In this document: positions 1-64,000 of the stretch, piece by piece
How positions within the stretch are numbered: position 1 is the first letter of the stretch
How the letters are laid out: each line of letters starts with the position of its first letter
Source: Echinicola arenosa
Lineage (GTDB): Bacteria > Bacteroidota > Bacteroidia > Cytophagales > Cyclobacteriaceae
Assembly (NCBI RefSeq): GCF_014841125.1
Contig: NZ_JACYTQ010000001.1
Coordinates: 930,001-994,000, forward strand
Length of the DNA: 64,000 nucleotides
Direction of reading: 5' to 3'
The notes under the pieces: model-generated
Seen by the model: the letters and a program-made list of their open reading frames with translations, nothing else
Database searches by the model: none
What the model was told of the DNA's origin: nothing
Translations under genes and position numbers: made by a program

Positions 1-507
1 ATCATTAATAAAGTCTTTTGGATAGGTGATGCTGCTCTCAGAATTTAAAAACACCATAGATCCATCAGGAAGCCTAATTTTTGTCTTCATACCAGATGGA
101 TTGGATTTCGTTACAAAAACTTTCTCCTGAATTATTTCCTCTTTAGGTACCTTTTTAAAAAAATTAAAAGTTAAAAGTGACAATAAAAAAACAATGGCCA
201 TTGAAGCCGCAATTTTCCAAGCCAACAATCTTTTCCTATTATCCATTAACCTAACTTCTTTCTTATGGGACTTTGAATGAGTTAGTATTACCTCATTATT
301 TTTCTTATGATGAGTCTTTTCTAGTAATGTTTCAATGTCTAACTCTACATAATTTTCATTTTTATAAGGCTGATCCCAAGCGTCATCTATGGCAGCAGAC
401 AGTTTTTCTCTCCCCCCTTCGGATAAAAACCATTCCACAAACTCTTTCGATTCCTGTTCAGAAAGTTTGTGTTCCAAAAAGTCTTTTAATTGTTTATACC
501 TATCCAT
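1..507 (-). CDS. FecR-family anti-sigma factor, partial (C-terminus outside window)
   Basis: Reading the minus strand from ATG at 507 gives 169 codons open to the window edge. The product has a short N-terminal cytoplasmic region, one membrane segment near residues 98-114 (AASMAIVFLLSLLTFNF), and the start of a FecR domain containing the typical KIRLPDGSMVFLNSES stretch. Proteins of this family span the inner membrane, hold an ECF sigma factor inactive and receive the signal from a SusC-like TonB-dependent transducer. Its sigma partner is probably the gene at 1406-2017, about 900 bp upstream, an unusually wide spacing that contains a repeat element and a tandem array. The matching SusC gene should lie to the left of position 1. 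Family assignment is secure; the ligand is unknown. Confidence 0.9.
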   Translation of the reverse strand, partial: MDRYKQLKDFLEHKLSEQESKEFVEWFLSEGGREKLSAAIDDAWDQPYKNENYVELDIETLLEKTHHKKNNEVILTHSKSHKKEVRLMDNRKRLLAWKIAASMAIVFLLSLLTFNFFKKVPKEEIIQEKVFVTKSNPSGMKTKIRLPDGSMVFLNSESSITYPKDFIND

Positions 508-576
508 TTATCTCGCCTTGTAATACTATATAGACGCGAAGTAGACAAAAGACCCAGTACGCTTAAAATATTTTCT

Positions 577-740
577 GATTATCCCCAATGATGCCAGTAA
601 CCATAAATCCTTTGCTTAAGTGGTCGGAAGCCTGTCTAACTGCCAGATAGAACTGAAGCCTAAAGCAGAGGATATCTCAATCAAACAAAACGATCGTTTC
701 CATTCGCTTTTTATCTTTTCTGGTACAGTTGCGGATATAC
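577..740 (+). repeat. Dispersed MITE-like element, copy 1
   Basis: About 164 bp. It begins GATTATCCCCAATGATGCC and ends CAGTTGCGGATATAC; the reverse complement of the end (GTATATCCGCAACTG) matches the start imperfectly, so the termini are inverted repeats. The interior shares long blocks with copies 2 and 3, for example TAAGTGGTCGGAAGCCTG and ATTCGCTTTTTATC. A 14-bp direct repeat with two mismatches flanks it: TTAAAATATTTTCT at 563-576 and TTAAAATGTTTCCT at 747-760. There is no coding capacity. It lies between the sigma gene and FecR gene of module 1. Reading it as a non-autonomous mobile element is inference. Confidence 0.7.
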
Positions 741-1118
741 CTATTGTTAAAATGTTTCCTTACACGTAAATCACTTGTTTAACCTATTAAATGGATCAAC
801 TCAAGCATTTACAATGTAGCTGTTCTTCAGTATGCATTTATTAAAGCCCGGTGCTACAATTTGACCAAAGCAGGATAGCAACCTTTGTGTTCCTCGAAAT
901 ATGTGGCAAGAAATAAAATCTTATCTGAGCTATCTGATCCCCCAACAATTCGAAAAATCAAATCATCCATTCAGCTATTTAATAGTTGGAAAAATATTGG
1001 CTTATCGCGATGAGGGATAGAAGGATTGCCAAGGTTCTTATAACCAAAACATTGAAAGGTGTGTTTCCAAGTTTTCCCAGGACTTAAGGTGTAGACAAGC
1101 CTGAATCACTGATAAGAG

Positions 1119-1184
1119 AAACACGGGATAAACACGGGATAAACACGGGATAAACACGGCTTAACTAGGGGTTAAATACGGGTT
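1119..1184. repeat. 11-bp tandem repeat array
   Basis: Three perfect units AAACACGGGAT (1119-1129, 1130-1140, 1141-1151) are followed by three decaying units AAACACGGCTT, AACTAGGGGTT and AAATACGGGTT, all in the same 11-bp phase. The unit is not a multiple of three, so it is not coding in one frame. It sits in the sigma-FecR spacer of module 1. Function unknown; slippage-derived repeat or protein-binding array are both possible. Confidence 0.85.
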
Positions 1185-1405
1185 AAAGAGTCAATGTTAA
1201 AAATGTTACATTCATTAATATGGACCATTTTCACACCAGTAACCTGAATCCCACTGCCTGTCCGCCCGCAACGGAGATTCCATGGACCTAGCAGGGGCAG
1301 TAGAAAGGTTTAGACAATCATTTCTGTGAGATCTGAGCTGTTTTTGAGAGAATGTTTTGAAGGGTTAAATGTAATGGTGAGATAGCGGATATACAGAAAA
1401 TATTT

Positions 1406-2017
1406 TTACAAAGAATTGACACTCACTATCAAACAGCTAACAATAAGGAAAACCAGTGAAATTATTTTTGAACCCAAAAGCTTTTCTTTAAGGGATTTGT
1501 TAGCTCTGAAAAAATGATTCTTTACAGTCTTTTTAGAAACCTGAAGTTGATCAGCTATTTCATCAAGACTTAGGTGATCAAAATTCTTCATCATAAAGAC
1601 TTGTTTTTGTTGAGGAGGAAGACTGTCCACCACTTTACATGACTCATCCATCAAGTCTGAAAAAATCACATAGTCTTCCGTATGATTATGTCCTTTCTCG
1701 GTTGTCATGAACAAATGATCCTTGTAAGCAGAAAGCTTCACCTGTCTTTCTATTTGCCTGATGACGATAGACCGTGTTATGGTAATTAAGTATGCATTGA
1801 ATGACAATGAAGGATCCAGATTTTCTCTATTTCTCCAAATTTTGATAAATACTTCCTGAACAACGCCTTCAGCATCTTCATGACTCAATCGCATTTTTCG
1901 GGAGACGTGATAGATTTTCTTGGCGTATTTCCTAAATAGGCTGTTATAAGCCAATTCATCACCCTTTTTCAAGGCTTCCACCTTGTCTCTATCTATATCT
2001 TTCCCTGCTTTAAACAT
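1406..2017 (-). CDS. ECF RNA polymerase sigma factor (FecI-like)
   Basis: 203 residues. Region 2 lies around residues 20-95 (AYNSLFRKYAKKIY, then VVQEVFIKIWRNRE) and region 4 around 128-178 (LPPQQKQVFMMKN, LSLDEIADQLQVSKKTVKNH), the usual two-domain ECF layout. After region 4 there is a hydrophobic tail of about 20 residues (KIISLVFLIVSCLIV), long enough to touch or span a membrane. It is expected to direct transcription of an adjacent SusCD locus once its FecR partner (1-507) is relieved. It starts at ATG 2017; AT-rich DNA lies upstream and a divergent sulfatase gene begins at 2343. Confident in family, not in regulon. Confidence 0.93.
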   Translation of the reverse strand: MFKAGKDIDRDKVEALKKGDELAYNSLFRKYAKKIYHVSRKMRLSHEDAEGVVQEVFIKIWRNRENLDPSLSFNAYLITITRSIVIRQIERQVKLSAYKDHLFMTTEKGHNHTEDYVIFSDLMDESCKVVDSLPPQQKQVFMMKNFDHLSLDEIADQLQVSKKTVKNHFFRANKSLKEKLLGSKIISLVFLIVSCLIVSVNSL

Positions 2018-2342
2018 TTATATATTATATTCTTGCTTCGAAACACATTCTGAACAAATTTTCCAGAACCGAATCACCTTTAAATATAATAATAACAAAT
2101 AATAGAAAAAATGAAACTAAATAAAATTAATAAAAAATGATATGAAAGATTACATACTTTCCTAAATCTACTTTTAGGGTTTATGCCTTAGACATTAATT
2201 AAGAACCATTGATACAATTCATATAATGACATGCCACAACCTTATTTCAAAATTTGATATATTTGATTTTAAATTAGCAAAAAAATTAAGTAAGCTTCCT
2301 TAAGCTGACTAAATTTCAAAGCCATAACCTATCTTCATATCC
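2018..2342. promoter_or_regulatory. Divergent intergenic region between sigma factor and sulfatase
   Basis: 325 bp, very AT-rich, no gene seen. It must carry promoters for both flanking genes. A box matching the Bacteroidota -7 consensus TAnnTTTG (TATATTTG) lies at 2258-2265, 78 bp before the sulfatase ATG, but no clear TTG-type -33 element is present at the expected distance, so this is a weak call. Confidence 0.35.
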
Positions 2343-3761
2343 ATGAGAAATTTCAAAAACTTCCTTCTAGGACTTGCCGGAACAATATCCCTTCTTTCCT
2401 GCCAAAGCCAAGAAAGCAATGAACAAAGCGCTCAGCAAGCCAAGCCAAAAAGTAAACCTAACGTGTTGGTTATTTTTACGGATGATCAAGGCACCTTCGA
2501 CATCAATGCCTTTGGCTCTGAAGACCTAGAAACACCCAATCTTAACCGAATTGCCCGTGAAGGAACCAGATTTACCCAATTTTACGCAGCAGCCCCCGTT
2601 TGCTCTCCTTCTCGTGCCAGCCTATTGACCGGTAAATTCAACTTCCATGCCCGTTTGTTTGGCAATGTGGCCCCGCCTCATGCTGATCCAGAATTTAAAT
2701 CTGGATTGCCGACAGAAGAAATCACCATGGCTGAGGTATTCAAAGAAGGAGGCTACAATACCGCATTGATTGGCAAATGGCATTTGGGACACAGTCCAGA
2801 AAAACTACCTAATGGTCAAGGTTTTGATTATTTCTTTGGCCACCAAAGAGGGTGTATCGACAACTTCTCCCATTTCTTTTTTTGGGATGGCCCCAATATG
2901 CATGACCTTTACAGAGACGAAGAAGAAGTTTATTATCAAGGAGAATTCTTTGGAGACCTCATGGTGGATGAAGTAAAGAAGTTCACAACACCAGAAAAAG
3001 AAGATCCCTTTTTTATTTATTGGGCCATTAACATGCCTCACTACCCTTATCAGGGTAAGAAAAAGTGGTTGGACCACTATAAAGACACGCCAAGCCCAAG
3101 AAAAGAATATGCAGCATTTATCAGCACTTTTGATGAAATGATCGGTGAAGTGTTGGATCATTTGGAAGCTACAGGACAACTGGACAATACCATTATCGTT
3201 TACCAATCTGACCATGGCCATAGCACTGAAGAAAGAGCCTTCTTTGGCGGTGGTAACAATGGCCCTTTCCATGGAGCCAAGTTTTGTATGCTTGAAGGAG
3301 GGATTCGCGTACCTGCCATGATCCGCTACCCGAAAGCAGTACCGGCTAACGAACTCAGAAACCAAATGGCCAACAGCATAGACTGGTTGCCTACCTTGGC
3401 TGAGCTGACCAATACTGAAATCCCAAATATAGGCGAGATAGACGGTAAGAGCTTGATGCCAATCATCAAAGATAAAAACGCTCCCTCACAACATGATGTG
3501 CTTCACTGGGCCACTGGTGACCCTGAAAGCACCACCAATTCTTGGGCGGTGCGAAAGGGAGATTGGAAGCTTCATGGTAATCCTTGGGATTCTGAAAAAG
3601 AACTTGAATTTGGTGAGGATGATAAATTGTACTTGGTCAATATGGCTACTGATTCAACTGAAACGACCAACCTTGCTAAGCAGCATCCAGATAAACTTCA
3701 AGAATTGCTAAAAATTCATAAGGATTGGAATCAGCAAATGATCGAATTAAAGAACCAATAA
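2343..3761 (+). CDS. S1-family sulfatase lipoprotein (formylglycine-dependent)
   Basis: 472 residues. A lipoprotein signal ends at Cys20 (ISLLSC), so the enzyme is membrane-anchored in the periplasm or on the surface. The alkaline-phosphatase-like fold shows the metal motif DDQG (47-50), the sulfatase signature CSPSRASLLTG starting at Cys87 (CxPSR, Cys converted to formylglycine) and GKWHLG (144-149). It hydrolyses sulfate esters, probably from a glycan; the sulfated substrate cannot be told from the sequence. A strong hairpin terminator follows at 3786-3809, so it is probably not cotranscribed with the PNGase-like gene downstream. The maturase (FGE or anSME) is not in the window. Confidence 0.95.
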   Translation: MRNFKNFLLGLAGTISLLSCQSQESNEQSAQQAKPKSKPNVLVIFTDDQGTFDINAFGSEDLETPNLNRIAREGTRFTQFYAAAPVCSPSRASLLTGKFNFHARLFGNVAPPHADPEFKSGLPTEEITMAEVFKEGGYNTALIGKWHLGHSPEKLPNGQGFDYFFGHQRGCIDNFSHFFFWDGPNMHDLYRDEEEVYYQGEFFGDLMVDEVKKFTTPEKEDPFFIYWAINMPHYPYQGKKKWLDHYKDTPSPRKEYAAFISTFDEMIGEVLDHLEATGQLDNTIIVYQSDHGHSTEERAFFGGGNNGPFHGAKFCMLEGGIRVPAMIRYPKAVPANELRNQMANSIDWLPTLAELTNTEIPNIGEIDGKSLMPIIKDKNAPSQHDVLHWATGDPESTTNSWAVRKGDWKLHGNPWDSEKELEFGEDDKLYLVNMATDSTETTNLAKQHPDKLQELLKIHKDWNQQMIELKNQ

Positions 3762-3785
3762 AGCTTTTCCTACACTTCATTTGGA

Positions 3786-3816
3786 CCCTCTATATTTCGG
3801 TATAGAGGGTTTTAAT
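3786..3816 (+). terminator. Rho-independent terminator after sulfatase
   Basis: A perfect 9-bp stem CCCTCTATA / TATAGAGGG (3786-3794 and 3801-3809) with loop TTTCGG, followed by a T-rich run. Confidence 0.85.
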
Positions 3817-3843
3817 TTATAAATATTGTAAATCACATTTAAT

Positions 3844-5763
3844 ATGAAACATCTCAATCTGCTCGTCATCTTTCTTCTGATGACTTCTTTCAGAACTTTT
3901 GGGGCAAATACAGATACCTTGGAAATCATCAGCCATGATAAAATCACTGTGGTTACTGATCCTTCAAAAGGGGAAAAAGCCTACACTAATTGGGCTGTTT
4001 TCCCTGATAAGGATGAAGCCATTCGAAAAATCATCATGAAAATCAAATTCGCCTGTCCTGACAATATGCGTTGTGCAGACTGGGATTATGTAGATCACAT
4101 TACCTTAAAGCGTATCGGGGGGAAAGATGGGGAAATGATGGATTATGAAATCGGACGTATGCTAACACCTTACGGTGGTGCTTTTGGCGAAGACTGGGAA
4201 TTTGACTGGGCAGTTGATGTGACAGACTTTAGCCTTCTGCTAAGGGACAGTGTTGAGATTGAATATAAACATACCGGCTACGAACCCAATAATGATCGTG
4301 GATGGAAAGTAACCGTGGCCTTCGATATGATAAAAGGCCAGCCTGCCATGGAACCTATATCTATCACTAAAATCTACCAAGGACAGTATAGATACGGCGA
4401 TGAAGAAAATCCAATTGAGCAGACCTTAAAACCTATTACCGTATCCAAAGAAAGTGAAACATCCCTAGGCCGGTTTAGGGTCATCCAAACAGGCCATGGT
4501 ATGGATAGACCAGATGGCTGTGGTGAATTTTGTAACAAGTTTAGGGACTTCCTTCTCGATGGGAAAGTGATGGCCAGCAGACAAATCTGGAAACAATGTG
4601 GAGAAAATCCACTTTATCCCCAAGCAGGCACTTGGATTTTTGATCGCGCGAACTGGTGTCCTGGTGATTTGATCCAGCCGGACATTTATGATTTTGAATT
4701 CAGCCAAGCTTCTAGAACGGTTCAGCTGCAAATGGAAAACTATGCCTCTCCCAAGCCAAGCGCCAACGAACTGATTTCTGCTTATGTGATCCAGTACAAA
4801 TCTTATGTAGAAAAGAATGATGTCTCTATTGAAGATGTAATTATCCCTTCCAATAAAGCCATCCACAGCCGAGAAAACCCAGCTGCTTTTGGCCCCACCA
4901 TCATTGTCAAAAACAATGGAGCCAACACCTTAAATAGCCTGCAAATTGCTCATGGAGGTGAAAGTCAAAAACCGATCAAATTTCAATGGAAAGGCAATTT
5001 AAAACCGGGAGCAACAGATACTATCAGAATGGATGGACTGATCCCACAAGAGGGAAAACTGCAATACCATTTTGAACTGAGCAAACCTAATGGAAAAAGA
5101 GATGGATACATTGAAGACAACCAAATGACTTCTAGCTATTCCCTTACTCCTGTTCATGAACCAAACTTGATTTTCCATTTGGAAACCAATCATGCAGCCG
5201 AAGAGAATGCTTATAAAATTATTGATGCTAAAGGGGATATCATTTTTGATAGAGCGCTAAGCACTTTGACTGCAGACACTACTTATAAAGATTCGCTCCA
5301 CTTACCTTCTGGAGCATATCGGTTGCTACTGACTGATAAAGGAGGGGATGGCCTGGAGTTTTGGTACAAAACAAAGGCTGGGCGAGGAAAGGCCATCTTA
5401 CTCAACCAAGAAGGCAAAATCCTCAAAAGTTTCGATTCTGACTTTGGCAGCAGCATTACCTATAATTTTACAGTAGGAGAAAACACTGACCCTATCAAAG
5501 AAGACGAAATCTCCTTGGGTGTATTTCCTACCCGAACCAATGACTTCACCTATTTTGATTACCTTTCCAACAACCCTGAAGAAGTTTTTATCAGATTGAT
5601 AAAAGATCCCAGTGGAGAAGTGGTCGAAGAGCATCATTACCTTGATTTCAAGGAAGGAAGACTTACCTTTGACCTGAGCAGGTACCCCAAAAGCCGGTAC
5701 TACTTCCGCGTCTATGTCAAAGGAAAAGTGGTGTACAATAAACGGGTACGCGTCAAAGAATAA
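3844..5763 (+). CDS. PNGase F-like peptide N-glycosidase with C-terminal extension
   Basis: 639 residues with a signal peptide (about residues 1-20). Residues 30-165 and 200-320 match the two jelly-roll halves of peptide-N4-(N-acetyl-beta-glucosaminyl)asparagine amidase F: CADWDYVDHI (Asp81 probably equals catalytic Asp60 of Flavobacterium PNGase F), DWEFDW (Glu119), GHGMDRPDGCGEFC (Glu228, likely equal to catalytic Glu206) and the tryptophan/cysteine-rich AGTWIFDRANWCPG (261-274). The enzyme would release whole N-glycans from glycoproteins. It is about twice the length of PNGase F. Residues 330-550 form extra beta-rich modules, and the last 80 residues (ending in DLSRYPKSRYYFRVY and a basic strand) resemble a type IX secretion sorting domain. 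Sulfatase upstream and SusCD genes nearby support a role in glycoprotein use. Confidence 0.88.
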   Translation: MKHLNLLVIFLLMTSFRTFGANTDTLEIISHDKITVVTDPSKGEKAYTNWAVFPDKDEAIRKIIMKIKFACPDNMRCADWDYVDHITLKRIGGKDGEMMDYEIGRMLTPYGGAFGEDWEFDWAVDVTDFSLLLRDSVEIEYKHTGYEPNNDRGWKVTVAFDMIKGQPAMEPISITKIYQGQYRYGDEENPIEQTLKPITVSKESETSLGRFRVIQTGHGMDRPDGCGEFCNKFRDFLLDGKVMASRQIWKQCGENPLYPQAGTWIFDRANWCPGDLIQPDIYDFEFSQASRTVQLQMENYASPKPSANELISAYVIQYKSYVEKNDVSIEDVIIPSNKAIHSRENPAAFGPTIIVKNNGANTLNSLQIAHGGESQKPIKFQWKGNLKPGATDTIRMDGLIPQEGKLQYHFELSKPNGKRDGYIEDNQMTSSYSLTPVHEPNLIFHLETNHAAEENAYKIIDAKGDIIFDRALSTLTADTTYKDSLHLPSGAYRLLLTDKGGDGLEFWYKTKAGRGKAILLNQEGKILKSFDSDFGSSITYNFTVGENTDPIKEDEISLGVFPTRTNDFTYFDYLSNNPEEVFIRLIKDPSGEVVEEHHYLDFKEGRLTFDLSRYPKSRYYFRVYVKGKVVYNKRVRVKE

Positions 5764-5774
5764 ATGAAACAAAA

Positions 5775-5806
5775 AACTCCGGGTTAAATCCAGCCCGGAG
5801 TTTTTT
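5775..5806. terminator. Bidirectional terminator between convergent genes
   Basis: A perfect 9-bp stem AACTCCGGG / CCCGGAGTT (5775-5783 and 5794-5802), with A-run on the left and T-run on the right, so it can end both the PNGase-like gene (plus) and transcripts from the minus strand. Confidence 0.85.
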
Positions 5807-5835
5807 GTTCTATCCATATATATAATCTCCCTTGT

Positions 5836-6939
5836 CTATATTCGGAAGAATATCTTCTTTTTATATAGCCAAAAGCAGATGTACCACATCGCAAAAAGCA
5901 CCAAAAGACTGAGCACAACAGCAGCCCCCAACTCTCCAATCCATGCAAATAGAGCATTAGAAAAAGGAAGTAAAATATCACGGATCAGGTTCGCCCCACC
6001 CACATGGGCAAAGAGGTAAATAAACAAGGGGTTCAGTCCGACGATAGCAAAGAACCACACGCCTCTCTGATTTTTACGAACATCTATCCACCAATAACAA
6101 ATAACCAAAGCAATCAACGACCAACCTCCAGAAGCAAACACAAAACTACTTGTTGAGATCCGCTTAATAATGGGAGTTAATGGGCTAATTCCATAACCAA
6201 TTATCAAAGCCAAAAGCCCTGCCAAGAATAACACCTGGAGCTTTTGCTTATCTGAGCTTTTCCTGAGTAGCAATTGTCCAGCGCAAACACCCCAAATGGT
6301 ATGAGCCGCTGTAGGGATGGCATTAAACATGGCCCAGTGACCTCCATCTTCTTTACCTGAAATCAATATATTGAACCAAGCACCAAAGTTCTCCCCTGCA
6401 ACAAAAGCTTGATCAAAGCCCTCTACAGGAAAAAATCTATACAGCAACTCACTGATCAATATCAACAAAACAGAAAAACCAATCTGAATCACCGGAGATT
6501 TACGAAGAACCCAAAAAGCCAAAATATAAGTAACTCCCAATTGAGCCAATACATTCTGAAAGCGAAAAACTATCCTTCCAGGGCCGATACAATACAAGGC
6601 CCATCCCAAAATCAATAACCAAAAGGCCCTCAAGTAAGCATGCTTGCTAAGATGGGCGTAGGAATCCCCATTCTCCATTCTTTTGGCAAAAGATAGGGGC
6701 ATGGCCACTCCTACAATAAACATAAAAAAGGGTTGGATCAAATCCCAAAAATGCAAACCTTCCCATTCCACATGATGAAACTGTTCTCCCAATGCATAAA
6801 TAAAAGTCCCTTCCAAGTCAGGAGAAACCAGATAGGAAAATAGGTGGGAAAATTCTGCAATCAAAAGAAACATGGTCAGTCCTCGATAAAAATCGAGAGA
6901 CAATAGTCGATCATTTGAGGTTTTAGGTATTTCGGGCAT
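5836..6939 (-). CDS. NagX / HGSNAT-like transmembrane acyltransferase (DUF5009 type)
   Basis: 367 residues from ATG at 6939; a longer frame uses TTG at 6951, but the MPEIPKTSNDRLLSLDFYRG start is the more natural one. The N-terminal signature RLLSLDFYRGLTMFLLI followed by about ten hydrophobic segments is typical of the COG4299 family related to human heparan-alpha-glucosaminide N-acetyltransferase. Bacterial members (NagX) are linked to N-acetylglucosamine use and are thought to act on amino sugars across the inner membrane, but direct biochemistry is sparse. It lies downstream of the discoidin lipoprotein genes in the same orientation, behind a terminator at 7023-7052, so it may have its own promoter. 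The role in amino-sugar handling is inferred from family and context. Confidence 0.85.
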   Translation of the reverse strand: MPEIPKTSNDRLLSLDFYRGLTMFLLIAEFSHLFSYLVSPDLEGTFIYALGEQFHHVEWEGLHFWDLIQPFFMFIVGVAMPLSFAKRMENGDSYAHLSKHAYLRAFWLLILGWALYCIGPGRIVFRFQNVLAQLGVTYILAFWVLRKSPVIQIGFSVLLILISELLYRFFPVEGFDQAFVAGENFGAWFNILISGKEDGGHWAMFNAIPTAAHTIWGVCAGQLLLRKSSDKQKLQVLFLAGLLALIIGYGISPLTPIIKRISTSSFVFASGGWSLIALVICYWWIDVRKNQRGVWFFAIVGLNPLFIYLFAHVGGANLIRDILLPFSNALFAWIGELGAAVVLSLLVLFAMWYICFWLYKKKIFFRI

Positions 6940-7016
6940 GTTCGAAAACAAGGTTAGTGTCCTTTAATTTACTAACATTAGCATTATTTCCTTTCTCATT
7001 TTCAATCTATATCAAC

Positions 7017-7052
7017 GCAAAATAGGCTGCCTCGAAATTTCGAAGCAGCCTA
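7017..7052 (-). terminator. Terminator after the metalloprotease gene (end of module 2 operon)
   Basis: Inverted repeat TAGGCTGC / GCAGCCTA with a nearly continuous stem through TCGAAATTTCGA (7023-7052), followed on the minus strand by TATTTT. It separates the metalloprotease lipoprotein gene from the acyltransferase gene. Confidence 0.8.
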
Positions 7053-7073
7053 CCCATTAATAAAAAACAGCAG

Positions 7074-8702
7074 TTAGTAAAGACCAAACTCAGCCAAGTG
7101 GGTGAAGGATACATTTTCACCACTTCCATTGTCATGACCTTCTGTAACCGTGACCTTAATATATCGGAAAGATTGAGACAAAGTAAAATCAACCATTTCC
7201 TTAGTAGTATCACCAACTGAAAATTCACCCAAATCTGTCCAGCTATTGGCATCATCACTGATTTTGACATGGATGGTTTTCACCCTACCATTATACTTAT
7301 CCAACCGCTGACCAAGCACCATTCCATGAACTGTTTCGCTCTGTGTTAAGTCTATGGTGAAATGGTGCGGGTAAGGAGGATTAGCATGATACCACTGAGA
7401 ATGCCAAAATGTATCATCCTTCCCATCCAACATATTGGAAGCTGCCCCCTTGTTGGTACCGCCACCGACCAACTCTTCCGAGGAGACATCAACTACCGCC
7501 CAATTCTCCTTGGAAATTTCATTAACCTCCTTAAGCTCCTCATCGATATTTGGCTGACCTCCTTCATAGGCATAAGCATATTTCAGCACCGTAAAATTGC
7601 CATTTACATGACAGAATCTTACGCGCAACTCAAACGGATATTGTTTAAAATCCTGGTCAATTCCAGCCAATGGCATGGTAAGGGAAATACTATCTCCATC
7701 AATGATATTTTTGGTTCCCCAAGTAATGGCATTGTAATCTCCATCCCCGTCGCTTGTTTTGGGATCATTGTAAACAATCACACCATTGATATCGATATCA
7801 GACTCAAAGCGACTCTTCAGGTATAAGTTCTCTCCATCTGCGTAAATCCGCATTGATTTCAGGTTAAAACCCAAATCACCTTGGTAGTGATCGCTTCCTG
7901 CATCTTTGTTCATGATTTGATTGTTGTTAAGAATCAAGGCATCGGCAAAAGTCAACTTCACTTGATCAGGCGTATCATTAAACTCATGGTTCCCCCAAGA
8001 CATCATGGAAGTCCAGCCATCTGTTGCTTTATGCTTGTTGTGGGGCAAATTCAGGCCATGTCCCAACTCATGAATGGTTCCACCTATCCATAGCTCATCA
8101 CCCTGCCTGCTACCATCCTGCCAATATCTCATATCATAGTTTAAGTAATCCAGCGCATAGCACCACTTTCCAAGTCCATAAAAAGGCACACCTCCAGCAT
8201 CCCAACCATTTTCACCAGTACGGCTAGGCATAAACACCAAAGTGTGCGCCCCTGCCTCCTCTTCAGGATGTGCATTAAAGTAGGACCTGATCTCATTTCC
8301 AGCTGCATTCCCCCCTCCCTGATAGGGATAATCATCTTGCCCCCCTTGTCCTCGAACCACAATCACTTTTACATAGTCAGGGTCTACTTCACTCTTCAGT
8401 AGTCCAAAGGTTTTGCCGGGAAAGCCCAATTCGGTCATTTCATCCCGAAACCAATCCTGCATAAACAACATGATCCCGGATAACCGCTCGTGATAATTTT
8501 CTAATGGCTCGATATCTGCAGGAACAAAATAAACAACGTTCAAATTATAGTTATAATCCGAGACATAATTGCCCAAATCAACTACTACTTCTTCTTCCTC
8601 CTCTTCATCATCCACCACGGGAGGATCTGGCTCAACATTCTCCATAGAACAACCATAGAGTCCCAAGAACAGTAGAAAATACAAAATTTGATTTTTTTTC
8701 AT
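7074..8702 (-). CDS. Metzincin-type zinc protease lipoprotein with C-terminal discoidin domain
   Basis: 542 residues. The lipoprotein signal ends at Cys18 (GLYGC), followed by an acidic linker (DDEEEEEE). The zinc motif HELGHGLNLPH is at residues 211-221: the first two His, the catalytic Glu and the third His are all present, but the usual metzincin Gly is Asn218. A candidate Met-turn (TSMMSWG) follows at 231-237. The C-terminal 140 residues (from about 400) form an F5/8-type C domain with the ENWAVVDVSSEE start and FWHSQW motif shared with three neighbouring lipoproteins. It probably cleaves a surface-bound glycoprotein or peptide. It is the last gene of the SusCD module running leftward from 16936. 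Protease activity is a strong prediction, the substrate unknown. Confidence 0.88.
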   Translation of the reverse strand: MKKNQILYFLLFLGLYGCSMENVEPDPPVVDDEEEEEEVVVDLGNYVSDYNYNLNVVYFVPADIEPLENYHERLSGIMLFMQDWFRDEMTELGFPGKTFGLLKSEVDPDYVKVIVVRGQGGQDDYPYQGGGNAAGNEIRSYFNAHPEEEAGAHTLVFMPSRTGENGWDAGGVPFYGLGKWCYALDYLNYDMRYWQDGSRQGDELWIGGTIHELGHGLNLPHNKHKATDGWTSMMSWGNHEFNDTPDQVKLTFADALILNNNQIMNKDAGSDHYQGDLGFNLKSMRIYADGENLYLKSRFESDIDINGVIVYNDPKTSDGDGDYNAITWGTKNIIDGDSISLTMPLAGIDQDFKQYPFELRVRFCHVNGNFTVLKYAYAYEGGQPNIDEELKEVNEISKENWAVVDVSSEELVGGGTNKGAASNMLDGKDDTFWHSQWYHANPPYPHHFTIDLTQSETVHGMVLGQRLDKYNGRVKTIHVKISDDANSWTDLGEFSVGDTTKEMVDFTLSQSFRYIKVTVTEGHDNGSGENVSFTHLAEFGLY

Positions 8703-8731
8703 TGTGGTTAGTTTTAGTATTAAAAATTGGT

Positions 8732-10561
8732 TTAGTAAAGTCCTATTTCCGCGACATGCACAAAGAATTCACTTTCTGTTCCATCGTGATGTCCTTCTGT
8801 AATTGTCAATTTGATGTATTGGAAGGTGGCAGGAGTATCAAAATTAACAGCACCTCCATCTAATGGTATACTGAGCGTTTCCAAAGTAGTCCATGTGGAG
8901 TTATCTGAACTGACTTCCACTTTAATGGTTTTTGGCCTTCCGTTTTGTTTGGATCGGTTCTGTATAATCAGTCCAGTGGCTTCTTTTGACCCCCCTAAAT
9001 CCAACGTGATATAATGTGGATACCCTGGATTACCGCCAGCCCATTGACTGTGCCAAAAAGTAGCTGGGTTTTCATCGATGGCATCCGCTGCACGCCCATT
9101 ATCAGCCCCTTCACCGGATGTCTCTTCTGAAGAAAAATCAATTACCGACCAATTTCCCTTATCAAATGGAATTACTTGATTGTCCAGTGCTTCATCTACT
9201 CGAGCCGTCAAAACAGAAAGATCAGCACCTGGTGTATTGGTTTGTATGTTTGCAAAGCTTACAGATTGTTCATCAGCATGGGCATAACCGCCTGAGCTCA
9301 TATAAAACTTACTCGATGATCCTTGTAAAAGTCCTCCTGCATAATCATCTCTACCCTCAGGTACACCATCTGTATGTGTCATACTGGCCCTATTGAAGTT
9401 GATCCAGTTACCACCTACTTCCTTGCCCCAAATGTTGTAATATTCAGCCATTCGAACTTCCTGTCCATTTCTGTTTCCGAAATTTTCTAAAAAAGAATAG
9501 AATCCATCAAAATAACGCTGTTCTTTGGGAGCTCTCCATGTGGCCATGTATTTCCAGCCTTCAGCCTCCACATCCTTGAACCAAGCGGACAAAAGCACTG
9601 TGTTATTATTGTTCCTTCTGACATTCATTATAAACTTCACAGGAACAGCTGTCTCCCAAGGATATTTCCAATAAGACTGCCCTCCCGTTCCTTCATTGCC
9701 AAAACCACCTGCATAAACTTCTTCACCTTTGTCAACCAAGGTCACCAAATCCTCTGGATTTACATCTTCCCGATCATCTGGCACATCTGAGCTATCCCAA
9801 ACAGAAAAAAGCACCCTTCTTTCTGAAGCACTATTGACTTGAATCCCAAAGTACCCTCTATAAAATCCCAGGCACATGTAAAAAGTATACATTGGATCAG
9901 CATTTTGGGGAACATTAATTTCTCCATACAACCAATCATACTCCCTAGCAACTTGATCACCTGGCTTAAAACTCAAATGAACTGAAGGAGAGGACAACCA
10001 TTTGGCATACCTAGCTGATCCTTGATCAGTTAGAAAAATAAAGTCATCCACCTCTGCCACTTGGGCACCAGTCTTAGAGATAGGGTCTAACTCAAACCTA
10101 TAAAAACCTTTTTGACTGATTTGGATGGTATCAAATAAAGTTTCCTGAAAACTTCCGGAACCACTTACTACTGCATTGGAAATTTCCTGAAAACCCTCAT
10201 CGTTGGGTGAAGTAATTTTCAATTGGAAATTAGTCTCTCCCCCTTCAGCAATTTTTAACGATATGCCCGTAATATATTTCCCGGGGGTCATTTCATAATA
10301 CCCTACCAAATTATGGTCAACGGATGTCCAATTCTCCACTATGTCCTGATCTGAATCAGGATTATAACTCATCGCAGGGTTTTGACCATCCCAAGGTTCC
10401 ATATACGACTTATTAGCAGGAATCAATTGCCTATTAGCATATACCGTCTCAGTTTCAGTAGAGTCAGGCTCATCAATAATTGGACTGACATCCTCTGCCG
10501 CACAGGAAACACAAAAAATTAAAACAAATATCGGAATAAATATATAGCTGAATCGTTTCAT
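8732..10561 (-). CDS. DUF5077-DUF3472-discoidin lipoprotein
   Basis: 609 residues; lipoprotein signal ending at Cys20 (FCVSC). Residues 40-170 look like the DUF5077 carbohydrate-binding-like module, 185-400 like DUF3472 (motifs FYRGYFGIQVN and RRVLFSVWD), and 465-609 are an F5/8-type C domain (GNWSVIDFSSEE, TFWHSQW, PGYPHYITLDLG). It is expected at the outer surface, binding or modifying glycan captured by the adjacent SusCD pair. DUF3472 has no established reaction that I know of. It sits 29 bp upstream of the protease gene and downstream of a hairpin at 10582-10603. Domain names are from remembered family motifs. Confidence 0.85.
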   Translation of the reverse strand: MKRFSYIFIPIFVLIFCVSCAAEDVSPIIDEPDSTETETVYANRQLIPANKSYMEPWDGQNPAMSYNPDSDQDIVENWTSVDHNLVGYYEMTPGKYITGISLKIAEGGETNFQLKITSPNDEGFQEISNAVVSGSGSFQETLFDTIQISQKGFYRFELDPISKTGAQVAEVDDFIFLTDQGSARYAKWLSSPSVHLSFKPGDQVAREYDWLYGEINVPQNADPMYTFYMCLGFYRGYFGIQVNSASERRVLFSVWDSSDVPDDREDVNPEDLVTLVDKGEEVYAGGFGNEGTGGQSYWKYPWETAVPVKFIMNVRRNNNNTVLLSAWFKDVEAEGWKYMATWRAPKEQRYFDGFYSFLENFGNRNGQEVRMAEYYNIWGKEVGGNWINFNRASMTHTDGVPEGRDDYAGGLLQGSSSKFYMSSGGYAHADEQSVSFANIQTNTPGADLSVLTARVDEALDNQVIPFDKGNWSVIDFSSEETSGEGADNGRAADAIDENPATFWHSQWAGGNPGYPHYITLDLGGSKEATGLIIQNRSKQNGRPKTIKVEVSSDNSTWTTLETLSIPLDGGAVNFDTPATFQYIKLTITEGHHDGTESEFFVHVAEIGLY

Positions 10562-10576
10562 GAAGATTTAGTTAAA

Positions 10577-10603
10577 AAAGCAGGGCCAATAAATGTTGGC
10601 CCT
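10577..10603 (-). terminator. Intra-operon hairpin (terminator or attenuator)
   Basis: A perfect 8-bp stem AGGGCCAA / TTGGCCCT (10582-10589, 10596-10603) followed on the minus strand by GCTTTTTTAAC. It lies between two same-strand lipoprotein genes of the module, so it could lower expression of the two distal genes relative to SusCD. Confidence 0.75.
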
Positions 10604-10625
10604 ACAGGTTGATAAAATAATTTAT

Positions 10626-11678
10626 TTACTGTCCATACAAATACACTTCTGCAAGAAATGTAAAGAAGTTTGACCCTTCTAAAGCCGTCACTTTAATATA
10701 TCTCAAAGTTGGATTGGACACTAATCTAAATTTCTGCTCATCATTTATTTGCTCAAAATCAAACTCTCCTAGCTCCGTCCAGTTTTCATTATCCGTGCTT
10801 CCTGAGAAACTTACCTTGGTCATCCCTCTAGAGTCATTCTGTCTATTCACTAGACCTATTCTACTGATTACCTTCTCTTCCTTTAAATCAATTATAAAGT
10901 AATGTGGGTAATTAGGTTGGGACCAAGACCATGGAGAATGCCAAAATGTACTGATATCGTCATCATACAAATTAAACTTCTGACCTTCTTGCTCTTCTGC
11001 TGAAATATCAATCACTTCCCAATTCGCTTTATCTAATTTTTCTTCAGCGTATGGTGCCACAGAAATCATCTCTGAATCTGATAACAAACCTGTTGGGTTG
11101 GCTACATAAACTTCAAAAGTTTGTTCTACAGCAGCCACATCTGTGATTTCCCCTTGACCTTGAACATCACTGGAGTTAAAAACTTCCGTTTTGGGCTGAC
11201 CATTTACATCTGTGTATTTCACATTGATGGCGACTTCTCTTTCTGTAACATTTTCCCAAAGCACTTTTACACTACCAAAATCCGGTATGAGTTCCACTGT
11301 TTCCGCCACAAAAAGGTAAGGAGGCTTATTGGGAGTAACTGAGACCATCTTCGAATCTGATAGGTTCCCATTTTTATCACCCAAGCTAATTTCAAAATCA
11401 TACGCTCTTTCTTCCAACCCTGCAATTACTGCCGTTTCAGCATACTGACTAAACTTTTGGTGTTTGTTTTCCCCAGCAGAGTTTTGATAGGTCACTTTCA
11501 CAAATACTACATTGGGATCTTGTGGAAAATCCCAACTAAAAACCACTTCTCCATATCCAGCTTCTGCTTGAATATTACCTGGGCCATCAGGCAGTTTTAC
11601 CTCCTCATCTTCCATACAAGACGTGGCAAAGCCCAAAAGCAATAGCCCATATATATATTTAATCATTCTCTTTTTCAT
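10626..11678 (-). CDS. SusE-position lipoprotein with two FN3-like repeats and discoidin domain
   Basis: 350 residues with lipoprotein signal ending at Cys21 (FATSC). Two related beta-sandwich repeats follow (GNIQAEAGYGEVVFSWD and VELIPDFGSVKVLWEN), resembling the DUF4959/DUF5126 arrangement found beside SusD. The C-terminal 135 residues form an F5/8-type C domain (ANWEVIDISAEE, TFWHSPW, NYPHYFIIDL). The gene directly follows susD, the usual place for an accessory surface glycan-binding protein. It most likely adds binding capacity to the SusCD complex; no catalytic motif is seen. Confidence 0.85.
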   Translation of the reverse strand: MKKRMIKYIYGLLLLGFATSCMEDEEVKLPDGPGNIQAEAGYGEVVFSWDFPQDPNVVFVKVTYQNSAGENKHQKFSQYAETAVIAGLEERAYDFEISLGDKNGNLSDSKMVSVTPNKPPYLFVAETVELIPDFGSVKVLWENVTEREVAINVKYTDVNGQPKTEVFNSSDVQGQGEITDVAAVEQTFEVYVANPTGLLSDSEMISVAPYAEEKLDKANWEVIDISAEEQEGQKFNLYDDDISTFWHSPWSWSQPNYPHYFIIDLKEEKVISRIGLVNRQNDSRGMTKVSFSGSTDNENWTELGEFDFEQINDEQKFRLVSNPTLRYIKVTALEGSNFFTFLAEVYLYGQ

Positions 11679-11690
11679 AAATGCTTAATT

Positions 11691-13511
11691 TTACCATCCC
11701 GGATTTTGAACTAAATTTTGGTTGATCTCCAACTCGGAAATTCTAATTGGAAACAGATAATAAGAAGGTGAATTAAACACCCTGTTTTCTGTATTGACTA
11801 CCCTATAAAACTCATCAGGAGAATTGGCAGTAATATTCAAGCCTTGGGCGGCCACATCAAATTCTTCTACCCCTTCTTTCCATCTTCTCACATCCCAAGC
11901 TCTGTGTCCCTCAAATGCGAGTTCAATGTTTCTTTCTTGCTTGATAATCTCCCGCATTTCCGCTTTACTAAAACTGGATTTACCTACTAACGCCCAAGAT
12001 TCAGCAATGGTGGGCACACCCGAACGGGTTCGGATTTCATCCAAATATTCAATTACTTCAGTATGTCTAGCCGCTCCGTAATACTCGTTCAAAGCTTCTG
12101 CATAGTCCAAATAAAGTTCTCCCAACCTTACCAATGGCCAAGGGTAGTTAACCATTTGATCTTGACTTGCTGTAATAATGGTTTCAGGATGAACACCTTT
12201 TTGAACCAAGTAGCCAGTTGGAGAATAATTATTTTGTCCACTGCTCCAGCCATGTTGTTCTCCTTCTCTGAGATACATTGGCACTTCATCTCCATTGGCC
12301 ATAAAAGTTCCTCTATCAAAGGCTATTGAAGCATAAAATCTAGGCTCTCTGTTTCGGTGCAGTGCAATGGTACTATCTGCCAAATCATAGCGATCTTCAT
12401 AATCAAACTCCGGATCGACATCTATTGGCAGACCGTTTTTGGTGTAGTATTTTTCAACCATAGAAATTGAAGGAGCTTGGCCATTATAAGCTGCACCGGC
12501 TACCCTAGGCATACTGTGACGCTGCCAACCGTAATATCCCTCTGGTATGCTGTAACCCCAAATCAATTCCTCATTCCAAGGCTCCACCATCGAATAACGG
12601 TAGTTGTATTTACCTTGCTCACCTGTCCCTCCTTCTACTGCAGTATGTTCATACAACTTGATTCCCATAGCTTCAGCTTGGTCTATTGCTTTTTTTATTT
12701 CTTCCGCAGCTCGCAACCATTTCTCTTCCGAATAACTGGTATTCATCAAAGGCGTTCCATCTTTGTTAGTGAAACCATCGTAAAACTCCGAATTCCCATT
12801 GAACAAAGGACTGGCCGCATATAATAGCATTCTAGCTTTTATGGATTGGGCAATTACCTTGGTCACCCTTCCTGCTTCACTCGATGAAGCAACATTATCT
12901 GGCAATAACTCTACCGCCTCATCAAATTTGCCAGCGATAAAATCCACACAAACATCATATGGTTTTCTTGCCGCGAAATAAACTTCCTCAGGAGCATCAA
13001 ATGGTACCTCATTTTCCATAAGAACAATTGGCCCATACTGCCTCAATAGATTGAAATGGTAATAAGCGATCAAAAATGTAGCCTCTCCTTTCATTCTGGT
13101 AATCTCCGCAGCTGTAAAGCCCGGGGTATCGTCAATGTTATTAAGGAAAATATAGCACTGTCTGATCCCATCATACATATCTATCTCCCCACTAGGGGTC
13201 CAATAGTCAAAAAATGGATCTGTCGCATTTAACTCTCCTCTCATCATTCTTTTGGCATAATAATGAGAGCGATCCCAAGGAGTCACCATCTCATCAGTAC
13301 CCCACAAAGCAATTGCACTGAACATATCATTCTCAGCAGGCATAAATCCATAAAGAGAGTAAAGGAAGTTCATTGCTTCATTGGGACGCTTAAAAGCATC
13401 TTCAACGGTACTTACATCATCAGGGACAATATCCAAATAGTTACATGAACTCACTGTCAAAGCGCCAGCCATGGAAAGCCCCAAAACAACTTTATTTATC
13501 TTATTTTTCAT
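11691..13511 (-). CDS. susD: SusD-family nutrient-binding lipoprotein (RagB/SusD), module 2
   Basis: 607 residues from ATG at 13511, chosen because it puts MKNKINK at the start of a normal lipoprotein signal ending in SSC; a TTG start at 13529 and ATG at 13520 are also in frame. It has the SusD pattern: NYLDIVPDDVSTVEDAF after the lipid Cys, TPR-like helices, and a C-terminal SusD region with RLGELYLDYAEALNEY, then ELAFEGHRAWDVRRWK and YLFPIRISELEINQN near the end. It forms the lid over the SusC barrel encoded immediately upstream (stop at 13532). Secure family call; glycan or peptide ligand unknown. Confidence 0.95.
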   Translation of the reverse strand: MKNKINKVVLGLSMAGALTVSSCNYLDIVPDDVSTVEDAFKRPNEAMNFLYSLYGFMPAENDMFSAIALWGTDEMVTPWDRSHYYAKRMMRGELNATDPFFDYWTPSGEIDMYDGIRQCYIFLNNIDDTPGFTAAEITRMKGEATFLIAYYHFNLLRQYGPIVLMENEVPFDAPEEVYFAARKPYDVCVDFIAGKFDEAVELLPDNVASSSEAGRVTKVIAQSIKARMLLYAASPLFNGNSEFYDGFTNKDGTPLMNTSYSEEKWLRAAEEIKKAIDQAEAMGIKLYEHTAVEGGTGEQGKYNYRYSMVEPWNEELIWGYSIPEGYYGWQRHSMPRVAGAAYNGQAPSISMVEKYYTKNGLPIDVDPEFDYEDRYDLADSTIALHRNREPRFYASIAFDRGTFMANGDEVPMYLREGEQHGWSSGQNNYSPTGYLVQKGVHPETIITASQDQMVNYPWPLVRLGELYLDYAEALNEYYGAARHTEVIEYLDEIRTRSGVPTIAESWALVGKSSFSKAEMREIIKQERNIELAFEGHRAWDVRRWKEGVEEFDVAAQGLNITANSPDEFYRVVNTENRVFNSPSYYLFPIRISELEINQNLVQNPGW

Positions 13512-13531
13512 TGATATCATTTCTTGCAATT

Positions 13532-16500
13532 TTAAAGGTTAATCTGAACACCAATATTGATCACTCGCTGTGGCGGATATCCCAAACCATTTCCTCCACC
13601 TTGCTCTGGATCCCATAATTTGAACTTGCTAAAGGTCATTAAATTCACTCCATTGGAATAGAATCTAACTTTTGGATTATATTGGTAACCTATTTCTGCA
13701 TTTTTCAATCTGACAAAAGCACCATCACGCAACCACCAAGAAGAATTTTGAGTATTGTTTGGATTATCAAATTCTGAAAGTCGAGGATAGAAAGCATTGA
13801 AATTCTGGTTTTCTTCAGTCCAATAGTCATCCGCTATCGCTTTCAGCACATTTCTTTCGTTTTGGGCAAAAGGCTGAATATTATTGATAAAGAAAGAAGT
13901 GTTGGCCACACCTTGGAAAAGAACACCAAAGTCAAATTTCTTGTAGATCACATTTACACCAAAACCATAGGTAATTTCTGGCACCGTAGGATGCCCCATA
14001 GGCACGCGGTCATTCGCATCAATCTGCTCAAAACCATCATAGTCCTGAGATACATCGGTATACTTGATATCTCCAGGGTAATACTGTCCACTAAAAGTCT
14101 GGGTGGAGGAGGCATCTATTTCAGCTTGGTCAATAAACAACCTCTCTGCCTGCAATCCCCACAATTGGTTGATTGGCTGACCCACTCTGGACAAGTATGG
14201 ATATAATCTATTAGGTTCGTCGATTTCAAGAATTTTGTTTCTGGCAAAAGTAAAGGTACCTCTTGTCGAAACCATCAGATCCTGACCGAAAGACTGATTA
14301 TAAGCCAAAGTAAGGTCAATACCTTTGTTTTCAACCTTACCCAAATTGGCATAAGGCTTTGCATCACCCACCCCGATAGTACCAGGAACGGTATTTCTTT
14401 GCATAAAAATCCCGCTTCTGATCTCTTTGAAGACATCTACATTCAACATCAACTTACTGAAAAGTTCCAAGTCCATTCCGAGGTTAAGCTTCTTGCCTTC
14501 TTCCCAAGTGATATTAGGATTGGCATAACGATTGATAACCACTCCATTTCTCGAATTATTAAAGTTCTCCCCAAAGGTATATCCTGCCCCATCACCAGCA
14601 CTCAAGTTCACATTACTTAGATAAGGGAATCTCTCGTCGCCAATACGATCATTACCTGAAATACCAAAGGAACCTCTTATTTTCAACAAACTAAACGTAT
14701 TGGTCAGGCCTGCAAAAAACGCTTCATTGCTCAGCACATACCCAAAAGCTACAGATGGAAAGAAACCGAAGCGTTTACCTTCTATAAAGTTTTCCGATCC
14801 ATTATAACCAAAGTTGGCCTCTAGCAGGTATCTTTCGTCATAAGCATAAGTTACCCTCCCTGAGATTCCTTGGTTTCTACTTGGAAGAGAAGCTGTTAAA
14901 TTTCCTCCTACAATATTGGTATTATATTGCCTTTGTAAATACACCAAAAGGCCTCCCACATCATGTTTCTCAAAAGAACGATTGTAGTTTAAGGAAGCTT
15001 GGAAAAAAAGAGATCTGTCCCCATTATTGGAGCCCGACTGCGCCAAAGCTTCACGCCCGCCTTGTCCGATCAGCCCCAAATCATAAATATATTGACCAGT
15101 GGCTTCATCAAATTCATACCCAGTCATTTCATAGAAATAAGGTTCGTACGACCTAGTGATTTGTGAAGAAGTCCAATTTTTAAAAGAAGCCAATCCAGCA
15201 AATGAAAGCCCTTTGGTTACCACATCCAGGTTTTGTCTGATCCGGACTGTCGAAAGCAAAGTTGAGTTGTTTCTTTCCCTATACCCTTTTACCAAATCAG
15301 CGTAAGGGTTATAAAATGCATTGTTTACAAAACCACCGGTTTTATTTCCAAACCAGATATACCCCGTTTCTTCTTGAGCTGGATAGGTTACAGGAAAACG
15401 AACAGGGTTTGAATTCATCACATTTCCAAAAATCCCAGAAGCATCTACCGCCGGACCATTGTAGTCAATGATATCTGCATTGAGGTTCAGCTCCAATTCT
15501 GTGGTTGGAGAAACGTTGACAGTGATGTTATTGACAAAATTATAGCGATTCTGGTCAATATTATTATTGAAATCATTGACATCAGTTTTACGCAAAATCC
15601 CTTGGTCTTTATAATAGGATACCGCCATATAGTATTTAGCCATCTTACCTCCACCACGAACATTCACATTGGCATACTGACGCGTGGAATAATCTTTAAA
15701 TAATTCATCCATCCAGTCCACATTAGGAAAAACATATGGATCCAAACCGTCCCTTGTACCTTGTATTTTTTCTTCGGTATATTTAGCCGGCTGAAAAGGG
15801 TTTTGATTTCTTCTTGCGGTATTGTACATCTCCATAAAAGTCACCGCATCCGCAAACTCTGGCAATTTGGTAGGGCTCATAAATGAGTTTTCCATCATGA
15901 TATTCACCTGCGGCTTATCTAAAATCTCCCCTCTTTTGGTTTCGATCAAAATCACACCATTGGCGCCTCGGGCACCATAGATAGCCGTCGCAGAGGCATC
16001 TTTAAGGATAGAGAAGTTCTCAATATTCATGGGGTCAATGCTGTTCATATCTCCAATGGAAATCTCTATTCCGTCCATAAACACCAAAGGATTGGTGTTT
16101 CCAAAAGTGGCCAGACCTCTGATCCAAAATTGGGCTGCATCTCTACCCGGTTCACCCGAACGCTGTACGGCCACTACTCCTGAAAGTCTTCCCGCAAATG
16201 ACTGGGAAAGATTCGAAGTGGGTATTTTTAGTTCTTTTGGTTTAATGGTGGTCACTGACCCCACCACAGAAACTTTCTTCTGCTCACCAAAACCAACTAC
16301 GACTACTTCATCCAAAGCTTCTTGATCTTCTTCCAAAACAATTTCATAAACACTGGAAGCTCCAATGTTTACCTCAAGAGATTGGTATCCAACAAAAGAA
16401 ACTTTAACAACAGGATTGGTTGTGGTCAAGGTAATTTCAAAGTTGCCATTTATATCAGTGGCTGTACCGTTAGTGGTGCCGACTTCTATGATGTTTGCAC

Positions 16501-16936
16501 CTGGAATAGTCACTCCACTTCTATCCATCACCACACCACGAATCTTTCGCTCATCTTGCACTTTGGAAAGTGTAGCACCCTCCTGTTTTAAGCTTAAGCC
16601 AATGGAGTTATTGATTTGTTTGTAATTATAAGGAGATTGGTTTTTCACCTCTCCCAGGATCGACTTTAGATCATTGCTGTTTTGATTTACGCTGATTTGA
16701 TAGCTCAGGTCAAAATCCCCCTTATAAGAGAAATTAAAATCAGTTTGTTCTTCGATCAGTCTGATCAAAGACTGCAGGGTATACTCTCGGCTGTCCACCT
16801 TCACAAAAGTGTCCTTAAGGTTTTGAGCACTTAGGTTCCCCGCTAAGCTGACGGCCATTGTAAGGCCAATGATTGCAGCGAGACATAGCATTCTTGTGGT
16901 TACCCTCATAAGCAGGATAAGTAGATTTTTTTTCAT
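13532..16936 (-). CDS. susC: SusC-family TonB-dependent transporter with STN signalling domain, module 2
   Basis: 1134 residues. After a signal peptide (to about residue 38) comes an STN domain (about 50-115), the module that contacts a FecR protein, then a carboxypeptidase-D-like domain (about 128-212, RGVVMDRSGVTIPGANI), a TonB box region (EVVVVGFGEQKK), the plug (with SGEPGRDAAQFWIRG) and a 22-strand barrel ending in VINIGVQINL. It imports large oligosaccharides or peptides with its SusD partner and signals their presence to FecR 17019-17981 and sigma 18439-19008. It begins the operon and is separated from FecR by 82 bp carrying a hairpin. Confidence 0.96.
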   Translation of the reverse strand: MKKNLLILLMRVTTRMLCLAAIIGLTMAVSLAGNLSAQNLKDTFVKVDSREYTLQSLIRLIEEQTDFNFSYKGDFDLSYQISVNQNSNDLKSILGEVKNQSPYNYKQINNSIGLSLKQEGATLSKVQDERKIRGVVMDRSGVTIPGANIIEVGTTNGTATDINGNFEITLTTTNPVVKVSFVGYQSLEVNIGASSVYEIVLEEDQEALDEVVVVGFGEQKKVSVVGSVTTIKPKELKIPTSNLSQSFAGRLSGVVAVQRSGEPGRDAAQFWIRGLATFGNTNPLVFMDGIEISIGDMNSIDPMNIENFSILKDASATAIYGARGANGVILIETKRGEILDKPQVNIMMENSFMSPTKLPEFADAVTFMEMYNTARRNQNPFQPAKYTEEKIQGTRDGLDPYVFPNVDWMDELFKDYSTRQYANVNVRGGGKMAKYYMAVSYYKDQGILRKTDVNDFNNNIDQNRYNFVNNITVNVSPTTELELNLNADIIDYNGPAVDASGIFGNVMNSNPVRFPVTYPAQEETGYIWFGNKTGGFVNNAFYNPYADLVKGYRERNNSTLLSTVRIRQNLDVVTKGLSFAGLASFKNWTSSQITRSYEPYFYEMTGYEFDEATGQYIYDLGLIGQGGREALAQSGSNNGDRSLFFQASLNYNRSFEKHDVGGLLVYLQRQYNTNIVGGNLTASLPSRNQGISGRVTYAYDERYLLEANFGYNGSENFIEGKRFGFFPSVAFGYVLSNEAFFAGLTNTFSLLKIRGSFGISGNDRIGDERFPYLSNVNLSAGDGAGYTFGENFNNSRNGVVINRYANPNITWEEGKKLNLGMDLELFSKLMLNVDVFKEIRSGIFMQRNTVPGTIGVGDAKPYANLGKVENKGIDLTLAYNQSFGQDLMVSTRGTFTFARNKILEIDEPNRLYPYLSRVGQPINQLWGLQAERLFIDQAEIDASSTQTFSGQYYPGDIKYTDVSQDYDGFEQIDANDRVPMGHPTVPEITYGFGVNVIYKKFDFGVLFQGVANTSFFINNIQPFAQNERNVLKAIADDYWTEENQNFNAFYPRLSEFDNPNNTQNSSWWLRDGAFVRLKNAEIGYQYNPKVRFYSNGVNLMTFSKFKLWDPEQGGGNGLGYPPQRVINIGVQINL

Positions 16937-16986
16937 AATTTTATTGTTGTAAAGAGTTTAAGTGATTTTCTAATTGCTTTACTCCA

Positions 16987-17023
16987 GTTAAGGCAAGGCT
17001 GTGCCAGCAGCTTTGCCATTAAC
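16987..17023 (-). promoter_or_regulatory. Hairpin spanning the FecR stop codon, between fecR and susC
   Basis: GTTAAGGCAAGGCTG (16987-17001) pairs with CAGCTTTGCCATTAAC (17008-17023) with one bulge and one G-U-type mismatch. The stop codon of the FecR gene (17019-17021) lies inside the stem. There is no long T-tract, so it may be an attenuating or RNA-stabilising structure rather than a full terminator. Confidence 0.55.
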
Positions 17024-17981
17024 ATCCTTCATTAATAATCATTACTTTTTTCTCATTGATGGTATAATTTATATTGGTTGAATATTGGATAATCTCTAAA
17101 AGCTGATCAATGGTCAGGTTTTTGTAAGTCCCGGTAATCAAACACTCTTTTGAAGTTTTGCTGAATACTTCCACTTCCACACCATACCATTCTTCCAACT
17201 TTTTGGCCACCCCGTTTATGGTTTCATTGAAAAACACCAGTTTTTCGGATTGCCACCCAAACACAAGGTCCTCATTCTCTATTTGAGAGCTGGATAGATT
17301 ACTTTCATAAAAAATGGCTTGCTCACCTTTTTCTATTATGACCTCCTCTTCTTTCCTATTTGAGGCCACCATTACTTTACCTGACTTTACCGCTACGGAT
17401 TCATTAGCCTCAGACCTTGCATTGATATTGAAAGAAGTACCCAAGACAGTAGTTGTCAACTGATGAGTTTTTATCTGAAATGGCAGTGATTCGTTTCTTT
17501 TCACTTTAAAAAACGCCTCTCCTTCAAGCATGACATGTCGGGCCTCATCAAACTCCTTGTTCACTTTCAACACACTATTACCGTTAAGATAAACCTGTGT
17601 CCCATCCTGAAGCTCAATTTTCTTCCTCTCTCCTTTCTCACTTTTATAAGTCAAAAATTCTTGATGTTCAGTACTTGTTAAAAAATAAAACAATACTGTA
17701 GCGGCTACACATATGATACTGACAGATGCAGCCAACTTAGTCAAAAAAGTAAAGCCCTCATTTCGTTTGGTATCTCCTTTTTTGATTTTATCCAAAGTAG
17801 CTTGATAGAGCTTTTCTTTATACTCCTCTTTAGAAAGATCTGTGTAGACGATCGGATCTTCCTCCTCTTTGGATAAGTACCAGTCATCCAGCAACTGTTT
17901 TTCTTCTTGGGTTATCTGAGCTTTGAAAAGCTTGTTGACCAACTGTCTGAGTCGCTTCTTATTTAGGTTTTCATCATTCAT
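17019..17981 (-). CDS. FecR-family anti-sigma factor, module 2
   Basis: 320 residues. N-terminal cytoplasmic part (1-80), one membrane helix (about 82-103), a FecR domain (about 111-205; GERKKIELQDGTQVYLNGNS and VMLEGEAFFKV) and a C-terminal DUF4974/STN-like domain (about 245-318; EWYGVEVEV, ITGTYKN). This is the standard transducer between an STN-bearing SusC and an ECF sigma factor. It lies between sigma 18439-19008 and susC 13532-16936 on one strand, so the three form a trans-envelope regulatory set. Confidence 0.95.
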   Translation of the reverse strand: MNDENLNKKRLRQLVNKLFKAQITQEEKQLLDDWYLSKEEEDPIVYTDLSKEEYKEKLYQATLDKIKKGDTKRNEGFTFLTKLAASVSIICVAATVLFYFLTSTEHQEFLTYKSEKGERKKIELQDGTQVYLNGNSVLKVNKEFDEARHVMLEGEAFFKVKRNESLPFQIKTHQLTTTVLGTSFNINARSEANESVAVKSGKVMVASNRKEEEVIIEKGEQAIFYESNLSSSQIENEDLVFGWQSEKLVFFNETINGVAKKLEEWYGVEVEVFSKTSKECLITGTYKNLTIDQLLEIIQYSTNINYTINEKKVMIINEGC

Positions 17982-18438
17982 ATATCTCTAAGTGATGAAA
18001 ACTTTATTTTACTACCTCTCGTATTCAAAATTTATTATCAAAAAAACTCAAAAAACATTAATCTTAATTCCAAAAATCATTCAACAGCTAGTTGTTAATT
18101 ACGAAAAAATTAACACAACCCCTTTAATATTATGTTTATTAAAAAAATAACATACATTTAACTCAAAAAATATATTTATTACTAAAATTCATTTATTTAA
18201 CAAAACAAATACATTACCCAACAGATACTAGCCATAATTTCAGCTGAATTAATATCAGAATCATTCAATAACAGTTCAAAAGATTATTTATTCTCTGAAA
18301 ACCTAAGGGATAAATATGAAGAAGGGGAATTATGTCTGAAGCTATTAAAAAAGTGCTCCTATTTGGAAAAATCTTTCCACAACAATTAGAGAAGCTTTGT
18401 ATCTACCTACAAATGTTCAAGTTAGCAGCTTAACAAAG
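17982..18438. other. 457-bp AT-rich spacer between sigma and FecR genes, module 2
   Basis: No gene or repeat element seen. It contains a short palindrome TTCAGCTGAA at 18239-18248. The dispersed element found in the corresponding spacers of modules 1 and 3 is absent here. Confidence 0.5.
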
Positions 18439-19008
18439 TCAATTGGCAGCAACAAGTATTAAAAAAAGCAAAGGAGCATAATCCTTTAACTCCACTCGTA
18501 ATACGCTGAGCGATTTATGGAGGTTGTTATGAACGGTCTGCTGGGACAACTGAAGCTTCTCTGCAATTTCCTTACATTTAAGCCCCTCAAACCTGCTCAT
18601 CTTAAAAATTAGTTGTTGTCTCTCCGGTAATTTTTCCAAGGCTACTTCCAGTTGATCAAATAACTCATCAAATTCCACTTCATTGGATCTTGACCCAAGG
18701 TGCGACTGATGAATTCTTTCCAAACTACCATCCCATTTTCTCTGATCTATAGCTTTGTAAACATGGTACTTGACCGCAGTATGTAAGTAACTCTGAAAGT
18801 TGGTCTTTATCTTCAGCGTCTTTCTTCTTTTCCATATATCTGCAAAAACCTCTTGAACAATATCCTCTGACAGCTGCTGAGATTCCAGCCTTTTCAAAGT
18901 AGCCGCAAATAATTGCTCCCAATACTTTTCAAAAACCTCTCTAAAAGCGGCAGTATCGTCTTGCCGCATCCTATTAATAAGTTCAATATCGAGGCTTCTT
19001 TCAATCAT
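18439..19008 (-). CDS. ECF RNA polymerase sigma factor, module 2
   Basis: 189 residues. Region 2 is at about 18-88 (AFREVFEKYWEQLF, SEDIVQEVFADIWKRR) and region 4 at about 125-172 (LPERQQLIFKMSRFEGLKCKEIAE and LSQQTVHNNLHKS). It ends in a short hydrophobic tail (APLLFLILVAAN), a feature shared with the module 1 sigma but not with the module 3 sigma. It is the likely activator of the SusCD operon at 7074-16936, released by FecR 17019-17981. Confidence 0.94.
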   Translation of the reverse strand: MIERSLDIELINRMRQDDTAAFREVFEKYWEQLFAATLKRLESQQLSEDIVQEVFADIWKRRKTLKIKTNFQSYLHTAVKYHVYKAIDQRKWDGSLERIHQSHLGSRSNEVEFDELFDQLEVALEKLPERQQLIFKMSRFEGLKCKEIAEKLQLSQQTVHNNLHKSLSVLRVELKDYAPLLFLILVAAN

Positions 19009-19437
19009 AAATGGATGGAATGGTTTTTTTCGCTTTATGAAGCACTCACAATATTAACATAAAAAATTAATAATCATAACATTATTAATTTTTTTCATTT
19101 TATTTCCTTTTCCACATAAAAAACTTCATATCAATACCTTATAAAAACTAAAAACCTTTGCCATTCCACAAAGATGTTATCTGATTCAACTCTTTCTTAA
19201 ACCCACCCTATCTTTCTGTAGGTTGATCTATATCCTCAATACGGTAGTTTGTTGCTACTATTTCAGAGAACATCTTTTTTAACCAAAAGCACCACCGCAC
19301 CAATCCAATCACTATACAATCAAAAATCCCTTTAACCCTTCAGATTCTGTAGATTCCACTGCTGCCTAAAAAAAGAAAATCAGCTCCAAAATAATTTGGA
19401 GCTGATTTAACTTGTCTTTACTCGAATGAAACAGCGA
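19009..19437. other. 429-bp spacer holding the module 3 terminator
   Basis: AT-rich DNA upstream of the module 2 sigma gene; no gene seen. Its right part holds the strong terminator at 19377-19408 that ends the module 3 operon. Promoter elements for the sigma gene must lie here but none is convincing. Confidence 0.5.
19371..19408 (-). terminator. Terminator of module 3 SusCD operon
   Basis: A perfect 14-bp stem AAATCAGCTCCAAA / TTTGGAGCTGATTT (19377-19390 and 19395-19408) with loop ATAA, followed on the minus strand by TCTTTTTTT. Confidence 0.9.
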
Positions 19438-20400
19438 TTAGAATCCGTATATCTCTGCTAAATGGGTAAAATTGGTATTTCCATAGGTACTAGTGATCGT
19501 CACCCTAAAGTACCTGGCATTGCTTGAACTTGTCAGAAATACCGGATTGTTATTATTGTCATTAGGAAGGTTTCCCGGGAATATCTCTACCTGGGTCCAA
19601 TTCTCACCATCCTCGCTTAATTCAATAAACAACTCATTGACATTTCCTGTCCCTCTATTCTGTCTCTGGATAAATGAAAAACCATTGACCAACTTACTTT
19701 CACCCATATCAACAGTTATTATATGAGGCAAACCAGGGGATGCTCCCTGCCATTGTGTATGCCAGAAAGTTTCTATATCCCCATCCAAAGCATGCTTGGC
19801 ATGTCCATTGTTTTCGCCTTCTCCTGAAACTTCTTCTGAAGAAACATCATAAACATTCCATTGCGACCGATCAAAAGCCTCATAAACAGGTGGGTTGGCG
19901 TCCACCAAAAAATACGTGGTCCTTAATGCTTCATTGACTGGTAGATCACTCTGTACTGATTTGATGGTCACAGGAAGCAGGTATTTCGTTTCAAAATCAA
20001 ACCCCTTACCAGGATTTACCCACAGCTTCAGCGATTCGGATTGCATTTCGCCGGCAGTAATAAAAGCCTGATCTCCAGAAAGCTCATAACTTCCTTCAGG
20101 CATCAATTCGTAATCCGTTCCATTTTCTTGGTTAAACCCAGCCACCATTTCTGGAGCCAATTCAAACTGGATATCCATGTCCTTACCCAACACATCAGGG
20201 GACCCGTAGGCTGCCCCAAAGACGAGGGCCTGCGCACTATCTGTCATTACCAAAGTATGCTGGGAAGGCTTATCAATGGCTTGAGGCATATAAATCTGTG
20301 CAAAAGGACTGATTTCAAGCTCATCATTTTCGCAAGAGGACAAAGTTGCCATTACAAGCAAGCCAGCCATCCCCAAATGAAATAAATTATATTTTTTCAT
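19438..20400 (-). CDS. DUF1735-discoidin lipoprotein, module 3
   Basis: 320 residues; lipoprotein signal ends at Cys23 (TLSSC). Residues 30-170 match the DUF1735 type of domain common beside SusD (AQIYMPQAID, FELAPEMVAGFNQENGTDYELMP with the acidic/aromatic pattern). Residues 180-320 are an F5/8-type C domain (SQWNVYDVSSEEVSGEG, TFWHTQW, GLPHIITVDMG) closely related to the discoidin domains of the module 2 lipoproteins. It is the last gene of the module 3 operon. Likely a surface glycan-binding accessory protein. Confidence 0.88.
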   Translation of the reverse strand: MKKYNLFHLGMAGLLVMATLSSCENDELEISPFAQIYMPQAIDKPSQHTLVMTDSAQALVFGAAYGSPDVLGKDMDIQFELAPEMVAGFNQENGTDYELMPEGSYELSGDQAFITAGEMQSESLKLWVNPGKGFDFETKYLLPVTIKSVQSDLPVNEALRTTYFLVDANPPVYEAFDRSQWNVYDVSSEEVSGEGENNGHAKHALDGDIETFWHTQWQGASPGLPHIITVDMGESKLVNGFSFIQRQNRGTGNVNELFIELSEDGENWTQVEIFPGNLPNDNNNNPVFLTSSSNARYFRVTITSTYGNTNFTHLAEIYGF

Positions 20401-20439
20401 ATTGTTTACTACGTTTTTAATTTGAAATCTAACTACCGA

Positions 20440-22272
20440 CTAGTAACCAGGAAACTGTACCAAAACTTTATTCCTGTCGATTTCCCTTTGAGGTATTGGA
20501 TAAAAATAGAATTTATCTCTCCAGTCTGTCCGGGTAAAGGCAACCACTCTTTGATGGAATGCCGGATCGGACATATAACCACCTGCCTCAATATTCATCC
20601 CATGAAACTCACCTCCCTGGTGGTCTTCTTCAGTATCTGCAATTTTCCACCTTCTTACATCCCAGTAGCGATGCCCCTCATACATCAATTCAATCTGTCT
20701 CTCCAAGCGGATTTCCTTTCGCATAGTAGCCTGATCAGTATTTCCTTCATATTCTGCCAATCCCCCCCTGTTTCTGATTTCATTGAGATAGATCAATATA
20801 TCTGGGTGGCCTGGAGAATATTCATTGAGTGCCTCTATATAATTCAGGTAGATCTCTCCCAGGCGGATCATCATGGCCGGCCTTGCAAAGTTTGTCCCGC
20901 TTCTGAAATCAGTATTAGGGTGAATGTTCTTCCTTGCTGTATACCCTGTAATTGGCCAATCCCGCGGGGCACCTTGCTTACCACTATTGCCACTAAAATA
21001 AAATTCCACATAATCAGACCCGGGCACAGACACCACAGGCACAGTAGCACCATTAAATGTTACATTGACATAGAACCTAGGCTCTCTACCGATATACATG
21101 TTATAAGTGCCAGCCGCATATAATTCACTCGCCTCTGAAGTAAAACCTGTTTCAGTATATCCGCTGGTTGGATCATCTATACTTTTCCCATTGGCCATTC
21201 TAAAATCGTCCACCATCTCTTGGGTAACCGCAATACCATTCCAAGCTTGACCATTGGCATTCCTTGGAGAACAATGTCTCTCCCAAGAACCATTAACATT
21301 ATTGTCCGGTCTCAACCAAATCCCCTCTGTATCCCAACCATCGTACATCAATTCTTTACTAGAGAGATATCCCTTCATAAAAGGATCTTCATGGTCTACT
21401 TCATATAGATCCCATAATCCCATGTCTATCACTTCTTTCGCTGCATCTGCTGCATCTTTCCATCTTTCCTCTTCATAAGTCTGGTTAAATAAAACAGTCC
21501 CATCTTGGTTTTTGAAATTGCCCAAACTTGTATTTCCATTAAACAAAGGGCTGGCATGATACAGCAAAATTTGGGATTGTACGGCTTTTATGATTGGCTT
21601 GGTTATCCTACCTGTTTGCTGTAAATCCTCCTGATTGGGATTATTAGGGTTTAAATGCTTTTCAGGCACCAACTCATAGGCTTTATCCATCTCAGAGAGC
21701 ACATACGCCACACTTTCATCCCAAGTACTTCGAGGGATTTGAAAATCCGCTTCCGGCGGCAATGTACTTTCCCCCATAATCACTATTGGCCCATATTGCT
21801 TCATCATCAACCAATAGAAATATGCCCTCAGGAACCTGGCCTCTCCCTTGTATTGGGAAATCAACTGTGGTCCCCCCGGCTGCTCCAATATTTCTTGGTT
21901 CATGTCAATATTTTCGAGGAAAATACCTGCTGACCTAATGGTTTGATAATACCAGTCCCAATGGTTTGGGTCGGTATTTACTGGTGTAAGCGCCCCTGAA
22001 TTGATCGCTGGTTGAGACCATGCATAGTTTACTTCATCAGACTGACCACTCCATGGCGTACCGTAAGGTTGATCCCACATCTGGGGAATAGGGTTGTATA
22101 TCCTTGCCAGCCATTCCTCAGTCATGTTTTTGTTGGTAAACACGTCCTCTAGTGTAGTGATATTATCAGGAACAGTATTTAAAAAGTCCTCATTACAACT
22201 TGAAGAGAAAAGTAACTGCCCCATTAATGCCAAAGCAATTAATCTATATTTTTTATCTTTTAAGTTCATCAT
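20440..22272 (-). CDS. susD: SusD-family nutrient-binding lipoprotein, module 3
   Basis: 610 residues with lipoprotein signal ending in SSSC at about Cys26, followed by NEDFLNTVPDNITTLEDVF. SusD hallmarks include GEARFLRAYFYWLM, RLGEIYLNYIEALNEY, IELMYEGHRYWDVRRWK and a C-terminal YFYPIPQREIDRN. It partners the SusC encoded 13 bp upstream (22286-25687). ATG ATG at 22272/22269 gives two equivalent starts. Its ligand may resemble that of module 2 since both operons carry related discoidin proteins, but that is inference. Confidence 0.95.
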   Translation of the reverse strand: MMNLKDKKYRLIALALMGQLLFSSSCNEDFLNTVPDNITTLEDVFTNKNMTEEWLARIYNPIPQMWDQPYGTPWSGQSDEVNYAWSQPAINSGALTPVNTDPNHWDWYYQTIRSAGIFLENIDMNQEILEQPGGPQLISQYKGEARFLRAYFYWLMMKQYGPIVIMGESTLPPEADFQIPRSTWDESVAYVLSEMDKAYELVPEKHLNPNNPNQEDLQQTGRITKPIIKAVQSQILLYHASPLFNGNTSLGNFKNQDGTVLFNQTYEEERWKDAADAAKEVIDMGLWDLYEVDHEDPFMKGYLSSKELMYDGWDTEGIWLRPDNNVNGSWERHCSPRNANGQAWNGIAVTQEMVDDFRMANGKSIDDPTSGYTETGFTSEASELYAAGTYNMYIGREPRFYVNVTFNGATVPVVSVPGSDYVEFYFSGNSGKQGAPRDWPITGYTARKNIHPNTDFRSGTNFARPAMMIRLGEIYLNYIEALNEYSPGHPDILIYLNEIRNRGGLAEYEGNTDQATMRKEIRLERQIELMYEGHRYWDVRRWKIADTEEDHQGGEFHGMNIEAGGYMSDPAFHQRVVAFTRTDWRDKFYFYPIPQREIDRNKVLVQFPGY

Positions 22273-22285
22273 TTTTCTCTAGGTT

Positions 22286-25200
22286 TTATTGAAAACTAGC
22301 TCTTACACCAAGGTTAATGGCAGTGGTATTTGGGTATGCCGTTCCTCTGCCATCACCAAGTTCTGGATCCCATATTTTCCATGGGGAAAAGGTCAAGAGG
22401 TTGGTTCCATTCACATAAACCCTTAGGTTTTTCATGCCAAATTTCCCCAAGGCATCCATGCTGAAATTATAAGCTACCTCTGCATTTTTCAGCCTAATAT
22501 AATCTGACCTGTACAGCCACCATGTGCTACCATAATAGTTGGTAGTTACATCCTGTCTAGTGGATAACCTGGGATAAAAGGCATTAGGGTTAGGATTTTC
22601 CGGAGTCCACCGATCCAGTACTTTATTATATAGATTTCCCCTTGTTGGGCCTTCTGAAAAAGGAGTGGTTCCTGTTCCTCCCGAATACATAAAATCAGAT
22701 TTTCCAGCTCCCTGGAAAAACACCACAAATTCAAAGCGTTTAATCCCTACTCCCAAATTTAGCCCATACAAAATCTGAGGAATGGAACCGTATCCAATGG
22801 CTTTCTGGTCATAACTATTGATCATACCATCGCCGTTTAAATCTTGGTATTTAATATCCCCGGGACGGATATCTCCAGCCTGCTCGGGAGAATTCAGGAT
22901 ATCTTCCTCATCTTCAAATAAGCCCAAGGCTACATAGCCAAATCGCTGGTCTATGCGATGTCCTACCCTATTTTCCCAAGGATGTTGCCAAGGGGGAAGG
23001 CCATCAAATACGTTTTTATTTTGGTTATAATTAAATGTTCCCCTGAACGATACAAAGTCAAAAAGAGAACTTGTTGGGAAATATTTATTATAATTTAGCG
23101 TGACATCAATTCCCTTATTTTCTGTGATCCCTATATTACCATACGGGATATTAGATGTAAATCCAGAGGCTCCTGGAATATCATTCTGTATCAACAAAAT
23201 CCCTGTACGACGTTCTTTAAAAAGTTCCACAATCAGTGACAGGTCATCATCAAATGAACTGATCTCAATCCCGAGATTATGACGCTTACCTGTTTCCCAA
23301 GTCACATCTGACCCTACTTGGCCTTCTTCAAGTCCTTCCCAGGTTCTTGTATTACCCGGAACACCAAATGTATAGCCTGAGCCATCTCCTAAATCATTTA
23401 TCCTGGTTTGGAAAAGGAACCTTGAACCGGTATCACTATTTCCGGTCAACCCATAGGTATATCGGAATTTCAAATGACTAATGACGTTTTTAATGGGCTG
23501 AAAAAATTCTTCATTGGACACCATCCATCCCGTACCAAAGGAAGGGAAAAAGCCAAATCTTTTCTTCGGCGAGAAGTTTTCTGAACCTGAGTATCCAAAA
23601 TTTGCCTCGACAAAATACCTATCTTCATAACCATAGGTTGCCCTTCCAGAAACCCCTCTATGTCTAAAAGGAATAGAGGCAATTAAATCACCCGCATCGC
23701 CATTTACATAGTCTGACTGATAATACAGCAATAGGCCTGAAACATCGTGTTTACCAAATGAGCGGTTGTAATTAAGATCTGTCTGCGTATAGAATTTTCT
23801 GTTTCCCCCTCGGGAATTTTCAAAGCCTAGCACATCGGATCCCGGAGAAACAACCTGGGTAATCAATTCTCCATTTTCATCTCTTCCGGTGGCAAAATAG
23901 GTCTGTACGCTTCTGGTCCTGTTCAGATTGTTCCACCCATAGGCATCAAAAGAAAACATAGTGTTCGCACTTAGCCCTTCTGTAATGGCATCTAGTTCCT
24001 GTCTGAGGCGAATATTTGACTGGATAGTGTTTCTATATTCCGTAGCATAGCCCGACTGTGTCAAGTTTTTGTATGGATTTGGGATGTTTCCACCCCCTGA
24101 TCCTTGCGGCCATAGCCCATTGGAGTACCTTGGGGGTATAACATGGGGCGGTGTCTGTGTGGCTTGGTCAAACAGGTCACCGGTTCCTACTCCAGGATAA
24201 TTGCCATTGATGATAAACCCGCTAATCCCCAATTCCAGTTTAGTGGTCTTGGTCACCTTTACATCCACATTTGTCAGAAAGTTGAACCGATCTACCTTTA
24301 ACTGGGAATTATAGGACTGCACCTCATCATTCTTCAGCATGCCCGTTTCAGAGAAATATCCTGCAGAAACATAGTAATTGGCATACTCGGACCCTCCCCT
24401 AACATTCACATTGGCACTTCTATTATATCCATATTTGTTGAACAGCTCATCATACCAATTCACATTAGGGTACAAGTCAGGGTCTTCACCGGAAATATGT
24501 TTTAGAATTTGCTCTTCAGAATATTGTGGACTTCTTCCCCTTACTTCCAAACCTTCATTGTATAAGCGCATAAAATCTGCAGCTTCCACAAAGTCTGGTA
24601 ATTGGGTAAATTGGGTAACAGCATGATTGACTTCCACATTAATTTGTGGTTTTCCGGCTTGGCCGGATTTCGTGTTGATGATGATCACCCCATTGGCCCC
24701 TCTTGCTCCGTATACTGCAGTAGCAGAAGCATCCTTTAGGACTGTAAAACTCTCGATATCTTCCGGATTAATATTATTGATTCCCCTATCTGGTACACCA
24801 TCCACTATTAACAAAGGACTTCGTGGACTTGAGCCAAATGTAGCAATACCACGAATAAATATATCAGCTCCATCATACCCTGGCTCTCCACTTCTCTGCA
24901 CGGAAACTACACCTGCTAACCTGCCTCCAAGGGAATTGGTCAAGCTTCTATTAGGTAATTTAAGCTCCCCTGCTTTTACAGTTGATTGGGATCCCACCAA
25001 ACTCACCTTCTTCTGCTCTCCAAAACCAACTACTACCACTTCTTCCAACGACTCGGTATCTTCCTGAAGTACAACCTCGTATCGACTGGACGCCCCTATT
25101 TCCACCTCTACTGGTTTAAAGCCAACAAAAGAAACTAGAATTTTTGGGCTAGCTGTAATTAACTGTAATGAAAACTCTCCATCTACATTAGTCGCAACAC

Positions 25201-25687
25201 CATTGGTTGTACCTACTTCTGTTACATTGGCTCCGGGAATTGTCACTCCCTCGCTGTCCTTGACCGTACCAGTAATAGTCCTCTCCTCCATCTCCTCTTT
25301 TTTAACCTCAGGGATTTCCCGCTTTGACTTGACAACATTGACTGTATTATTGATTCTTTTAAAATCCAATGAGGATTGATTTGCGATATAGCCCAACACC
25401 CCCTTCAGCTGCTCGTTCTTGAATGTTTTGGTAAGCCTAATCGCTGGATCCAAATCATCTCTGTCATAGGAAAATTTGACAGGAGTCGACTTTTCAATCA
25501 AACCAAAAGCTGCTTCCAAACTATGGTTTTCAAATGATACATTCAGCAGAATTGCCTCCTCTTTTTCATCCTTTTGTTTGTGCTCACCTACCTCTCCCGC
25601 ATACAACTCGCCCACCTTCCCTATACACAATAGCACCACAAGTATAATAGCATGGGTACCACCGAGTTTAAGTAATAGTTTTTTCAT
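22286..25687 (-). CDS. susC: SusC-family TonB-dependent transporter with STN domain, module 3
   Basis: 1133 residues: signal peptide (to about 32), STN domain (about 50-115, with FENHSLEAAFGLIEKST), carboxypeptidase-D-like domain (about 136-220, GTVKDSEGVTIPGANV), EEVVVVGFGEQKK before the plug, plug motif GEPGYDGADIFIRG, then the barrel ending AINLGVRASFQ. The N-terminal and plug regions closely resemble the module 2 SusC, pointing to duplication. The STN domain ties it to FecR 25938-27017 and sigma 27361-27930. Confidence 0.96.
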   Translation of the reverse strand: MKKLLLKLGGTHAIILVVLLCIGKVGELYAGEVGEHKQKDEKEEAILLNVSFENHSLEAAFGLIEKSTPVKFSYDRDDLDPAIRLTKTFKNEQLKGVLGYIANQSSLDFKRINNTVNVVKSKREIPEVKKEEMEERTITGTVKDSEGVTIPGANVTEVGTTNGVATNVDGEFSLQLITASPKILVSFVGFKPVEVEIGASSRYEVVLQEDTESLEEVVVVGFGEQKKVSLVGSQSTVKAGELKLPNRSLTNSLGGRLAGVVSVQRSGEPGYDGADIFIRGIATFGSSPRSPLLIVDGVPDRGINNINPEDIESFTVLKDASATAVYGARGANGVIIINTKSGQAGKPQINVEVNHAVTQFTQLPDFVEAADFMRLYNEGLEVRGRSPQYSEEQILKHISGEDPDLYPNVNWYDELFNKYGYNRSANVNVRGGSEYANYYVSAGYFSETGMLKNDEVQSYNSQLKVDRFNFLTNVDVKVTKTTKLELGISGFIINGNYPGVGTGDLFDQATQTPPHVIPPRYSNGLWPQGSGGGNIPNPYKNLTQSGYATEYRNTIQSNIRLRQELDAITEGLSANTMFSFDAYGWNNLNRTRSVQTYFATGRDENGELITQVVSPGSDVLGFENSRGGNRKFYTQTDLNYNRSFGKHDVSGLLLYYQSDYVNGDAGDLIASIPFRHRGVSGRATYGYEDRYFVEANFGYSGSENFSPKKRFGFFPSFGTGWMVSNEEFFQPIKNVISHLKFRYTYGLTGNSDTGSRFLFQTRINDLGDGSGYTFGVPGNTRTWEGLEEGQVGSDVTWETGKRHNLGIEISSFDDDLSLIVELFKERRTGILLIQNDIPGASGFTSNIPYGNIGITENKGIDVTLNYNKYFPTSSLFDFVSFRGTFNYNQNKNVFDGLPPWQHPWENRVGHRIDQRFGYVALGLFEDEEDILNSPEQAGDIRPGDIKYQDLNGDGMINSYDQKAIGYGSIPQILYGLNLGVGIKRFEFVVFFQGAGKSDFMYSGGTGTTPFSEGPTRGNLYNKVLDRWTPENPNPNAFYPRLSTRQDVTTNYYGSTWWLYRSDYIRLKNAEVAYNFSMDALGKFGMKNLRVYVNGTNLLTFSPWKIWDPELGDGRGTAYPNTTAINLGVRASFQ

Positions 25688-25733
25688 ATTTTTACTAGGT
25701 TTTAATAATTAAGAAGTTTTAAAACAAATTCAT

Positions 25734-25764
25734 CAATACCAATTCATCCCCATGCTTGGTATTG
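25734..25764. promoter_or_regulatory. Hairpin between fecR and susC of module 3
   Basis: A perfect 9-bp stem CAATACCAA (25734-25742) / TTGGTATTG (25756-25764) with a 13-nt loop in the 250-bp space between FecR and SusC. Without a T-tract it is not a classical terminator. It occupies the same relative place as the hairpin at 16987-17023 in module 2. Confidence 0.45.
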
Positions 25765-25937
25765 ACATTAAGGGAAAGTGCTTCATCAGTAATCACCTTC
25801 ATCACCTATATATAGAGCAATTTGGCTTTGAAAGGCATTAAAAAACTGCTTTAAATTATGATGGCATATTACTTTTGAGGCACCTCCTATTCTTCTTAAG
25901 AGCTATTGATATTTTTCATATTGTATTTATTTTGGGT

Positions 25938-27017
25938 TTAGTAAATAATCACTTTATCATCTTCAATTTTAAATTCAAAGTCCTTGACAAAACCAATGCT
26001 CCCTAGCACATTCTCCAAACTTTCATTGTCAAAACTACCTGTGTAGTCCCAGGCTTGATTGGCTACCTGCTTGTTTATTAAAACCACCTCCACCCCGTAC
26101 CACTTCTCCAATTCTTCCCATACTTCTTCACTGCCTACATGACGAAAAGATAAGATTCCTCTTTTCCAAGCCAACACTTCAGACACATCAAATTTTCCTT
26201 TGACAAACCTGATTTCATCCTTTATTTCCACTGCAACCTGTTCTCCTGGAATCAAAAGTGTAGACTCCTCCATTCCCTCTTTGCTCTGCATGTTCACTCC
26301 CACTTTACCGGTGACCAAGGATATGCTGACTTTGTCACCATTTTGCTTGATATTAAAGGACGTTCCTAGGGCAGTTGTAAGGGTGCCGTTTGCCTTGACC
26401 CTGAATGGGCGGCTATCTTTGGCAACATCAAAAAATGCCTCTCCTTCCAGGGTCACATACCGCACCGTATCGTTAAATACCTCTTCGCATTTTATGCTAC
26501 TTCCCGCATTGAGCATCACAATAGTCCCGTCACTCAGTCGGGTCGTCAGTTTTTGTCCCATTTGTGTAGTCTTCGTAAGGAATGCTATCTGGGGAATGGT
26601 GGAAGACGGTTGATTGGCACGCTGCAAAAACAAAAAACTGATAAATAAGCCTATACCTGTCATCATAGCAGCAACCCACTTCCATCCATTATTTCTTTGG
26701 GGCCTGTAGTGCTCATACCTTCCATGCAAAGCCACTATATTCGCTTCTTTACCTCCATTTTCCTGCTTCTCTATTCGCTTGTTGATCTTTTGAAGAAGGT
26801 CTGAGGTTCTTTGCTTGTTGACTTTAATTTCAGAAAAGTTTAGCACTGAAATAGTGTCTTTAGCTTCTTCGGCTAAAGGAATAAGGTGAGGATACTGTTC
26901 AAAAATCGCTTCCCAAGCAATGTCGCTTTCAGCCCCTTTTGCCCATCTGATAAATGATTCATCAGTTAAAAAGTCCTCAATCCGATAATCTTGATATGTT
27001 TTTTTCTTGTCCTTCAA
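25938..27017 (-). CDS. FecR-family anti-sigma factor, module 3
   Basis: 359 residues. The start must be the TTG at 27017: an in-frame stop lies four codons upstream and the next Met is beyond residue 110, while the N-terminus YRIEDFLTDESFIRWAKG is typical of the family. One membrane helix lies at about 113-132, a FecR domain at about 148-245 (LTTRLSDGTIVMLNAGSS, VTLEGEAFFDV) and a DUF4974/STN-like domain at about 285-357. It regulates sigma 27361-27930 on a signal from SusC 22286-25687. Confidence 0.93.
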   Translation of the reverse strand: MKDKKKTYQDYRIEDFLTDESFIRWAKGAESDIAWEAIFEQYPHLIPLAEEAKDTISVLNFSEIKVNKQRTSDLLQKINKRIEKQENGGKEANIVALHGRYEHYRPQRNNGWKWVAAMMTGIGLFISFLFLQRANQPSSTIPQIAFLTKTTQMGQKLTTRLSDGTIVMLNAGSSIKCEEVFNDTVRYVTLEGEAFFDVAKDSRPFRVKANGTLTTALGTSFNIKQNGDKVSISLVTGKVGVNMQSKEGMEESTLLIPGEQVAVEIKDEIRFVKGKFDVSEVLAWKRGILSFRHVGSEEVWEELEKWYGVEVVLINKQVANQAWDYTGSFDNESLENVLGSIGFVKDFEFKIEDDKVIIY

Positions 27018-27360
27018 AGTAAATATCTACTGATCTTTACTCATAAATCCTGGGACTGGTCAAATTACTCCTTAATCAAGAAAATAAATTTCAAAAAATA
27101 TTTCAGGTTAAATAGGACACTCTAAATTCTCTAAAAAAACAATCTGGTTATCCGCTATGATGCCAGTAACCATACATCCTTTGCTCAAGTGGTCGGAAGC
27201 CTGCCTAACGGCTAGGTAGAACCAAAGTCTGAAGACCAAAGCAGTTAATACTTTAATCAAAAGGGTAGTTTCTACTCGCTTTTAATCTTTACTAGTAGAA
27301 TTGCGGATATACATAAAAAAATAATTTTGGTCCATATAATACAGAAATAAAAAAATACAA
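27018..27360. other. 343-bp sigma-FecR spacer of module 3
   Basis: No gene. About half of it is the second copy of the dispersed element (27146-27312) with its flanking direct repeats at 27132-27143 and 27314-27325. Confidence 0.6.
27146..27312 (+). repeat. Dispersed MITE-like element, copy 2
   Basis: About 167 bp, from GGTTATCCGCTATGATGCC to GAATTGCGGATATAC, with inverted termini (TATCCGC at one end, GCGGATA at the other). The interior matches copy 1 over TCAAGTGGTCGGAAGCCTG and copy 3 over TCTGAAGACCAAAGCAGT and ACTCGCTTTTAATC. It is flanked by a 12-bp direct repeat with one mismatch: TAAAAAAACAAT (27132-27143) and TAAAAAAATAAT (27314-27325). Located between sigma and FecR genes of module 3, as copy 1 is in module 1. 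Confidence 0.75.
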
Positions 27361-27930
27361 TCAACGCAATTCTTTCCTTAAAATTATCATGGCCTTGGAC
27401 ACGGCATTATATACAGCTTTCTTTTCCAATCCCATCATTTCACCAATTTCACCAAAGGTCAATTCATTATAATATTTCAAATAGACAATTTCCTTCTGTC
27501 TGGAGCTCAGCTTTCCAAAAGTATGGTTCAACTTCTTGTGTAACTGCTCTTGGGATTCCTTCTGAATAATGGTGGCTTCCAAAGAAGCGTTGAAACTCAC
27601 GGAGGACTCTGAAAAAATCTCCCATAACAAAACACTTTTCTTTTTCTTTCTGATATCCTTTAGCAATTCATTTCTAAATGACGCAAGAAGGTAGTACCTG
27701 ATGTTGCTTGTTTCTTTCAGCTCGGACCTTTTCTGCCAGATCCGACAAAAAACTTCTTGGATATTATCATCAATAACGGAAGCATCTTGGGTAAAGCTAT
27801 GTCCATACCTTACCAAATGGTCAATATGTTCAACATATATTTTATCAAAAGCTTCTTTGTCTCCTTTTTTCATTCGCTGCCACAAATGGGCATCATCTTC
27901 TTCTTGATATAGGAGTTCTATAAAAGACAT
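27361..27930 (-). CDS. ECF RNA polymerase sigma factor, module 3
   Basis: 189 residues. Region 2 about 15-95 (KGDKEAFDKIYVEHIDHLVRY, NIQEVFCRIWQKR) and region 4 about 132-182 (LSSRQKEIVYLKYYNELTFG, EKKAVYNAVSKAM). Unlike the sigma factors of modules 1 and 2 it ends just after region 4 (ILRKELR) with no hydrophobic tail. It should activate the operon at 19438-25687. Confidence 0.94.
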   Translation of the reverse strand: MSFIELLYQEEDDAHLWQRMKKGDKEAFDKIYVEHIDHLVRYGHSFTQDASVIDDNIQEVFCRIWQKRSELKETSNIRYYLLASFRNELLKDIRKKKKSVLLWEIFSESSVSFNASLEATIIQKESQEQLHKKLNHTFGKLSSRQKEIVYLKYYNELTFGEIGEMMGLEKKAVYNAVSKAMIILRKELR

Positions 27931-28104
27931 ATAAGGCTAATTTTGGGTTGGGTCTATTAAAGTCAGGAACAATAAACACTAAACTTCTAAATGGGTTTAG
28001 CATTATCAATCCAGACAATAATTTGGAATATATACAGAATACCACAAAATTCCAACGCCATTTTAGTTAACTAAAAAATAATTCGTCAACCTAATTAAAA
28101 AAAT

Positions 28105-28136
28105 CAAAAAAAACCGGTGTAAATTAACACCGGTGT
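28105..28136 (-). terminator. Terminator after folE
   Basis: Stem ACCGGTGT / ACACCGGT (28113-28120 and 28127-28134), loop AAATTA, followed on the minus strand by a long T-run (TTTTTTTTGATTTTTTT). Confidence 0.85.
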
Positions 28137-28169
28137 ATTTCATTAGACCAATTTTAATAAATAGGTCAA

Positions 28170-28868
28170 TCACTTCATTGTGATATACTGCATAAATTCT
28201 TTCCTGGTCGTATCATCTTTGTCAAACTTTCCACTGTAAAAGGAAGTGACCGTTTTGCTGTTCACATCTTTCACGCCACGGGAAGACACACACATATGGT
28301 GTGCATCAATGACCACCGCTACATCATCCGTACCCAAGATATCTTTCAGTTCATTACCGATCTGCATGGTCAACCTTTCTTGTACTTGTGGGCGCTTGGC
28401 AAAATATTGGACGATCCGGTTAATCTTAGAAAGTCCGATTACATGTCCATTAGAAATATAAGCCACATGAGCTTTTCCATAAATTGGCACAAAATGATGC
28501 TCACAATGAGAAAAAAACGTAATGTCCTTTTCTACCAGCATCTCACTGTATTTGTATTTATTTTCAAAAAGTTTCACATCAGGTTTGTTCTTTGGATCCA
28601 AGCCACTGAAAACTTCTTGGATGAACATCTTGGCCACCCTTCTAGGGGTTCCACTGAGGCTATCATCTGTCAAGTCCAACCCAAGCACATGCATGATTTC
28701 TTTAAAATGCTTTTCGATAAGCTCCATTTTAAGCTCATCATCCATTTCAAATGCATCTTCTCTCAAAGGTGTTTCGTGGGAAGTCCCAATATGTTCATCC
28801 CCAATTTCATCAATGGATCTATCCAGATTAATCCCCGTCGTATTCAACATAATTTCTTTCTGTTTCAT
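28170..28868 (-). CDS. folE: GTP cyclohydrolase I
   Basis: 232 residues (226 if the ATG at 28850 is used). It converts GTP to 7,8-dihydroneopterin triphosphate, the first step of folate, biopterin and 7-deazaguanine synthesis. Zinc and catalytic motifs are present: FFSHCEHHFVPIYGKAHV, IGLSKINRIV, RPQVQERLT and IDAHHMCVSSRGV (second zinc Cys). The start overlaps the end of queD by 41 bp (23 bp for the alternative start), which points to cotranscription and translational coupling of the two pterin genes. Confidence 0.97.
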   Translation of the reverse strand: MKQKEIMLNTTGINLDRSIDEIGDEHIGTSHETPLREDAFEMDDELKMELIEKHFKEIMHVLGLDLTDDSLSGTPRRVAKMFIQEVFSGLDPKNKPDVKLFENKYKYSEMLVEKDITFFSHCEHHFVPIYGKAHVAYISNGHVIGLSKINRIVQYFAKRPQVQERLTMQIGNELKDILGTDDVAVVIDAHHMCVSSRGVKDVNSKTVTSFYSGKFDKDDTTRKEFMQYITMK

Positions 28869-29238
28869 ATAATCGAACCGTTAGATCGTATTTCTTATCA
28901 ATTTCTTTCCTTAAAATATTCCAAATAACCACAGCAATGTTTTCTGCAGTTGGGTTAAGTTGTTTGAATTCATCGGTATCTAGGTTTAAATTTTTATGAT
29001 CAAACTTCTTTAATATCTTATCCTTTATCAGATCACTCAATACTTTCATATCAAAAACATAGCCAGTATCAGGATCAATAGGACCTACCAATTTTACAAA
29101 GAGCTCATAATTATGCCCATGATAATTTGGGTTGCTGCACTTACCAAACACTTCATTGTTTCTTTCTTCTGTCCACTTTGGATTATAAAGACGATGTGCT
29201 GCATTAAAATGCTCTTTACGGAAAACCGATACTCTCAT
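28828..29238 (-). CDS. queD: 6-carboxytetrahydropterin / 6-pyruvoyltetrahydropterin synthase family enzyme
   Basis: 136 residues. It uses dihydroneopterin triphosphate, the product of the neighbouring folE enzyme. Zinc ligands His15, His40 and His42 are visible (FNAAHRLYN and NYHGHNYEL), with catalytic Cys34 in GKCSNPNYHGH, PTAENIAVVIWN and the C-terminal glutamate region RLYETERNYVEY. QueD (queuosine pathway) is the commonest role in bacteria, but queC and queE are not in the window and a biopterin-type PTPS activity is possible. It starts at ATG 29238. Confidence 0.9.
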   Translation of the reverse strand: MRVSVFRKEHFNAAHRLYNPKWTEERNNEVFGKCSNPNYHGHNYELFVKLVGPIDPDTGYVFDMKVLSDLIKDKILKKFDHKNLNLDTDEFKQLNPTAENIAVVIWNILRKEIDKKYDLTVRLYETERNYVEYDGD

Positions 29239-29637
29239 TATAGCTTTTAACCATTTACGAATTTCATCTGATAGGGTGATTCATTTTCCACTTCCTAAAT
29301 CAGAACAATATTTTTCAAAGAATTGTTTAACCCATTTACTAACTTAGTAAACACCCCACATTCAACCTCTTAACTATCAATAGCTTTGATCTTTTAAGGA
29401 GCGCAAAATTAACCAAATAAAATTTCATATGCACTCCATTTGCTGATTATACTCCTAAAGGCTGCTTTTTTTGCATATTATTTAGAGAATTTTGAATTCA
29501 AGAACAAAATGAAACGGGAAATCAGTTCATTTTTACAATGTTTACTTTATTTTTGCGTTATCAAATAGAAACTACAAACAACTAGTTTCCAATTCATTAC
29601 ATCACCCGATTACCAACATAATTGAAAAAAACAATTT
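29239..29637. promoter_or_regulatory. 399-bp divergent region between queD and an L,D-transpeptidase gene
   Basis: No gene seen. A TAnnTTTG-type -7 box (TATTTTTG, 29548-29555) lies about 83 bp before the plus-strand gene. A minus-strand version (CAAAATTA, 29404-29411) could serve queD. Neither has a clear -33 TTG element. Confidence 0.35.
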
Positions 29638-30363
29638 ATGCTTAAAAAGACCGGACTTATTCTGGCCCTTGTGCTTAGTACAGCCCTTTCTGCCTATACA
29701 CCCGAATACAAACTTGAAAACTTGCCCACTATTTCCTCATCCGAAAATACAGCGGAAGTATTGTTGTCTAAAATAAAGGTACACCTTCAAAGTGATAAAA
29801 AAGAAAGTACGCTAAGTGAAGAAGCTTTACAATTAGGGGTTTCAGGTTATCTAAAGCTAGCCAAAGCTGGTGAAATACCAGAGGATAAACCATTGACCAT
29901 TATAGACTTTAGCCTTCCTTCTTCTATGAAAAGGCTTTGGACAATTGATCCAGTATCTGGAAATATACTACACCATACTTTTGTGTCACACGGAAGAAAT
30001 AGTGGCAACCTAATGGCCACAAAATTCTCCAATACCAATTCCAGTTACATGAGCAGCTTGGGCTTTTACCGAACTGCCGAAACTTATAGTGGAAAACATG
30101 GCTATTCCCTAAGGCTGGACGGAATCGAAAAAGGAGTCAACGATAATGCCAGAAAAAGAGCCATTGTCATTCATGGAGCAGAATATGCCAATCCAGAATT
30201 CATTACAAAAACAGGGAGGTTAGGAAGAAGCCTAGGCTGCCCTGCTTTGCCCATGGCAGTGTTTAAAGACATCATAGACACCATCAAAGAAAACAGCTGT
30301 CTGTTTATCTATGCCCCTGATAGGGCCTATCATAAAAACAGTCAGCTACTTGCTACCACATAG
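29638..30363 (+). CDS. Murein L,D-transpeptidase catalytic-domain protein (YkuD_2 type)
   Basis: 241 residues with an N-terminal signal peptide (about 1-19). The C-terminal 160 residues carry the YkuD_2 fold with the active site IVIHGAEYA followed by GRLGRSLGCPALP, the Cys being the catalytic nucleophile. Such enzymes form or remodel 3-3 peptide cross-links or attach proteins to peptidoglycan in the periplasm. It is convergent with two longer L,D-transpeptidase genes on the minus strand, 15 bp beyond its stop. Confidence 0.9.
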   Translation: MLKKTGLILALVLSTALSAYTPEYKLENLPTISSSENTAEVLLSKIKVHLQSDKKESTLSEEALQLGVSGYLKLAKAGEIPEDKPLTIIDFSLPSSMKRLWTIDPVSGNILHHTFVSHGRNSGNLMATKFSNTNSSYMSSLGFYRTAETYSGKHGYSLRLDGIEKGVNDNARKRAIVIHGAEYANPEFITKTGRLGRSLGCPALPMAVFKDIIDTIKENSCLFIYAPDRAYHKNSQLLATT

Positions 30364-30378
30364 CGATGATGGGGTATC

Positions 30379-31989
30379 TTAAAAATAATATCGACTAACT
30401 GGTTCTCCCATCAATTTTGCCAATTTAATATCATTGTCATAAATATCCTCTCTGACCTGAAAACCACCCTTACCATTCCATGCAGTAAGATACAGGATCC
30501 AAACCGCTGGAGTTTGCTTTAGGTTTACTTGCTTTTCTTCATCCCTTCCCATCGCAGCGGCTATAGAATCTGTTCCCCAGTCCTTTTCTGAGGCTAGTAA
30601 TTTTGCAGCGAAATCCGCTGGCTTTTCAATTCTTATGCATCCATGGCTAAATGTTCTTTGATCCCGGTCATATAAAGCTTTTGCTGGAGAATCATGAATA
30701 TAGATACTGTAGGGGTTTGGAAACATAAACTTCACTCTTCCCAAGGCATTTTCATCACTCGGTCTTTGTCTTATATAATATGGAAAAGTGTCCTCTTGCC
30801 TTAACTTTCCCCATTTTATTTTTCGATTATCTACCTCATTACCATCAAGGTCAACCACCATCATGTCGTGATCTTTTAGGTAGTTCTCATCCTTTTTAAT
30901 CGCAGGGATTACTTCATTCCACAAAATCCCTTGCGGTAAAGTCCAGTTTGGACTAAACACTAAATAGCTCATTTTAGCTGTAAATACAGGAGTTTGGTGA
31001 TATTCTTTTCCCACCACAGCTCTAGTGGTAAAAACAGTGTCCTTTCCTTCCACATAATCCATGTAAAAATTAGGGATATTCACCAATACTTTGGGACCAT
31101 CTTCTTTGCTGAAGTCCGGCAACCACCTCAACCGTTCCATATTCACTTTCAGCTTGACTGTCAAGTCCTGGTTATTAAGGTTTATGGCATGCCAAAAATC
31201 TTGTCCCATCACTCCGTCATCCATCAATCCATGCCTCGCTTGGAAACACTTCACAATATCCTCCAACTTTTCATCATACCGACTTGGCTCTTCTGAGGAA
31301 ACTTCTTCATACCCTAAAGACGCTAGTCGTTCACGTACTTGAGTAATCACAGCATCACTGTCTCCTACTTCAAGTTTCCCTTCATAAACTATAGCCTCTA
31401 TATTTTCCGGATTTTCTTGCTGCGTTTGTAAAACCAATTTCAGTCGATCCCTCAATTGCCCGTAAAGAGTATTTTTAGGCCTTAACTCTTCCAACACATC
31501 TTCAACTGACCCTGTTTTGCCTAGTCCAATTTCTTTTAAAAGTACCTCTAATGAAGCTGCTGATTCTTTTCTGTCAATTTTCCAAGTTTCAGAAAACTGG
31601 GAGGGATCCACTTTGCCCATATGCAAATCCTTAGAGAGTTTTAAAAATTTATTGCTCATTAAGATTTCGAGGCGGGCAATATCTTCGGGTTTCCCACCCT
31701 CTTGGATTTTCGCCAAAAGTCCATGCATATCCTCATTAAAATAGTCTGTTTTCTGAAGCCCATCATACTCTACATCTTCCAAAGCCTCCACAAACTGCTC
31801 CCCTTTATCAGTAAGCCCATCACTCACCAACCAAATGGGCCTATAATCAAAAGATGAATAAATGCTATCTAAAACAGCATCTCGTTTAACTTTTACTTGA
31901 ATCGCCTTTAGCGTATTTTCATCCACCTTGGATTGGCAGGCGGCTACAAACAAAAAACCTAAAAAAATCCATTTAGTATATCTTTCCAT
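30379..31989 (-). CDS. L,D-transpeptidase lipoprotein (YcbB-like)
   Basis: 536 residues from ATG at 31989, chosen because it gives MERYTKWIFLGFLFVAAC, a lipoprotein signal; a longer frame from 32034 is open. A YcbB-type N-terminal scaffold is followed by a peptidoglycan-binding-like segment (about 215-275, KCFQARHGLMDDGVMGQDFW) and the YkuD domain with IHDSPAKALYD and SHGCIRI, nucleophile Cys451. It is the second of two tandem paralogues on this strand (the other is 32070-33722) and likely makes 3-3 cross-links in the cell wall. Confidence 0.92.
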   Translation of the reverse strand: MERYTKWIFLGFLFVAACQSKVDENTLKAIQVKVKRDAVLDSIYSSFDYRPIWLVSDGLTDKGEQFVEALEDVEYDGLQKTDYFNEDMHGLLAKIQEGGKPEDIARLEILMSNKFLKLSKDLHMGKVDPSQFSETWKIDRKESAASLEVLLKEIGLGKTGSVEDVLEELRPKNTLYGQLRDRLKLVLQTQQENPENIEAIVYEGKLEVGDSDAVITQVRERLASLGYEEVSSEEPSRYDEKLEDIVKCFQARHGLMDDGVMGQDFWHAINLNNQDLTVKLKVNMERLRWLPDFSKEDGPKVLVNIPNFYMDYVEGKDTVFTTRAVVGKEYHQTPVFTAKMSYLVFSPNWTLPQGILWNEVIPAIKKDENYLKDHDMMVVDLDGNEVDNRKIKWGKLRQEDTFPYYIRQRPSDENALGRVKFMFPNPYSIYIHDSPAKALYDRDQRTFSHGCIRIEKPADFAAKLLASEKDWGTDSIAAAMGRDEEKQVNLKQTPAVWILYLTAWNGKGGFQVREDIYDNDIKLAKLMGEPVSRYYF

Positions 31990-32069
31990 AAAATTATTAT
32001 TGGTTGCTAATGGACATTGCAATGACTGTGCCATCCCATCATCTCCAACAACTTGGACCTCACTAAGTA

Positions 32070-33722
32070 TTAATCAAATAAGGCCTCGGATATTCGACGG
32101 TCCCTTTCATAGATATCCTTGCGAATATGTGGATTACCACTTTCATCTGTCCAAAATGTCAAGTAGAGCAATACAACTGGAATTTTTTCCTTCAGCATAA
32201 CTGTAGTTTCTCTACCTGAATGCATCGCTGCTTCAATCTCTTTATGCCCCCAATCTTTGTTATCTTCCAATATCACTTCTGCCAACCTTTCGGGATTCTG
32301 CACCCGAATACAGCCATGACTAAATGCCCTGATATCTTTAGAAAACAAGGATTTAGATGGAGTATCATGGATGTATACATTATGCTTATTCGGAAATATA
32401 AACTTGGCCAAGCCTAAGGAATTATGAGGGCCTGGGCTTTGCCTGATCATATAGGGAAAACTCTTGGAAGAGGTCTTCGACCAATCTATTGCACTGGGGT
32501 TGACTTCCTGTCCGGAATAAGTCAAAATCTTCAAATGGTTCCTATTTAAGTAATTAGGATCTTTTTTGATTTTTGGAATCATTTCATTTCTAATGATAGA
32601 AGAAGGAACCGTCCAGGTGGGGCTTAAAACGATATAGGACATCTCTCCATTAAAAATCGGTGTAGTATGATATTGCCTACCCACTATCACAGGAGATGAA
32701 AAAATTGTATCCAAGCCATTCTGCTGAACCAGATCCAACTGGAAATTGGCAATATTAACCACAACAAATCGATTATCCATAACTGTATCTGGAAGCCATC
32801 TCATCCGTTCAAGATTAACCGCTACTTTCTTTATCAAAGCAGCTGGAGTTTCATTCAAAGCGTCATAAGTATCTTTACCCACTACGCCATCGGCAGTCAA
32901 TCCGTTCCTTTTTTGAAAGTGTAAAACGCCCTCCATCATCGCAGAATCATACAACTCTACTTCTTCAGGTGTATATTCTTTCAAATCCTTCCAAAACCAA
33001 AGCCTTTTCCTAACATCCGCAACAACCTTTCCGTACTCACCCACTTTAAGTACTTTATTTCCACTAATCTTGTTCCAATCAATAGCATCATTCTGTTCCA
33101 TCTTATGATAAGCCCTCAAACTTTCACGCATCCTAGGATAAACTTTGAACACTGGCCAAAACCCTTTAAGGTTTTCTGTTAGTTTCCCACTTTTCAAAGC
33201 CGACTCCAACTCTTCCTCAAATTTCAACTTCATTCTTTTGGGTTGAATTTCCCAATCTGTCTTCAAAGCTTCCTGTGACACTTTTCCCCTGTAAAGATCA
33301 GTAGCCAATTTCAAGTAAGCATCTGACAGTATCAAATCAATATAAGCCAGGTGCAATGAACTCTCATTTTCATTTTTTAGAGAAAACTCATTTATAAAAT
33401 CTTTGATCTCGGAAAGGTGGTACTCTTCTGGAGTCAATCCATCAAAACGGGCTTCTTCTATTTGCCCCAACAATTTCTGGGCATTCTCAGACAACCTTCC
33501 CTTTTGAGTCCAAGCCTCCTGAAAATCCCTATTGGTATAAAACTTCAACAACAGATCATATTGGACCAAATTCAATTTACCATTATGGTTTGATCCATTT
33601 ATAATATGGGCCTCTAACAAATTCCTAATCTCAATAGATACATCACTTGATGTCAAAGCTGACTGAGCTAAAACATGTCCTATAATTAGTGATAAGCAGA
33701 ATGGCAAAAATACCTTTTTCAT
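32070..33722 (-). CDS. L,D-transpeptidase (YcbB-like), secreted
   Basis: 550 residues with a signal peptide (cleavage near AQS, residue 19), so unlike its neighbour it is not a lipoprotein. The order is N-terminal scaffold, peptidoglycan-binding-like segment (about 270-300, HFQKRNGLTADGVVGKDTY), and YkuD domain with VYIHDTPSKSLF and FSHGCIRV; the nucleophile is Cys471. It resembles the adjacent 30379-31989 product along its length, indicating tandem duplication with a change of localisation. Confidence 0.92.
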   Translation of the reverse strand: MKKVFLPFCLSLIIGHVLAQSALTSSDVSIEIRNLLEAHIINGSNHNGKLNLVQYDLLLKFYTNRDFQEAWTQKGRLSENAQKLLGQIEEARFDGLTPEEYHLSEIKDFINEFSLKNENESSLHLAYIDLILSDAYLKLATDLYRGKVSQEALKTDWEIQPKRMKLKFEEELESALKSGKLTENLKGFWPVFKVYPRMRESLRAYHKMEQNDAIDWNKISGNKVLKVGEYGKVVADVRKRLWFWKDLKEYTPEEVELYDSAMMEGVLHFQKRNGLTADGVVGKDTYDALNETPAALIKKVAVNLERMRWLPDTVMDNRFVVVNIANFQLDLVQQNGLDTIFSSPVIVGRQYHTTPIFNGEMSYIVLSPTWTVPSSIIRNEMIPKIKKDPNYLNRNHLKILTYSGQEVNPSAIDWSKTSSKSFPYMIRQSPGPHNSLGLAKFIFPNKHNVYIHDTPSKSLFSKDIRAFSHGCIRVQNPERLAEVILEDNKDWGHKEIEAAMHSGRETTVMLKEKIPVVLLYLTFWTDESGNPHIRKDIYERDRRISEALFD

Positions 33723-33759
33723 AAAAATTGATTTCTTTCAATCAATTTAAAAATAAAAA

Positions 33760-33787
33760 CATAAAAAAAGCCGGACTAACCGGCTTT
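33760..33787 (-). terminator. Terminator after kdsA
   Basis: A perfect 8-bp stem AAAGCCGG / CCGGCTTT (33767-33774, 33780-33787), followed on the minus strand by TTTTATG. Confidence 0.85.
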
Positions 33788-33791
33788 ATAT

Positions 33792-34640
33792 TTATTGTAT
33801 TTTCAAGTCTGCAAACTCTTGTCCTAAGCTCCAAGATGCTTTAAGCATGGCCAGAAAATCTGCCATTCGATCTAAGGGGATCATATTAGGCCCATCACTT
33901 AAGGCTTTGGCCGGTTCAGGATGTGTTTCTATAAAAAAACCATCCACACCTGTGGCTGCCGCTGCCCTTGCCAAAAATGGAGCGAACTCTCTTTGCCCTC
34001 CACTACTTCCTCCTTGCCCTCCAGGCTGCTGTACAGAATGGGTGATATCAAAAACAACAGGTGCAAACTGCCTCATGGTAGGTAGAGCCCTCATATCCAC
34101 TACCAAATTGTGATACCCCAGGGTAAAACCTCTTTCGGTCAAGCATACATTGTCGTTTCCTGTTGACCTGACTTTACTCACAGCGTACTGCATGTCTTCT
34201 GGAGCCATAAACTGGCCTCTCTTCACTTTGACAGCTTTACCTGTCTTTCCTGCTGCTAGTAACAAATCAGTTTGCCTACACAAAAAGGCAGGAATCTGTA
34301 AAACATCCACCACAGCTCCAACTTCATCCGCTTGGTAACTTTCATGGATATCCGTAACCAATGGAACGCCTAGTTCCTTTCCTACCCTCTGCAGCACCTC
34401 CAAAGACTTGTCCATTCCAATTCCACGAAATGATCCAGAAGAGGTCCTATTGGCCTTGTCAAAAGAGGCTTTAAACACATAAGAAAATCCATTTTTCTCC
34501 GCTTCAGCCTTCACTGTACTGCCGATTTCCATGCAAATATCAAAACTCTCCACAGCACAAGGTCCAGAGAATAATACGGGTTTATTCTCCCCCAAAACCA
34601 CATCTTCGGTGATTTTCATTGCTTGGGTATATTTTTTCAT
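33792..34640 (-). CDS. kdsA: 3-deoxy-8-phosphooctulonate (KDO 8-P) synthase
   Basis: 282 residues. It condenses phosphoenolpyruvate with arabinose 5-phosphate for lipopolysaccharide inner-core KDO. Family motifs: [50 protein letters not shown], and [14 protein letters not shown] before the C-terminal helix. It follows kdsC by 6 bp in an operon with a GNAT-nitrilase gene. Cys at the GPCA motif is common to both metal-dependent and independent types; I do not assign the class. Confidence 0.97.
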
Positions 34641-34646
34641 CTTTTG

Positions 34647-35198
34647 TTATTTCTCTATCAATTCTTTAATAATCTTCTTTAGCAATCCTTTGGAGCTCAG
34701 GATCAAGTCTCCCACTTCCCTGAAAACCCCTCTGCCTCCTGGAAGAGAAGAAACCATATCCACTTCTTCCTTTACATAAGGTAGAGCATCCATTGGAGCA
34801 ACCGACAAGCCCACCTTGCAAAGGATAGGCAAATCAATCAAATCATCACCGATATAGGCGCATTCTTCCAAGGAAAGGTCATATTCATCCAATACTTCCC
34901 TCAATTGAACTCCTTTGTCTTTGATACCGTGATAATGAAAATCAAAGCCCAGCTCTTTACAACGGCTCCTGACCACGGGAGAATTCCTACCAGTGATCGC
35001 CCCTACCATCACTCCATGCTTTTGCAAGACTTTCACGATAAGACCATCTTTTACATTGAATTTTTTCAACTCTAAGTAATGATCATCATAAATCACTCCT
35101 CCATCTGTCAGTACACCATCCACATCCGTGATCAGTAGTTTGATTTTTGCTGCTTTCTTTAAAATTTTATCGTCAATCCCATTTAGGTAATTTTCCAT
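34647..35198 (-). CDS. kdsC: KDO 8-phosphate phosphatase (HAD family)
   Basis: 183 residues. It removes the phosphate from KDO 8-P, the step after KdsA. HAD motif I is LLITDVDGVLTDG, motif II is near GAITGRNS, and motif III/IV is AYIGDDLIDLPILCKVG. Small uncapped C-type HAD size fits the family. It sits 2 bp after the GNAT-nitrilase gene and 6 bp before kdsA, so the three are one transcript. Confidence 0.95.
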   Translation of the reverse strand: MENYLNGIDDKILKKAAKIKLLITDVDGVLTDGGVIYDDHYLELKKFNVKDGLIVKVLQKHGVMVGAITGRNSPVVRSRCKELGFDFHYHGIKDKGVQLREVLDEYDLSLEECAYIGDDLIDLPILCKVGLSVAPMDALPYVKEEVDMVSSLPGGRGVFREVGDLILSSKGLLKKIIKELIEK

Positions 35199-35200
35199 AT

Positions 35201-36745
35201 CTATTTATTTTTCTTCCACTGGATAGAATAAAGATCCAACCTTCTTTGGGCCAAGTTCCTCACACTTCCCTGCTTCCTGAGCTTTGTAAGTAAATCCAAG
35301 TCCACATCCGCTACAATGGTGGTCTCTGTATTCAATGAAGCTTCCGCAACTACAGCATCATGGGGAAAGGAAAAATCAGAAGGAGAATATATGGCCGCTT
35401 GAGAATGCTGAATATCCATATTCTCTACCCGAGGCAAGTTTCCTACAGAACCTGTAATGGCCACATAACATTCGTTTTCTACTGCCCTGGCCTTGGCACA
35501 GGTACTGACACGAAGGTAGGCATTTTTAGTATCAGTCCAGAAAGGAATAAACAAAATGTCCATTTCCTGTTCTGCCAATATTCGGCCCAGCTCTGGAAAT
35601 TCCACATCAAAACAGATCAATATCCCTATTCGGCCCGCATCCGTATCAAACACCCGAATTCCATTGCCTCCCTGTAAACCCCAATAAGCCTGCTCATCTG
35701 GAGTAATGTGGAGTTTATATTGCTTGTCCGTAGTTCCATCACGGCGACACAGGTAACTCACATTCCTTAGCTTCTTCCCATCATATTCCGGCATACTACC
35801 AGCGATAATGTTCACATTATATGATAAGGCCAGGTCCTGCATGCGAACCACCACTTCTTCTGTATAATCGGCAAGGTTCCGGATAGCCTCAGAGGCATCC
35901 ATATCATTGAAGTCAGCCAAAAGCGGCGCATTGAAGAATTCTGGTAACAGGCAAAAGTCCGACTTGTACCCCGAAACTGTATCAACGAAAAACTCCACTT
36001 GCTGCATCAGGTCATCCACATCCCGGAAACGCCTCATTTTCCATTGCACTAGTCCCAGCCTAACTATGGATTTTCTATTTCCAATGAGTTTTTCTTCTTT
36101 CTCATAATAAATATTGTTCCACTCCAGAAGGGTTGCATAGGCGCGGGAATCCTTATCCTCAGGCAGGTATTTTGTAATTACTTTACGGACATGAAATTCA
36201 TTGGCCAGCTGAAATGATAGCACCGGATCATAAATCTCCTTGTTTTTCACCAATTCTATATATTTTCTTGGCGTCATCTGATCCGCGTATTTATTATAGC
36301 CAGGAATTCTCCCCCCTGCAATAATGGACCTAAGGTTTAGGTTTTCACAAATCTCTTTACGTGCATCATACAACCTTCTCCCTAGCCTTAGCCCTCTGTA
36401 TTCCCTGTCCACAAAAACATCCGTTCCATAGAGGGTATCGCCATTTTCCAAATCATGCGTATCAAATTTCCCATACCCGGTAATTTCATCATAAGTGTGG
36501 TTATCCCCGAACTTGGCATATTCTACTACCAAACTCAAAGCAACTGCCACCACCTTTCCATTGTCCTCAATACATATCTGCCCTTCTGGAAAGGAATTGA
36601 TTTGATTCTTAAACTCCTGCTTGGTATAAGCCATGCTTTGGGTCTGATAAATAGACATCATTATATCACGAATGTCATTGTAATCAGAAAGATGAATATT
36701 CCTTAATTTGAGTCTATGTTCTAGCTCTTCCTTTTGTTTGCTCAT
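35201..36745 (-). CDS. GNAT acetyltransferase-nitrilase fusion protein
   Basis: 514 residues. Residues 1-215 form a GNAT domain with the acetyl-CoA loop at RGLRLGRRL (117-125). Residues 228-510 form a carbon-nitrogen hydrolase with a complete triad: Glu269 (CLLPEFFNAP), Lys344 (KQYKLHIT) and Cys378 (GILICFDVEFPELG). The fusion is a known architecture, but its substrate is not established. It begins the transcript carrying kdsC and kdsA; whether it has any part in KDO or cell-envelope metabolism cannot be told. It starts at ATG 36745, divergent from the mscS gene. Confidence 0.9.
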   Translation of the reverse strand: MSKQKEELEHRLKLRNIHLSDYNDIRDIMMSIYQTQSMAYTKQEFKNQINSFPEGQICIEDNGKVVAVALSLVVEYAKFGDNHTYDEITGYGKFDTHDLENGDTLYGTDVFVDREYRGLRLGRRLYDARKEICENLNLRSIIAGGRIPGYNKYADQMTPRKYIELVKNKEIYDPVLSFQLANEFHVRKVITKYLPEDKDSRAYATLLEWNNIYYEKEEKLIGNRKSIVRLGLVQWKMRRFRDVDDLMQQVEFFVDTVSGYKSDFCLLPEFFNAPLLADFNDMDASEAIRNLADYTEEVVVRMQDLALSYNVNIIAGSMPEYDGKKLRNVSYLCRRDGTTDKQYKLHITPDEQAYWGLQGGNGIRVFDTDAGRIGILICFDVEFPELGRILAEQEMDILFIPFWTDTKNAYLRVSTCAKARAVENECYVAITGSVGNLPRVENMDIQHSQAAIYSPSDFSFPHDAVVAEASLNTETTIVADVDLDLLTKLRKQGSVRNLAQRRLDLYSIQWKKNK

Positions 36746-36908
36746 GCTTCAAAGTTATCTTATGACACAACAAATATCTGCCATAATGCTCATAACATTT
36801 ATGGTCAATTGTAAATAAATCATTCAAACACCAACTGGTTTGGCAATATAAATATTATTAATTTGTAAGTTATATATTGAATTTATCGGTCAACTATTTA
36901 GAAGAAAC

Positions 36909-37814
36909 ATGGAAGAACTTCTGCAAGATGTTAAGGAAGATGGCGTTGGAGCTTTTTTAGATAAAATAAATGAATTCCTCCAATACACCATTATTACCCT
37001 AGGGGAGTCTAAATTAACCATTGGCCTGATCATAGCCCTTGTATTTTCCATTTTTGTACTGATTATTGTCACCGAGTGGATCAAGAAGTTTATTGTCAAC
37101 AAGCTGCTCACTCGGTACCACATGGATCTCGGCACCAGACAATCAGTCGGAACCATTATACGTTACGTGTTATTGATCGGTGGCTTTGTAATTATTGTTC
37201 AAAATACCGGCATTGACCTGAGTGCATTAGGTATTTTGGCCGGTGCGTTGGGTGTTGGTATTGGTTTCGGTTTACAAAACATCACCAACAATTTTATTAG
37301 TGGCCTGATCATTCTTTTCGAACGTCCCATCAAGGTCGGAGACCGCATTGAGGTTGCCGATGTCAACGGAGATGTTATTAAAATTTCAGCCAGGTCCACT
37401 ATGGTGGTAACCAATGACAACATTTCTGTTATCGTTCCAAACAGCCAGTTTATCGATAATCCCGTGATCAACTGGTCCCATAATGACAGAAATATCCGAT
37501 TTAACTTTCCAGTAGGTGTTTCCTATAAAGAAGATCCTCAAAAGGTAAAATCTATCCTTATGGAGGTGGCACAGAAAAACGAAGGAGTGTTGAAAACCCC
37601 TCCACCTGATGTATTGTTTGTTGAATATGGAGACAATAGTATCAATTTCATCTTAAGAGTATGGACTTCTGACTTTATCAACCGCCCTCAAGTGCTGAAG
37701 AGCCAACTCTACTATGAAATCTTCAGAAGGTTCAACGAAGAAAATGTCGAGATTCCATTCCCTCAAAGAGATTTGCACTTAAAGTCTGGCTTCGAAAACC
37801 TAAAAGACGCGTAA
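36909..37814 (+). CDS. MscS-family mechanosensitive ion channel
   Basis: 301 residues. Membrane helices lie around 35-57, 78-99 and 104-128; the pore-lining glycine/alanine-rich helix is ILAGALGVGIGFGLQNI, followed by FERPIKVGDRIEV and the beta domain (VIVPNSQFIDNPVINW). It releases solutes on hypo-osmotic shock. A hairpin terminator follows at 37835-37875. It is single-gene and divergent from the kds operon. Confidence 0.95.
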   Translation: MEELLQDVKEDGVGAFLDKINEFLQYTIITLGESKLTIGLIIALVFSIFVLIIVTEWIKKFIVNKLLTRYHMDLGTRQSVGTIIRYVLLIGGFVIIVQNTGIDLSALGILAGALGVGIGFGLQNITNNFISGLIILFERPIKVGDRIEVADVNGDVIKISARSTMVVTNDNISVIVPNSQFIDNPVINWSHNDRNIRFNFPVGVSYKEDPQKVKSILMEVAQKNEGVLKTPPPDVLFVEYGDNSINFILRVWTSDFINRPQVLKSQLYYEIFRRFNEENVEIPFPQRDLHLKSGFENLKDA

Positions 37815-37834
37815 AAAACACTCCTTAAGATTTG

Positions 37835-37880
37835 AACACCCCAAGTCCTAATAACCTTTAGGAACTTAAGGTGTTTTTGT
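37835..37880 (+). terminator. Terminator after mscS
   Basis: Outer stem AACACC / GGTGTT (37835-37840, 37870-37875) and inner pairing AGTCCTAA with TTAGGAACTT, followed by TTTTTGTG. Confidence 0.7.
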
Positions 37881-38075
37881 GTAATAACTAAAAGAACAGA
37901 ACTGCGCTAAAACCCCCATTACACATAATTTACCGCACTTTAAATCAATAAATTAGTCGTTAAATACTAAATTTGAAAATTTTAAATAATAATCGTTTAT
38001 TTACAATTATAAGTTGGATCACCCTAAAAACTAGCAACTTAAACACACTTGTTAATTTTCATTATTCAACACGAA

Positions 38076-39041
38076 ATGAAACGATTATTACTATTTTTTT
38101 TCATTCTGCTCCTTATGTCCAGCAGCCTGAAGGCACAAAGCTTCTATCGTTTCAGATTTGAAGAGCCATGGTCAGTGGGAATGGGAGGAGGAGTCTCCCA
38201 ATATTTTGGAGAACTCTACTCCCTTTGGAAATATGAAGAAGGCATCCAGCCTGATTATAATTTTTCCATCAATGTCCGCAGGACCATCGGAACCAAGACA
38301 AGGCTTAGATTGGAAGGCTCGTACATTCAAATGTCAGGGCAGGACCCTCCTTCTGACCCAAGGAGCTATAGATCACCTCGGAACCTACACTTCAGGGCCA
38401 GAAATATTGAAGCAGCCTTTTTAGCAGAATACCATTGGAAACCTGTAAGGCTGAACAACATTACCCGTCACTTCCTCAACTGGTACATCTTTGCAGGAGT
38501 AGGCGCAAGTACCAACACTCCCAAGGCACAGTTGGATGGTGAATGGATCAGCTTAAGGCCTTTGGCGCTCGAGGGAAAAGAATATCCGGGCATCGTGATG
38601 GTCTTCCCTATGGGACTAGGTATGAAATACAAACTGAACGTTTACACTGATTTGTTCATTGAAGGGAACTACCGCTTTACGCTTTCTGATTACATGGACG
38701 ATATCAGTGCCTACAATATCAAGGATTTTTACCTCAACCTTCTAGAAAGTTACGGTGAGTATGGAGAAGGTCCTATGCCAGAAAGATTACGCTTGGCTGT
38801 AAGGAATCCAGATTGGCTGGATGAGAACGGCATGCCTGATGTAGAAAAAATCCGTAATGGCATTTACTTTGACAAGTATGGAAATTTCCAACACCGCATT
38901 AGAAGAGGAAGTGGTTTAGAACACCGATTTGATGGCTACTTCACTTTCAATGTGGGAGTAGAAATTTATTTCTCCGAAGATATCTGGGAAAACTGGCTGA
39001 GAAGGGGCCGTACAAGGCAGCGTGGCTGGAGATTCTGGTAA
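38076..39041 (+). CDS. Outer-membrane beta-barrel protein (DUF6089-like)
   Basis: 321 residues from ATG at 38076, giving a clear signal peptide (MKRLLLFFFILLLMSSSLKAQ); a longer frame starts at 38049. The mature part has alternating beta strands, with GMGGGVSQYFGELYSLW near the N-terminus and a terminal strand ending with aromatic Trp (RQRGWRFW). This resembles small Bacteroidota barrels annotated DUF6089. No function can be assigned. A perfect 14-bp inverted repeat follows at 39088-39120. Confidence 0.75.
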   Translation: MKRLLLFFFILLLMSSSLKAQSFYRFRFEEPWSVGMGGGVSQYFGELYSLWKYEEGIQPDYNFSINVRRTIGTKTRLRLEGSYIQMSGQDPPSDPRSYRSPRNLHFRARNIEAAFLAEYHWKPVRLNNITRHFLNWYIFAGVGASTNTPKAQLDGEWISLRPLALEGKEYPGIVMVFPMGLGMKYKLNVYTDLFIEGNYRFTLSDYMDDISAYNIKDFYLNLLESYGEYGEGPMPERLRLAVRNPDWLDENGMPDVEKIRNGIYFDKYGNFQHRIRRGSGLEHRFDGYFTFNVGVEIYFSEDIWENWLRRGRTRQRGWRFW

Positions 39042-39087
39042 TGGATAGGCCTTTGATTTTAAATATTTAACTTAAGTTTCAACATTT

Positions 39088-39120
39088 AATGATGGCATGA
39101 CCTGAAGTCATGCCATCATT
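39088..39120. terminator. Long perfect hairpin between barrel gene and leuS
   Basis: A 14-bp perfect stem AATGATGGCATGAC / GTCATGCCATCATT (39088-39101, 39107-39120) with a 5-nt loop. It is followed by AAAAAGG rather than Ts on the plus strand, so it is a stable 3' end or a terminator lacking a U-tract. Confidence 0.6.
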
Positions 39121-39244
39121 AAAAAGGTATTTCGTACCACTTACTTCTTTTCCCTGTTTAACTTCAATTTATATTCAACACTTCCTGCCTATCATCGTCC
39201 CCTACTTACTACACAAATACAAAGGCATATCCCATTTATTTTTA

Positions 39245-39252
39245 TAATTTTG
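39245..39252 (+). promoter_or_regulatory. Putative -7 box for leuS
   Basis: TAATTTTG matches the Bacteroidota -7 consensus TAnnTTTG, 37 bp before the leuS ATG. No TTG-type -33 element is evident, so the call is tentative. Confidence 0.4.
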
Positions 39253-39288
39253 CAAGCAATCCTTTTATAAGTAACAATTTTGCTAAAA

Positions 39289-42063
39289 ATGGCTGATTAT
39301 AATTTTCAAGAAATAGAAAAAAAATGGCAGGAAAGATGGGAAGCTTCCCAAATTTTCAATGCCAAAGTTGACCCACAAAAACCTAAATTCTACAGCTTGG
39401 ACATGTTCCCTTATCCATCAGGTGCTGGGCTTCATGTAGGACACCCACTGGGCTATATTGCCTCGGACATCGTCACACGATTCAAAAGACTTCAGGGATA
39501 CAATGTCCTCCACCCAATGGGTTATGACTCTTTTGGCTTACCTGCTGAGCAATACGCCATCCAAACTGGTCAACACCCAGCCATTACCACAGAGGAAAAC
39601 ATCAAAAGATACACCGAGCAGCTAAAAAACATTGGCTTTGCTTTTGACTGGGACAAAGAGGTAAGGACTTCTGACCCCAGTTATTATAAATGGACGCAGT
39701 GGATTTTCATGCAGCTGTTCAACAGCTACTATGACAAAACCGCTGACAAAGCCAAGGACATCAGTGAGCTGGTCAAAATATTCGAAACAGAAGGAAATCC
39801 AACTGTAGATGCTGTAAGTGACGAGGATGTGGAAATATTTACTGCAGAAGAATGGAAAGGCTATTCTGAAAAGAAACAGCAGCAAGTATTGCTTCAATAT
39901 CGATTGACTTATCTGGCTGAGACTACCGTAAACTGGTGTGCTGCCTTGGGCACTGTACTTTCCAATGATGAAGTAAAGGATGGTTTTTCTGAAAGAGGTG
40001 GACATCCAGTAGAAAGAAAGAAAATGATGCAGTGGAGCATGCGCATCACTGCCTATGCAGAGCGATTGCTCAATGACTTGGACAAAGTAGACTGGAACGA
40101 ACCCATCAAAGAGATGCAGCGAAATTGGATCGGTAGGTCCAAAGGGGCTGAAATGGTCTTCCAAGTGAAAGGACAAGATAAAAAAATCAAGGTTTTCACC
40201 ACCAGAATTGACACCATCTACGGGGTAACCTATTTGGCACTGGCTCCTGAGAGTGAGTTGGCAGCCGAACTGATCACCGAAGACCAAAGAGAAGAAGCAG
40301 AGGCCTACATTCAGGTTGCCAAAAACCGTTCTGAAAGAGAACGCATGAGCGATGTAAAAACTATCTCAGGTGCTTTCACAGGAAGTTATGCCATCAACCC
40401 GTTCAATGGAGAAGAAATCCCTGTCTGGGTAGCCGACTATGTGCTGGCTGGATATGGAACCGGCGCTGTCATGGCCGTTCCGGCGCATGATGAGCGAGAT
40501 TACAATTTCGCCAAGCATTTTGGGTTGGAAATCCGTCAAGTATTGGAAGGAAGCATGGAAAATGGCTCTTTCCCTGGAAGGGATGGCATAGCCATGAATT
40601 CAGGCTTCTTAAATGGCTTGGTAATGCAGGACGCCATGGACAAAGCCATTGAATTTTTGGAGGAAAATAAAATCGGTAAAGGCAAAATCCAATTCAGGAT
40701 GCGCGATGCCATCTTCACCAGACAAAGATACTGGGGAGAACCTCTACCGGTTTATTTCAAAGATGAAATCCCATACCTGGTAGAAGAAAAGGACCTTCCT
40801 ATCGTATTGCCGGAAGTTGACAAGTACCTCCCCACTGAAGATGGTGCCCCTCCACTGGGCAGGGCCCAAAACTGGACTTACAAGACAGCTGATGGTGAAT
40901 TCCCGCTAGAGTTGAGCACCATGCCGGGCTGGGCCGGTTCTTCATGGTATTTCTTGAGATACATGGATCCGCAAAACAACACGGAATTTGTAAGTAAGGA
41001 AGCACAGCAGTACTGGGAAGCAGTGGATCTGTACATAGGAGGAGCAGAGCATGCCACTGGCCACTTGCTTTACAGCCGTTTCTGGACCAAATTTCTTTTT
41101 GACAAAGGCTTGATCAATATTGTGGAGCCATTCAAGAAGATGATCAACCAGGGTATGATCCAAGGAAGATCCAATTTTGTCTATAGGATAAAAGGAACTA
41201 ACCAATTTGTGAGTCATGGACTCAGAAAAGATCATGACACTGCTGCCATGCACGTAGATGTCAATATCGTTTATAATGACCAGCTCGACTTGGACAAATT
41301 CAAAGCTTGGAGACCAGACCTGGGCGATGCTGAATTTATCCTGGAGGATGGAAAATACATTTGTGGTGCGGAAGTGGAAAAAATGTCCAAGTCCAAGTAC
41401 AACGTGGTCAATCCAGATGACATCATCAACCGATATGGCGCTGATACCTTGAGGCTTTATGAAATGTTCCTTGGACCTTTGGAGCAGTTTAAACCTTGGA
41501 ACACCAATGGCATTGACGGCGTATCCAAATTCTTGAAGAAACTCTGGAGACTCTACCATGATAAAAATGGAAACTTTGCCGTTTCTGATGCAGAACCAAG
41601 CAAAGAAGAGTTAAAAGCCTTGCATAAGACCATCAAGAAAGTAGAAGAGGACATGAACAATTATTCTTTCAACACCTCTGTGTCAGGTTTTATGATTTGT
41701 GTGAATGAGCTTAGTGGCATGAAGTGTAACAAACGGGCAATCCTTGAGCCATTGGCCATCATTGTCTCTCCTTTTGCACCACATATCGCTGAAGAACTTT
41801 GGTCGCTTTTGGGCAATGACCGCTCCATTGTGGAAGCAGCCTTCCCTCAATACAAGGAGGAATTCCTTACTGAAAACAACCATGAATATCCAGTATCTAT
41901 CAATGGTAAAATGAGGGCCAAGCTATCACTTTCTTTAAGCTTGAGTAAAGAAGAAATTGAAAAAGCTGCTTTGACTGATGATACGGTTTCCAAATGGCTG
42001 GACGGCAAGACACCGAAGAAAGTCATTGTGGTTCCAGGAAAGATCGTCAATATTGTGGTTTAA
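39289..42063 (+). CDS. leuS: Leucyl-tRNA synthetase
   Basis: 924 residues from ATG at 39289 (a TTG three codons upstream is also in frame). It charges tRNA-Leu. The class I signatures are HVGHPLGY (HIGH-like, about residues 53-60) and EKMSKSKYN (KMSKS). The editing domain (CP1) lies between, with the [18 protein letters not shown] stretch. An extra segment after the HIGH half (around [18 protein letters not shown]) fits the longer Bacteroidota form. Single gene with a strong terminator at 42086-42118. Confidence 0.98.
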
Positions 42064-42085
42064 ATACCTTCGAATAGATTATGCT

Positions 42086-42120
42086 AAAAGGTTTGCCCTG
42101 AATTAGGGCAAACCTTTTTT
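42086..42120 (+). terminator. Terminator after leuS
   Basis: A perfect 14-bp stem AAAAGGTTTGCCCT / AGGGCAAACCTTTT (42086-42099, 42105-42118), loop GAATT, ending in a T-run. Confidence 0.92.
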
Positions 42121-42181
42121 GTTATCTAAAATCATTCATAACCGTAAACGCAACAGTAATCCACTTAATTGGCAATTCACG

Positions 42182-42210
42182 TTGACAGTTCATCCAAATT
42201 TATATCTTTG
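42182..42210 (+). promoter_or_regulatory. Bacteroidota-type promoter of the SlyD-like gene
   Basis: TTGACA (42182-42187) and TATCTTTG (42203-42210, matching TAnnTTTG) with 18 bp between the TTG and the -7 box, and the ATG at 42233. This is the clearest housekeeping promoter in the window. Confidence 0.65.
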
Positions 42211-42232
42211 CTTTTAAAGTAAAATTGAACAC

Positions 42233-42751
42233 ATGCAAATATCCAACAACAAAGTAGTAGGGCTCACTTATGAACTAAAAGTGAGTAAAGAGGAAGAAGA
42301 ATCAGCTCCTTTTAGTGTAGAAATCCGGGACCAAGAAGACCCGTTCTATTTCATTTTTGGTAACAGTGGATTACCAGAGAAATTTGAAGCTTACTTGGCC
42401 AACAAAAAAGAAGGGGAAAGTTTTAGCTTTGTTTTGGAAGTGGATGAAGCCTACGGCGTCGCAGATGATGAATTGATCGTGGATATTGCCAAGGCCCAGC
42501 TGACCGAAGAAAGAGGTTTCAAGCCTGAAATGCTCCAAGAAGGTAATTTCTTACCTTTGGTAGATGAAGAGGGTTACCCCATGCAAGCTAAAGTATTGAA
42601 GGATCTTGGGGATGATCTTTTATTGGACTTTAATCATCCTTTAGTGGACTTTAAATTACATTTTGACGGTGAAGTGCAAGAAGTCCGAGAGGCTACCGTG
42701 GAAGAAATCGCGCATGGTCACGTTCACGGCGAACATGGACTCCAACATTGA
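42233..42751 (+). CDS. FKBP-type peptidyl-prolyl isomerase, SlyD-like
   Basis: 172 residues. It has the FKBP fold interrupted by an insert-in-flap chaperone domain (about 72-125), as in SlyD: GLTYELKVSK, FIFGNSGLPEKFEAYL, GESFSFVLEVDEAYG, then LLLDFNHPLVDFKLHFDG. The tail is rich in His (HGHVHGEHGLQH) and could bind nickel or other metals. It catalyses proline isomerisation and aids folding in the cytoplasm. Monocistronic, with promoter 42182-42210 and a terminator at 42781-42815. Confidence 0.93.
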   Translation: MQISNNKVVGLTYELKVSKEEEESAPFSVEIRDQEDPFYFIFGNSGLPEKFEAYLANKKEGESFSFVLEVDEAYGVADDELIVDIAKAQLTEERGFKPEMLQEGNFLPLVDEEGYPMQAKVLKDLGDDLLLDFNHPLVDFKLHFDGEVQEVREATVEEIAHGHVHGEHGLQH

Positions 42752-42778
42752 ATTTAGATATTAGACGCTAGACTCTAG

Positions 42779-42818
42779 AAAAAGCTGGGCCAAGTCATAT
42801 GCTTCGTCCAGCTTTTTT
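42779..42818 (+). terminator. Terminator after SlyD-like gene
   Basis: Stem AAAGCTGG (42781-42788) / CCAGCTTT (42808-42815) with a long loop, followed by TTTTA; the A-run on the left lets it act for the convergent minus-strand gene as well. Confidence 0.7.
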
Positions 42819-42844
42819 TATAAAATTGAATTTATATCTACTTC

Positions 42845-43807
42845 TTATTCTTCAAATCGAATCAAATAATTTGGATCAAAACTCAAGTGCAGCACATCCC
42901 CCACTTGATATTTCCGTGAGGTATCCTCAACCTTCCACTTCAGGATTTCACCTTCAAGCTCAACAGTCAATAAATTATAATGAAGCAGGTATTGCTGCTT
43001 ATCGACCTTAGCTTTATAACCGTCATTTTTTCTTACTTCCAAATCTGAAGGCCGGATAAAAGTCTTTTTCTCGCCAGGAATTTCATTCAGGTTTCCGAAA
43101 AGCTTGGCCACATATTCATTCTTGGGCTTTCTGAAAATCTCACGAACATTGCCTTGCTGCACCAACTTTCCCTTTTGGATAATCAACAGCTCTTCACTCA
43201 TCAAAAGTGCATCATCCACCTCATGTGTAACGAAGACAACCGTCACATCCAGCTCATCAAAGATCAGCTTCAACTCCTCGATCAATTCACGCTTCTGAAT
43301 AGCATCCAAGCTACTGAAGGGTTCATCCAACAGCAACACCTCTGGCTCAATACTCAAAGCCCTTCCAATGGCCACTTTCTGCTGTTGTCCGCCGGATAAC
43401 TGTCTTGGCTTTTTTGCACGATGCTCCTGAAGCGATAAAAGAGTCAGCAGCTCCTCCACCCTTTCTTTCTGATACAATTTATCATACAGCAGCAAAGGCC
43501 TGGCAATATTTTCTTCAACGGTTGAATTGGGATACAACTTATATTCCTGATGGATCAACTGAATCTCATCATATCCGGGCACCAGCTTTTGCTTAGGGTT
43601 TAGGATCTTCTGGTCTCCCAAATGCACCACGCCCGAGTTTTGCACTTCCAGCCCGGCGATGATCCTTAACAATGAGCTTTTACCAGAACCACTTTCTCCC
43701 ACCATGGAAACGACTCCACCTTTGCTGATTTGCAAGCTGAATTTTTCCAAGGCAATATTCTCCTCATCATATTGCTTGGTGACCTCACTGACTTTAAGAA
43801 AACTCAT
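42845..43807 (-). CDS. ABC transporter ATP-binding protein with C-terminal TOBE-like domain
   Basis: 320 residues. Walker A GESGSGKS (37-44), signature LSGGQ (137-141), Walker B VLLLDEP (157-163) and the switch His in VFVTHEVDD. The last 75 residues after IPGEKKTFIRPSDLEV look like the TOBE-type regulatory domain of MalK/PotA-class importers. No permease or binding-protein gene is adjacent, so the transport partner is unknown. Its ATG overlaps the TGA of the upstream MmcQ-like gene (ATGA), so the two are translated together. Confidence 0.9.
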   Translation of the reverse strand: MSFLKVSEVTKQYDEENIALEKFSLQISKGGVVSMVGESGSGKSSLLRIIAGLEVQNSGVVHLGDQKILNPKQKLVPGYDEIQLIHQEYKLYPNSTVEENIARPLLLYDKLYQKERVEELLTLLSLQEHRAKKPRQLSGGQQQKVAIGRALSIEPEVLLLDEPFSSLDAIQKRELIEELKLIFDELDVTVVFVTHEVDDALLMSEELLIIQKGKLVQQGNVREIFRKPKNEYVAKLFGNLNEIPGEKKTFIRPSDLEVRKNDGYKAKVDKQQYLLHYNLLTVELEGEILKWKVEDTSRKYQVGDVLHLSFDPNYLIRFEE

Positions 43808-44154
43808 AAAGAAATTTCGGTTTGTAGTTTTTTAGGAAGACTCGCAAAAACAAGCTCATAAGAATGATCCACCAGCTCGAGGATAGCTGCATCGGCCACA
43901 TCTGCACCAAAAGCCACTGTATTCCAATGTTTTTTATTCATGTGATATCCCGGAATGATCCCATTGTATTTCTCTCTCAACTCTACCGCCCTTTCAGGGT
44001 CACATTTAAGGTTGACACTTTCGAATTTTTCGATATCAATCAAAGCAAAAAGTTTTCCTCCCACTTTAAAGACAAGCGTATCGGGTCCAAAGGGAGTATC
44101 CTCGGTCACACCTGGCTTTTTCAAACAATAATCCCTAAAAAAAATAATGTCCAT
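43804..44154 (-). CDS. MmcQ/YjbR family protein
   Basis: 116 residues with the family pattern: DYCLKKPGVTEDTPFGPDT, VFKVGGKLFALIDIE, and IPGYHMNKKHWNTVA with the LVDHSYELV helix near the end. MmcQ/YjbR proteins have a CyaY-like fold and are sometimes called DNA-binding, but their role is not established. It overlaps the downstream ABC ATPase gene by 4 bp. Confidence 0.92.
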   Translation of the reverse strand: MDIIFFRDYCLKKPGVTEDTPFGPDTLVFKVGGKLFALIDIEKFESVNLKCDPERAVELREKYNGIIPGYHMNKKHWNTVAFGADVADAAILELVDHSYELVFASLPKKLQTEISL

Positions 44155-44213
44155 ATTGTTGCCTATTGTTGTAGAAAGGATGTTTTATTGCTAAAACAAT
44201 CAATTGAGGTTTC

Positions 44214-44405
44214 TTACATTAATCTTCTTACAATCCAGAAAATCAATGCTGCCAAAAACACCAAGATGGATATTTTGTTGATGCCATGCATCATGCGCAA
44301 ATTATAATTGCTTTTCTGGTTGGGATCCGGTTTTTTAAAAACCCGAATAAAGTAATTTCCTACCTCACCCAATTGAAAGAACTCCTTGAATTTATTATTG
44401 GCCAT
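44214..44405 (-). CDS. Small single-pass membrane protein (DUF6728-like)
   Basis: 63 residues from ATG at 44405 (a TTG at 44414 extends it by three). A charged N-terminus (FKEFFQLGEVGNYFIRVFKK) precedes MMHGINKISILVFLAALIF, a single membrane helix with the conserved-looking HGINKISI motif. It resembles short Bacteroidota proteins annotated DUF6728. It lies just downstream of ispG (gap 46 bp) and may be cotranscribed. Function unknown. Confidence 0.75.
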   Translation of the reverse strand: MANNKFKEFFQLGEVGNYFIRVFKKPDPNQKSNYNLRMMHGINKISILVFLAALIFWIVRRLM

Positions 44406-44451
44406 ACTGTTCAAATCTAATGTCTGGTACTCTGATTCTACTTTCTAACAA

Positions 44452-46440
44452 CTACTCCACCGCTTCTGGTTCGATCCACTGACCACCTTCACGGATAATG
44501 TTGATCAGTTCGTCTACGGCATTTTCTGAAGGAACAGACCGCTTCACCACCTCTTTACCTTTGTAAAGGGTTATTTTTCCTTTCCCAGAGCCCACATAAC
44601 CATAATCGGCATCTGCCATTTCCCCAGGGCCATTGACGATGCAACCCATAATCCCAATCTTCACCCCTTTCAAATGATCGGTACGCTTTCTGATCATGGC
44701 CGTAGTTTCTTGCAGGTCAAAGAGGGTTCTACCACAAGAAGGACAGGAAATATATTCCGTCTTAGACATCCTGGTCCTGGCTGCCTGTAAGACGCCAAAG
44801 CTGACAGAATTATGAAGTTTGACCGTCTCTAACATGGCCTTTCTATCTTCTTGCTCCTTTTCCTCCAATCCCAACATCACACCATCACCCAAGCCATCAA
44901 TCAATAAACCTCCCAAGTCTGTCGCTGCATAAAGCATGGTTTGGTCTGCATCCTGCTCCATGTATCCTGCTTCCGTGACGATGGGCAGTTGGATACCAGC
45001 ATTGATCAAAGCGATATAAGCTCTTCTTAAAGCAGGCATATTGTGCTTGTTGTCACTATGCAAGATGATCACCACATCCTTTCTACCTTCCAAAGCTCCG
45101 ATGGCCTCCATTACTTCTACATCTTTTAACTTTAGGATATTCAGTTCTGAGTGGTAGTTTTTTGTCGCTAAAAACTCTTCCAAAGTGAAAGCTGGAAACT
45201 TATTGTTTTGGTCCGATAACTCCATCCAAAACTTCCAATCCACAATTTCCTTAAGGCCATTAGGCAACATAAAGGAAATCGGGTTGCTCCCTGAATAGAC
45301 AAAATCACATCCCTGATCATTCATCTTCCATTTGTCCAGCTCAGGCAAATAGAAGTGCCCAACATGCTTCAATTCCTTTTTGGTGATATTTTCCACTTTG
45401 GAAATGTCTGTGATCACCCTTGGCACATTGGCACCACCAAAATTATAGACCTCTAAGCTATGTCTTTTGTTATATTCAAATGGGTTAAGTGGATAATCCT
45501 CTATTGCTTTGATATCCGCATGACCAGGCCTTTTGGAATATCGATCGATCAAAGCCCTGGCTACTGGTGCCTCAAATTCCGGATCTTCAGTCAAAGAAAC
45601 TCTCACCGTATCACCCAAGCCGTCTTCCAGTAAGGTCCCTATACCCACAGCTGATTTGACCCGGCCATCTTCACCATCTCCCGCTTCAGTCACACCGAGG
45701 TGTAAAGGATAGGGTTTAAAGCCACCTTCATCCAGCTTTTGTACCAATAAACGGTAGGCCTGCACCATCACCTGAGTATTGGAAGACTTCATGGAAATAA
45801 CGATATCATGGTAATTTTCCTCCTCACAGATTCTCAGAAATTCCAAAGCAGATTCCACCATACCCAACGGTGTATCCCCATAGCGGCTCATAATCCTATC
45901 AGACAAAGAACCGTGATTAGTACCAATCCTCATGGCGGTACCATGCTCCTTACAAATCTTTATCAAAGGCAAAAAGCGTTCACGGATTCTTTCTAATTCT
46001 TCCTGATAACTCTCATCCGTATATTCGATGACCTCAAACTTCTTTTTGTCCGCATAATTGCCGGGATTGATCCTTACTTTCTCCACAATTCCAGCAGCAA
46101 TTTCTGCTGCATTGGGCGTAAAGTGAATGTCTGCCACCAAAGGCACATAGTAACCTTTCTTTGCCAAACCATCCTTGATATTCCGTAAGTTCTCCGCTTC
46201 CTTGATACTCGGCGCCGTGATGCGGATCAGCTCACAGCCACTTTGGATCATGCGGATACACTCTGCTATCGAGCCTTCCGTGTCCATGGTATCCTTGGTG
46301 GTCATCGACTGAACCACGATCGGGTTATCGCCTCCTACCCACACATTGCCGATTTTTACCGGAATCGTCTTTCTTCTGGAGTAACTGGTCAGGCTGTTAC
46401 AATACTTGGTATTTGCTATGGTCTCTTTGACTTCCATCAT
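44452..46440 (-). CDS. ispG: 4-hydroxy-3-methylbut-2-enyl diphosphate synthase, long form
   Basis: 662 residues, much longer than the roughly 370-residue E. coli enzyme because of the large central insert typical of Bacteroidota, Chlamydiae and plants. It makes HMBPP in the MEP isoprenoid pathway. The [4Fe-4S] ligands are Cys566 and Cys569 (CPSCGRTLFD), Cys600 and Glu607 (GCIVNGPGEM). The N-terminal TIM barrel shows VVQSMTTKDTMD, PLVADIHFTP and KVRINPGNYADKK. It follows an SDR gene by 8 bp. Starts at the first of two Met codons (46440). Confidence 0.97.
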   Translation of the reverse strand: MMEVKETIANTKYCNSLTSYSRRKTIPVKIGNVWVGGDNPIVVQSMTTKDTMDTEGSIAECIRMIQSGCELIRITAPSIKEAENLRNIKDGLAKKGYYVPLVADIHFTPNAAEIAAGIVEKVRINPGNYADKKKFEVIEYTDESYQEELERIRERFLPLIKICKEHGTAMRIGTNHGSLSDRIMSRYGDTPLGMVESALEFLRICEEENYHDIVISMKSSNTQVMVQAYRLLVQKLDEGGFKPYPLHLGVTEAGDGEDGRVKSAVGIGTLLEDGLGDTVRVSLTEDPEFEAPVARALIDRYSKRPGHADIKAIEDYPLNPFEYNKRHSLEVYNFGGANVPRVITDISKVENITKKELKHVGHFYLPELDKWKMNDQGCDFVYSGSNPISFMLPNGLKEIVDWKFWMELSDQNNKFPAFTLEEFLATKNYHSELNILKLKDVEVMEAIGALEGRKDVVIILHSDNKHNMPALRRAYIALINAGIQLPIVTEAGYMEQDADQTMLYAATDLGGLLIDGLGDGVMLGLEEKEQEDRKAMLETVKLHNSVSFGVLQAARTRMSKTEYISCPSCGRTLFDLQETTAMIRKRTDHLKGVKIGIMGCIVNGPGEMADADYGYVGSGKGKITLYKGKEVVKRSVPSENAVDELINIIREGGQWIEPEAVE

Positions 46441-46448
46441 TTCTATAT

Positions 46449-47153
46449 TTACAGGTCCCCAAGTTGAGGCCTTATCACTATCTCTTCAACAACAGATTGG
46501 GGAGAAAGGTTATAAGCCCCCCAAACTGATTCCGCCACATCACTGGCTTTCATAAACCTTTCCTCTGGGATATCCACCCCTTCCCAACTGGCAGTAAGGG
46601 TAGCTCCTGGCATTACAGAAGTGACCTTGATCCCATAGGGCAAGAGCTCCTGGCGCAGGCACTTTGTCATCCCCAGCATGGCCCATTTGGAGATGGCATA
46701 GCTTCCGCCATTGGCATAAGCAGTCAAGCCCGCAATAGAGCCCATAGAGAAAATATGCCCGGATTTCCGTTCGATCATGGCACCGGTAAATTCCCGGGTC
46801 AGGTAGTAGGCACTATACAGGTTGGTCTGCATCATTAATTCAAAATTACCATCCGGTTCATCATGGATAGCCCCAGGCAAAAACACCCCCGTATTATTGA
46901 TCAGCACATCAGGAATAAACTTTTCCCTTACCGCTGTGGCCAGAGACAAAACTTCCTCCTTTATGGATAGATCAGCCTGCTTGGTATATAGGTTAATATC
47001 AGGAAATTCTTTCTTCATATCATCCTGAAGCTGATCAAGATCCTTTTGGTGTCTGGAACAGGTAAAAATATCAAAACCTTCTTGGGCAAATCTTCTAATA
47101 ATCTCTCTGCCAATCCCTTTGGTTCCTCCTGTCACTAAAATGCTTTGGGGCAT
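46449..47153 (-). CDS. Short-chain dehydrogenase/reductase
   Basis: 234 residues with a Rossmann fold: NAD(P) motif GGTKGIGRE (TGxxxGIG), NNTG-type strand (LINNTGVFL), and the catalytic Ser and Tyr-x-x-x-Lys (SMGSIAG and YAISK). Substrate unknown. It is 8 bp upstream of ispG on the same strand, so it is cotranscribed, but a link to isoprenoid synthesis is not shown by the sequence. Confidence 0.93.
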   Translation of the reverse strand: MPQSILVTGGTKGIGREIIRRFAQEGFDIFTCSRHQKDLDQLQDDMKKEFPDINLYTKQADLSIKEEVLSLATAVREKFIPDVLINNTGVFLPGAIHDEPDGNFELMMQTNLYSAYYLTREFTGAMIERKSGHIFSMGSIAGLTAYANGGSYAISKWAMLGMTKCLRQELLPYGIKVTSVMPGATLTASWEGVDIPEERFMKASDVAESVWGAYNLSPQSVVEEIVIRPQLGDL

Positions 47154-47452
47154 AATATGGTGTTTTTTTAATTTATTTGCTTTCTCAATAGTTAGTATAA
47201 CAACTATTTACTGTTCACAAAGTTACATTTTTTTAAAAGAATCGCTATTATCTAGATCATTCGTTTCTGTTTCTAAAGCCTCTAGATTTTCTCGCCTAGA
47301 TCTCTCCATTTCCTTACGCTTTCTCAGCTAACTGAAACTCCCGGATTTTGCTGACATAGACACACCACAGCCTTCTATCATCCTAGCAATTATCTAGAGT
47401 CAAATCACTCCTTTCCTTCCAACACCCACTGATCAAACAGGGTACTTACCCA

Positions 47453-47536
47453 AATTATCTTCGGATTTCACTCGGTAGTATCCGAGCTTGATCCGAAGGA
47501 GATCCGAAGGTGATCCCTGAGTGATCCGAAGATTAT
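47453..47536. repeat. 11-bp tandem array inside an inverted repeat
   Basis: Five units in 11-bp phase: TATCCGAGCTT, GATCCGAAGGA, GATCCGAAGGT, GATCCCTGAGT, GATCCGAAGAT (47479-47533). Just left, AATTATCTTCGGATTTCACTC (from 47453, in two blocks) is the approximate reverse complement of the last two units plus ATT, so the array can fold back on itself. No coding signal. Confidence 0.75.
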
Positions 47537-47703
47537 TCTGATTTCCATCAAAGCTATGGTAATTCTACAGTAAGCATAATGGGAAGGGAAGTAAGGGAAA
47601 GCCCTGGGGTCTGTCAGGACAAGTCCGCATTAAAAACCAAAAATACATGGTCTTCCATCAAGGAAATTATGAAGCCAAACCTAATACAGTTTTTAGAAAA
47701 ATT

Positions 47704-47734
47704 AAAAAAAAGCCCTCGCTGTGAGCAAGGGCTT
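47704..47734 (-). terminator. Terminator after the glycosidase-like lipoprotein gene
   Basis: Stem AAGCCCTCGCT / AGCAAGGGCTT (47710-47720, 47724-47734, one mismatch), followed on the minus strand by a run of eight or more Ts. Confidence 0.88.
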
Positions 47735-47757
47735 AAATCTTTAGAAAAGTATGGTTT

Positions 47758-48894
47758 TTATTTCTTATATATCGCCTTTTCAAACTCCACCCAATGTTCA
47801 GGGGTCATTCTTCCTGGAGTAAATAGGCAAATTCCTTTCGCACCACTGGCCATTGAATTTCTAATTGCAGCCCCCATTTCACTAGGAATTAGGCCGTGTC
47901 CTTCCGGATCTGCAATCTCCGCTTTTTTCTCAGGATTTGGACAAATAAACAATCCACTGTAGACTGGGAATTTACCCTCAACGGCATCCACTTCTTCTTT
48001 GGTAATGGATCCGATCCAATCGGTTCCTTCTAAATAAAAATCATTATAGTTCATCGGAAATACCGCATCAAGCTTCCAAGTATTCCATTCCTGACGCACC
48101 ATTTTCTTGGCGTCTGAAGGCCCAGGAAATACCGCTGCATTGATTTCCTTGCCATGCTCATGCACCATATCAGAGAGCCTGTTCACAATGCTGCTGATCA
48201 AATCATACCTGAATTGCTTCCACTCCTCCACTTGAGAAGGATCTTCGGCAGCTTTGATATCTATACCAGTCTTTTCTTTAAAGTCTCCTGTACACTCATC
48301 ACAGTAGCAATAATCAAACTGAGGATACTCTCTGTCCATGGTCAAACCATATTTGTCCCATAAGCCACGCGCCAAGATCACATCAGGAAAACGGATATAA
48401 TCCAAGTGAATGGCATCCACCTCTTCCACATCTGCCACTTGACTGTACATGTTTTCCAGGAAGTTATAGGTACCATCCTTACTAGGGCACAAAAAGGTAT
48501 AGTGAGGCACATAGGCAGGCTTCTCCAAGGCAGACTCTCCCAAACCATTGACTGCATACCAGTCCGCATCGATCTCTTCGGTTTTGCGCTGCACCATGGT
48601 AGGGATCCATGCATGAAAGCCCAGGCCCACTTCCTTGGCTATCTTTCCTACCTTTTTATAACTGGCCAGATCATGACCACCATTATACATCAAGGCATCG
48701 ATGCCATGGTCTTTGAATTCTTGAAATTTTTCCTTGATCTCTGCCTCAGGCTTGTCATTGTAGCCTCCTAGCCAAGCATGTACCGGAATTTTGGTAGGCG
48801 CTGTAGCTTCTGCTTGTGCTTCTGTCTTCTCTTTTGGGCTGGAGCAACTCATGGCGACACCCAAAGTCATCAATACCAGTAGTATTTTTTTCAT
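47758..48894 (-). CDS. Glycosidase-like TIM-barrel lipoprotein of unknown substrate
   Basis: 378 residues with lipoprotein signal ending at Cys17 (VAMSC). The mature part reads as a TIM barrel: VHAWLGGY, GIDALMYNGGHD, LGFHAWIPTM, EVDAIHLDYIRFPD, CYCDECTGDFKEKTGID, AVFPGPSD, LDAVFPMNYNDFY and GAKGICLFTPG. The DYIRFP and DECxxxF motifs occur in putative glycosyl hydrolases of the GHL10/GH13-like group. Candidate catalytic acids are Asp in LDYIRFP and others, but I cannot fix the pair. Single gene with terminator. Confidence 0.75.
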   Translation of the reverse strand: MKKILLVLMTLGVAMSCSSPKEKTEAQAEATAPTKIPVHAWLGGYNDKPEAEIKEKFQEFKDHGIDALMYNGGHDLASYKKVGKIAKEVGLGFHAWIPTMVQRKTEEIDADWYAVNGLGESALEKPAYVPHYTFLCPSKDGTYNFLENMYSQVADVEEVDAIHLDYIRFPDVILARGLWDKYGLTMDREYPQFDYCYCDECTGDFKEKTGIDIKAAEDPSQVEEWKQFRYDLISSIVNRLSDMVHEHGKEINAAVFPGPSDAKKMVRQEWNTWKLDAVFPMNYNDFYLEGTDWIGSITKEEVDAVEGKFPVYSGLFICPNPEKKAEIADPEGHGLIPSEMGAAIRNSMASGAKGICLFTPGRMTPEHWVEFEKAIYKK

Positions 48895-49515
48895 AGGTTC
48901 TAATTAGAAATAGGGTTGTTTTTTTTACAAAATGGGTAAAGTTGGTTAAATCAACCAAATCGTACAGTATACATTAAAATTAAAATATTTTACCATCAAT
49001 AACCATCTTTATCTATTTTTTTCACTAATGGTTTTCAAGCACATATTAACTTGTCAGAATTAAACTGGGTTTCAGTTTAAGCAAATCTCCTTGAGAAAAG
49101 AGACACTGACCATCCCTAAATACCCCAACTAAACTTATTGTATATCCCAAAACAATATTAGAAATGATTACGTTAACTTACTTTAATTGGTCGGACAGCT
49201 CAGCTTCAAGATTTTTTGCACCTGAGTAAACTGTTTTTGCTCAAAGCAATTGTATTATCTGATTATCCGCAATGATGCCAGTAACCTTAAATCCTTTGCT
49301 TTAAGTGGTAAGAAGTTTGAAGCCTGAAGACCGAAGCAGTTGATATTTTAATCAAAACGAACATTTCGACTCGCTTTTAATCTTTACTGGTGCAATTGCG
49401 GATATACATTTTGTATTATTCCATAAGTGAATGATGTAACATCTTTTGAGACTTAAATTTCATTATAAATTCAATTTTAACTCAATAATCAATAATTTTT
49501 ACAACCAATACCTTT
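48895..49515. other. 621-bp intergenic region with dispersed element copy 3
   Basis: Divergent region between the lipoprotein gene and the DUF4488-like gene. It contains an 8-bp hairpin TTAAACTG / CAGTTTAA (49060-49067, 49073-49080) and the third copy of the dispersed element (49261-49407) with flanking TTGTATTAT repeats. No gene seen. Confidence 0.6.
49261..49407 (+). repeat. Dispersed MITE-like element, copy 3
   Basis: About 147 bp, the shortest copy; relative to copies 1 and 2 it lacks about 20 bp after AAGTGGT. The termini are the best inverted pair: start TATCCGCAATGATGCCAGTAA against the reverse complement of the end, TATCCGCAATTGCACCAGTAA, identical except for a 4-base core. A perfect 9-bp direct repeat TTGTATTAT flanks it (49250-49258 and 49411-49419). 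The element ends about 108 bp upstream of the secreted-protein gene at 49516. Confidence 0.78.
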
Positions 49516-50013
49516 ATGAAAATACCATTTATCTTATTAATTGCTTTAATAATTTCGATGCCTCTTGTCGCGCAAACTCACGTACCAGCCTCTGAATCCC
49601 TTGTTGGAATATGGAGACAAACTGGAATGATGAACCGTTTTACTGGTGAAATCATAAATGTCACATCAGGAAATTACAAAGTGTATAACCCTGACAATAC
49701 CTATTATACTTTCGTAGCATGGGAAAAGGATAATACTCCTCAAGAAACTACCATAGGACAATATGGAACTTATAACATTACTTCAGACAGTACTTTGACA
49801 GAACATATCATCAAGCATATATTAAGTCCTAACATGAATGACAAAAACAGTTCTTTACGCTATGAGATGATTGATAAAAACAACATTCTTATCAAGTGGC
49901 AAGTTGACAACCAAAACTGGGTCGCTGAAAGATGGAGTCGACTAGCCTTAACCTCCCCATTACAAAACAAAGACAAGCCACTCAATAAACGTGGACAAAC
50001 AACAACACTATAG
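49516..50013 (+). CDS. Secreted DUF4488 / lipocalin-like protein
   Basis: 165 residues with a signal peptide (MKIPFILLIALIISMPLVAQ). The mature part starts with SLVGIWRQTG and continues in short beta strands (YKVYNPDNTYYTFVAW, GQYGTYNITSDS, ILIKWQVDNQNWVAERWSRL), a pattern of the lipocalin-like DUF4488 group. No catalytic residues recognised. It is a single gene with a hairpin (50070-50095) downstream and dispersed element copy 3 upstream. Role unknown. Confidence 0.75.
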   Translation: MKIPFILLIALIISMPLVAQTHVPASESLVGIWRQTGMMNRFTGEIINVTSGNYKVYNPDNTYYTFVAWEKDNTPQETTIGQYGTYNITSDSTLTEHIIKHILSPNMNDKNSSLRYEMIDKNNILIKWQVDNQNWVAERWSRLALTSPLQNKDKPLNKRGQTTTL

Positions 50014-50326
50014 CCAAAACAAAACCTCGTCACACTTTAGTTTATAATTCAGGCTTAAAGTTTTCTTGCAAGAATATTTGGATTCGAATATTCTTACCTT
50101 TATTGTTAAACACAGATAAAAAAGATGAACAAAAATTTATAATAAACAGATAACCAACCCTATACTCATCTCAAATCGAATTAAAGTGAACGATAATATA
50201 AAAAGTACTTAATTTTTTTACCGTCAACTTCACCTCTTTGCCCCCTATTTATCAATTGCTAGAAACTTGTTTTCACTTGGTCAATTTTAAACTTACCGTA
50301 GTTTAATTCAAAACTTTTAACCATCA
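50014..50326. other. 313-bp convergent intergenic region
   Basis: No gene. It contains a perfect 9-bp hairpin AAGAATATT / AATATTCTT (50070-50078, 50087-50095) followed by ACCTTTATTG, a possible terminator for the upstream plus-strand gene. Confidence 0.5.
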
Positions 50327-53300
50327 TCAAAACAAAGCTGAAACCTGCATTCTCCCGGTATGTACCAAGCGGTTCAATCCTTCAGAATCCCTACCTTCAT
50401 AAGTCATGTTCAACTGAAGCCCTTCGCCTATCTTTTGGACCCAATTGACACTCCAGCTTACATTGCTCCCATTGGTCAGCGCCTCAAGCATCTCATAGCC
50501 CACTGGCGAATTGGCCTGTCCGTTATAATCGATTTGGGTGTATTTGAGTAAGGCATTGATGGTGGTCTTGATGGCCCTGGCATAGCGCAGCTCAGCAGCC
50601 AATTCATGGAGGCCTGCTACTTCATCATATTCCTCATTCTGGATATTGAGTTTATGGGTATAGCGATAATTGGTGGTCGCTCTAAAAAAAGTAGAAGGCT
50701 GCCAAGTAATCTCCGGGCCAAAGCCATACTGGTTGACATGATAATTACGGTTGTCCAAATAATTCGAGGCAGCCACTCGTTCTCCATTGGTAAAGACCAT
50801 TCTCAGGTTGATGCTTTTATTGAAATTCATCCGTGTATTTAACCGCCAGTCTTCTTGTTGGGCTTCCTCAAAGCCCCCAGTAAGTAACTGTTTGTTCCTG
50901 CTTTGGAAGAAACCCAAATCAAAACCATAAAGTGCTGAAGTACGATTAAAAAACAATGTTGACCGAAACACATGCCTCAGAGAAACCAGGTCATCCTCGG
51001 CAATTCCAGTCGAAAAGGGGCTCACCCGATCCCAAAAACCAGTGGAAGTAATTTTCTTCTCCACGTTCCAACTGGTTGTGTTGGAGAATTTATACAGTCC
51101 CCGTTTTAGACCAGCCTCTTCTCCCCACTGATCCGGAAAACGGACATTAAGGCGATAATTGAACAAAGTGGTGTAGGCTTGGATATACTCATCAGTTGGG
51201 GTAAATACTTTGATATAGTTTTTCTCTTCTGGGTTTATGGCCAGGTAGAATTCATTGAGCTGCTGCACTCCATCCTCATTGTCATCACGCCAAGTGTGAG
51301 TCCCTTCTCCTGTGGGAACGGGTAAGTAGACAAACTCCCTTTTCAGCTCCCGTCCATTGCCAATGGCATAGCTAAGCTCATTCCTGAAGTTATTGTCCCA
51401 TAAAGCGCTTTGGTAATCCAATCGTCCCATCACTGTGCTTTCATTCCCCAAGCCTTCTCTCAGGTGCTCGAGCTTACGGTAGGTAAATGTTCCTTTCACA
51501 TCATGTTGACCAAACCGGTGTTGCAGTCCATAGTTGGTGGTAAAGGCCTTAGTGTCCGGAAGCATTTCGCCAGCTATTGGAAATCGGTCTTCCCGCCAGC
51601 TGACATCCGCAAAAAAACTATAAGGTAGAGTATCATTGGACTTAATATAAAATTGATGGGAAAGGTAATTCATGGCACTGCTGATCACGGAATCCTGCTC
51701 GGTATCTCTAATCTGATTTCTATCTACATTAAACTGATAGCCTGGTACCAAAACTTTTGACTTATAAAAAACCTCTGCATCATATCGTAGCCAATCCGAT
51801 TCGGTTTCGGGTAGGTCACTATTCAGCAGAAACAAGTTCTGCCCGGTAAAAACCCTATTGCCCAACTGCTGGTAATACCTTGCCCTTTGTTGGGTCCCTT
51901 GTAGCTGATCTCCCCTGTTTCTGAAATTGACTTGATAGGAAAATTCATTGGCCGCGTCTTTGGACATACCGATATTTGCCATCACCAGCTTTTCACTGGC
52001 AGGGGTATCTAAATCTGCCTGCATCAAGCCCCAATCCCTGTCAAACTCAATATATCGTAAACGGTCAATGAACCGAAAATCCATGGAGTTGTACTCCAAT
52101 TCCGTCGCTGCTTTCAATTGGTATCCTTCCAATCCATTCACTTTTCTTCCTGTTGACACCAAACCAGTCTTCACTCCAAAGCCCTTATCATCCTCATTGC
52201 CCAGATCAGAAAATAGGTTTTGGTCCTGATTGGAAAAGGCTGCTTCTCCATATGCCTTTTCATACTCTCCCAGTATCACCTCTCCCCCCATGGTCATCAT
52301 CTGTTTCTTATTGGGAGCTGGCAAAATCGAATATAAGGTGTAATTACCCTGCAGTTGATCATCTAAAGGAGGAATATATTCATATACAAAGCCATTGGCC
52401 AACTGTTCTTTCCGCCTGTAATTGCCATTTCCCTCCCCTACTTCCGTAAAAGTTACATTGAAGTGGGCTTCTTCCTTATCAGTCGAATACTCATAATAAG
52501 TCACTGGCTTTCCTTGCAAATCCATTGTTGCTACTTTTCTATACAGAATTCTCTTTGGGTCAAAGGCCACACTATCCACTCTGGGTATAGCTGCAGCATT
52601 GACATTGTCACCCACTGATGCCAAAAGCTGTTTGTCCTTATCAGAAAAATCATAAAAAAGGGGGCGGTTCCGGTTATCCTGCTCTTTGTAATAGTTGACA
52701 TAAAAGCTGGCTTTATCACTTTTCTGAATGTGGTTGGCTGTAATGATGGATCGGGTAAAATTCCGCTCCGCATATTCATAGTCCACCCTTACCCTGGAAT
52801 ATTGGGTAATGAGCACATTGGCAGTAAAGGTGATTTGACCTTGGTTATAATCAATGACATAGTCTTGGTTAAATCCCCGCTGAAGCTGCTTGCCGTCCAG
52901 AAAGACTTTTTCCGAGTTGGCCATTATGATCACATAGCGTTCATTTTCAGGCCCAGGCACCCTGTAAGGCCCCAAAACACCTTCCTGCACTTCCATGATG
53001 ACTGAGCTAAATTTCCCCTTGGCGATGGATGCCCCTACTTGTGTGGATGCTTTCCAAGTATCATTAACTTGGTAATCAGACGTAAACTGAAGTCCCTGAA
53101 CATTCTTATAATACCGCAAAAATGAAGACTCCCGTTGCTGAAAAACGACATCTCCTGCTTTTAGACTGAAATTATCATTATATAACTCCACCAACACATT
53201 GTCAAAATCCTGGATCTGCTGGGTATTTCCTTCCGGCTGGAAAGGGACATTCTGGTCGGTGATACTCGCCCTAATAAATAAATCATCAGTCAGCTCACCA

Positions 53301-53824
53301 TCCATCTGTAAATTCAAAGAAGAATTCACAAAGACATTTTGGGTGTTCCCGAAGGAAATTCCCCGGGTAAGACTTCCGGATTTATTCAGTTTGGTATCTG
53401 GAAAAATCTCTTCTCTAAAATCAAAAACCTCCGCTTGTATTTCCTTTTTGGACTTGAAATAGGCCATGGAATCATAGTCCTCCTCCAAGGTTCTCTTTGC
53501 AAATGTTTGATGAAAGCTAAAAGGAAAACGCTGATAACAAACTTCCAATGAATCGGGGAAAGCCTCCTTATTTCTTATGGTCAAATGCCCTGTGGTAGAA
53601 TTATAATCCCAGGTAATTGCTTCTTCGTTGGAAAAATAAACAATGATAGAGCTTTCCAGTGCAGTCAATGAATCAAGTTGAAAAACCAAGGAATCCTGAG
53701 CGCCTTTTGTGGGTACCCATTTGCATACCCTATCCTGCGCTTTTCCAGGTAGCACAAGACCAAGCATCAACCCATAAAGTATTGCTAAAAAAGTTATGCT
53801 TCTATTTCTACACCAAACACTCAT
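50327..53824 (-). CDS. Large outer-membrane beta-barrel protein of unknown function
   Basis: 1165 residues with a signal peptide (cleavage near GKAQ, residue 29). The sequence is almost entirely predicted beta strand, with aromatic-rich transmembrane-type strands and a final strand RMQVSALF. An N-terminal block (GSLTRGISFGNTQNVFVNSS, TDQNVPFQPEGNTQQIQDFD, NFSLKAGDVVFQQ) faintly recalls the SprA/gliding-protein style, but the length is about half of SprA and I do not claim homology. It lies 18 bp downstream of a histidine kinase gene in the same direction, so they are probably cotranscribed. Confidence 0.7.
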   Translation of the reverse strand: MSVWCRNRSITFLAILYGLMLGLVLPGKAQDRVCKWVPTKGAQDSLVFQLDSLTALESSIIVYFSNEEAITWDYNSTTGHLTIRNKEAFPDSLEVCYQRFPFSFHQTFAKRTLEEDYDSMAYFKSKKEIQAEVFDFREEIFPDTKLNKSGSLTRGISFGNTQNVFVNSSLNLQMDGELTDDLFIRASITDQNVPFQPEGNTQQIQDFDNVLVELYNDNFSLKAGDVVFQQRESSFLRYYKNVQGLQFTSDYQVNDTWKASTQVGASIAKGKFSSVIMEVQEGVLGPYRVPGPENERYVIIMANSEKVFLDGKQLQRGFNQDYVIDYNQGQITFTANVLITQYSRVRVDYEYAERNFTRSIITANHIQKSDKASFYVNYYKEQDNRNRPLFYDFSDKDKQLLASVGDNVNAAAIPRVDSVAFDPKRILYRKVATMDLQGKPVTYYEYSTDKEEAHFNVTFTEVGEGNGNYRRKEQLANGFVYEYIPPLDDQLQGNYTLYSILPAPNKKQMMTMGGEVILGEYEKAYGEAAFSNQDQNLFSDLGNEDDKGFGVKTGLVSTGRKVNGLEGYQLKAATELEYNSMDFRFIDRLRYIEFDRDWGLMQADLDTPASEKLVMANIGMSKDAANEFSYQVNFRNRGDQLQGTQQRARYYQQLGNRVFTGQNLFLLNSDLPETESDWLRYDAEVFYKSKVLVPGYQFNVDRNQIRDTEQDSVISSAMNYLSHQFYIKSNDTLPYSFFADVSWREDRFPIAGEMLPDTKAFTTNYGLQHRFGQHDVKGTFTYRKLEHLREGLGNESTVMGRLDYQSALWDNNFRNELSYAIGNGRELKREFVYLPVPTGEGTHTWRDDNEDGVQQLNEFYLAINPEEKNYIKVFTPTDEYIQAYTTLFNYRLNVRFPDQWGEEAGLKRGLYKFSNTTSWNVEKKITSTGFWDRVSPFSTGIAEDDLVSLRHVFRSTLFFNRTSALYGFDLGFFQSRNKQLLTGGFEEAQQEDWRLNTRMNFNKSINLRMVFTNGERVAASNYLDNRNYHVNQYGFGPEITWQPSTFFRATTNYRYTHKLNIQNEEYDEVAGLHELAAELRYARAIKTTINALLKYTQIDYNGQANSPVGYEMLEALTNGSNVSWSVNWVQKIGEGLQLNMTYEGRDSEGLNRLVHTGRMQVSALF

Positions 53825-53842
53825 TCCTTCAGAAATAGCTCT

Positions 53843-56800
53843 TTAAGAAGACGAATGAGATGGCACATTGGCAAGTGGAAAGGCCAAAAAGAAAGAAGTA
53901 CCCTTGTCCAATTCTGTCTCAAACCAGATATTGCCACCCGCTGTTTCAACGCCTCTTTTGGCAATGGCCAGTCCCAAGCCTGAGCCTTCACTCTTGGTAC
54001 TGAAGTTTGGAATAAAAATCTTTTCTCTAAACTCCTCTGGAATACCTCGTCCATTATCTTTTACCTCCAGTCGGGTCCAGCCGTTTTCTGCTGTGAGTAC
54101 TACATCAATTACCGCTTTTTTATCTTCTTCCACAGCCTGAATGCCATTTATAATCAAATTGGAGATCACTCGTCCAAAAAGCTTGTCATCCCCCATCACT
54201 TTCAAATTGGCATTCACCTGATCATAAAAATTCACTTCTGCTGTTTCATTGTTATTGAACAACTCCACCGCTTTTGTCACCACCACTTCAAAGTCCATCA
54301 GTTCATTCTTAGGCAGTGGCATTTTAGCAAATGTCGAAAAAGAGGTCGCAATATCACTCAACGTATCCACCTGATGAATCATGTTGTTGATCGGCTTTTT
54401 AAGCTTTTCGGGATCATCCAAACGTCCTGCGGCCTGCAACCTCAACATATGCTGCAAGGTGAGTTTCATCGGTGTCAATGGGTTTTTGATCTCATGGGCT
54501 ACCTGCTTGGCCATTTCTCTCCAAGCTGATTCCTTTTCATTTAATGCCAATACTTTCCGACTCGCTTCCAACTTAAATAACATGTTATTGTATTCTTTCA
54601 CCAACAAGCCAATCTCATCCTTAATCGGCCAAAACATCGGTTCATTGTCCTCCAGATTTGTTGTCTTTAACTTTTGGGTAAGCAGCTTAAATGGATCTGT
54701 CAAAGTCTTGGACATGAAAAACGAAACAATCAAAAACACAATAAATATGGCCACAAAAATATTGATAATCGTACTGAAAACATCCACAATCAGGACATTA
54801 AGATCCTCTTCAGATTCAAAGAATGGGATGGCAATAATCCCCGAAATATTTTGTCGCTCCACATCCCTAAGGGCGAGATAAACAGTTTTGTATTTCAACT
54901 CTCCCACTTGCTCCTCTAGAATAATCCTATTGTTCTGTGCCTCCAAAACTTCTGCATATGCTTCTGGATTCAGGTACTTTGTCAAGACCTTCTTCTCAAA
55001 GATATTGGGCTGATTAGTCGCCATAAGCATTCCCGAAGGCAGATAAACATTAATATCTGTTGCAGTGGTACTCGCCAGTCGATAGACCTCGGCCAAGAAA
55101 TCATCCAAGTTCATTGTTCCCTGGTTTTCGTCTTCCATATACTGGGCCAGGTTATCCCTGATAATTCCTGCCTTTTCAAAATATTGCCTGTGCAAGTCCT
55201 CCAAATAAGATTTGCTCAAGAGCCCAATTGAAATCGCACTGATGACCAACATGGGAACAAAAAAAGCAAAATTGAGATAGAACTGAAGTTTGGTGGCATA
55301 ATTGAACTGTACCTTCCCCACTCCTGTGATCAAGGCATAGGCCATGATAAAGAAGAGCGTACAGGCAATGTAGCTGACGAAAAAGAAGGAAACATCTGCT
55401 AAAATATAATTGTAGGGGTAAATTGGACTGGAAACAAGAATTGTTTTTGACTGGTTTCGAACGCCAAAATGGTGATATCCATTCCTAAAAACACCGGTTG
55501 TATAAAGGTTATCGTTTTCCAGTAAGCCCACCACCACAGGACTTCGATAATTAAATGCCCCTACACTGAATTGAAGAATATTATCCCTAAAAACAGCATA
55601 GTCAAAACTTTCGCTCTGGATATCGTCCATGTACTTCTTGTCCATCAAAAGTTTGGGAAAGACACTATTGGACTGAATTCTTCTCTGGATCAATTCCAAT
55701 AATATGGTACCAATGAAATCTCCATTTTTGAACATCGGTACAAAAGTGTAAAATTTATTACCCTCTATCCCCTCATTACCTTTGACAAAATATAAGCCTG
55801 GAACAGCACTGATGGCATAATCACTGTTCATGTACCTAAACCTATAGTCATCCAACACCGCTTCACTTTCCCTGTTCAGAACATTTTCACCTTTGACATT
55901 AAAAATCATCACTTTCAAATCATACTGATCGAAGTAATTGGAGATGTAGATTTTCCTGATTTTTTGTTCAATGGGTTCCTTAGACCTTGATGGATCTACC
56001 ATTTTGTTTTTAATAAATAGATCTTCTTTCAGTCTATCGATCACATCCCTGAGTAGGAATTCGGCCATAGCATCATTTTCCATGATGACCTGTTCGGCCA
56101 CTTTTTCTTTGGAGTGAATTTCCCTTTTCCTAAAATCCTGATAAGATGCCGCTCCTGTGATAACCGCCCCCATTAGGCAGCCAAAGAAGAATGTCAAAAA
56201 AGTATTCAGCTGTAACTTCAGTACATTGTCATAAAGCTCAAAAGTGATGATAGCTACTAGCAGTATAAAATGAGCCAGAAAAACCACTAGGTAGATAAAG
56301 TCAAAATAGGCTGAAACAGCCAAGAATGGAATTGAAAACAGTATCAGTATTTTCAGCGCATAGGCTCGTTTCGCCCTTGCCTGATAAAAAACCAAATTGA
56401 TGGACATGATGGTAAAAAGTAAATATGCCGCACCGCCCAAAAACAAAATTATGATACTGATGGCTTTGAAATAATCAAAAGTAGGAACATCAAGAATATT
56501 TAGATTCCATTGGGAGTTATTGGAAATATTGGTAAAAAGTTTAAAAAACAAAAACAAAAAAACAGTTGAAAGCGAATAGGCCAACAAATAGAAAAACCAT
56601 TCATAATACCTTTTCCTAACTTTTGCAAAAACGACAATCACTTCTCTTCTGCCCAATAAACTAATAATCATAGCCAGAATAATAACAGAAGCCATCACAT
56701 TTAATAACAAATCACCAAGGCTTGGGTTGAGCATGGAAGAAGCGTAATAGGATGGATCAAATAGTGGTACCTCAAAATAGTCCTGAGGAAAATGAAACAC

Positions 56801-57580
56801 CAACATCATTGCCCTTACGCTCACCAAGATAAATAAAGCATACAGAAGCCCCAGCTTTCTCCTTCCTCTCTTCCATAACTTCATCACAAAATCACCACCT
56901 AGGATAAACACCAAGCCTGTTAAGGAAAAGAAAAACAATAACAAGGTCGTATTGGAGCCATGCCCTACAGGCTTGTATCCACTGCGTAATGAAATGGAGA
57001 AATAATATATTCCATCTTTACCTTGAATCTGTTTATAATCACTTATAGGATCACTTGCTAAAATAAAGCGGTCATTTCCAAAAACATTATCATTGTATCC
57101 TGCATGTAAGTACTCGTTATCTATCTCCACTTTATCGTAAAGCGAATAGACTTGTACCATTACGTATTTTTGACCATTCCTAGGGATAGTCCTTACTCTG
57201 GAAAAATAAGTGCCTTTTTGGTTATCGATCAATTGATAAGACCTATAATTTACACCAGTTCTAAAATCCTTAAAATCGGGAATCATAGAATTATCAGACC
57301 AATAGAGCAGTTTCCCCTCATCACTATATAAATAAAAGGGATGTTTAAAATCGAAATTTAAGGTTGAAAAAGAGACTTGCTTATCAGGTCTATTGTTCAT
57401 TAAGAGCTGAATGTAATCATCATCAAACTCTTTAGCTACATCCCTGATTTTAGTTTCTATTTGCTGAATAGCAAGTTCATCTAAATTAGAATTAGATCTA
57501 CCCGAAAAAAAATTCAATGCCAGCACTGCTGCCATCAGGATTATAATAAAAATGATTATTAGCCTTCTTTTCTTAAGCAT
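53843..57580 (-). CDS. NtrY-like sensor histidine kinase, very large
   Basis: 1245 residues. A first membrane helix (9-25) and a periplasmic segment are followed by a cluster of about seven helices (about 215-490), a second extracytoplasmic region (about 500-755), two more helices around 775-800, a sensor segment, a membrane helix and HAMP linker (LTDPFKLLTQKL), then a HisKA box AHEIKNPLTP with phospho-acceptor His1029, N box (NLIINGIQA, about 1141) and ATP lids DNGRGIP and GSGLGLA. All catalytic motifs look intact. It resembles NtrY in the kinase half. No response regulator is adjacent. A terminator lies upstream at 57612-57641. Confidence 0.88.
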   Translation of the reverse strand: MLKKRRLIIIFIIILMAAVLALNFFSGRSNSNLDELAIQQIETKIRDVAKEFDDDYIQLLMNNRPDKQVSFSTLNFDFKHPFYLYSDEGKLLYWSDNSMIPDFKDFRTGVNYRSYQLIDNQKGTYFSRVRTIPRNGQKYVMVQVYSLYDKVEIDNEYLHAGYNDNVFGNDRFILASDPISDYKQIQGKDGIYYFSISLRSGYKPVGHGSNTTLLLFFFSLTGLVFILGGDFVMKLWKRGRRKLGLLYALFILVSVRAMMLVFHFPQDYFEVPLFDPSYYASSMLNPSLGDLLLNVMASVIILAMIISLLGRREVIVVFAKVRKRYYEWFFYLLAYSLSTVFLFLFFKLFTNISNNSQWNLNILDVPTFDYFKAISIIILFLGGAAYLLFTIMSINLVFYQARAKRAYALKILILFSIPFLAVSAYFDFIYLVVFLAHFILLVAIITFELYDNVLKLQLNTFLTFFFGCLMGAVITGAASYQDFRKREIHSKEKVAEQVIMENDAMAEFLLRDVIDRLKEDLFIKNKMVDPSRSKEPIEQKIRKIYISNYFDQYDLKVMIFNVKGENVLNRESEAVLDDYRFRYMNSDYAISAVPGLYFVKGNEGIEGNKFYTFVPMFKNGDFIGTILLELIQRRIQSNSVFPKLLMDKKYMDDIQSESFDYAVFRDNILQFSVGAFNYRSPVVVGLLENDNLYTTGVFRNGYHHFGVRNQSKTILVSSPIYPYNYILADVSFFFVSYIACTLFFIMAYALITGVGKVQFNYATKLQFYLNFAFFVPMLVISAISIGLLSKSYLEDLHRQYFEKAGIIRDNLAQYMEDENQGTMNLDDFLAEVYRLASTTATDINVYLPSGMLMATNQPNIFEKKVLTKYLNPEAYAEVLEAQNNRIILEEQVGELKYKTVYLALRDVERQNISGIIAIPFFESEEDLNVLIVDVFSTIINIFVAIFIVFLIVSFFMSKTLTDPFKLLTQKLKTTNLEDNEPMFWPIKDEIGLLVKEYNNMLFKLEASRKVLALNEKESAWREMAKQVAHEIKNPLTPMKLTLQHMLRLQAAGRLDDPEKLKKPINNMIHQVDTLSDIATSFSTFAKMPLPKNELMDFEVVVTKAVELFNNNETAEVNFYDQVNANLKVMGDDKLFGRVISNLIINGIQAVEEDKKAVIDVVLTAENGWTRLEVKDNGRGIPEEFREKIFIPNFSTKSEGSGLGLAIAKRGVETAGGNIWFETELDKGTSFFLAFPLANVPSHSSS

Positions 57581-57611
57581 ACTTCACCTCACAATAGTAT
57601 TAAAAGTAAAA

Positions 57612-57641
57612 AAGCAAAGTCTAATTTCAAACTTTGCTTTC
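57612..57641 (-). terminator. Terminator at the end of the cytochrome oxidase operon
   Basis: A perfect 10-bp stem AAAGCAAAGT / ACTTTGCTTT (57612-57621, 57632-57641), followed on the minus strand by TTTTACTTTT. Confidence 0.85.
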
Positions 57642-57654
57642 CTTAATTAACTTA

Positions 57655-57909
57655 TCAAGCCGGCACCACCTTTTTCTTTCGTGAATTCCTATACCACAAA
57701 AAACCAATTACCGCAGCCAGTAAATAAGGAGCCACAAACAAGTAAAGAATCCCCATATTCAAACCGGCTCCCACTGTGGTATCTCCATTGGAAACATTAT
57801 TTTCCACAGAGGCCCGGCACATGGCACATTGCGCCAAGCTGAAGGTCTGCGGCACAACTATTAATAGAATAATCAAATAAATTTTATGAATAAAAGATTT
57901 CATAACCAT
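57655..57909 (-). CDS. Small CxxC membrane protein at the end of the oxidase operon
   Basis: 84 residues (82 from the alternative ATG at 57903). A signal-like helix (IYLIILLIVVPQTFSLAQ) is followed by CAMCRASVENN and a second helix (MGILYLFVAPYLLAAVIGFLWY) with a basic end. The CxxC pair just outside the membrane could bind copper or be redox-active. It is the last gene of the cta cluster, 25 bp after the DUF420 gene, so an oxidase-assembly role is reasonable but unproven. Confidence 0.75.
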   Translation of the reverse strand: MVMKSFIHKIYLIILLIVVPQTFSLAQCAMCRASVENNVSNGDTTVGAGLNMGILYLFVAPYLLAAVIGFLWYRNSRKKKVVPA

Positions 57910-57934
57910 TCAACGACTGGATACTTGTTTTAGT

Positions 57935-58489
57935 TTAATGTGAATAGTAAGGACTGATCATTAAGTAAACAATCACCCCACTAATGGTGACATAGAGCCA
58001 AATAGGATAAGCATACCGTACAATTTTCCGATGCTTCTCCACCATACCTTTGGTGCCATAATAATACGCCAAAAGAATAGGAAACAATGCTACCGCAGCC
58101 AATACAATATGTGTGAGCAAAATAACAAAGTAAACCGTTCGTAACAAACCCTCCCCACCAAAGCTTGTGCTTTCAGCAGATGCATGGTAAATCACATAAG
58201 AAACCAAGAATATAGCCCCTAAGCCAAAAGCTGTCGTCATGCAAATCCTATGATAACTGATCTTCTTATTTTTGATAAAGACCAGCCCAGCAATCAATGC
58301 TAAGCTAGCAGTAAAGTTAATAATTGCATTGAGATGTGGTAGAAAATAAACCCATTCACTGGCCAGATCAAGCTTAGAAGGCATAAATAACAATATCGCT
58401 ACCACCACTGGAATTATAATAGATATGATGGTAATTACTCTATAAACCCCTTTTTCCTCTTTTGGGGATGAAATGCTATTCTTTTCCAT
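57935..58489 (-). CDS. DUF420 membrane protein, likely oxidase assembly
   Basis: 184 residues with five membrane helices and the family histidines (FLPHLNAIINF, ISYHRICMTTA, VIYHASAES, ILLTHIVLAAV, EKHRKIVRYAYPIWLYV). DUF420 proteins accompany heme-copper oxidase genes and related CtaM/CtaG-like factors are needed for oxidase function. Its start overlaps the end of the SCO1 gene by 14 bp. Confidence 0.9.
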   Translation of the reverse strand: MEKNSISSPKEEKGVYRVITIISIIIPVVVAILLFMPSKLDLASEWVYFLPHLNAIINFTASLALIAGLVFIKNKKISYHRICMTTAFGLGAIFLVSYVIYHASAESTSFGGEGLLRTVYFVILLTHIVLAAVALFPILLAYYYGTKGMVEKHRKIVRYAYPIWLYVTISGVIVYLMISPYYSH

Positions 58490-59144
58490 GTAATAATATT
58501 TTAGTCTCTAAAATCAGCAAGTCCACATCCTCTCGATTGGTGCCACTATAGTACCCCCTAATCCTTCCTTCCTCGTCTATAAGCGCCAATTTATCACTAT
58601 GAACAAAGTCTTCTGCTACACCTTCTCCATCAACAGTAGGCAAAATAAAGCCACAACGGGCCAAATCATAAACTTCCTGTTTGGGACCATTAAGAAAAAA
58701 CCATTTATCAGGTCTCGCAGCATGAAGCTCTGCATATTCGGAAAGCACTTTGGGGGTGTCGTAATCCGGATCTATACTTATCGAATAAAGCTGCACCTTA
58801 CTTTCGTTACGAAAAGCATCCTGAACCCTCTCCATTTCCAGTGACATAACAGGACAAATGCTAGGACAGGTGGAAAAGAAAAAGTCAACTACAGTCACTT
58901 TACCTTCCATATCAGCTCTACCCACTACGCTACTGTCCTGAGCTACAAAACTAAACTCTGGAATATAATGCTGCCCTTCAGAATTAAAGTTACAATCCCC
59001 AAAAGGATCCTCTACCCCTTTTTCATAAAGTACAGGAATATCATATTCATTTTCTCCAAAATTCCGAAGAAACAACACAATCAGCACAGGCACCATCAAG
59101 ATACAGATGAGCACCATAATCTGTAATACTCTTACCACTTTCAT
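58476..59144 (-). CDS. SCO1/SenC copper chaperone
   Basis: 222 residues from ATG at 59144, preceded by AGAGGAG; a frame from 59189 is open but would begin inside a terminator. One N-terminal membrane helix anchors a thioredoxin-fold domain with the copper motif STCPSICPVM (Cys93, Cys97) and a distal His (DFVHSDKLALID). It delivers copper to the CuA centre of cytochrome oxidase or acts as a thiol reductant. Confidence 0.94.
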   Translation of the reverse strand: MKVVRVLQIMVLICILMVPVLIVLFLRNFGENEYDIPVLYEKGVEDPFGDCNFNSEGQHYIPEFSFVAQDSSVVGRADMEGKVTVVDFFFSTCPSICPVMSLEMERVQDAFRNESKVQLYSISIDPDYDTPKVLSEYAELHAARPDKWFFLNGPKQEVYDLARCGFILPTVDGEGVAEDFVHSDKLALIDEEGRIRGYYSGTNREDVDLLILETKILLHGKE

Positions 59145-59161
59145 ATCTCCTCTACAAACAA

Positions 59162-59198
59162 AAAAGTAGGTTGGAAGCATTCCTTCCAACCTACTTTT
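59162..59198 (-). terminator. Hairpin between subunit IV and SCO1 genes
   Basis: A perfect 15-bp stem AAAAGTAGGTTGGAA / TTCCAACCTACTTTT (59162-59176, 59184-59198), followed on the minus strand by TTTG. It could end most oxidase transcripts and leave SCO1, DUF420 and the CxxC gene at lower expression. Confidence 0.8.
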
Positions 59199-59221
59199 AT
59201 TGTAAATATTTTATGGATTTT

Positions 59222-59551
59222 TTACCATCTATACATAAAGATGTCAGCACCTTCTTTAGATAGCGCTATTAGCAACCAAACCAAAAAGATCAAAGGAAGC
59301 ATAATAGACCAAAACAAGGTCTTTGACTCATCTTTCAAGTGCATGAATTCCATCATGATATAGGCTGCTTTCACCAAGGTAAGTCCAATGAATATGGCGA
59401 ACAATAACATTCCCCTTTCCATGGTAAAAGCCAACAAGAATTCTACGGAAGTGATCACCAAAAGGATCAAAGCTGTCTTCCATATTTTCTTGATCTTCTC
59501 TTTATTGCGAGGCAATACCTCCAATGTACTGTTATTTTCGTGTAATGACAT
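59222..59551 (-). CDS. Cytochrome c oxidase subunit IV family protein
   Basis: 109 residues with three membrane helices (about 26-45, 51-70, 82-100) and the motif AAYIMMEFMHLKDESK, typical of the CtaF/CyoD-type subunit IV. It stabilises the oxidase core in the inner membrane. Follows a subunit III gene by 22 bp. Confidence 0.9.
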   Translation of the reverse strand: MSLHENNSTLEVLPRNKEKIKKIWKTALILLVITSVEFLLAFTMERGMLLFAIFIGLTLVKAAYIMMEFMHLKDESKTLFWSIMLPLIFLVWLLIALSKEGADIFMYRW

Positions 59552-59573
59552 AGCTATTGAATATTATTGTTAG

Positions 59574-60344
59574 TTAGACAAGGTAGTAGAAGGTAAATAC
59601 AAATACCCACACCAAATCTACAAAGTGCCAGTATAGACCAATTTTTTCAATCATTTCGTAGTGACCTCTTCTTTCGTAGATACCTACAGCTGCCTGATAA
59701 AAAGCCAAGAAAAGTAGCACTACACCAATGGTTACGTGGAATCCGTGGAAACCAGTAATGAAGAAGAACAACTGTGCAAAAGGAGCCGGACCATATTCAT
59801 TGACATGCAAGTTAGCCCCGAAAACTACTTCTTTCACGGTTTCGCCAAATGTATTGACATAAGTCATCATTGTACCTGCATCAGTTCCATGGATAAAGTG
59901 AGACCATTCCCAAGCCTGACAGCTCAAGAAAGTAATTCCACCTAGCATGGTCCAAAGCATCCACTTCACGACATCCTGTCTATCATTTCTATGACCTGCC
60001 TCTACTGCCAATACCATCGTAACAGAAGACATAATCAAGATAAATGTCATGATACCTACAAATACCAAGGGAGCATGAACACCATGCAGAAATGGCACGG
60101 CATTGAAAATCATTTCTGGAATAGGCCAGTACTCATTAGAACTGACAAAATCATGAACAGGGCCTTCAAAGGCTGGATAACTTACTCTGATCGCACCATA
60201 AGTGATCAAGAAAGCAGCAAAAGTAAAGATGTCGGAAAGAAGGAAAAACCACATCATGAGCTTTCCGTAGCTGGCCTTTAAAGGCTCATTTCCACCACCC
60301 CAGGTTCCTCTCTTGGAGTTGATTTCAATTGCAGTCGATGACAT
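59574..60344 (-). CDS. Cytochrome c oxidase subunit III (first paralogue)
   Basis: 256 residues with the subunit III pattern: GMWFFL-like KLMMWFFLLSDIFTFAAF near the N-terminus, AWEWSHFIH, FITGFHGFHVTIG and ending YWHFVDLVWVFVFTFYYLV. It is longer than the adjacent second subunit III (193 residues). Two subunit III-type genes in tandem are common in Bacteroidota oxidase operons. Confidence 0.94.
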   Translation of the reverse strand: MSSTAIEINSKRGTWGGGNEPLKASYGKLMMWFFLLSDIFTFAAFLITYGAIRVSYPAFEGPVHDFVSSNEYWPIPEMIFNAVPFLHGVHAPLVFVGIMTFILIMSSVTMVLAVEAGHRNDRQDVVKWMLWTMLGGITFLSCQAWEWSHFIHGTDAGTMMTYVNTFGETVKEVVFGANLHVNEYGPAPFAQLFFFITGFHGFHVTIGVVLLFLAFYQAAVGIYERRGHYEMIEKIGLYWHFVDLVWVFVFTFYYLV

Positions 60345-60370
60345 ATAATCTAGATTTTAACTTAATATTC

Positions 60371-60952
60371 TTAATGATTCAATAATAAAAACACAAATAG
60401 ATAGATCCAGAGCCCACCCAGAAAGTGCCAATAAGTAGCACACATTTCCATGGTATTCATCCTCTGGGAATGAATTTTATATCTAAAGGACGAAATTAAT
60501 ACAATAATTAGAAATATCACACCGCTTATCAAGTGCGCTGCGTGCAATCCTGTCAGTACATACATAAATGAACCTGCTGGATTCCCCACAAAATAAACAT
60601 CTCTTTCCACCAAGGCAACCCAACTGTACCACTGACCGATCAAGAACGCTATCCCTAAAACAGTTGTGACGGACAAAGCCACTTTGAGATTGGTGAGCTG
60701 ATCATTTTTTGCTGAAACGTAAGCCCAATGCAGACTGGCACTGCTCAGTAAAATAATACCTGAGGTAAACCAAAGTATTTGAGGCAAATCATAATCTAAC
60801 CAATTTCCTTCTCCCTGCCTTACAATAAATGCACTGGTTAAAGCTGCAAATATCATGACCACACTCACGATAAATAACCACAAGGCAAACTTCTTCGGGT
60901 GCATGGCAATAGGTTGCTCCGCCTCCTCTATGTATGCTAACTTCTCTTCCAT
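60371..60952 (-). CDS. Cytochrome c oxidase subunit III-like protein (second paralogue)
   Basis: 193 residues with five helices and subunit III motifs: KFALWLFIVSVVMIFAAL, YVLTGLHAAHLISGVI and CATYWHFLGGLWIYLFVFL. It lacks the longer loops of the 59574-60344 protein. Its ATG overlaps the ctaB stop by one base (TAATG). Confidence 0.93.
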   Translation of the reverse strand: MEEKLAYIEEAEQPIAMHPKKFALWLFIVSVVMIFAALTSAFIVRQGEGNWLDYDLPQILWFTSGIILLSSASLHWAYVSAKNDQLTNLKVALSVTTVLGIAFLIGQWYSWVALVERDVYFVGNPAGSFMYVLTGLHAAHLISGVIFLIIVLISSFRYKIHSQRMNTMEMCATYWHFLGGLWIYLFVFLLLNH

Positions 60953-61857
60953 TATGGTATTTTATCTAATAAATAAGCAATCTGCACTATTGGCAGGTAC
61001 AGGAATGAGCCGAACATTATTTTCAGTGCTGACTTTCTGGAACAATCTCTCATTAAAGAAAAAGTTTGTGCCAAAAACAAAGATCCGCAAACGGTAGCTA
61101 CAATTCCTGAATTCAAACCTGTCAAACCAAAATAACTTGGCAATAAACCCAAAGGCAATAAAAACAGGGTATATATCATAATTTGGATCGCCGTATTCAA
61201 ATCCTTTCTACCTCCTGAAGGAAGCAACTTGAATCCAGCTTTTTTATAATCCTCATCACTTACCCAAGCAATAGCCCAAAAATGTGGGAATTGCCAGATA
61301 AATTGAATACCGAAGATAATCAAGGCCTCATAGGTAATGGCTCCAGTGGCAGCGGTCCATCCCAGCAACGGAGGCATGGCCCCAGGAATAGCTCCTACAA
61401 ATACAGCTATTGGACCCACTCTCTTTAGAGGAGTGTAAACAAAAGCATAAAGGATCATGCTCAGCACGCCCAAACCTGTAGTAAGAGGGTTGGTGAAGAA
61501 CCATAAGACACTAATCCCTATCAAAGCCAAAACTACGGCAAACCAATACGCTTCATTGACAGAGATAATGTTCAATGGAAGAGGTCTGTTTTGTGTCCTC
61601 TTCATCAATTTATCATAATCTCTCTCCAAAATCTCATTGGCAGCTCCAGAAGCTCCACTGATCAGAAAACCTCCGACCATCAAAGCAAAGAACTTTCCCC
61701 AAGAAAACATTACGCCACTGTCTCCCAAAACAAATCCGAAAACAGCAGAGAAGGTAACCAAAGCAGAAAGCCGGAACTTAATCAGTTCATAATAAGCTTT
61801 ACTTCGAATGATTATACTCTCTATGAAGGACGCTTCAGATAAATTAACTGTCCTCAT
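60952..61857 (-). CDS. ctaB: Protoheme IX farnesyltransferase (heme O synthase)
   Basis: 301 residues, UbiA-family prenyltransferase with about nine helices. Prenyl-diphosphate/metal motifs: NEILERDYDKLMKRTQNRPLP (DxxxD-type, residues about 88-107) and the second motif WVSDEDYKKAGFKLLP. It farnesylates heme B to heme O for the oxidase. Overlaps the ctaA stop (ATGA). Confidence 0.97.
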   Translation of the reverse strand: MRTVNLSEASFIESIIIRSKAYYELIKFRLSALVTFSAVFGFVLGDSGVMFSWGKFFALMVGGFLISGASGAANEILERDYDKLMKRTQNRPLPLNIISVNEAYWFAVVLALIGISVLWFFTNPLTTGLGVLSMILYAFVYTPLKRVGPIAVFVGAIPGAMPPLLGWTAATGAITYEALIIFGIQFIWQFPHFWAIAWVSDEDYKKAGFKLLPSGGRKDLNTAIQIMIYTLFLLPLGLLPSYFGLTGLNSGIVATVCGSLFLAQTFSLMRDCSRKSALKIMFGSFLYLPIVQIAYLLDKIP

Positions 61858-62936
61858 GATTTGGATGTATTTAACACTACTTTCTTTTGATCTCTCAATT
61901 GTAATAAGACCACAAATTGCACCCCGATGATCAAGGATCCCACCAATAAGTGGACAGGCTGCAAGAAGGCTGGAATACCAAAGTAGGCCATTCCAGCTCC
62001 TGTGATGATTTCAAAAAAGATCAAAACCACCATTATTTGTGACCATTTCAATATACTTGACTTCCGATAAGAAAGCCTATATACTTTATAAATAAACCAA
62101 AGGTGAATGCCCAATAAGAGTAAAGAGAATGATCTGTGAATAAGGAAATCTATTCCCAAATGATCAATCCACTCTGCCCGGAAAAGGTTACCAAATTTCA
62201 TGGCCACCATATCCACCTGCTCTCTTACCTGTGTTCCCCAGACAACTTGTAACATCATCAGTACAAAACCAATGACTAATACTACAAACAAATGAGAAGG
62301 CTTATCAGTCTTCAGCTTTATAACATGATTCAGTTTGTATGCCCTATAGTGAACATAAAGCAATAAACATACAATCAATAAAGCCAAAATCATGTGTACC
62401 GTAATCATCCAGTGAAGGAGATTGGTCGATACCACTATGGAACCAATCCAGCCTTGGAAAATAACCAACACCAAATTCAGGAAAGAAAGAAGAGGCAGTA
62501 ACTTATCTTCATTTCGCAATTTCCATGAATATAGGAAAGTGGCTATCACCAATAAGCCAATAATCGCTCCGGTAAGCCTATTCAAGTATTCGATCCAGGT
62601 CTTTGTCGCATTAAACTCACCTTCGATAAGTATTGCTTTATCATGCTTGATTTCCTCAGCCTTCTCATGGAAGCCCAAGGCATGAAGCATTTTGACAAAC
62701 CTTTCGTTTTTCTCTAACCTTTTGTTGAGATAAACTTCTTGATAATTTTCGGGAAGTTGACTGACATCCGTTGGAGGCACCCAACACCCGAAGCATTTTG
62801 GCCAGTCTGGGCATCCCATTCCGGAACCGGAACTGCGAACAATCCCTCCGACCAAAATCAAGAAATAAACAGCGATCACAGTGATCAAACTGACCCTGCG
62901 AAAGCTGCTAATATTTTTAAGCGTCTTTTGATTCAT
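61854..62936 (-). CDS. ctaA: Heme A synthase (COX15/CtaA)
   Basis: 360 residues with eight helices. GGIVRSSGSGMGCPDWPKCF near the N-terminus is the family signature; conserved His residues appear in LNRLTGAIIG-preceding, LHWMITVHMILAL, LIHRSFSLLLLGIHLWF and FLQPVHLLVGSL. It oxidises heme O to heme A. Its start overlaps the end of ctaD by 20 bp, and its end overlaps ctaB. Confidence 0.96.
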   Translation of the reverse strand: MNQKTLKNISSFRRVSLITVIAVYFLILVGGIVRSSGSGMGCPDWPKCFGCWVPPTDVSQLPENYQEVYLNKRLEKNERFVKMLHALGFHEKAEEIKHDKAILIEGEFNATKTWIEYLNRLTGAIIGLLVIATFLYSWKLRNEDKLLPLLSFLNLVLVIFQGWIGSIVVSTNLLHWMITVHMILALLIVCLLLYVHYRAYKLNHVIKLKTDKPSHLFVVLVIGFVLMMLQVVWGTQVREQVDMVAMKFGNLFRAEWIDHLGIDFLIHRSFSLLLLGIHLWFIYKVYRLSYRKSSILKWSQIMVVLIFFEIITGAGMAYFGIPAFLQPVHLLVGSLIIGVQFVVLLQLRDQKKVVLNTSKS

Positions 62937-64000
62937 TAGCTACAAGGACATCTCCACCCTCTTCGGCCATGATTTCTTTCTCCAATTTCACTTGCTCTGC
63001 TTCGTGAGGCAAGTTAGACTCTGGAGTTGAAGACAATGGCACAGTTTGAGGTATGAAGTCATCTTTTGCACCTGGCTTAGAGTAATCATATGGCCATCTG
63101 TAAACCGTTGGGATTTCTCCAGGCCAGTTACCATGCCCAGGCTCCACCGGAGTAGTCCACTCCAAAGTGTTGGATTTCCATGGGTTTTGAGGTGCTCTTC
63201 TTCCTCTGTACATGCTGTAGAAGAAGTTGAACAAGAAAATAAACTGAGAACCGAAAGTAATGATCGCTGCTACGGATACAAACATGTTCAAGTCTGTATA
63301 CATGTCAGCAAAGTTAAAGTTCGTCCAGCTATAGTATCTTCTAGGGAATCCCGCAATACCGATGTAGTGCATTGGGAAGAACACCATATAGACTCCCACG
63401 AACGTCAACCAGAAGTGGATATAACCTAATTTGGCATCCATCATTCTTCCAAACATCTTAGGGAACCAGTGGTACACACCTGCCATCAACCCAAAGAAAG
63501 AAGCAGACCCCATTACCAAGTGGAAGTGAGCCACTACGAAATATGTATCGTGAAGCTGAATATCCACCGCAGAGTTACCCAAGAAAATACCGGTAAGACC
63601 TCCAGAGATAAAGAAAGACACCAAACCGATAGAGAAAAGCATCGCTGGCGTAAATACCAAGTTGCCTCTCCAAAGAGTAGTCAGGTAGTTAAATACTTTT
63701 ACAGCTGAAGGCACCGCAATAATCAATGTCAAGAACATAAAGATAGATCCCAAGAATGGGTTCATTCCTGACACGAACATATGGTGAGCCCACACCACGA
63801 AAGACAATACAGTAATGCCCAACATGGAAAGGATCATGGCTTTGTAACCGAAGATTGGCTTTCTAGAATTGGTTGCAATTACTTCAGAAGTAATTCCTAA
63901 TGCAGGAAGCAATACGATGTATACTTCTGGGTGACCTAGGAACCAGAATAAGTGCTGGAATAATACGGCACTACCTCCAGTATTTGGCAATGCCTCACCA
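62917..64000 (-). CDS. ctaD: Cytochrome c oxidase subunit I, partial (N-terminus outside window)
   Basis: The frame is open to the right edge; 361 C-terminal residues are visible. Metal ligands: FWFLGHPEVYI (CuB His and the cross-linked Tyr), VWAHHMF (two CuB His) and VVAHFHLVMG (heme a3 and heme a His). The K-channel and proton-path positions around the GHPEVY helix look normal. Terminal oxidase reducing oxygen to water. A hydrophilic tail of about 80 residues follows the last helix. Subunit II is expected upstream, outside the window. Confidence 0.97.
   Translation of the reverse strand, partial: GEALPNTGGSAVLFQHLFWFLGHPEVYIVLLPALGITSEVIATNSRKPIFGYKAMILSMLGITVLSFVVWAHHMFVSGMNPFLGSIFMFLTLIIAVPSAVKVFNYLTTLWRGNLVFTPAMLFSIGLVSFFISGGLTGIFLGNSAVDIQLHDTYFVVAHFHLVMGSASFFGLMAGVYHWFPKMFGRMMDAKLGYIHFWLTFVGVYMVFFPMHYIGIAGFPRRYYSWTNFNFADMYTDLNMFVSVAAIITFGSQFIFLFNFFYSMYRGRRAPQNPWKSNTLEWTTPVEPGHGNWPGEIPTVYRWPYDYSKPGAKDDFIPQTVPLSSTPESNLPHEAEQVKLEKEIMAEEGGDVLVANESKDA

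Follow-up and report, generated by a model that had tools for sequence, protein, structure and literature searches.

Short intergenic repeats of Echinicola arenosa as a probable MITE family moved by an IS1595-family transposase

Results

Three homologous repeats and their limits

Three stretches of the window (the whole 64-kb stretch of DNA analysed), at 577-740, 27146-27312 and 49261-49407, are present and mutually homologous, as the initial annotation had claimed. The homology stands, but the limits given there do not: the true ends lie three bases further out, and the first copy was wrongly delimited. The exact ends 49258-49410 and 27143-27315 could be set because they are fixed by the target duplication. 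The features are as follows:

49258-49410, + strand: predicted 153-bp MITE of the young subfamily, main copy; ends TCTGATTATCCGC...GCGGATATACATT, flanking duplication 8/8
49250-49257, + strand: target duplication TTGTATTA, left copy
49411-49418, + strand: target duplication TTGTATTA, right copy
27143-27315, + strand: predicted 173-bp MITE of the older subfamily; ends TCTGGTTATCCGC...GCGGATATACATA, flanks AAAAACAA / AAAAAATA agreeing at 6/8
27135-27142, + strand: left flank of the 173-bp MITE, possibly a decayed duplication (6/8)
27316-27323, + strand: right flank of the 173-bp MITE, possibly a decayed duplication (6/8)
574-1397, + strand: predicted 824-bp non-autonomous element; outer ends TCTGATTATCCCC...GCGGATATACAGA, 8/8 duplication AAATATTT, site empty in the related genome G007
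574-743, + strand: MITE-like left unit of the 824-bp element, 170 bp, closed by an internal look-alike of the right end; flank match at this right border 1/8
566-573, + strand: target duplication AAATATTT, left copy
1398-1405, + strand: target duplication AAATATTT, right copy

The termini are inverted as had been described, with 21-nt arms that are 81% (49264-49284/49384-49404) and 76% (27149-27169/27289-27309) complementary; these two of the three window copies gave an inverted pair in the repeat finder, which returned none for the copy at 577-740. Coding capacity had been ruled out in the initial annotation, and no ORF of at least 90 aa occurs in either short window copy or in the 824-bp unit.

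For the first copy, flank agreement is 1/8 at the inner right end (743) and 8/8 at the outer one (1397), and the mobile unit is therefore 574-1397, so that the repeat first noticed at 577-740 is the left part of the 824-bp unit rather than a free-standing element. Eight long elements of this sort, of 601-824 bp, occur in the genome that holds the window, with outer flanks agreeing at 6 to 8 of 8 positions and an inner look-alike of the right end in seven of the eight. These would be longer cargo versions, which use an outer right end past the MITE's own. The extra DNA of the 824-bp element was found in 5 of the 11 genomes of the genus (G000 to G010, G000 being the draft assembly to which the window belongs), namely the five in which long matches to the MITE also occur. 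Window positions 1296-1370, within this element, have many additional short matches in G001, G008 and G009, and may belong to yet another repeat.

Copy number, target duplications and placement in the draft genome

The three copies first reported are a small part of those present in G000 (5.39 Mb, 20 contigs). At least 40 BLAST matches to a 166-bp query were found (40 of 86 candidates scored). With up to 3 mismatches allowed, a 22-base pattern of the left end occurs at 57 places (none for the reversed control); a 14-base pattern of the right end, with at most 1 mismatch, occurs at 51 (one for the control). A right end lies within reach of 49 of the 57 left ends and was not found for the other eight. 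Forty-one of the paired copies measure 138-173 bp, and the remainder are the long elements.

Boundaries were set by one rule (the element starts 6 bases before TATCCGC and stops 6 bases after GCGGATA), and if a left end had more than one candidate right end, the one with the best flank match was retained, which carries a small bias in favour of flank agreement. On this basis the 8-base flanks agree at 8/8 in 28 and at 7/8 in 9 of the 49 paired copies (37 in total), compared with 0.21% and 1.66% of pairings between different elements, and the peak of flank matches is seen at one fixed offset only. The 12 copies with agreement of 6/8 or less, the second window copy included, may have decayed or recombined. 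The duplicated sites are rich in A and T and nearly palindromic, with A[TT....AA]T as preferred site (the base before the duplication is A in 30 of 37 cases, the base after it T in 29 of 37).

Mean divergence is 2.0% among 13 young copies (gaps ignored) and 12.5% among the other 28 short copies; the family has been amplified recently. Of the 49 insertions, 46 lie outside predicted ORFs, whereas 873 of 1000 random window positions fall inside one, and the three that interrupt a predicted ORF sit 23-45 bp from one of its ends. Neighbouring genes are in tandem at 29 of the 49 insertions, convergent at 8 and divergent at 7, with the 3 insertions within ORFs and 2 left unassigned making up the rest.

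Two local arrangements were noted among these copies. At C19:206248, right ends occur at 152 and 554 bases, each followed by TAGTTTAA, as if two tandem elements had one target in common. At this site and at C1:803756 and C12:84094, TCTGA, which resembles the element's own left end, directly follows the right duplication; the empty sites of G007 that match C1:803756 and C12:84094 already have TCTGA.

Empty sites in a related genome

The initial annotation had suggested a comparison with unoccupied sites in related strains, and such sites are present in G007, a relative near enough for many orthologous places to be compared. We compared 24 sites of G000, i.e., the whole young type (13 copies of 146-153 bp; flanks 4 to 8 of 8) and 11 older copies whose duplications are perfect. 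In G007, 16 of these sites align straight through the junction with no element present, a match spanning the junction was not obtained for the other 8, and none of the 24 was seen to be filled. Eight bases at the junction are also missing in G007 at one of the 16 empty sites (C16:127074), and at one of the eight unread sites (C15:307010) the flanks lie side by side in G007 with the bases around the junction missing. As for the window, the first copy has a clean empty site (joined flanks of 569 bp, 95% identical), the second is absent from G007 at a junction too diverged for exact reading, and the third gave no readable site.

Insertion sequences with the same ends

A transposase gene with TATCCGCAAT termini had been named as the thing to look for, and genes of this sort, of the IS1595 family, are present in genomes of the same genus. 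There the two ends lie about 1 kb apart and delimit insertion sequences (ISs) of 1,036-1,042 bp, found in G001 (with stops in the transposase), G002, G004, G006, G007 and G008. A single ORF of 304-308 aa fills each of the three ISs examined; all three proteins match PF12762 (DDE_Tnp_IS1595; E 2e-23 to 1.9e-22), and the one scanned with the NCBI model of IS1595 transposases, NF033547, matches it with E 1.3e-57. An N-terminal zinc ribbon (PF12760) scored above the cut-off in one of the three, below it in another and was unreported in the last. With the same boundary rule, a perfect 8-bp duplication flanks 8 of 11 distinct IS sites and is absent at the other three (L097, L098 and L115). Loci L096, L102 and L113 (in G004, G006 and G008) represent one IS insertion, with 16 identical bases on each side and protein matches 100% identical.

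Stop-free copies of this transposase (at least 87% identity over the whole protein) number 9 in G002, 2 in G004, 1 in G006, 4 in G007 and 1 in G008, and none was found in the other six of the 11 genomes, among which G001 has one copy with three stops. In four more distant IS1595 copies (L117, L123, L124 and L129; 52-71% identity), the paired ends were not seen within the limits of the search. G008 also holds 17 copies, with closely similar scores, of another IS1595-family IS (e.g., L124 and L129), whose protein is 52% identical to the putative helper and which lacks the paired ends in the two copies checked.

The MITE and the ISs have in common only about 36 bases on the left and 25 on the right. 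A simple internal deletion of an IS was considered as the origin of the MITE and rejected for the ISs seen, since the alignment is confined to the ends.

In G000 itself, no IS1595 transposase was found (no match to PF12762, none to the helper at E ≤ 1e-10), and its MITEs therefore look stranded; because this assembly is a draft, a helper may lie on a lost contig or plasmid. Two weak N-terminal matches to the helper (E ~2e-6) turned out to be membrane receptors with a zinc ribbon and no transposases. These receptors (L302:19-1908, G000 C1 at about 431.4-433.3 kb, and L303:31-1899, G000 C14 at about 624.9-626.8 kb) are 622-629 aa long and combine the 7TMR-DISM 7TM region with the extracellular domain 2; PF12760 is above the cut-off in one and below it in the other. 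Their C-terminal zinc ribbon and the stretch next to it resemble the N-terminal region of IS1595 transposases, and one of the two genes lies just upstream of a SusC-like gene while the other adjoins a GH3-like gene (both by eye). This suggests regulators in the membrane that have captured a domain from a transposase. We found no description of 7TMR-DISM combined with a zinc ribbon in the open-licence literature.

Discussion

Nature and mobility of the repeats

We conclude that the repeats are, very probably, a MITE family mobilised in trans by a transposase of the IS1595 family (ISXO2-like), a reading drawn from sequence comparison. It is favoured because the copies are short and non-coding, with imperfect terminal inverted repeats as in the full-length IS1595-family ISs of the genus, and because they show an AT-rich 8-bp target duplication, dispersed and mostly intergenic placement, and empty sites in G007. 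The earlier proposal of a non-autonomous transposable element was thus right in kind. It had named as counter-findings that the three matches be the only ones in the genus and always at the same orthologous positions, or that they match a known RNA family; what we found is more than three copies, absence from 16 readable orthologous places and no match of the window to an Rfam family at the gathering threshold.

Mechanistically, the transposase would bind two-part ends, with GCGGATA as the outer and TTACTGG as the inner part, cut them, and insert the element at a target opened with a stagger of 8 bp. A helper since lost, or one encoded on DNA outside the assembly, would have spread the copies in G000.

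Other origins were weighed against this one. The initial annotation had mentioned structured RNA as an alternative, i.e., a dispersed family of structured or regulatory RNA genes kept for a folded transcript, and a single strand does fold better than its shuffles (z -2.98, DNA energies), with pairing in 1028 of the 1055 cells of a consensus fold of the 41 short copies; moreover, some Algoriphagus copies have a recognisable left half of the interior. However, the fold consists mainly of the inverted ends, which alone would largely give this pairing, and across the 41 short copies (8 long ones omitted; 26 pairs) one two-sided change only was seen, C-G to G-U, in one sequence. The 64-kb window gave no Rfam match at the gathering threshold, and target duplications and empty sites are unexpected for an RNA gene; the RNA origin thus has little in its favour, and we hold it to be very unlikely. 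Many mostly intergenic copies with inverted ends are likewise what REP/BIME-like repeats spread by a RAYT (an IS200/IS605-like Y1 enzyme) would look like. RAYT systems are not known to leave a target duplication, so the clear 8-bp duplications disfavour this origin, as does the enzyme that carries these ends, which is a DDE transposase; a RAYT is accordingly the candidate that we find hardest to credit.

The scarcity of insertions in predicted ORFs and the lack of a detectable helper in G000 would also suit a module that the host has kept as promoter, terminator or binding site once transposition had stopped. Yet the region of the third window copy (49200-49520) holds 1 promoter-like signal vs. 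1.5 in shuffles and 0 terminators vs. 0.1 (sigma-70 type, one copy), the flanking genes lie in all orientations, and two thirds of the compared sites (16/24) are empty in G007, all of which makes a role of this kind improbable.

Relation to known elements

An IS1595-derived MITE is, as a kind, already in print: excerpts of PMC3852290 describe one of 165 bp in Haloquadratum walsbyi, with an 8-bp direct repeat, an inverted repeat of 25 and 7 copies, and ISHwa6 as its putative parent. By this description it is like the MITEs presented here in its IS1595 parentage and 8-bp repeat, and differs in its archaeal host and in the IS concerned. ISApl4, an element of the IS1016 subgroup (712 bp, GGGGCTGTACTAGA ends), resembles the present system in its IS1595-family transposase and A/T-rich 8-bp direct repeats at insertion sites, but it is autonomous, whereas our MITEs are non-coding and have unrelated ends (excerpts of PMC12561309). 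Within the consulted parts of PMC4596501 and PMC9769881, BrickBuilt and its relatives in Porphyromonas gingivalis and MITECca01 in Cardinium are, as here, non-coding with ends that match, or are similar to, the ends of a full-length IS, which is of the IS5 family for BrickBuilt and IS982 for MITECca01, as opposed to IS1595 for the present MITEs.

In the open-licence literature on IS1595 and Bacteroidetes MITEs, Cyclobacteriaceae, Algoriphagus and Echinicola, we found no description of this family in titles and the beginnings of abstracts, nor does it figure in the available excerpts of PMC11578231 (a Paracoccus MITE, tied to IS1182) and PMC9208149. What appears to be new is thus a well-delimited, recently amplified MITE family with an identified type of helper in environmental Bacteroidota, which would also account for one class of repeats between genes that annotation would leave blank. 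Beyond bacteria and archaea, the Merlin DNA transposons of eukaryotes are related to the IS1595 family.

Distribution across the genus and beyond

The genome- and genus-wide search that the initial annotation had called for returned many dispersed copies. Counted per genome with ISs included (controls 0, except 1 in G007), left ends number 57 in G000, 36 in G008, 23 in G001, 19 in G009, 10 in G002, 7 each in G006 and G007, 3 in G003 and 2 each in G005 and G004, as well as 68 in G010, which may not be this MITE as the matches to it in that genome are of end length only. Some genomes of the genus thus hold the helper only, others MITEs only and others both, so that how MITEs outlive or exhaust their helper becomes testable.

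Across GTDB genomes, at least 104 stretches match the exact 22-base pattern (one free position). The 80 loci listed are labelled Algoriphagus (55), Spirosoma fluviale MAGs (12), Echinicola (4), Litoribacter (3), Cyclobacteriaceae (3), Belliella (1), Cytophagales (1) and Bacteroidetes (1). Among these 80, a right end with matching flanks is present in 36 (28 at 8/8 and 8 at 7/8, against a null of 0/1260 at 8/8 and 1.5% at 7 or more), a right end with a weaker flank match in 13 and a transposase in 10, while no right end was found for 21, some of them at contig ends. Lengths of 151-153 bp recur in 24 of the 36 flank-matched loci among the matches listed, and short elements in Algoriphagus, Echinicola and Litoribacter are bounded by the same ends.

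Within Echinicola, the three copies labelled E. salinicaeni that were read are mutually identical and 6.8% from the young type of G000, from which the one labelled E. shivajiensis differs by 3.1%. Outside this genus, BLAST detected interior homology in 1 of 32 elements (E 5.8e-4). A profile of the interior, which begins at base 28 and whose first bases still overlap the stretch in common with the ISs, gave 10 Algoriphagus elements, eight from the one strain AGSA1, scores of 12-14 bits, compared with a best score of 4.5 among 3,600 shuffled sequences (blocks of two). Common ancestry with these Algoriphagus elements in the left half of the interior is likely, though not overwhelmingly so.

Among the genus genomes, an intact close helper is missing from four of the five with at least 19 left ends (G000, G001, G009 and G010) and present in four of the six with no more than 10. 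It is tempting to speculate that one MITE lineage of about 152 bp, with a partly conserved interior, has persisted across several Cyclobacteriaceae genera through repeated species-specific bursts, and that its success tends to precede the loss of the helper, although with a pattern from 11 genomes we would regard this scenario as unlikely. If true, the MITE, as a parasite of a parasite, would drive the element it lives on to extinction and thereafter depend on re-infection.

Nine of the loci beyond the genus search (L163, L165, L178, L193, L196, L204, L217, L219 and L226), mostly in Algoriphagus and the "Spirosoma" MAGs, appear by eye to form a second MITE type, with the same left end, a right end close to GCGGATAATCA and a different interior.
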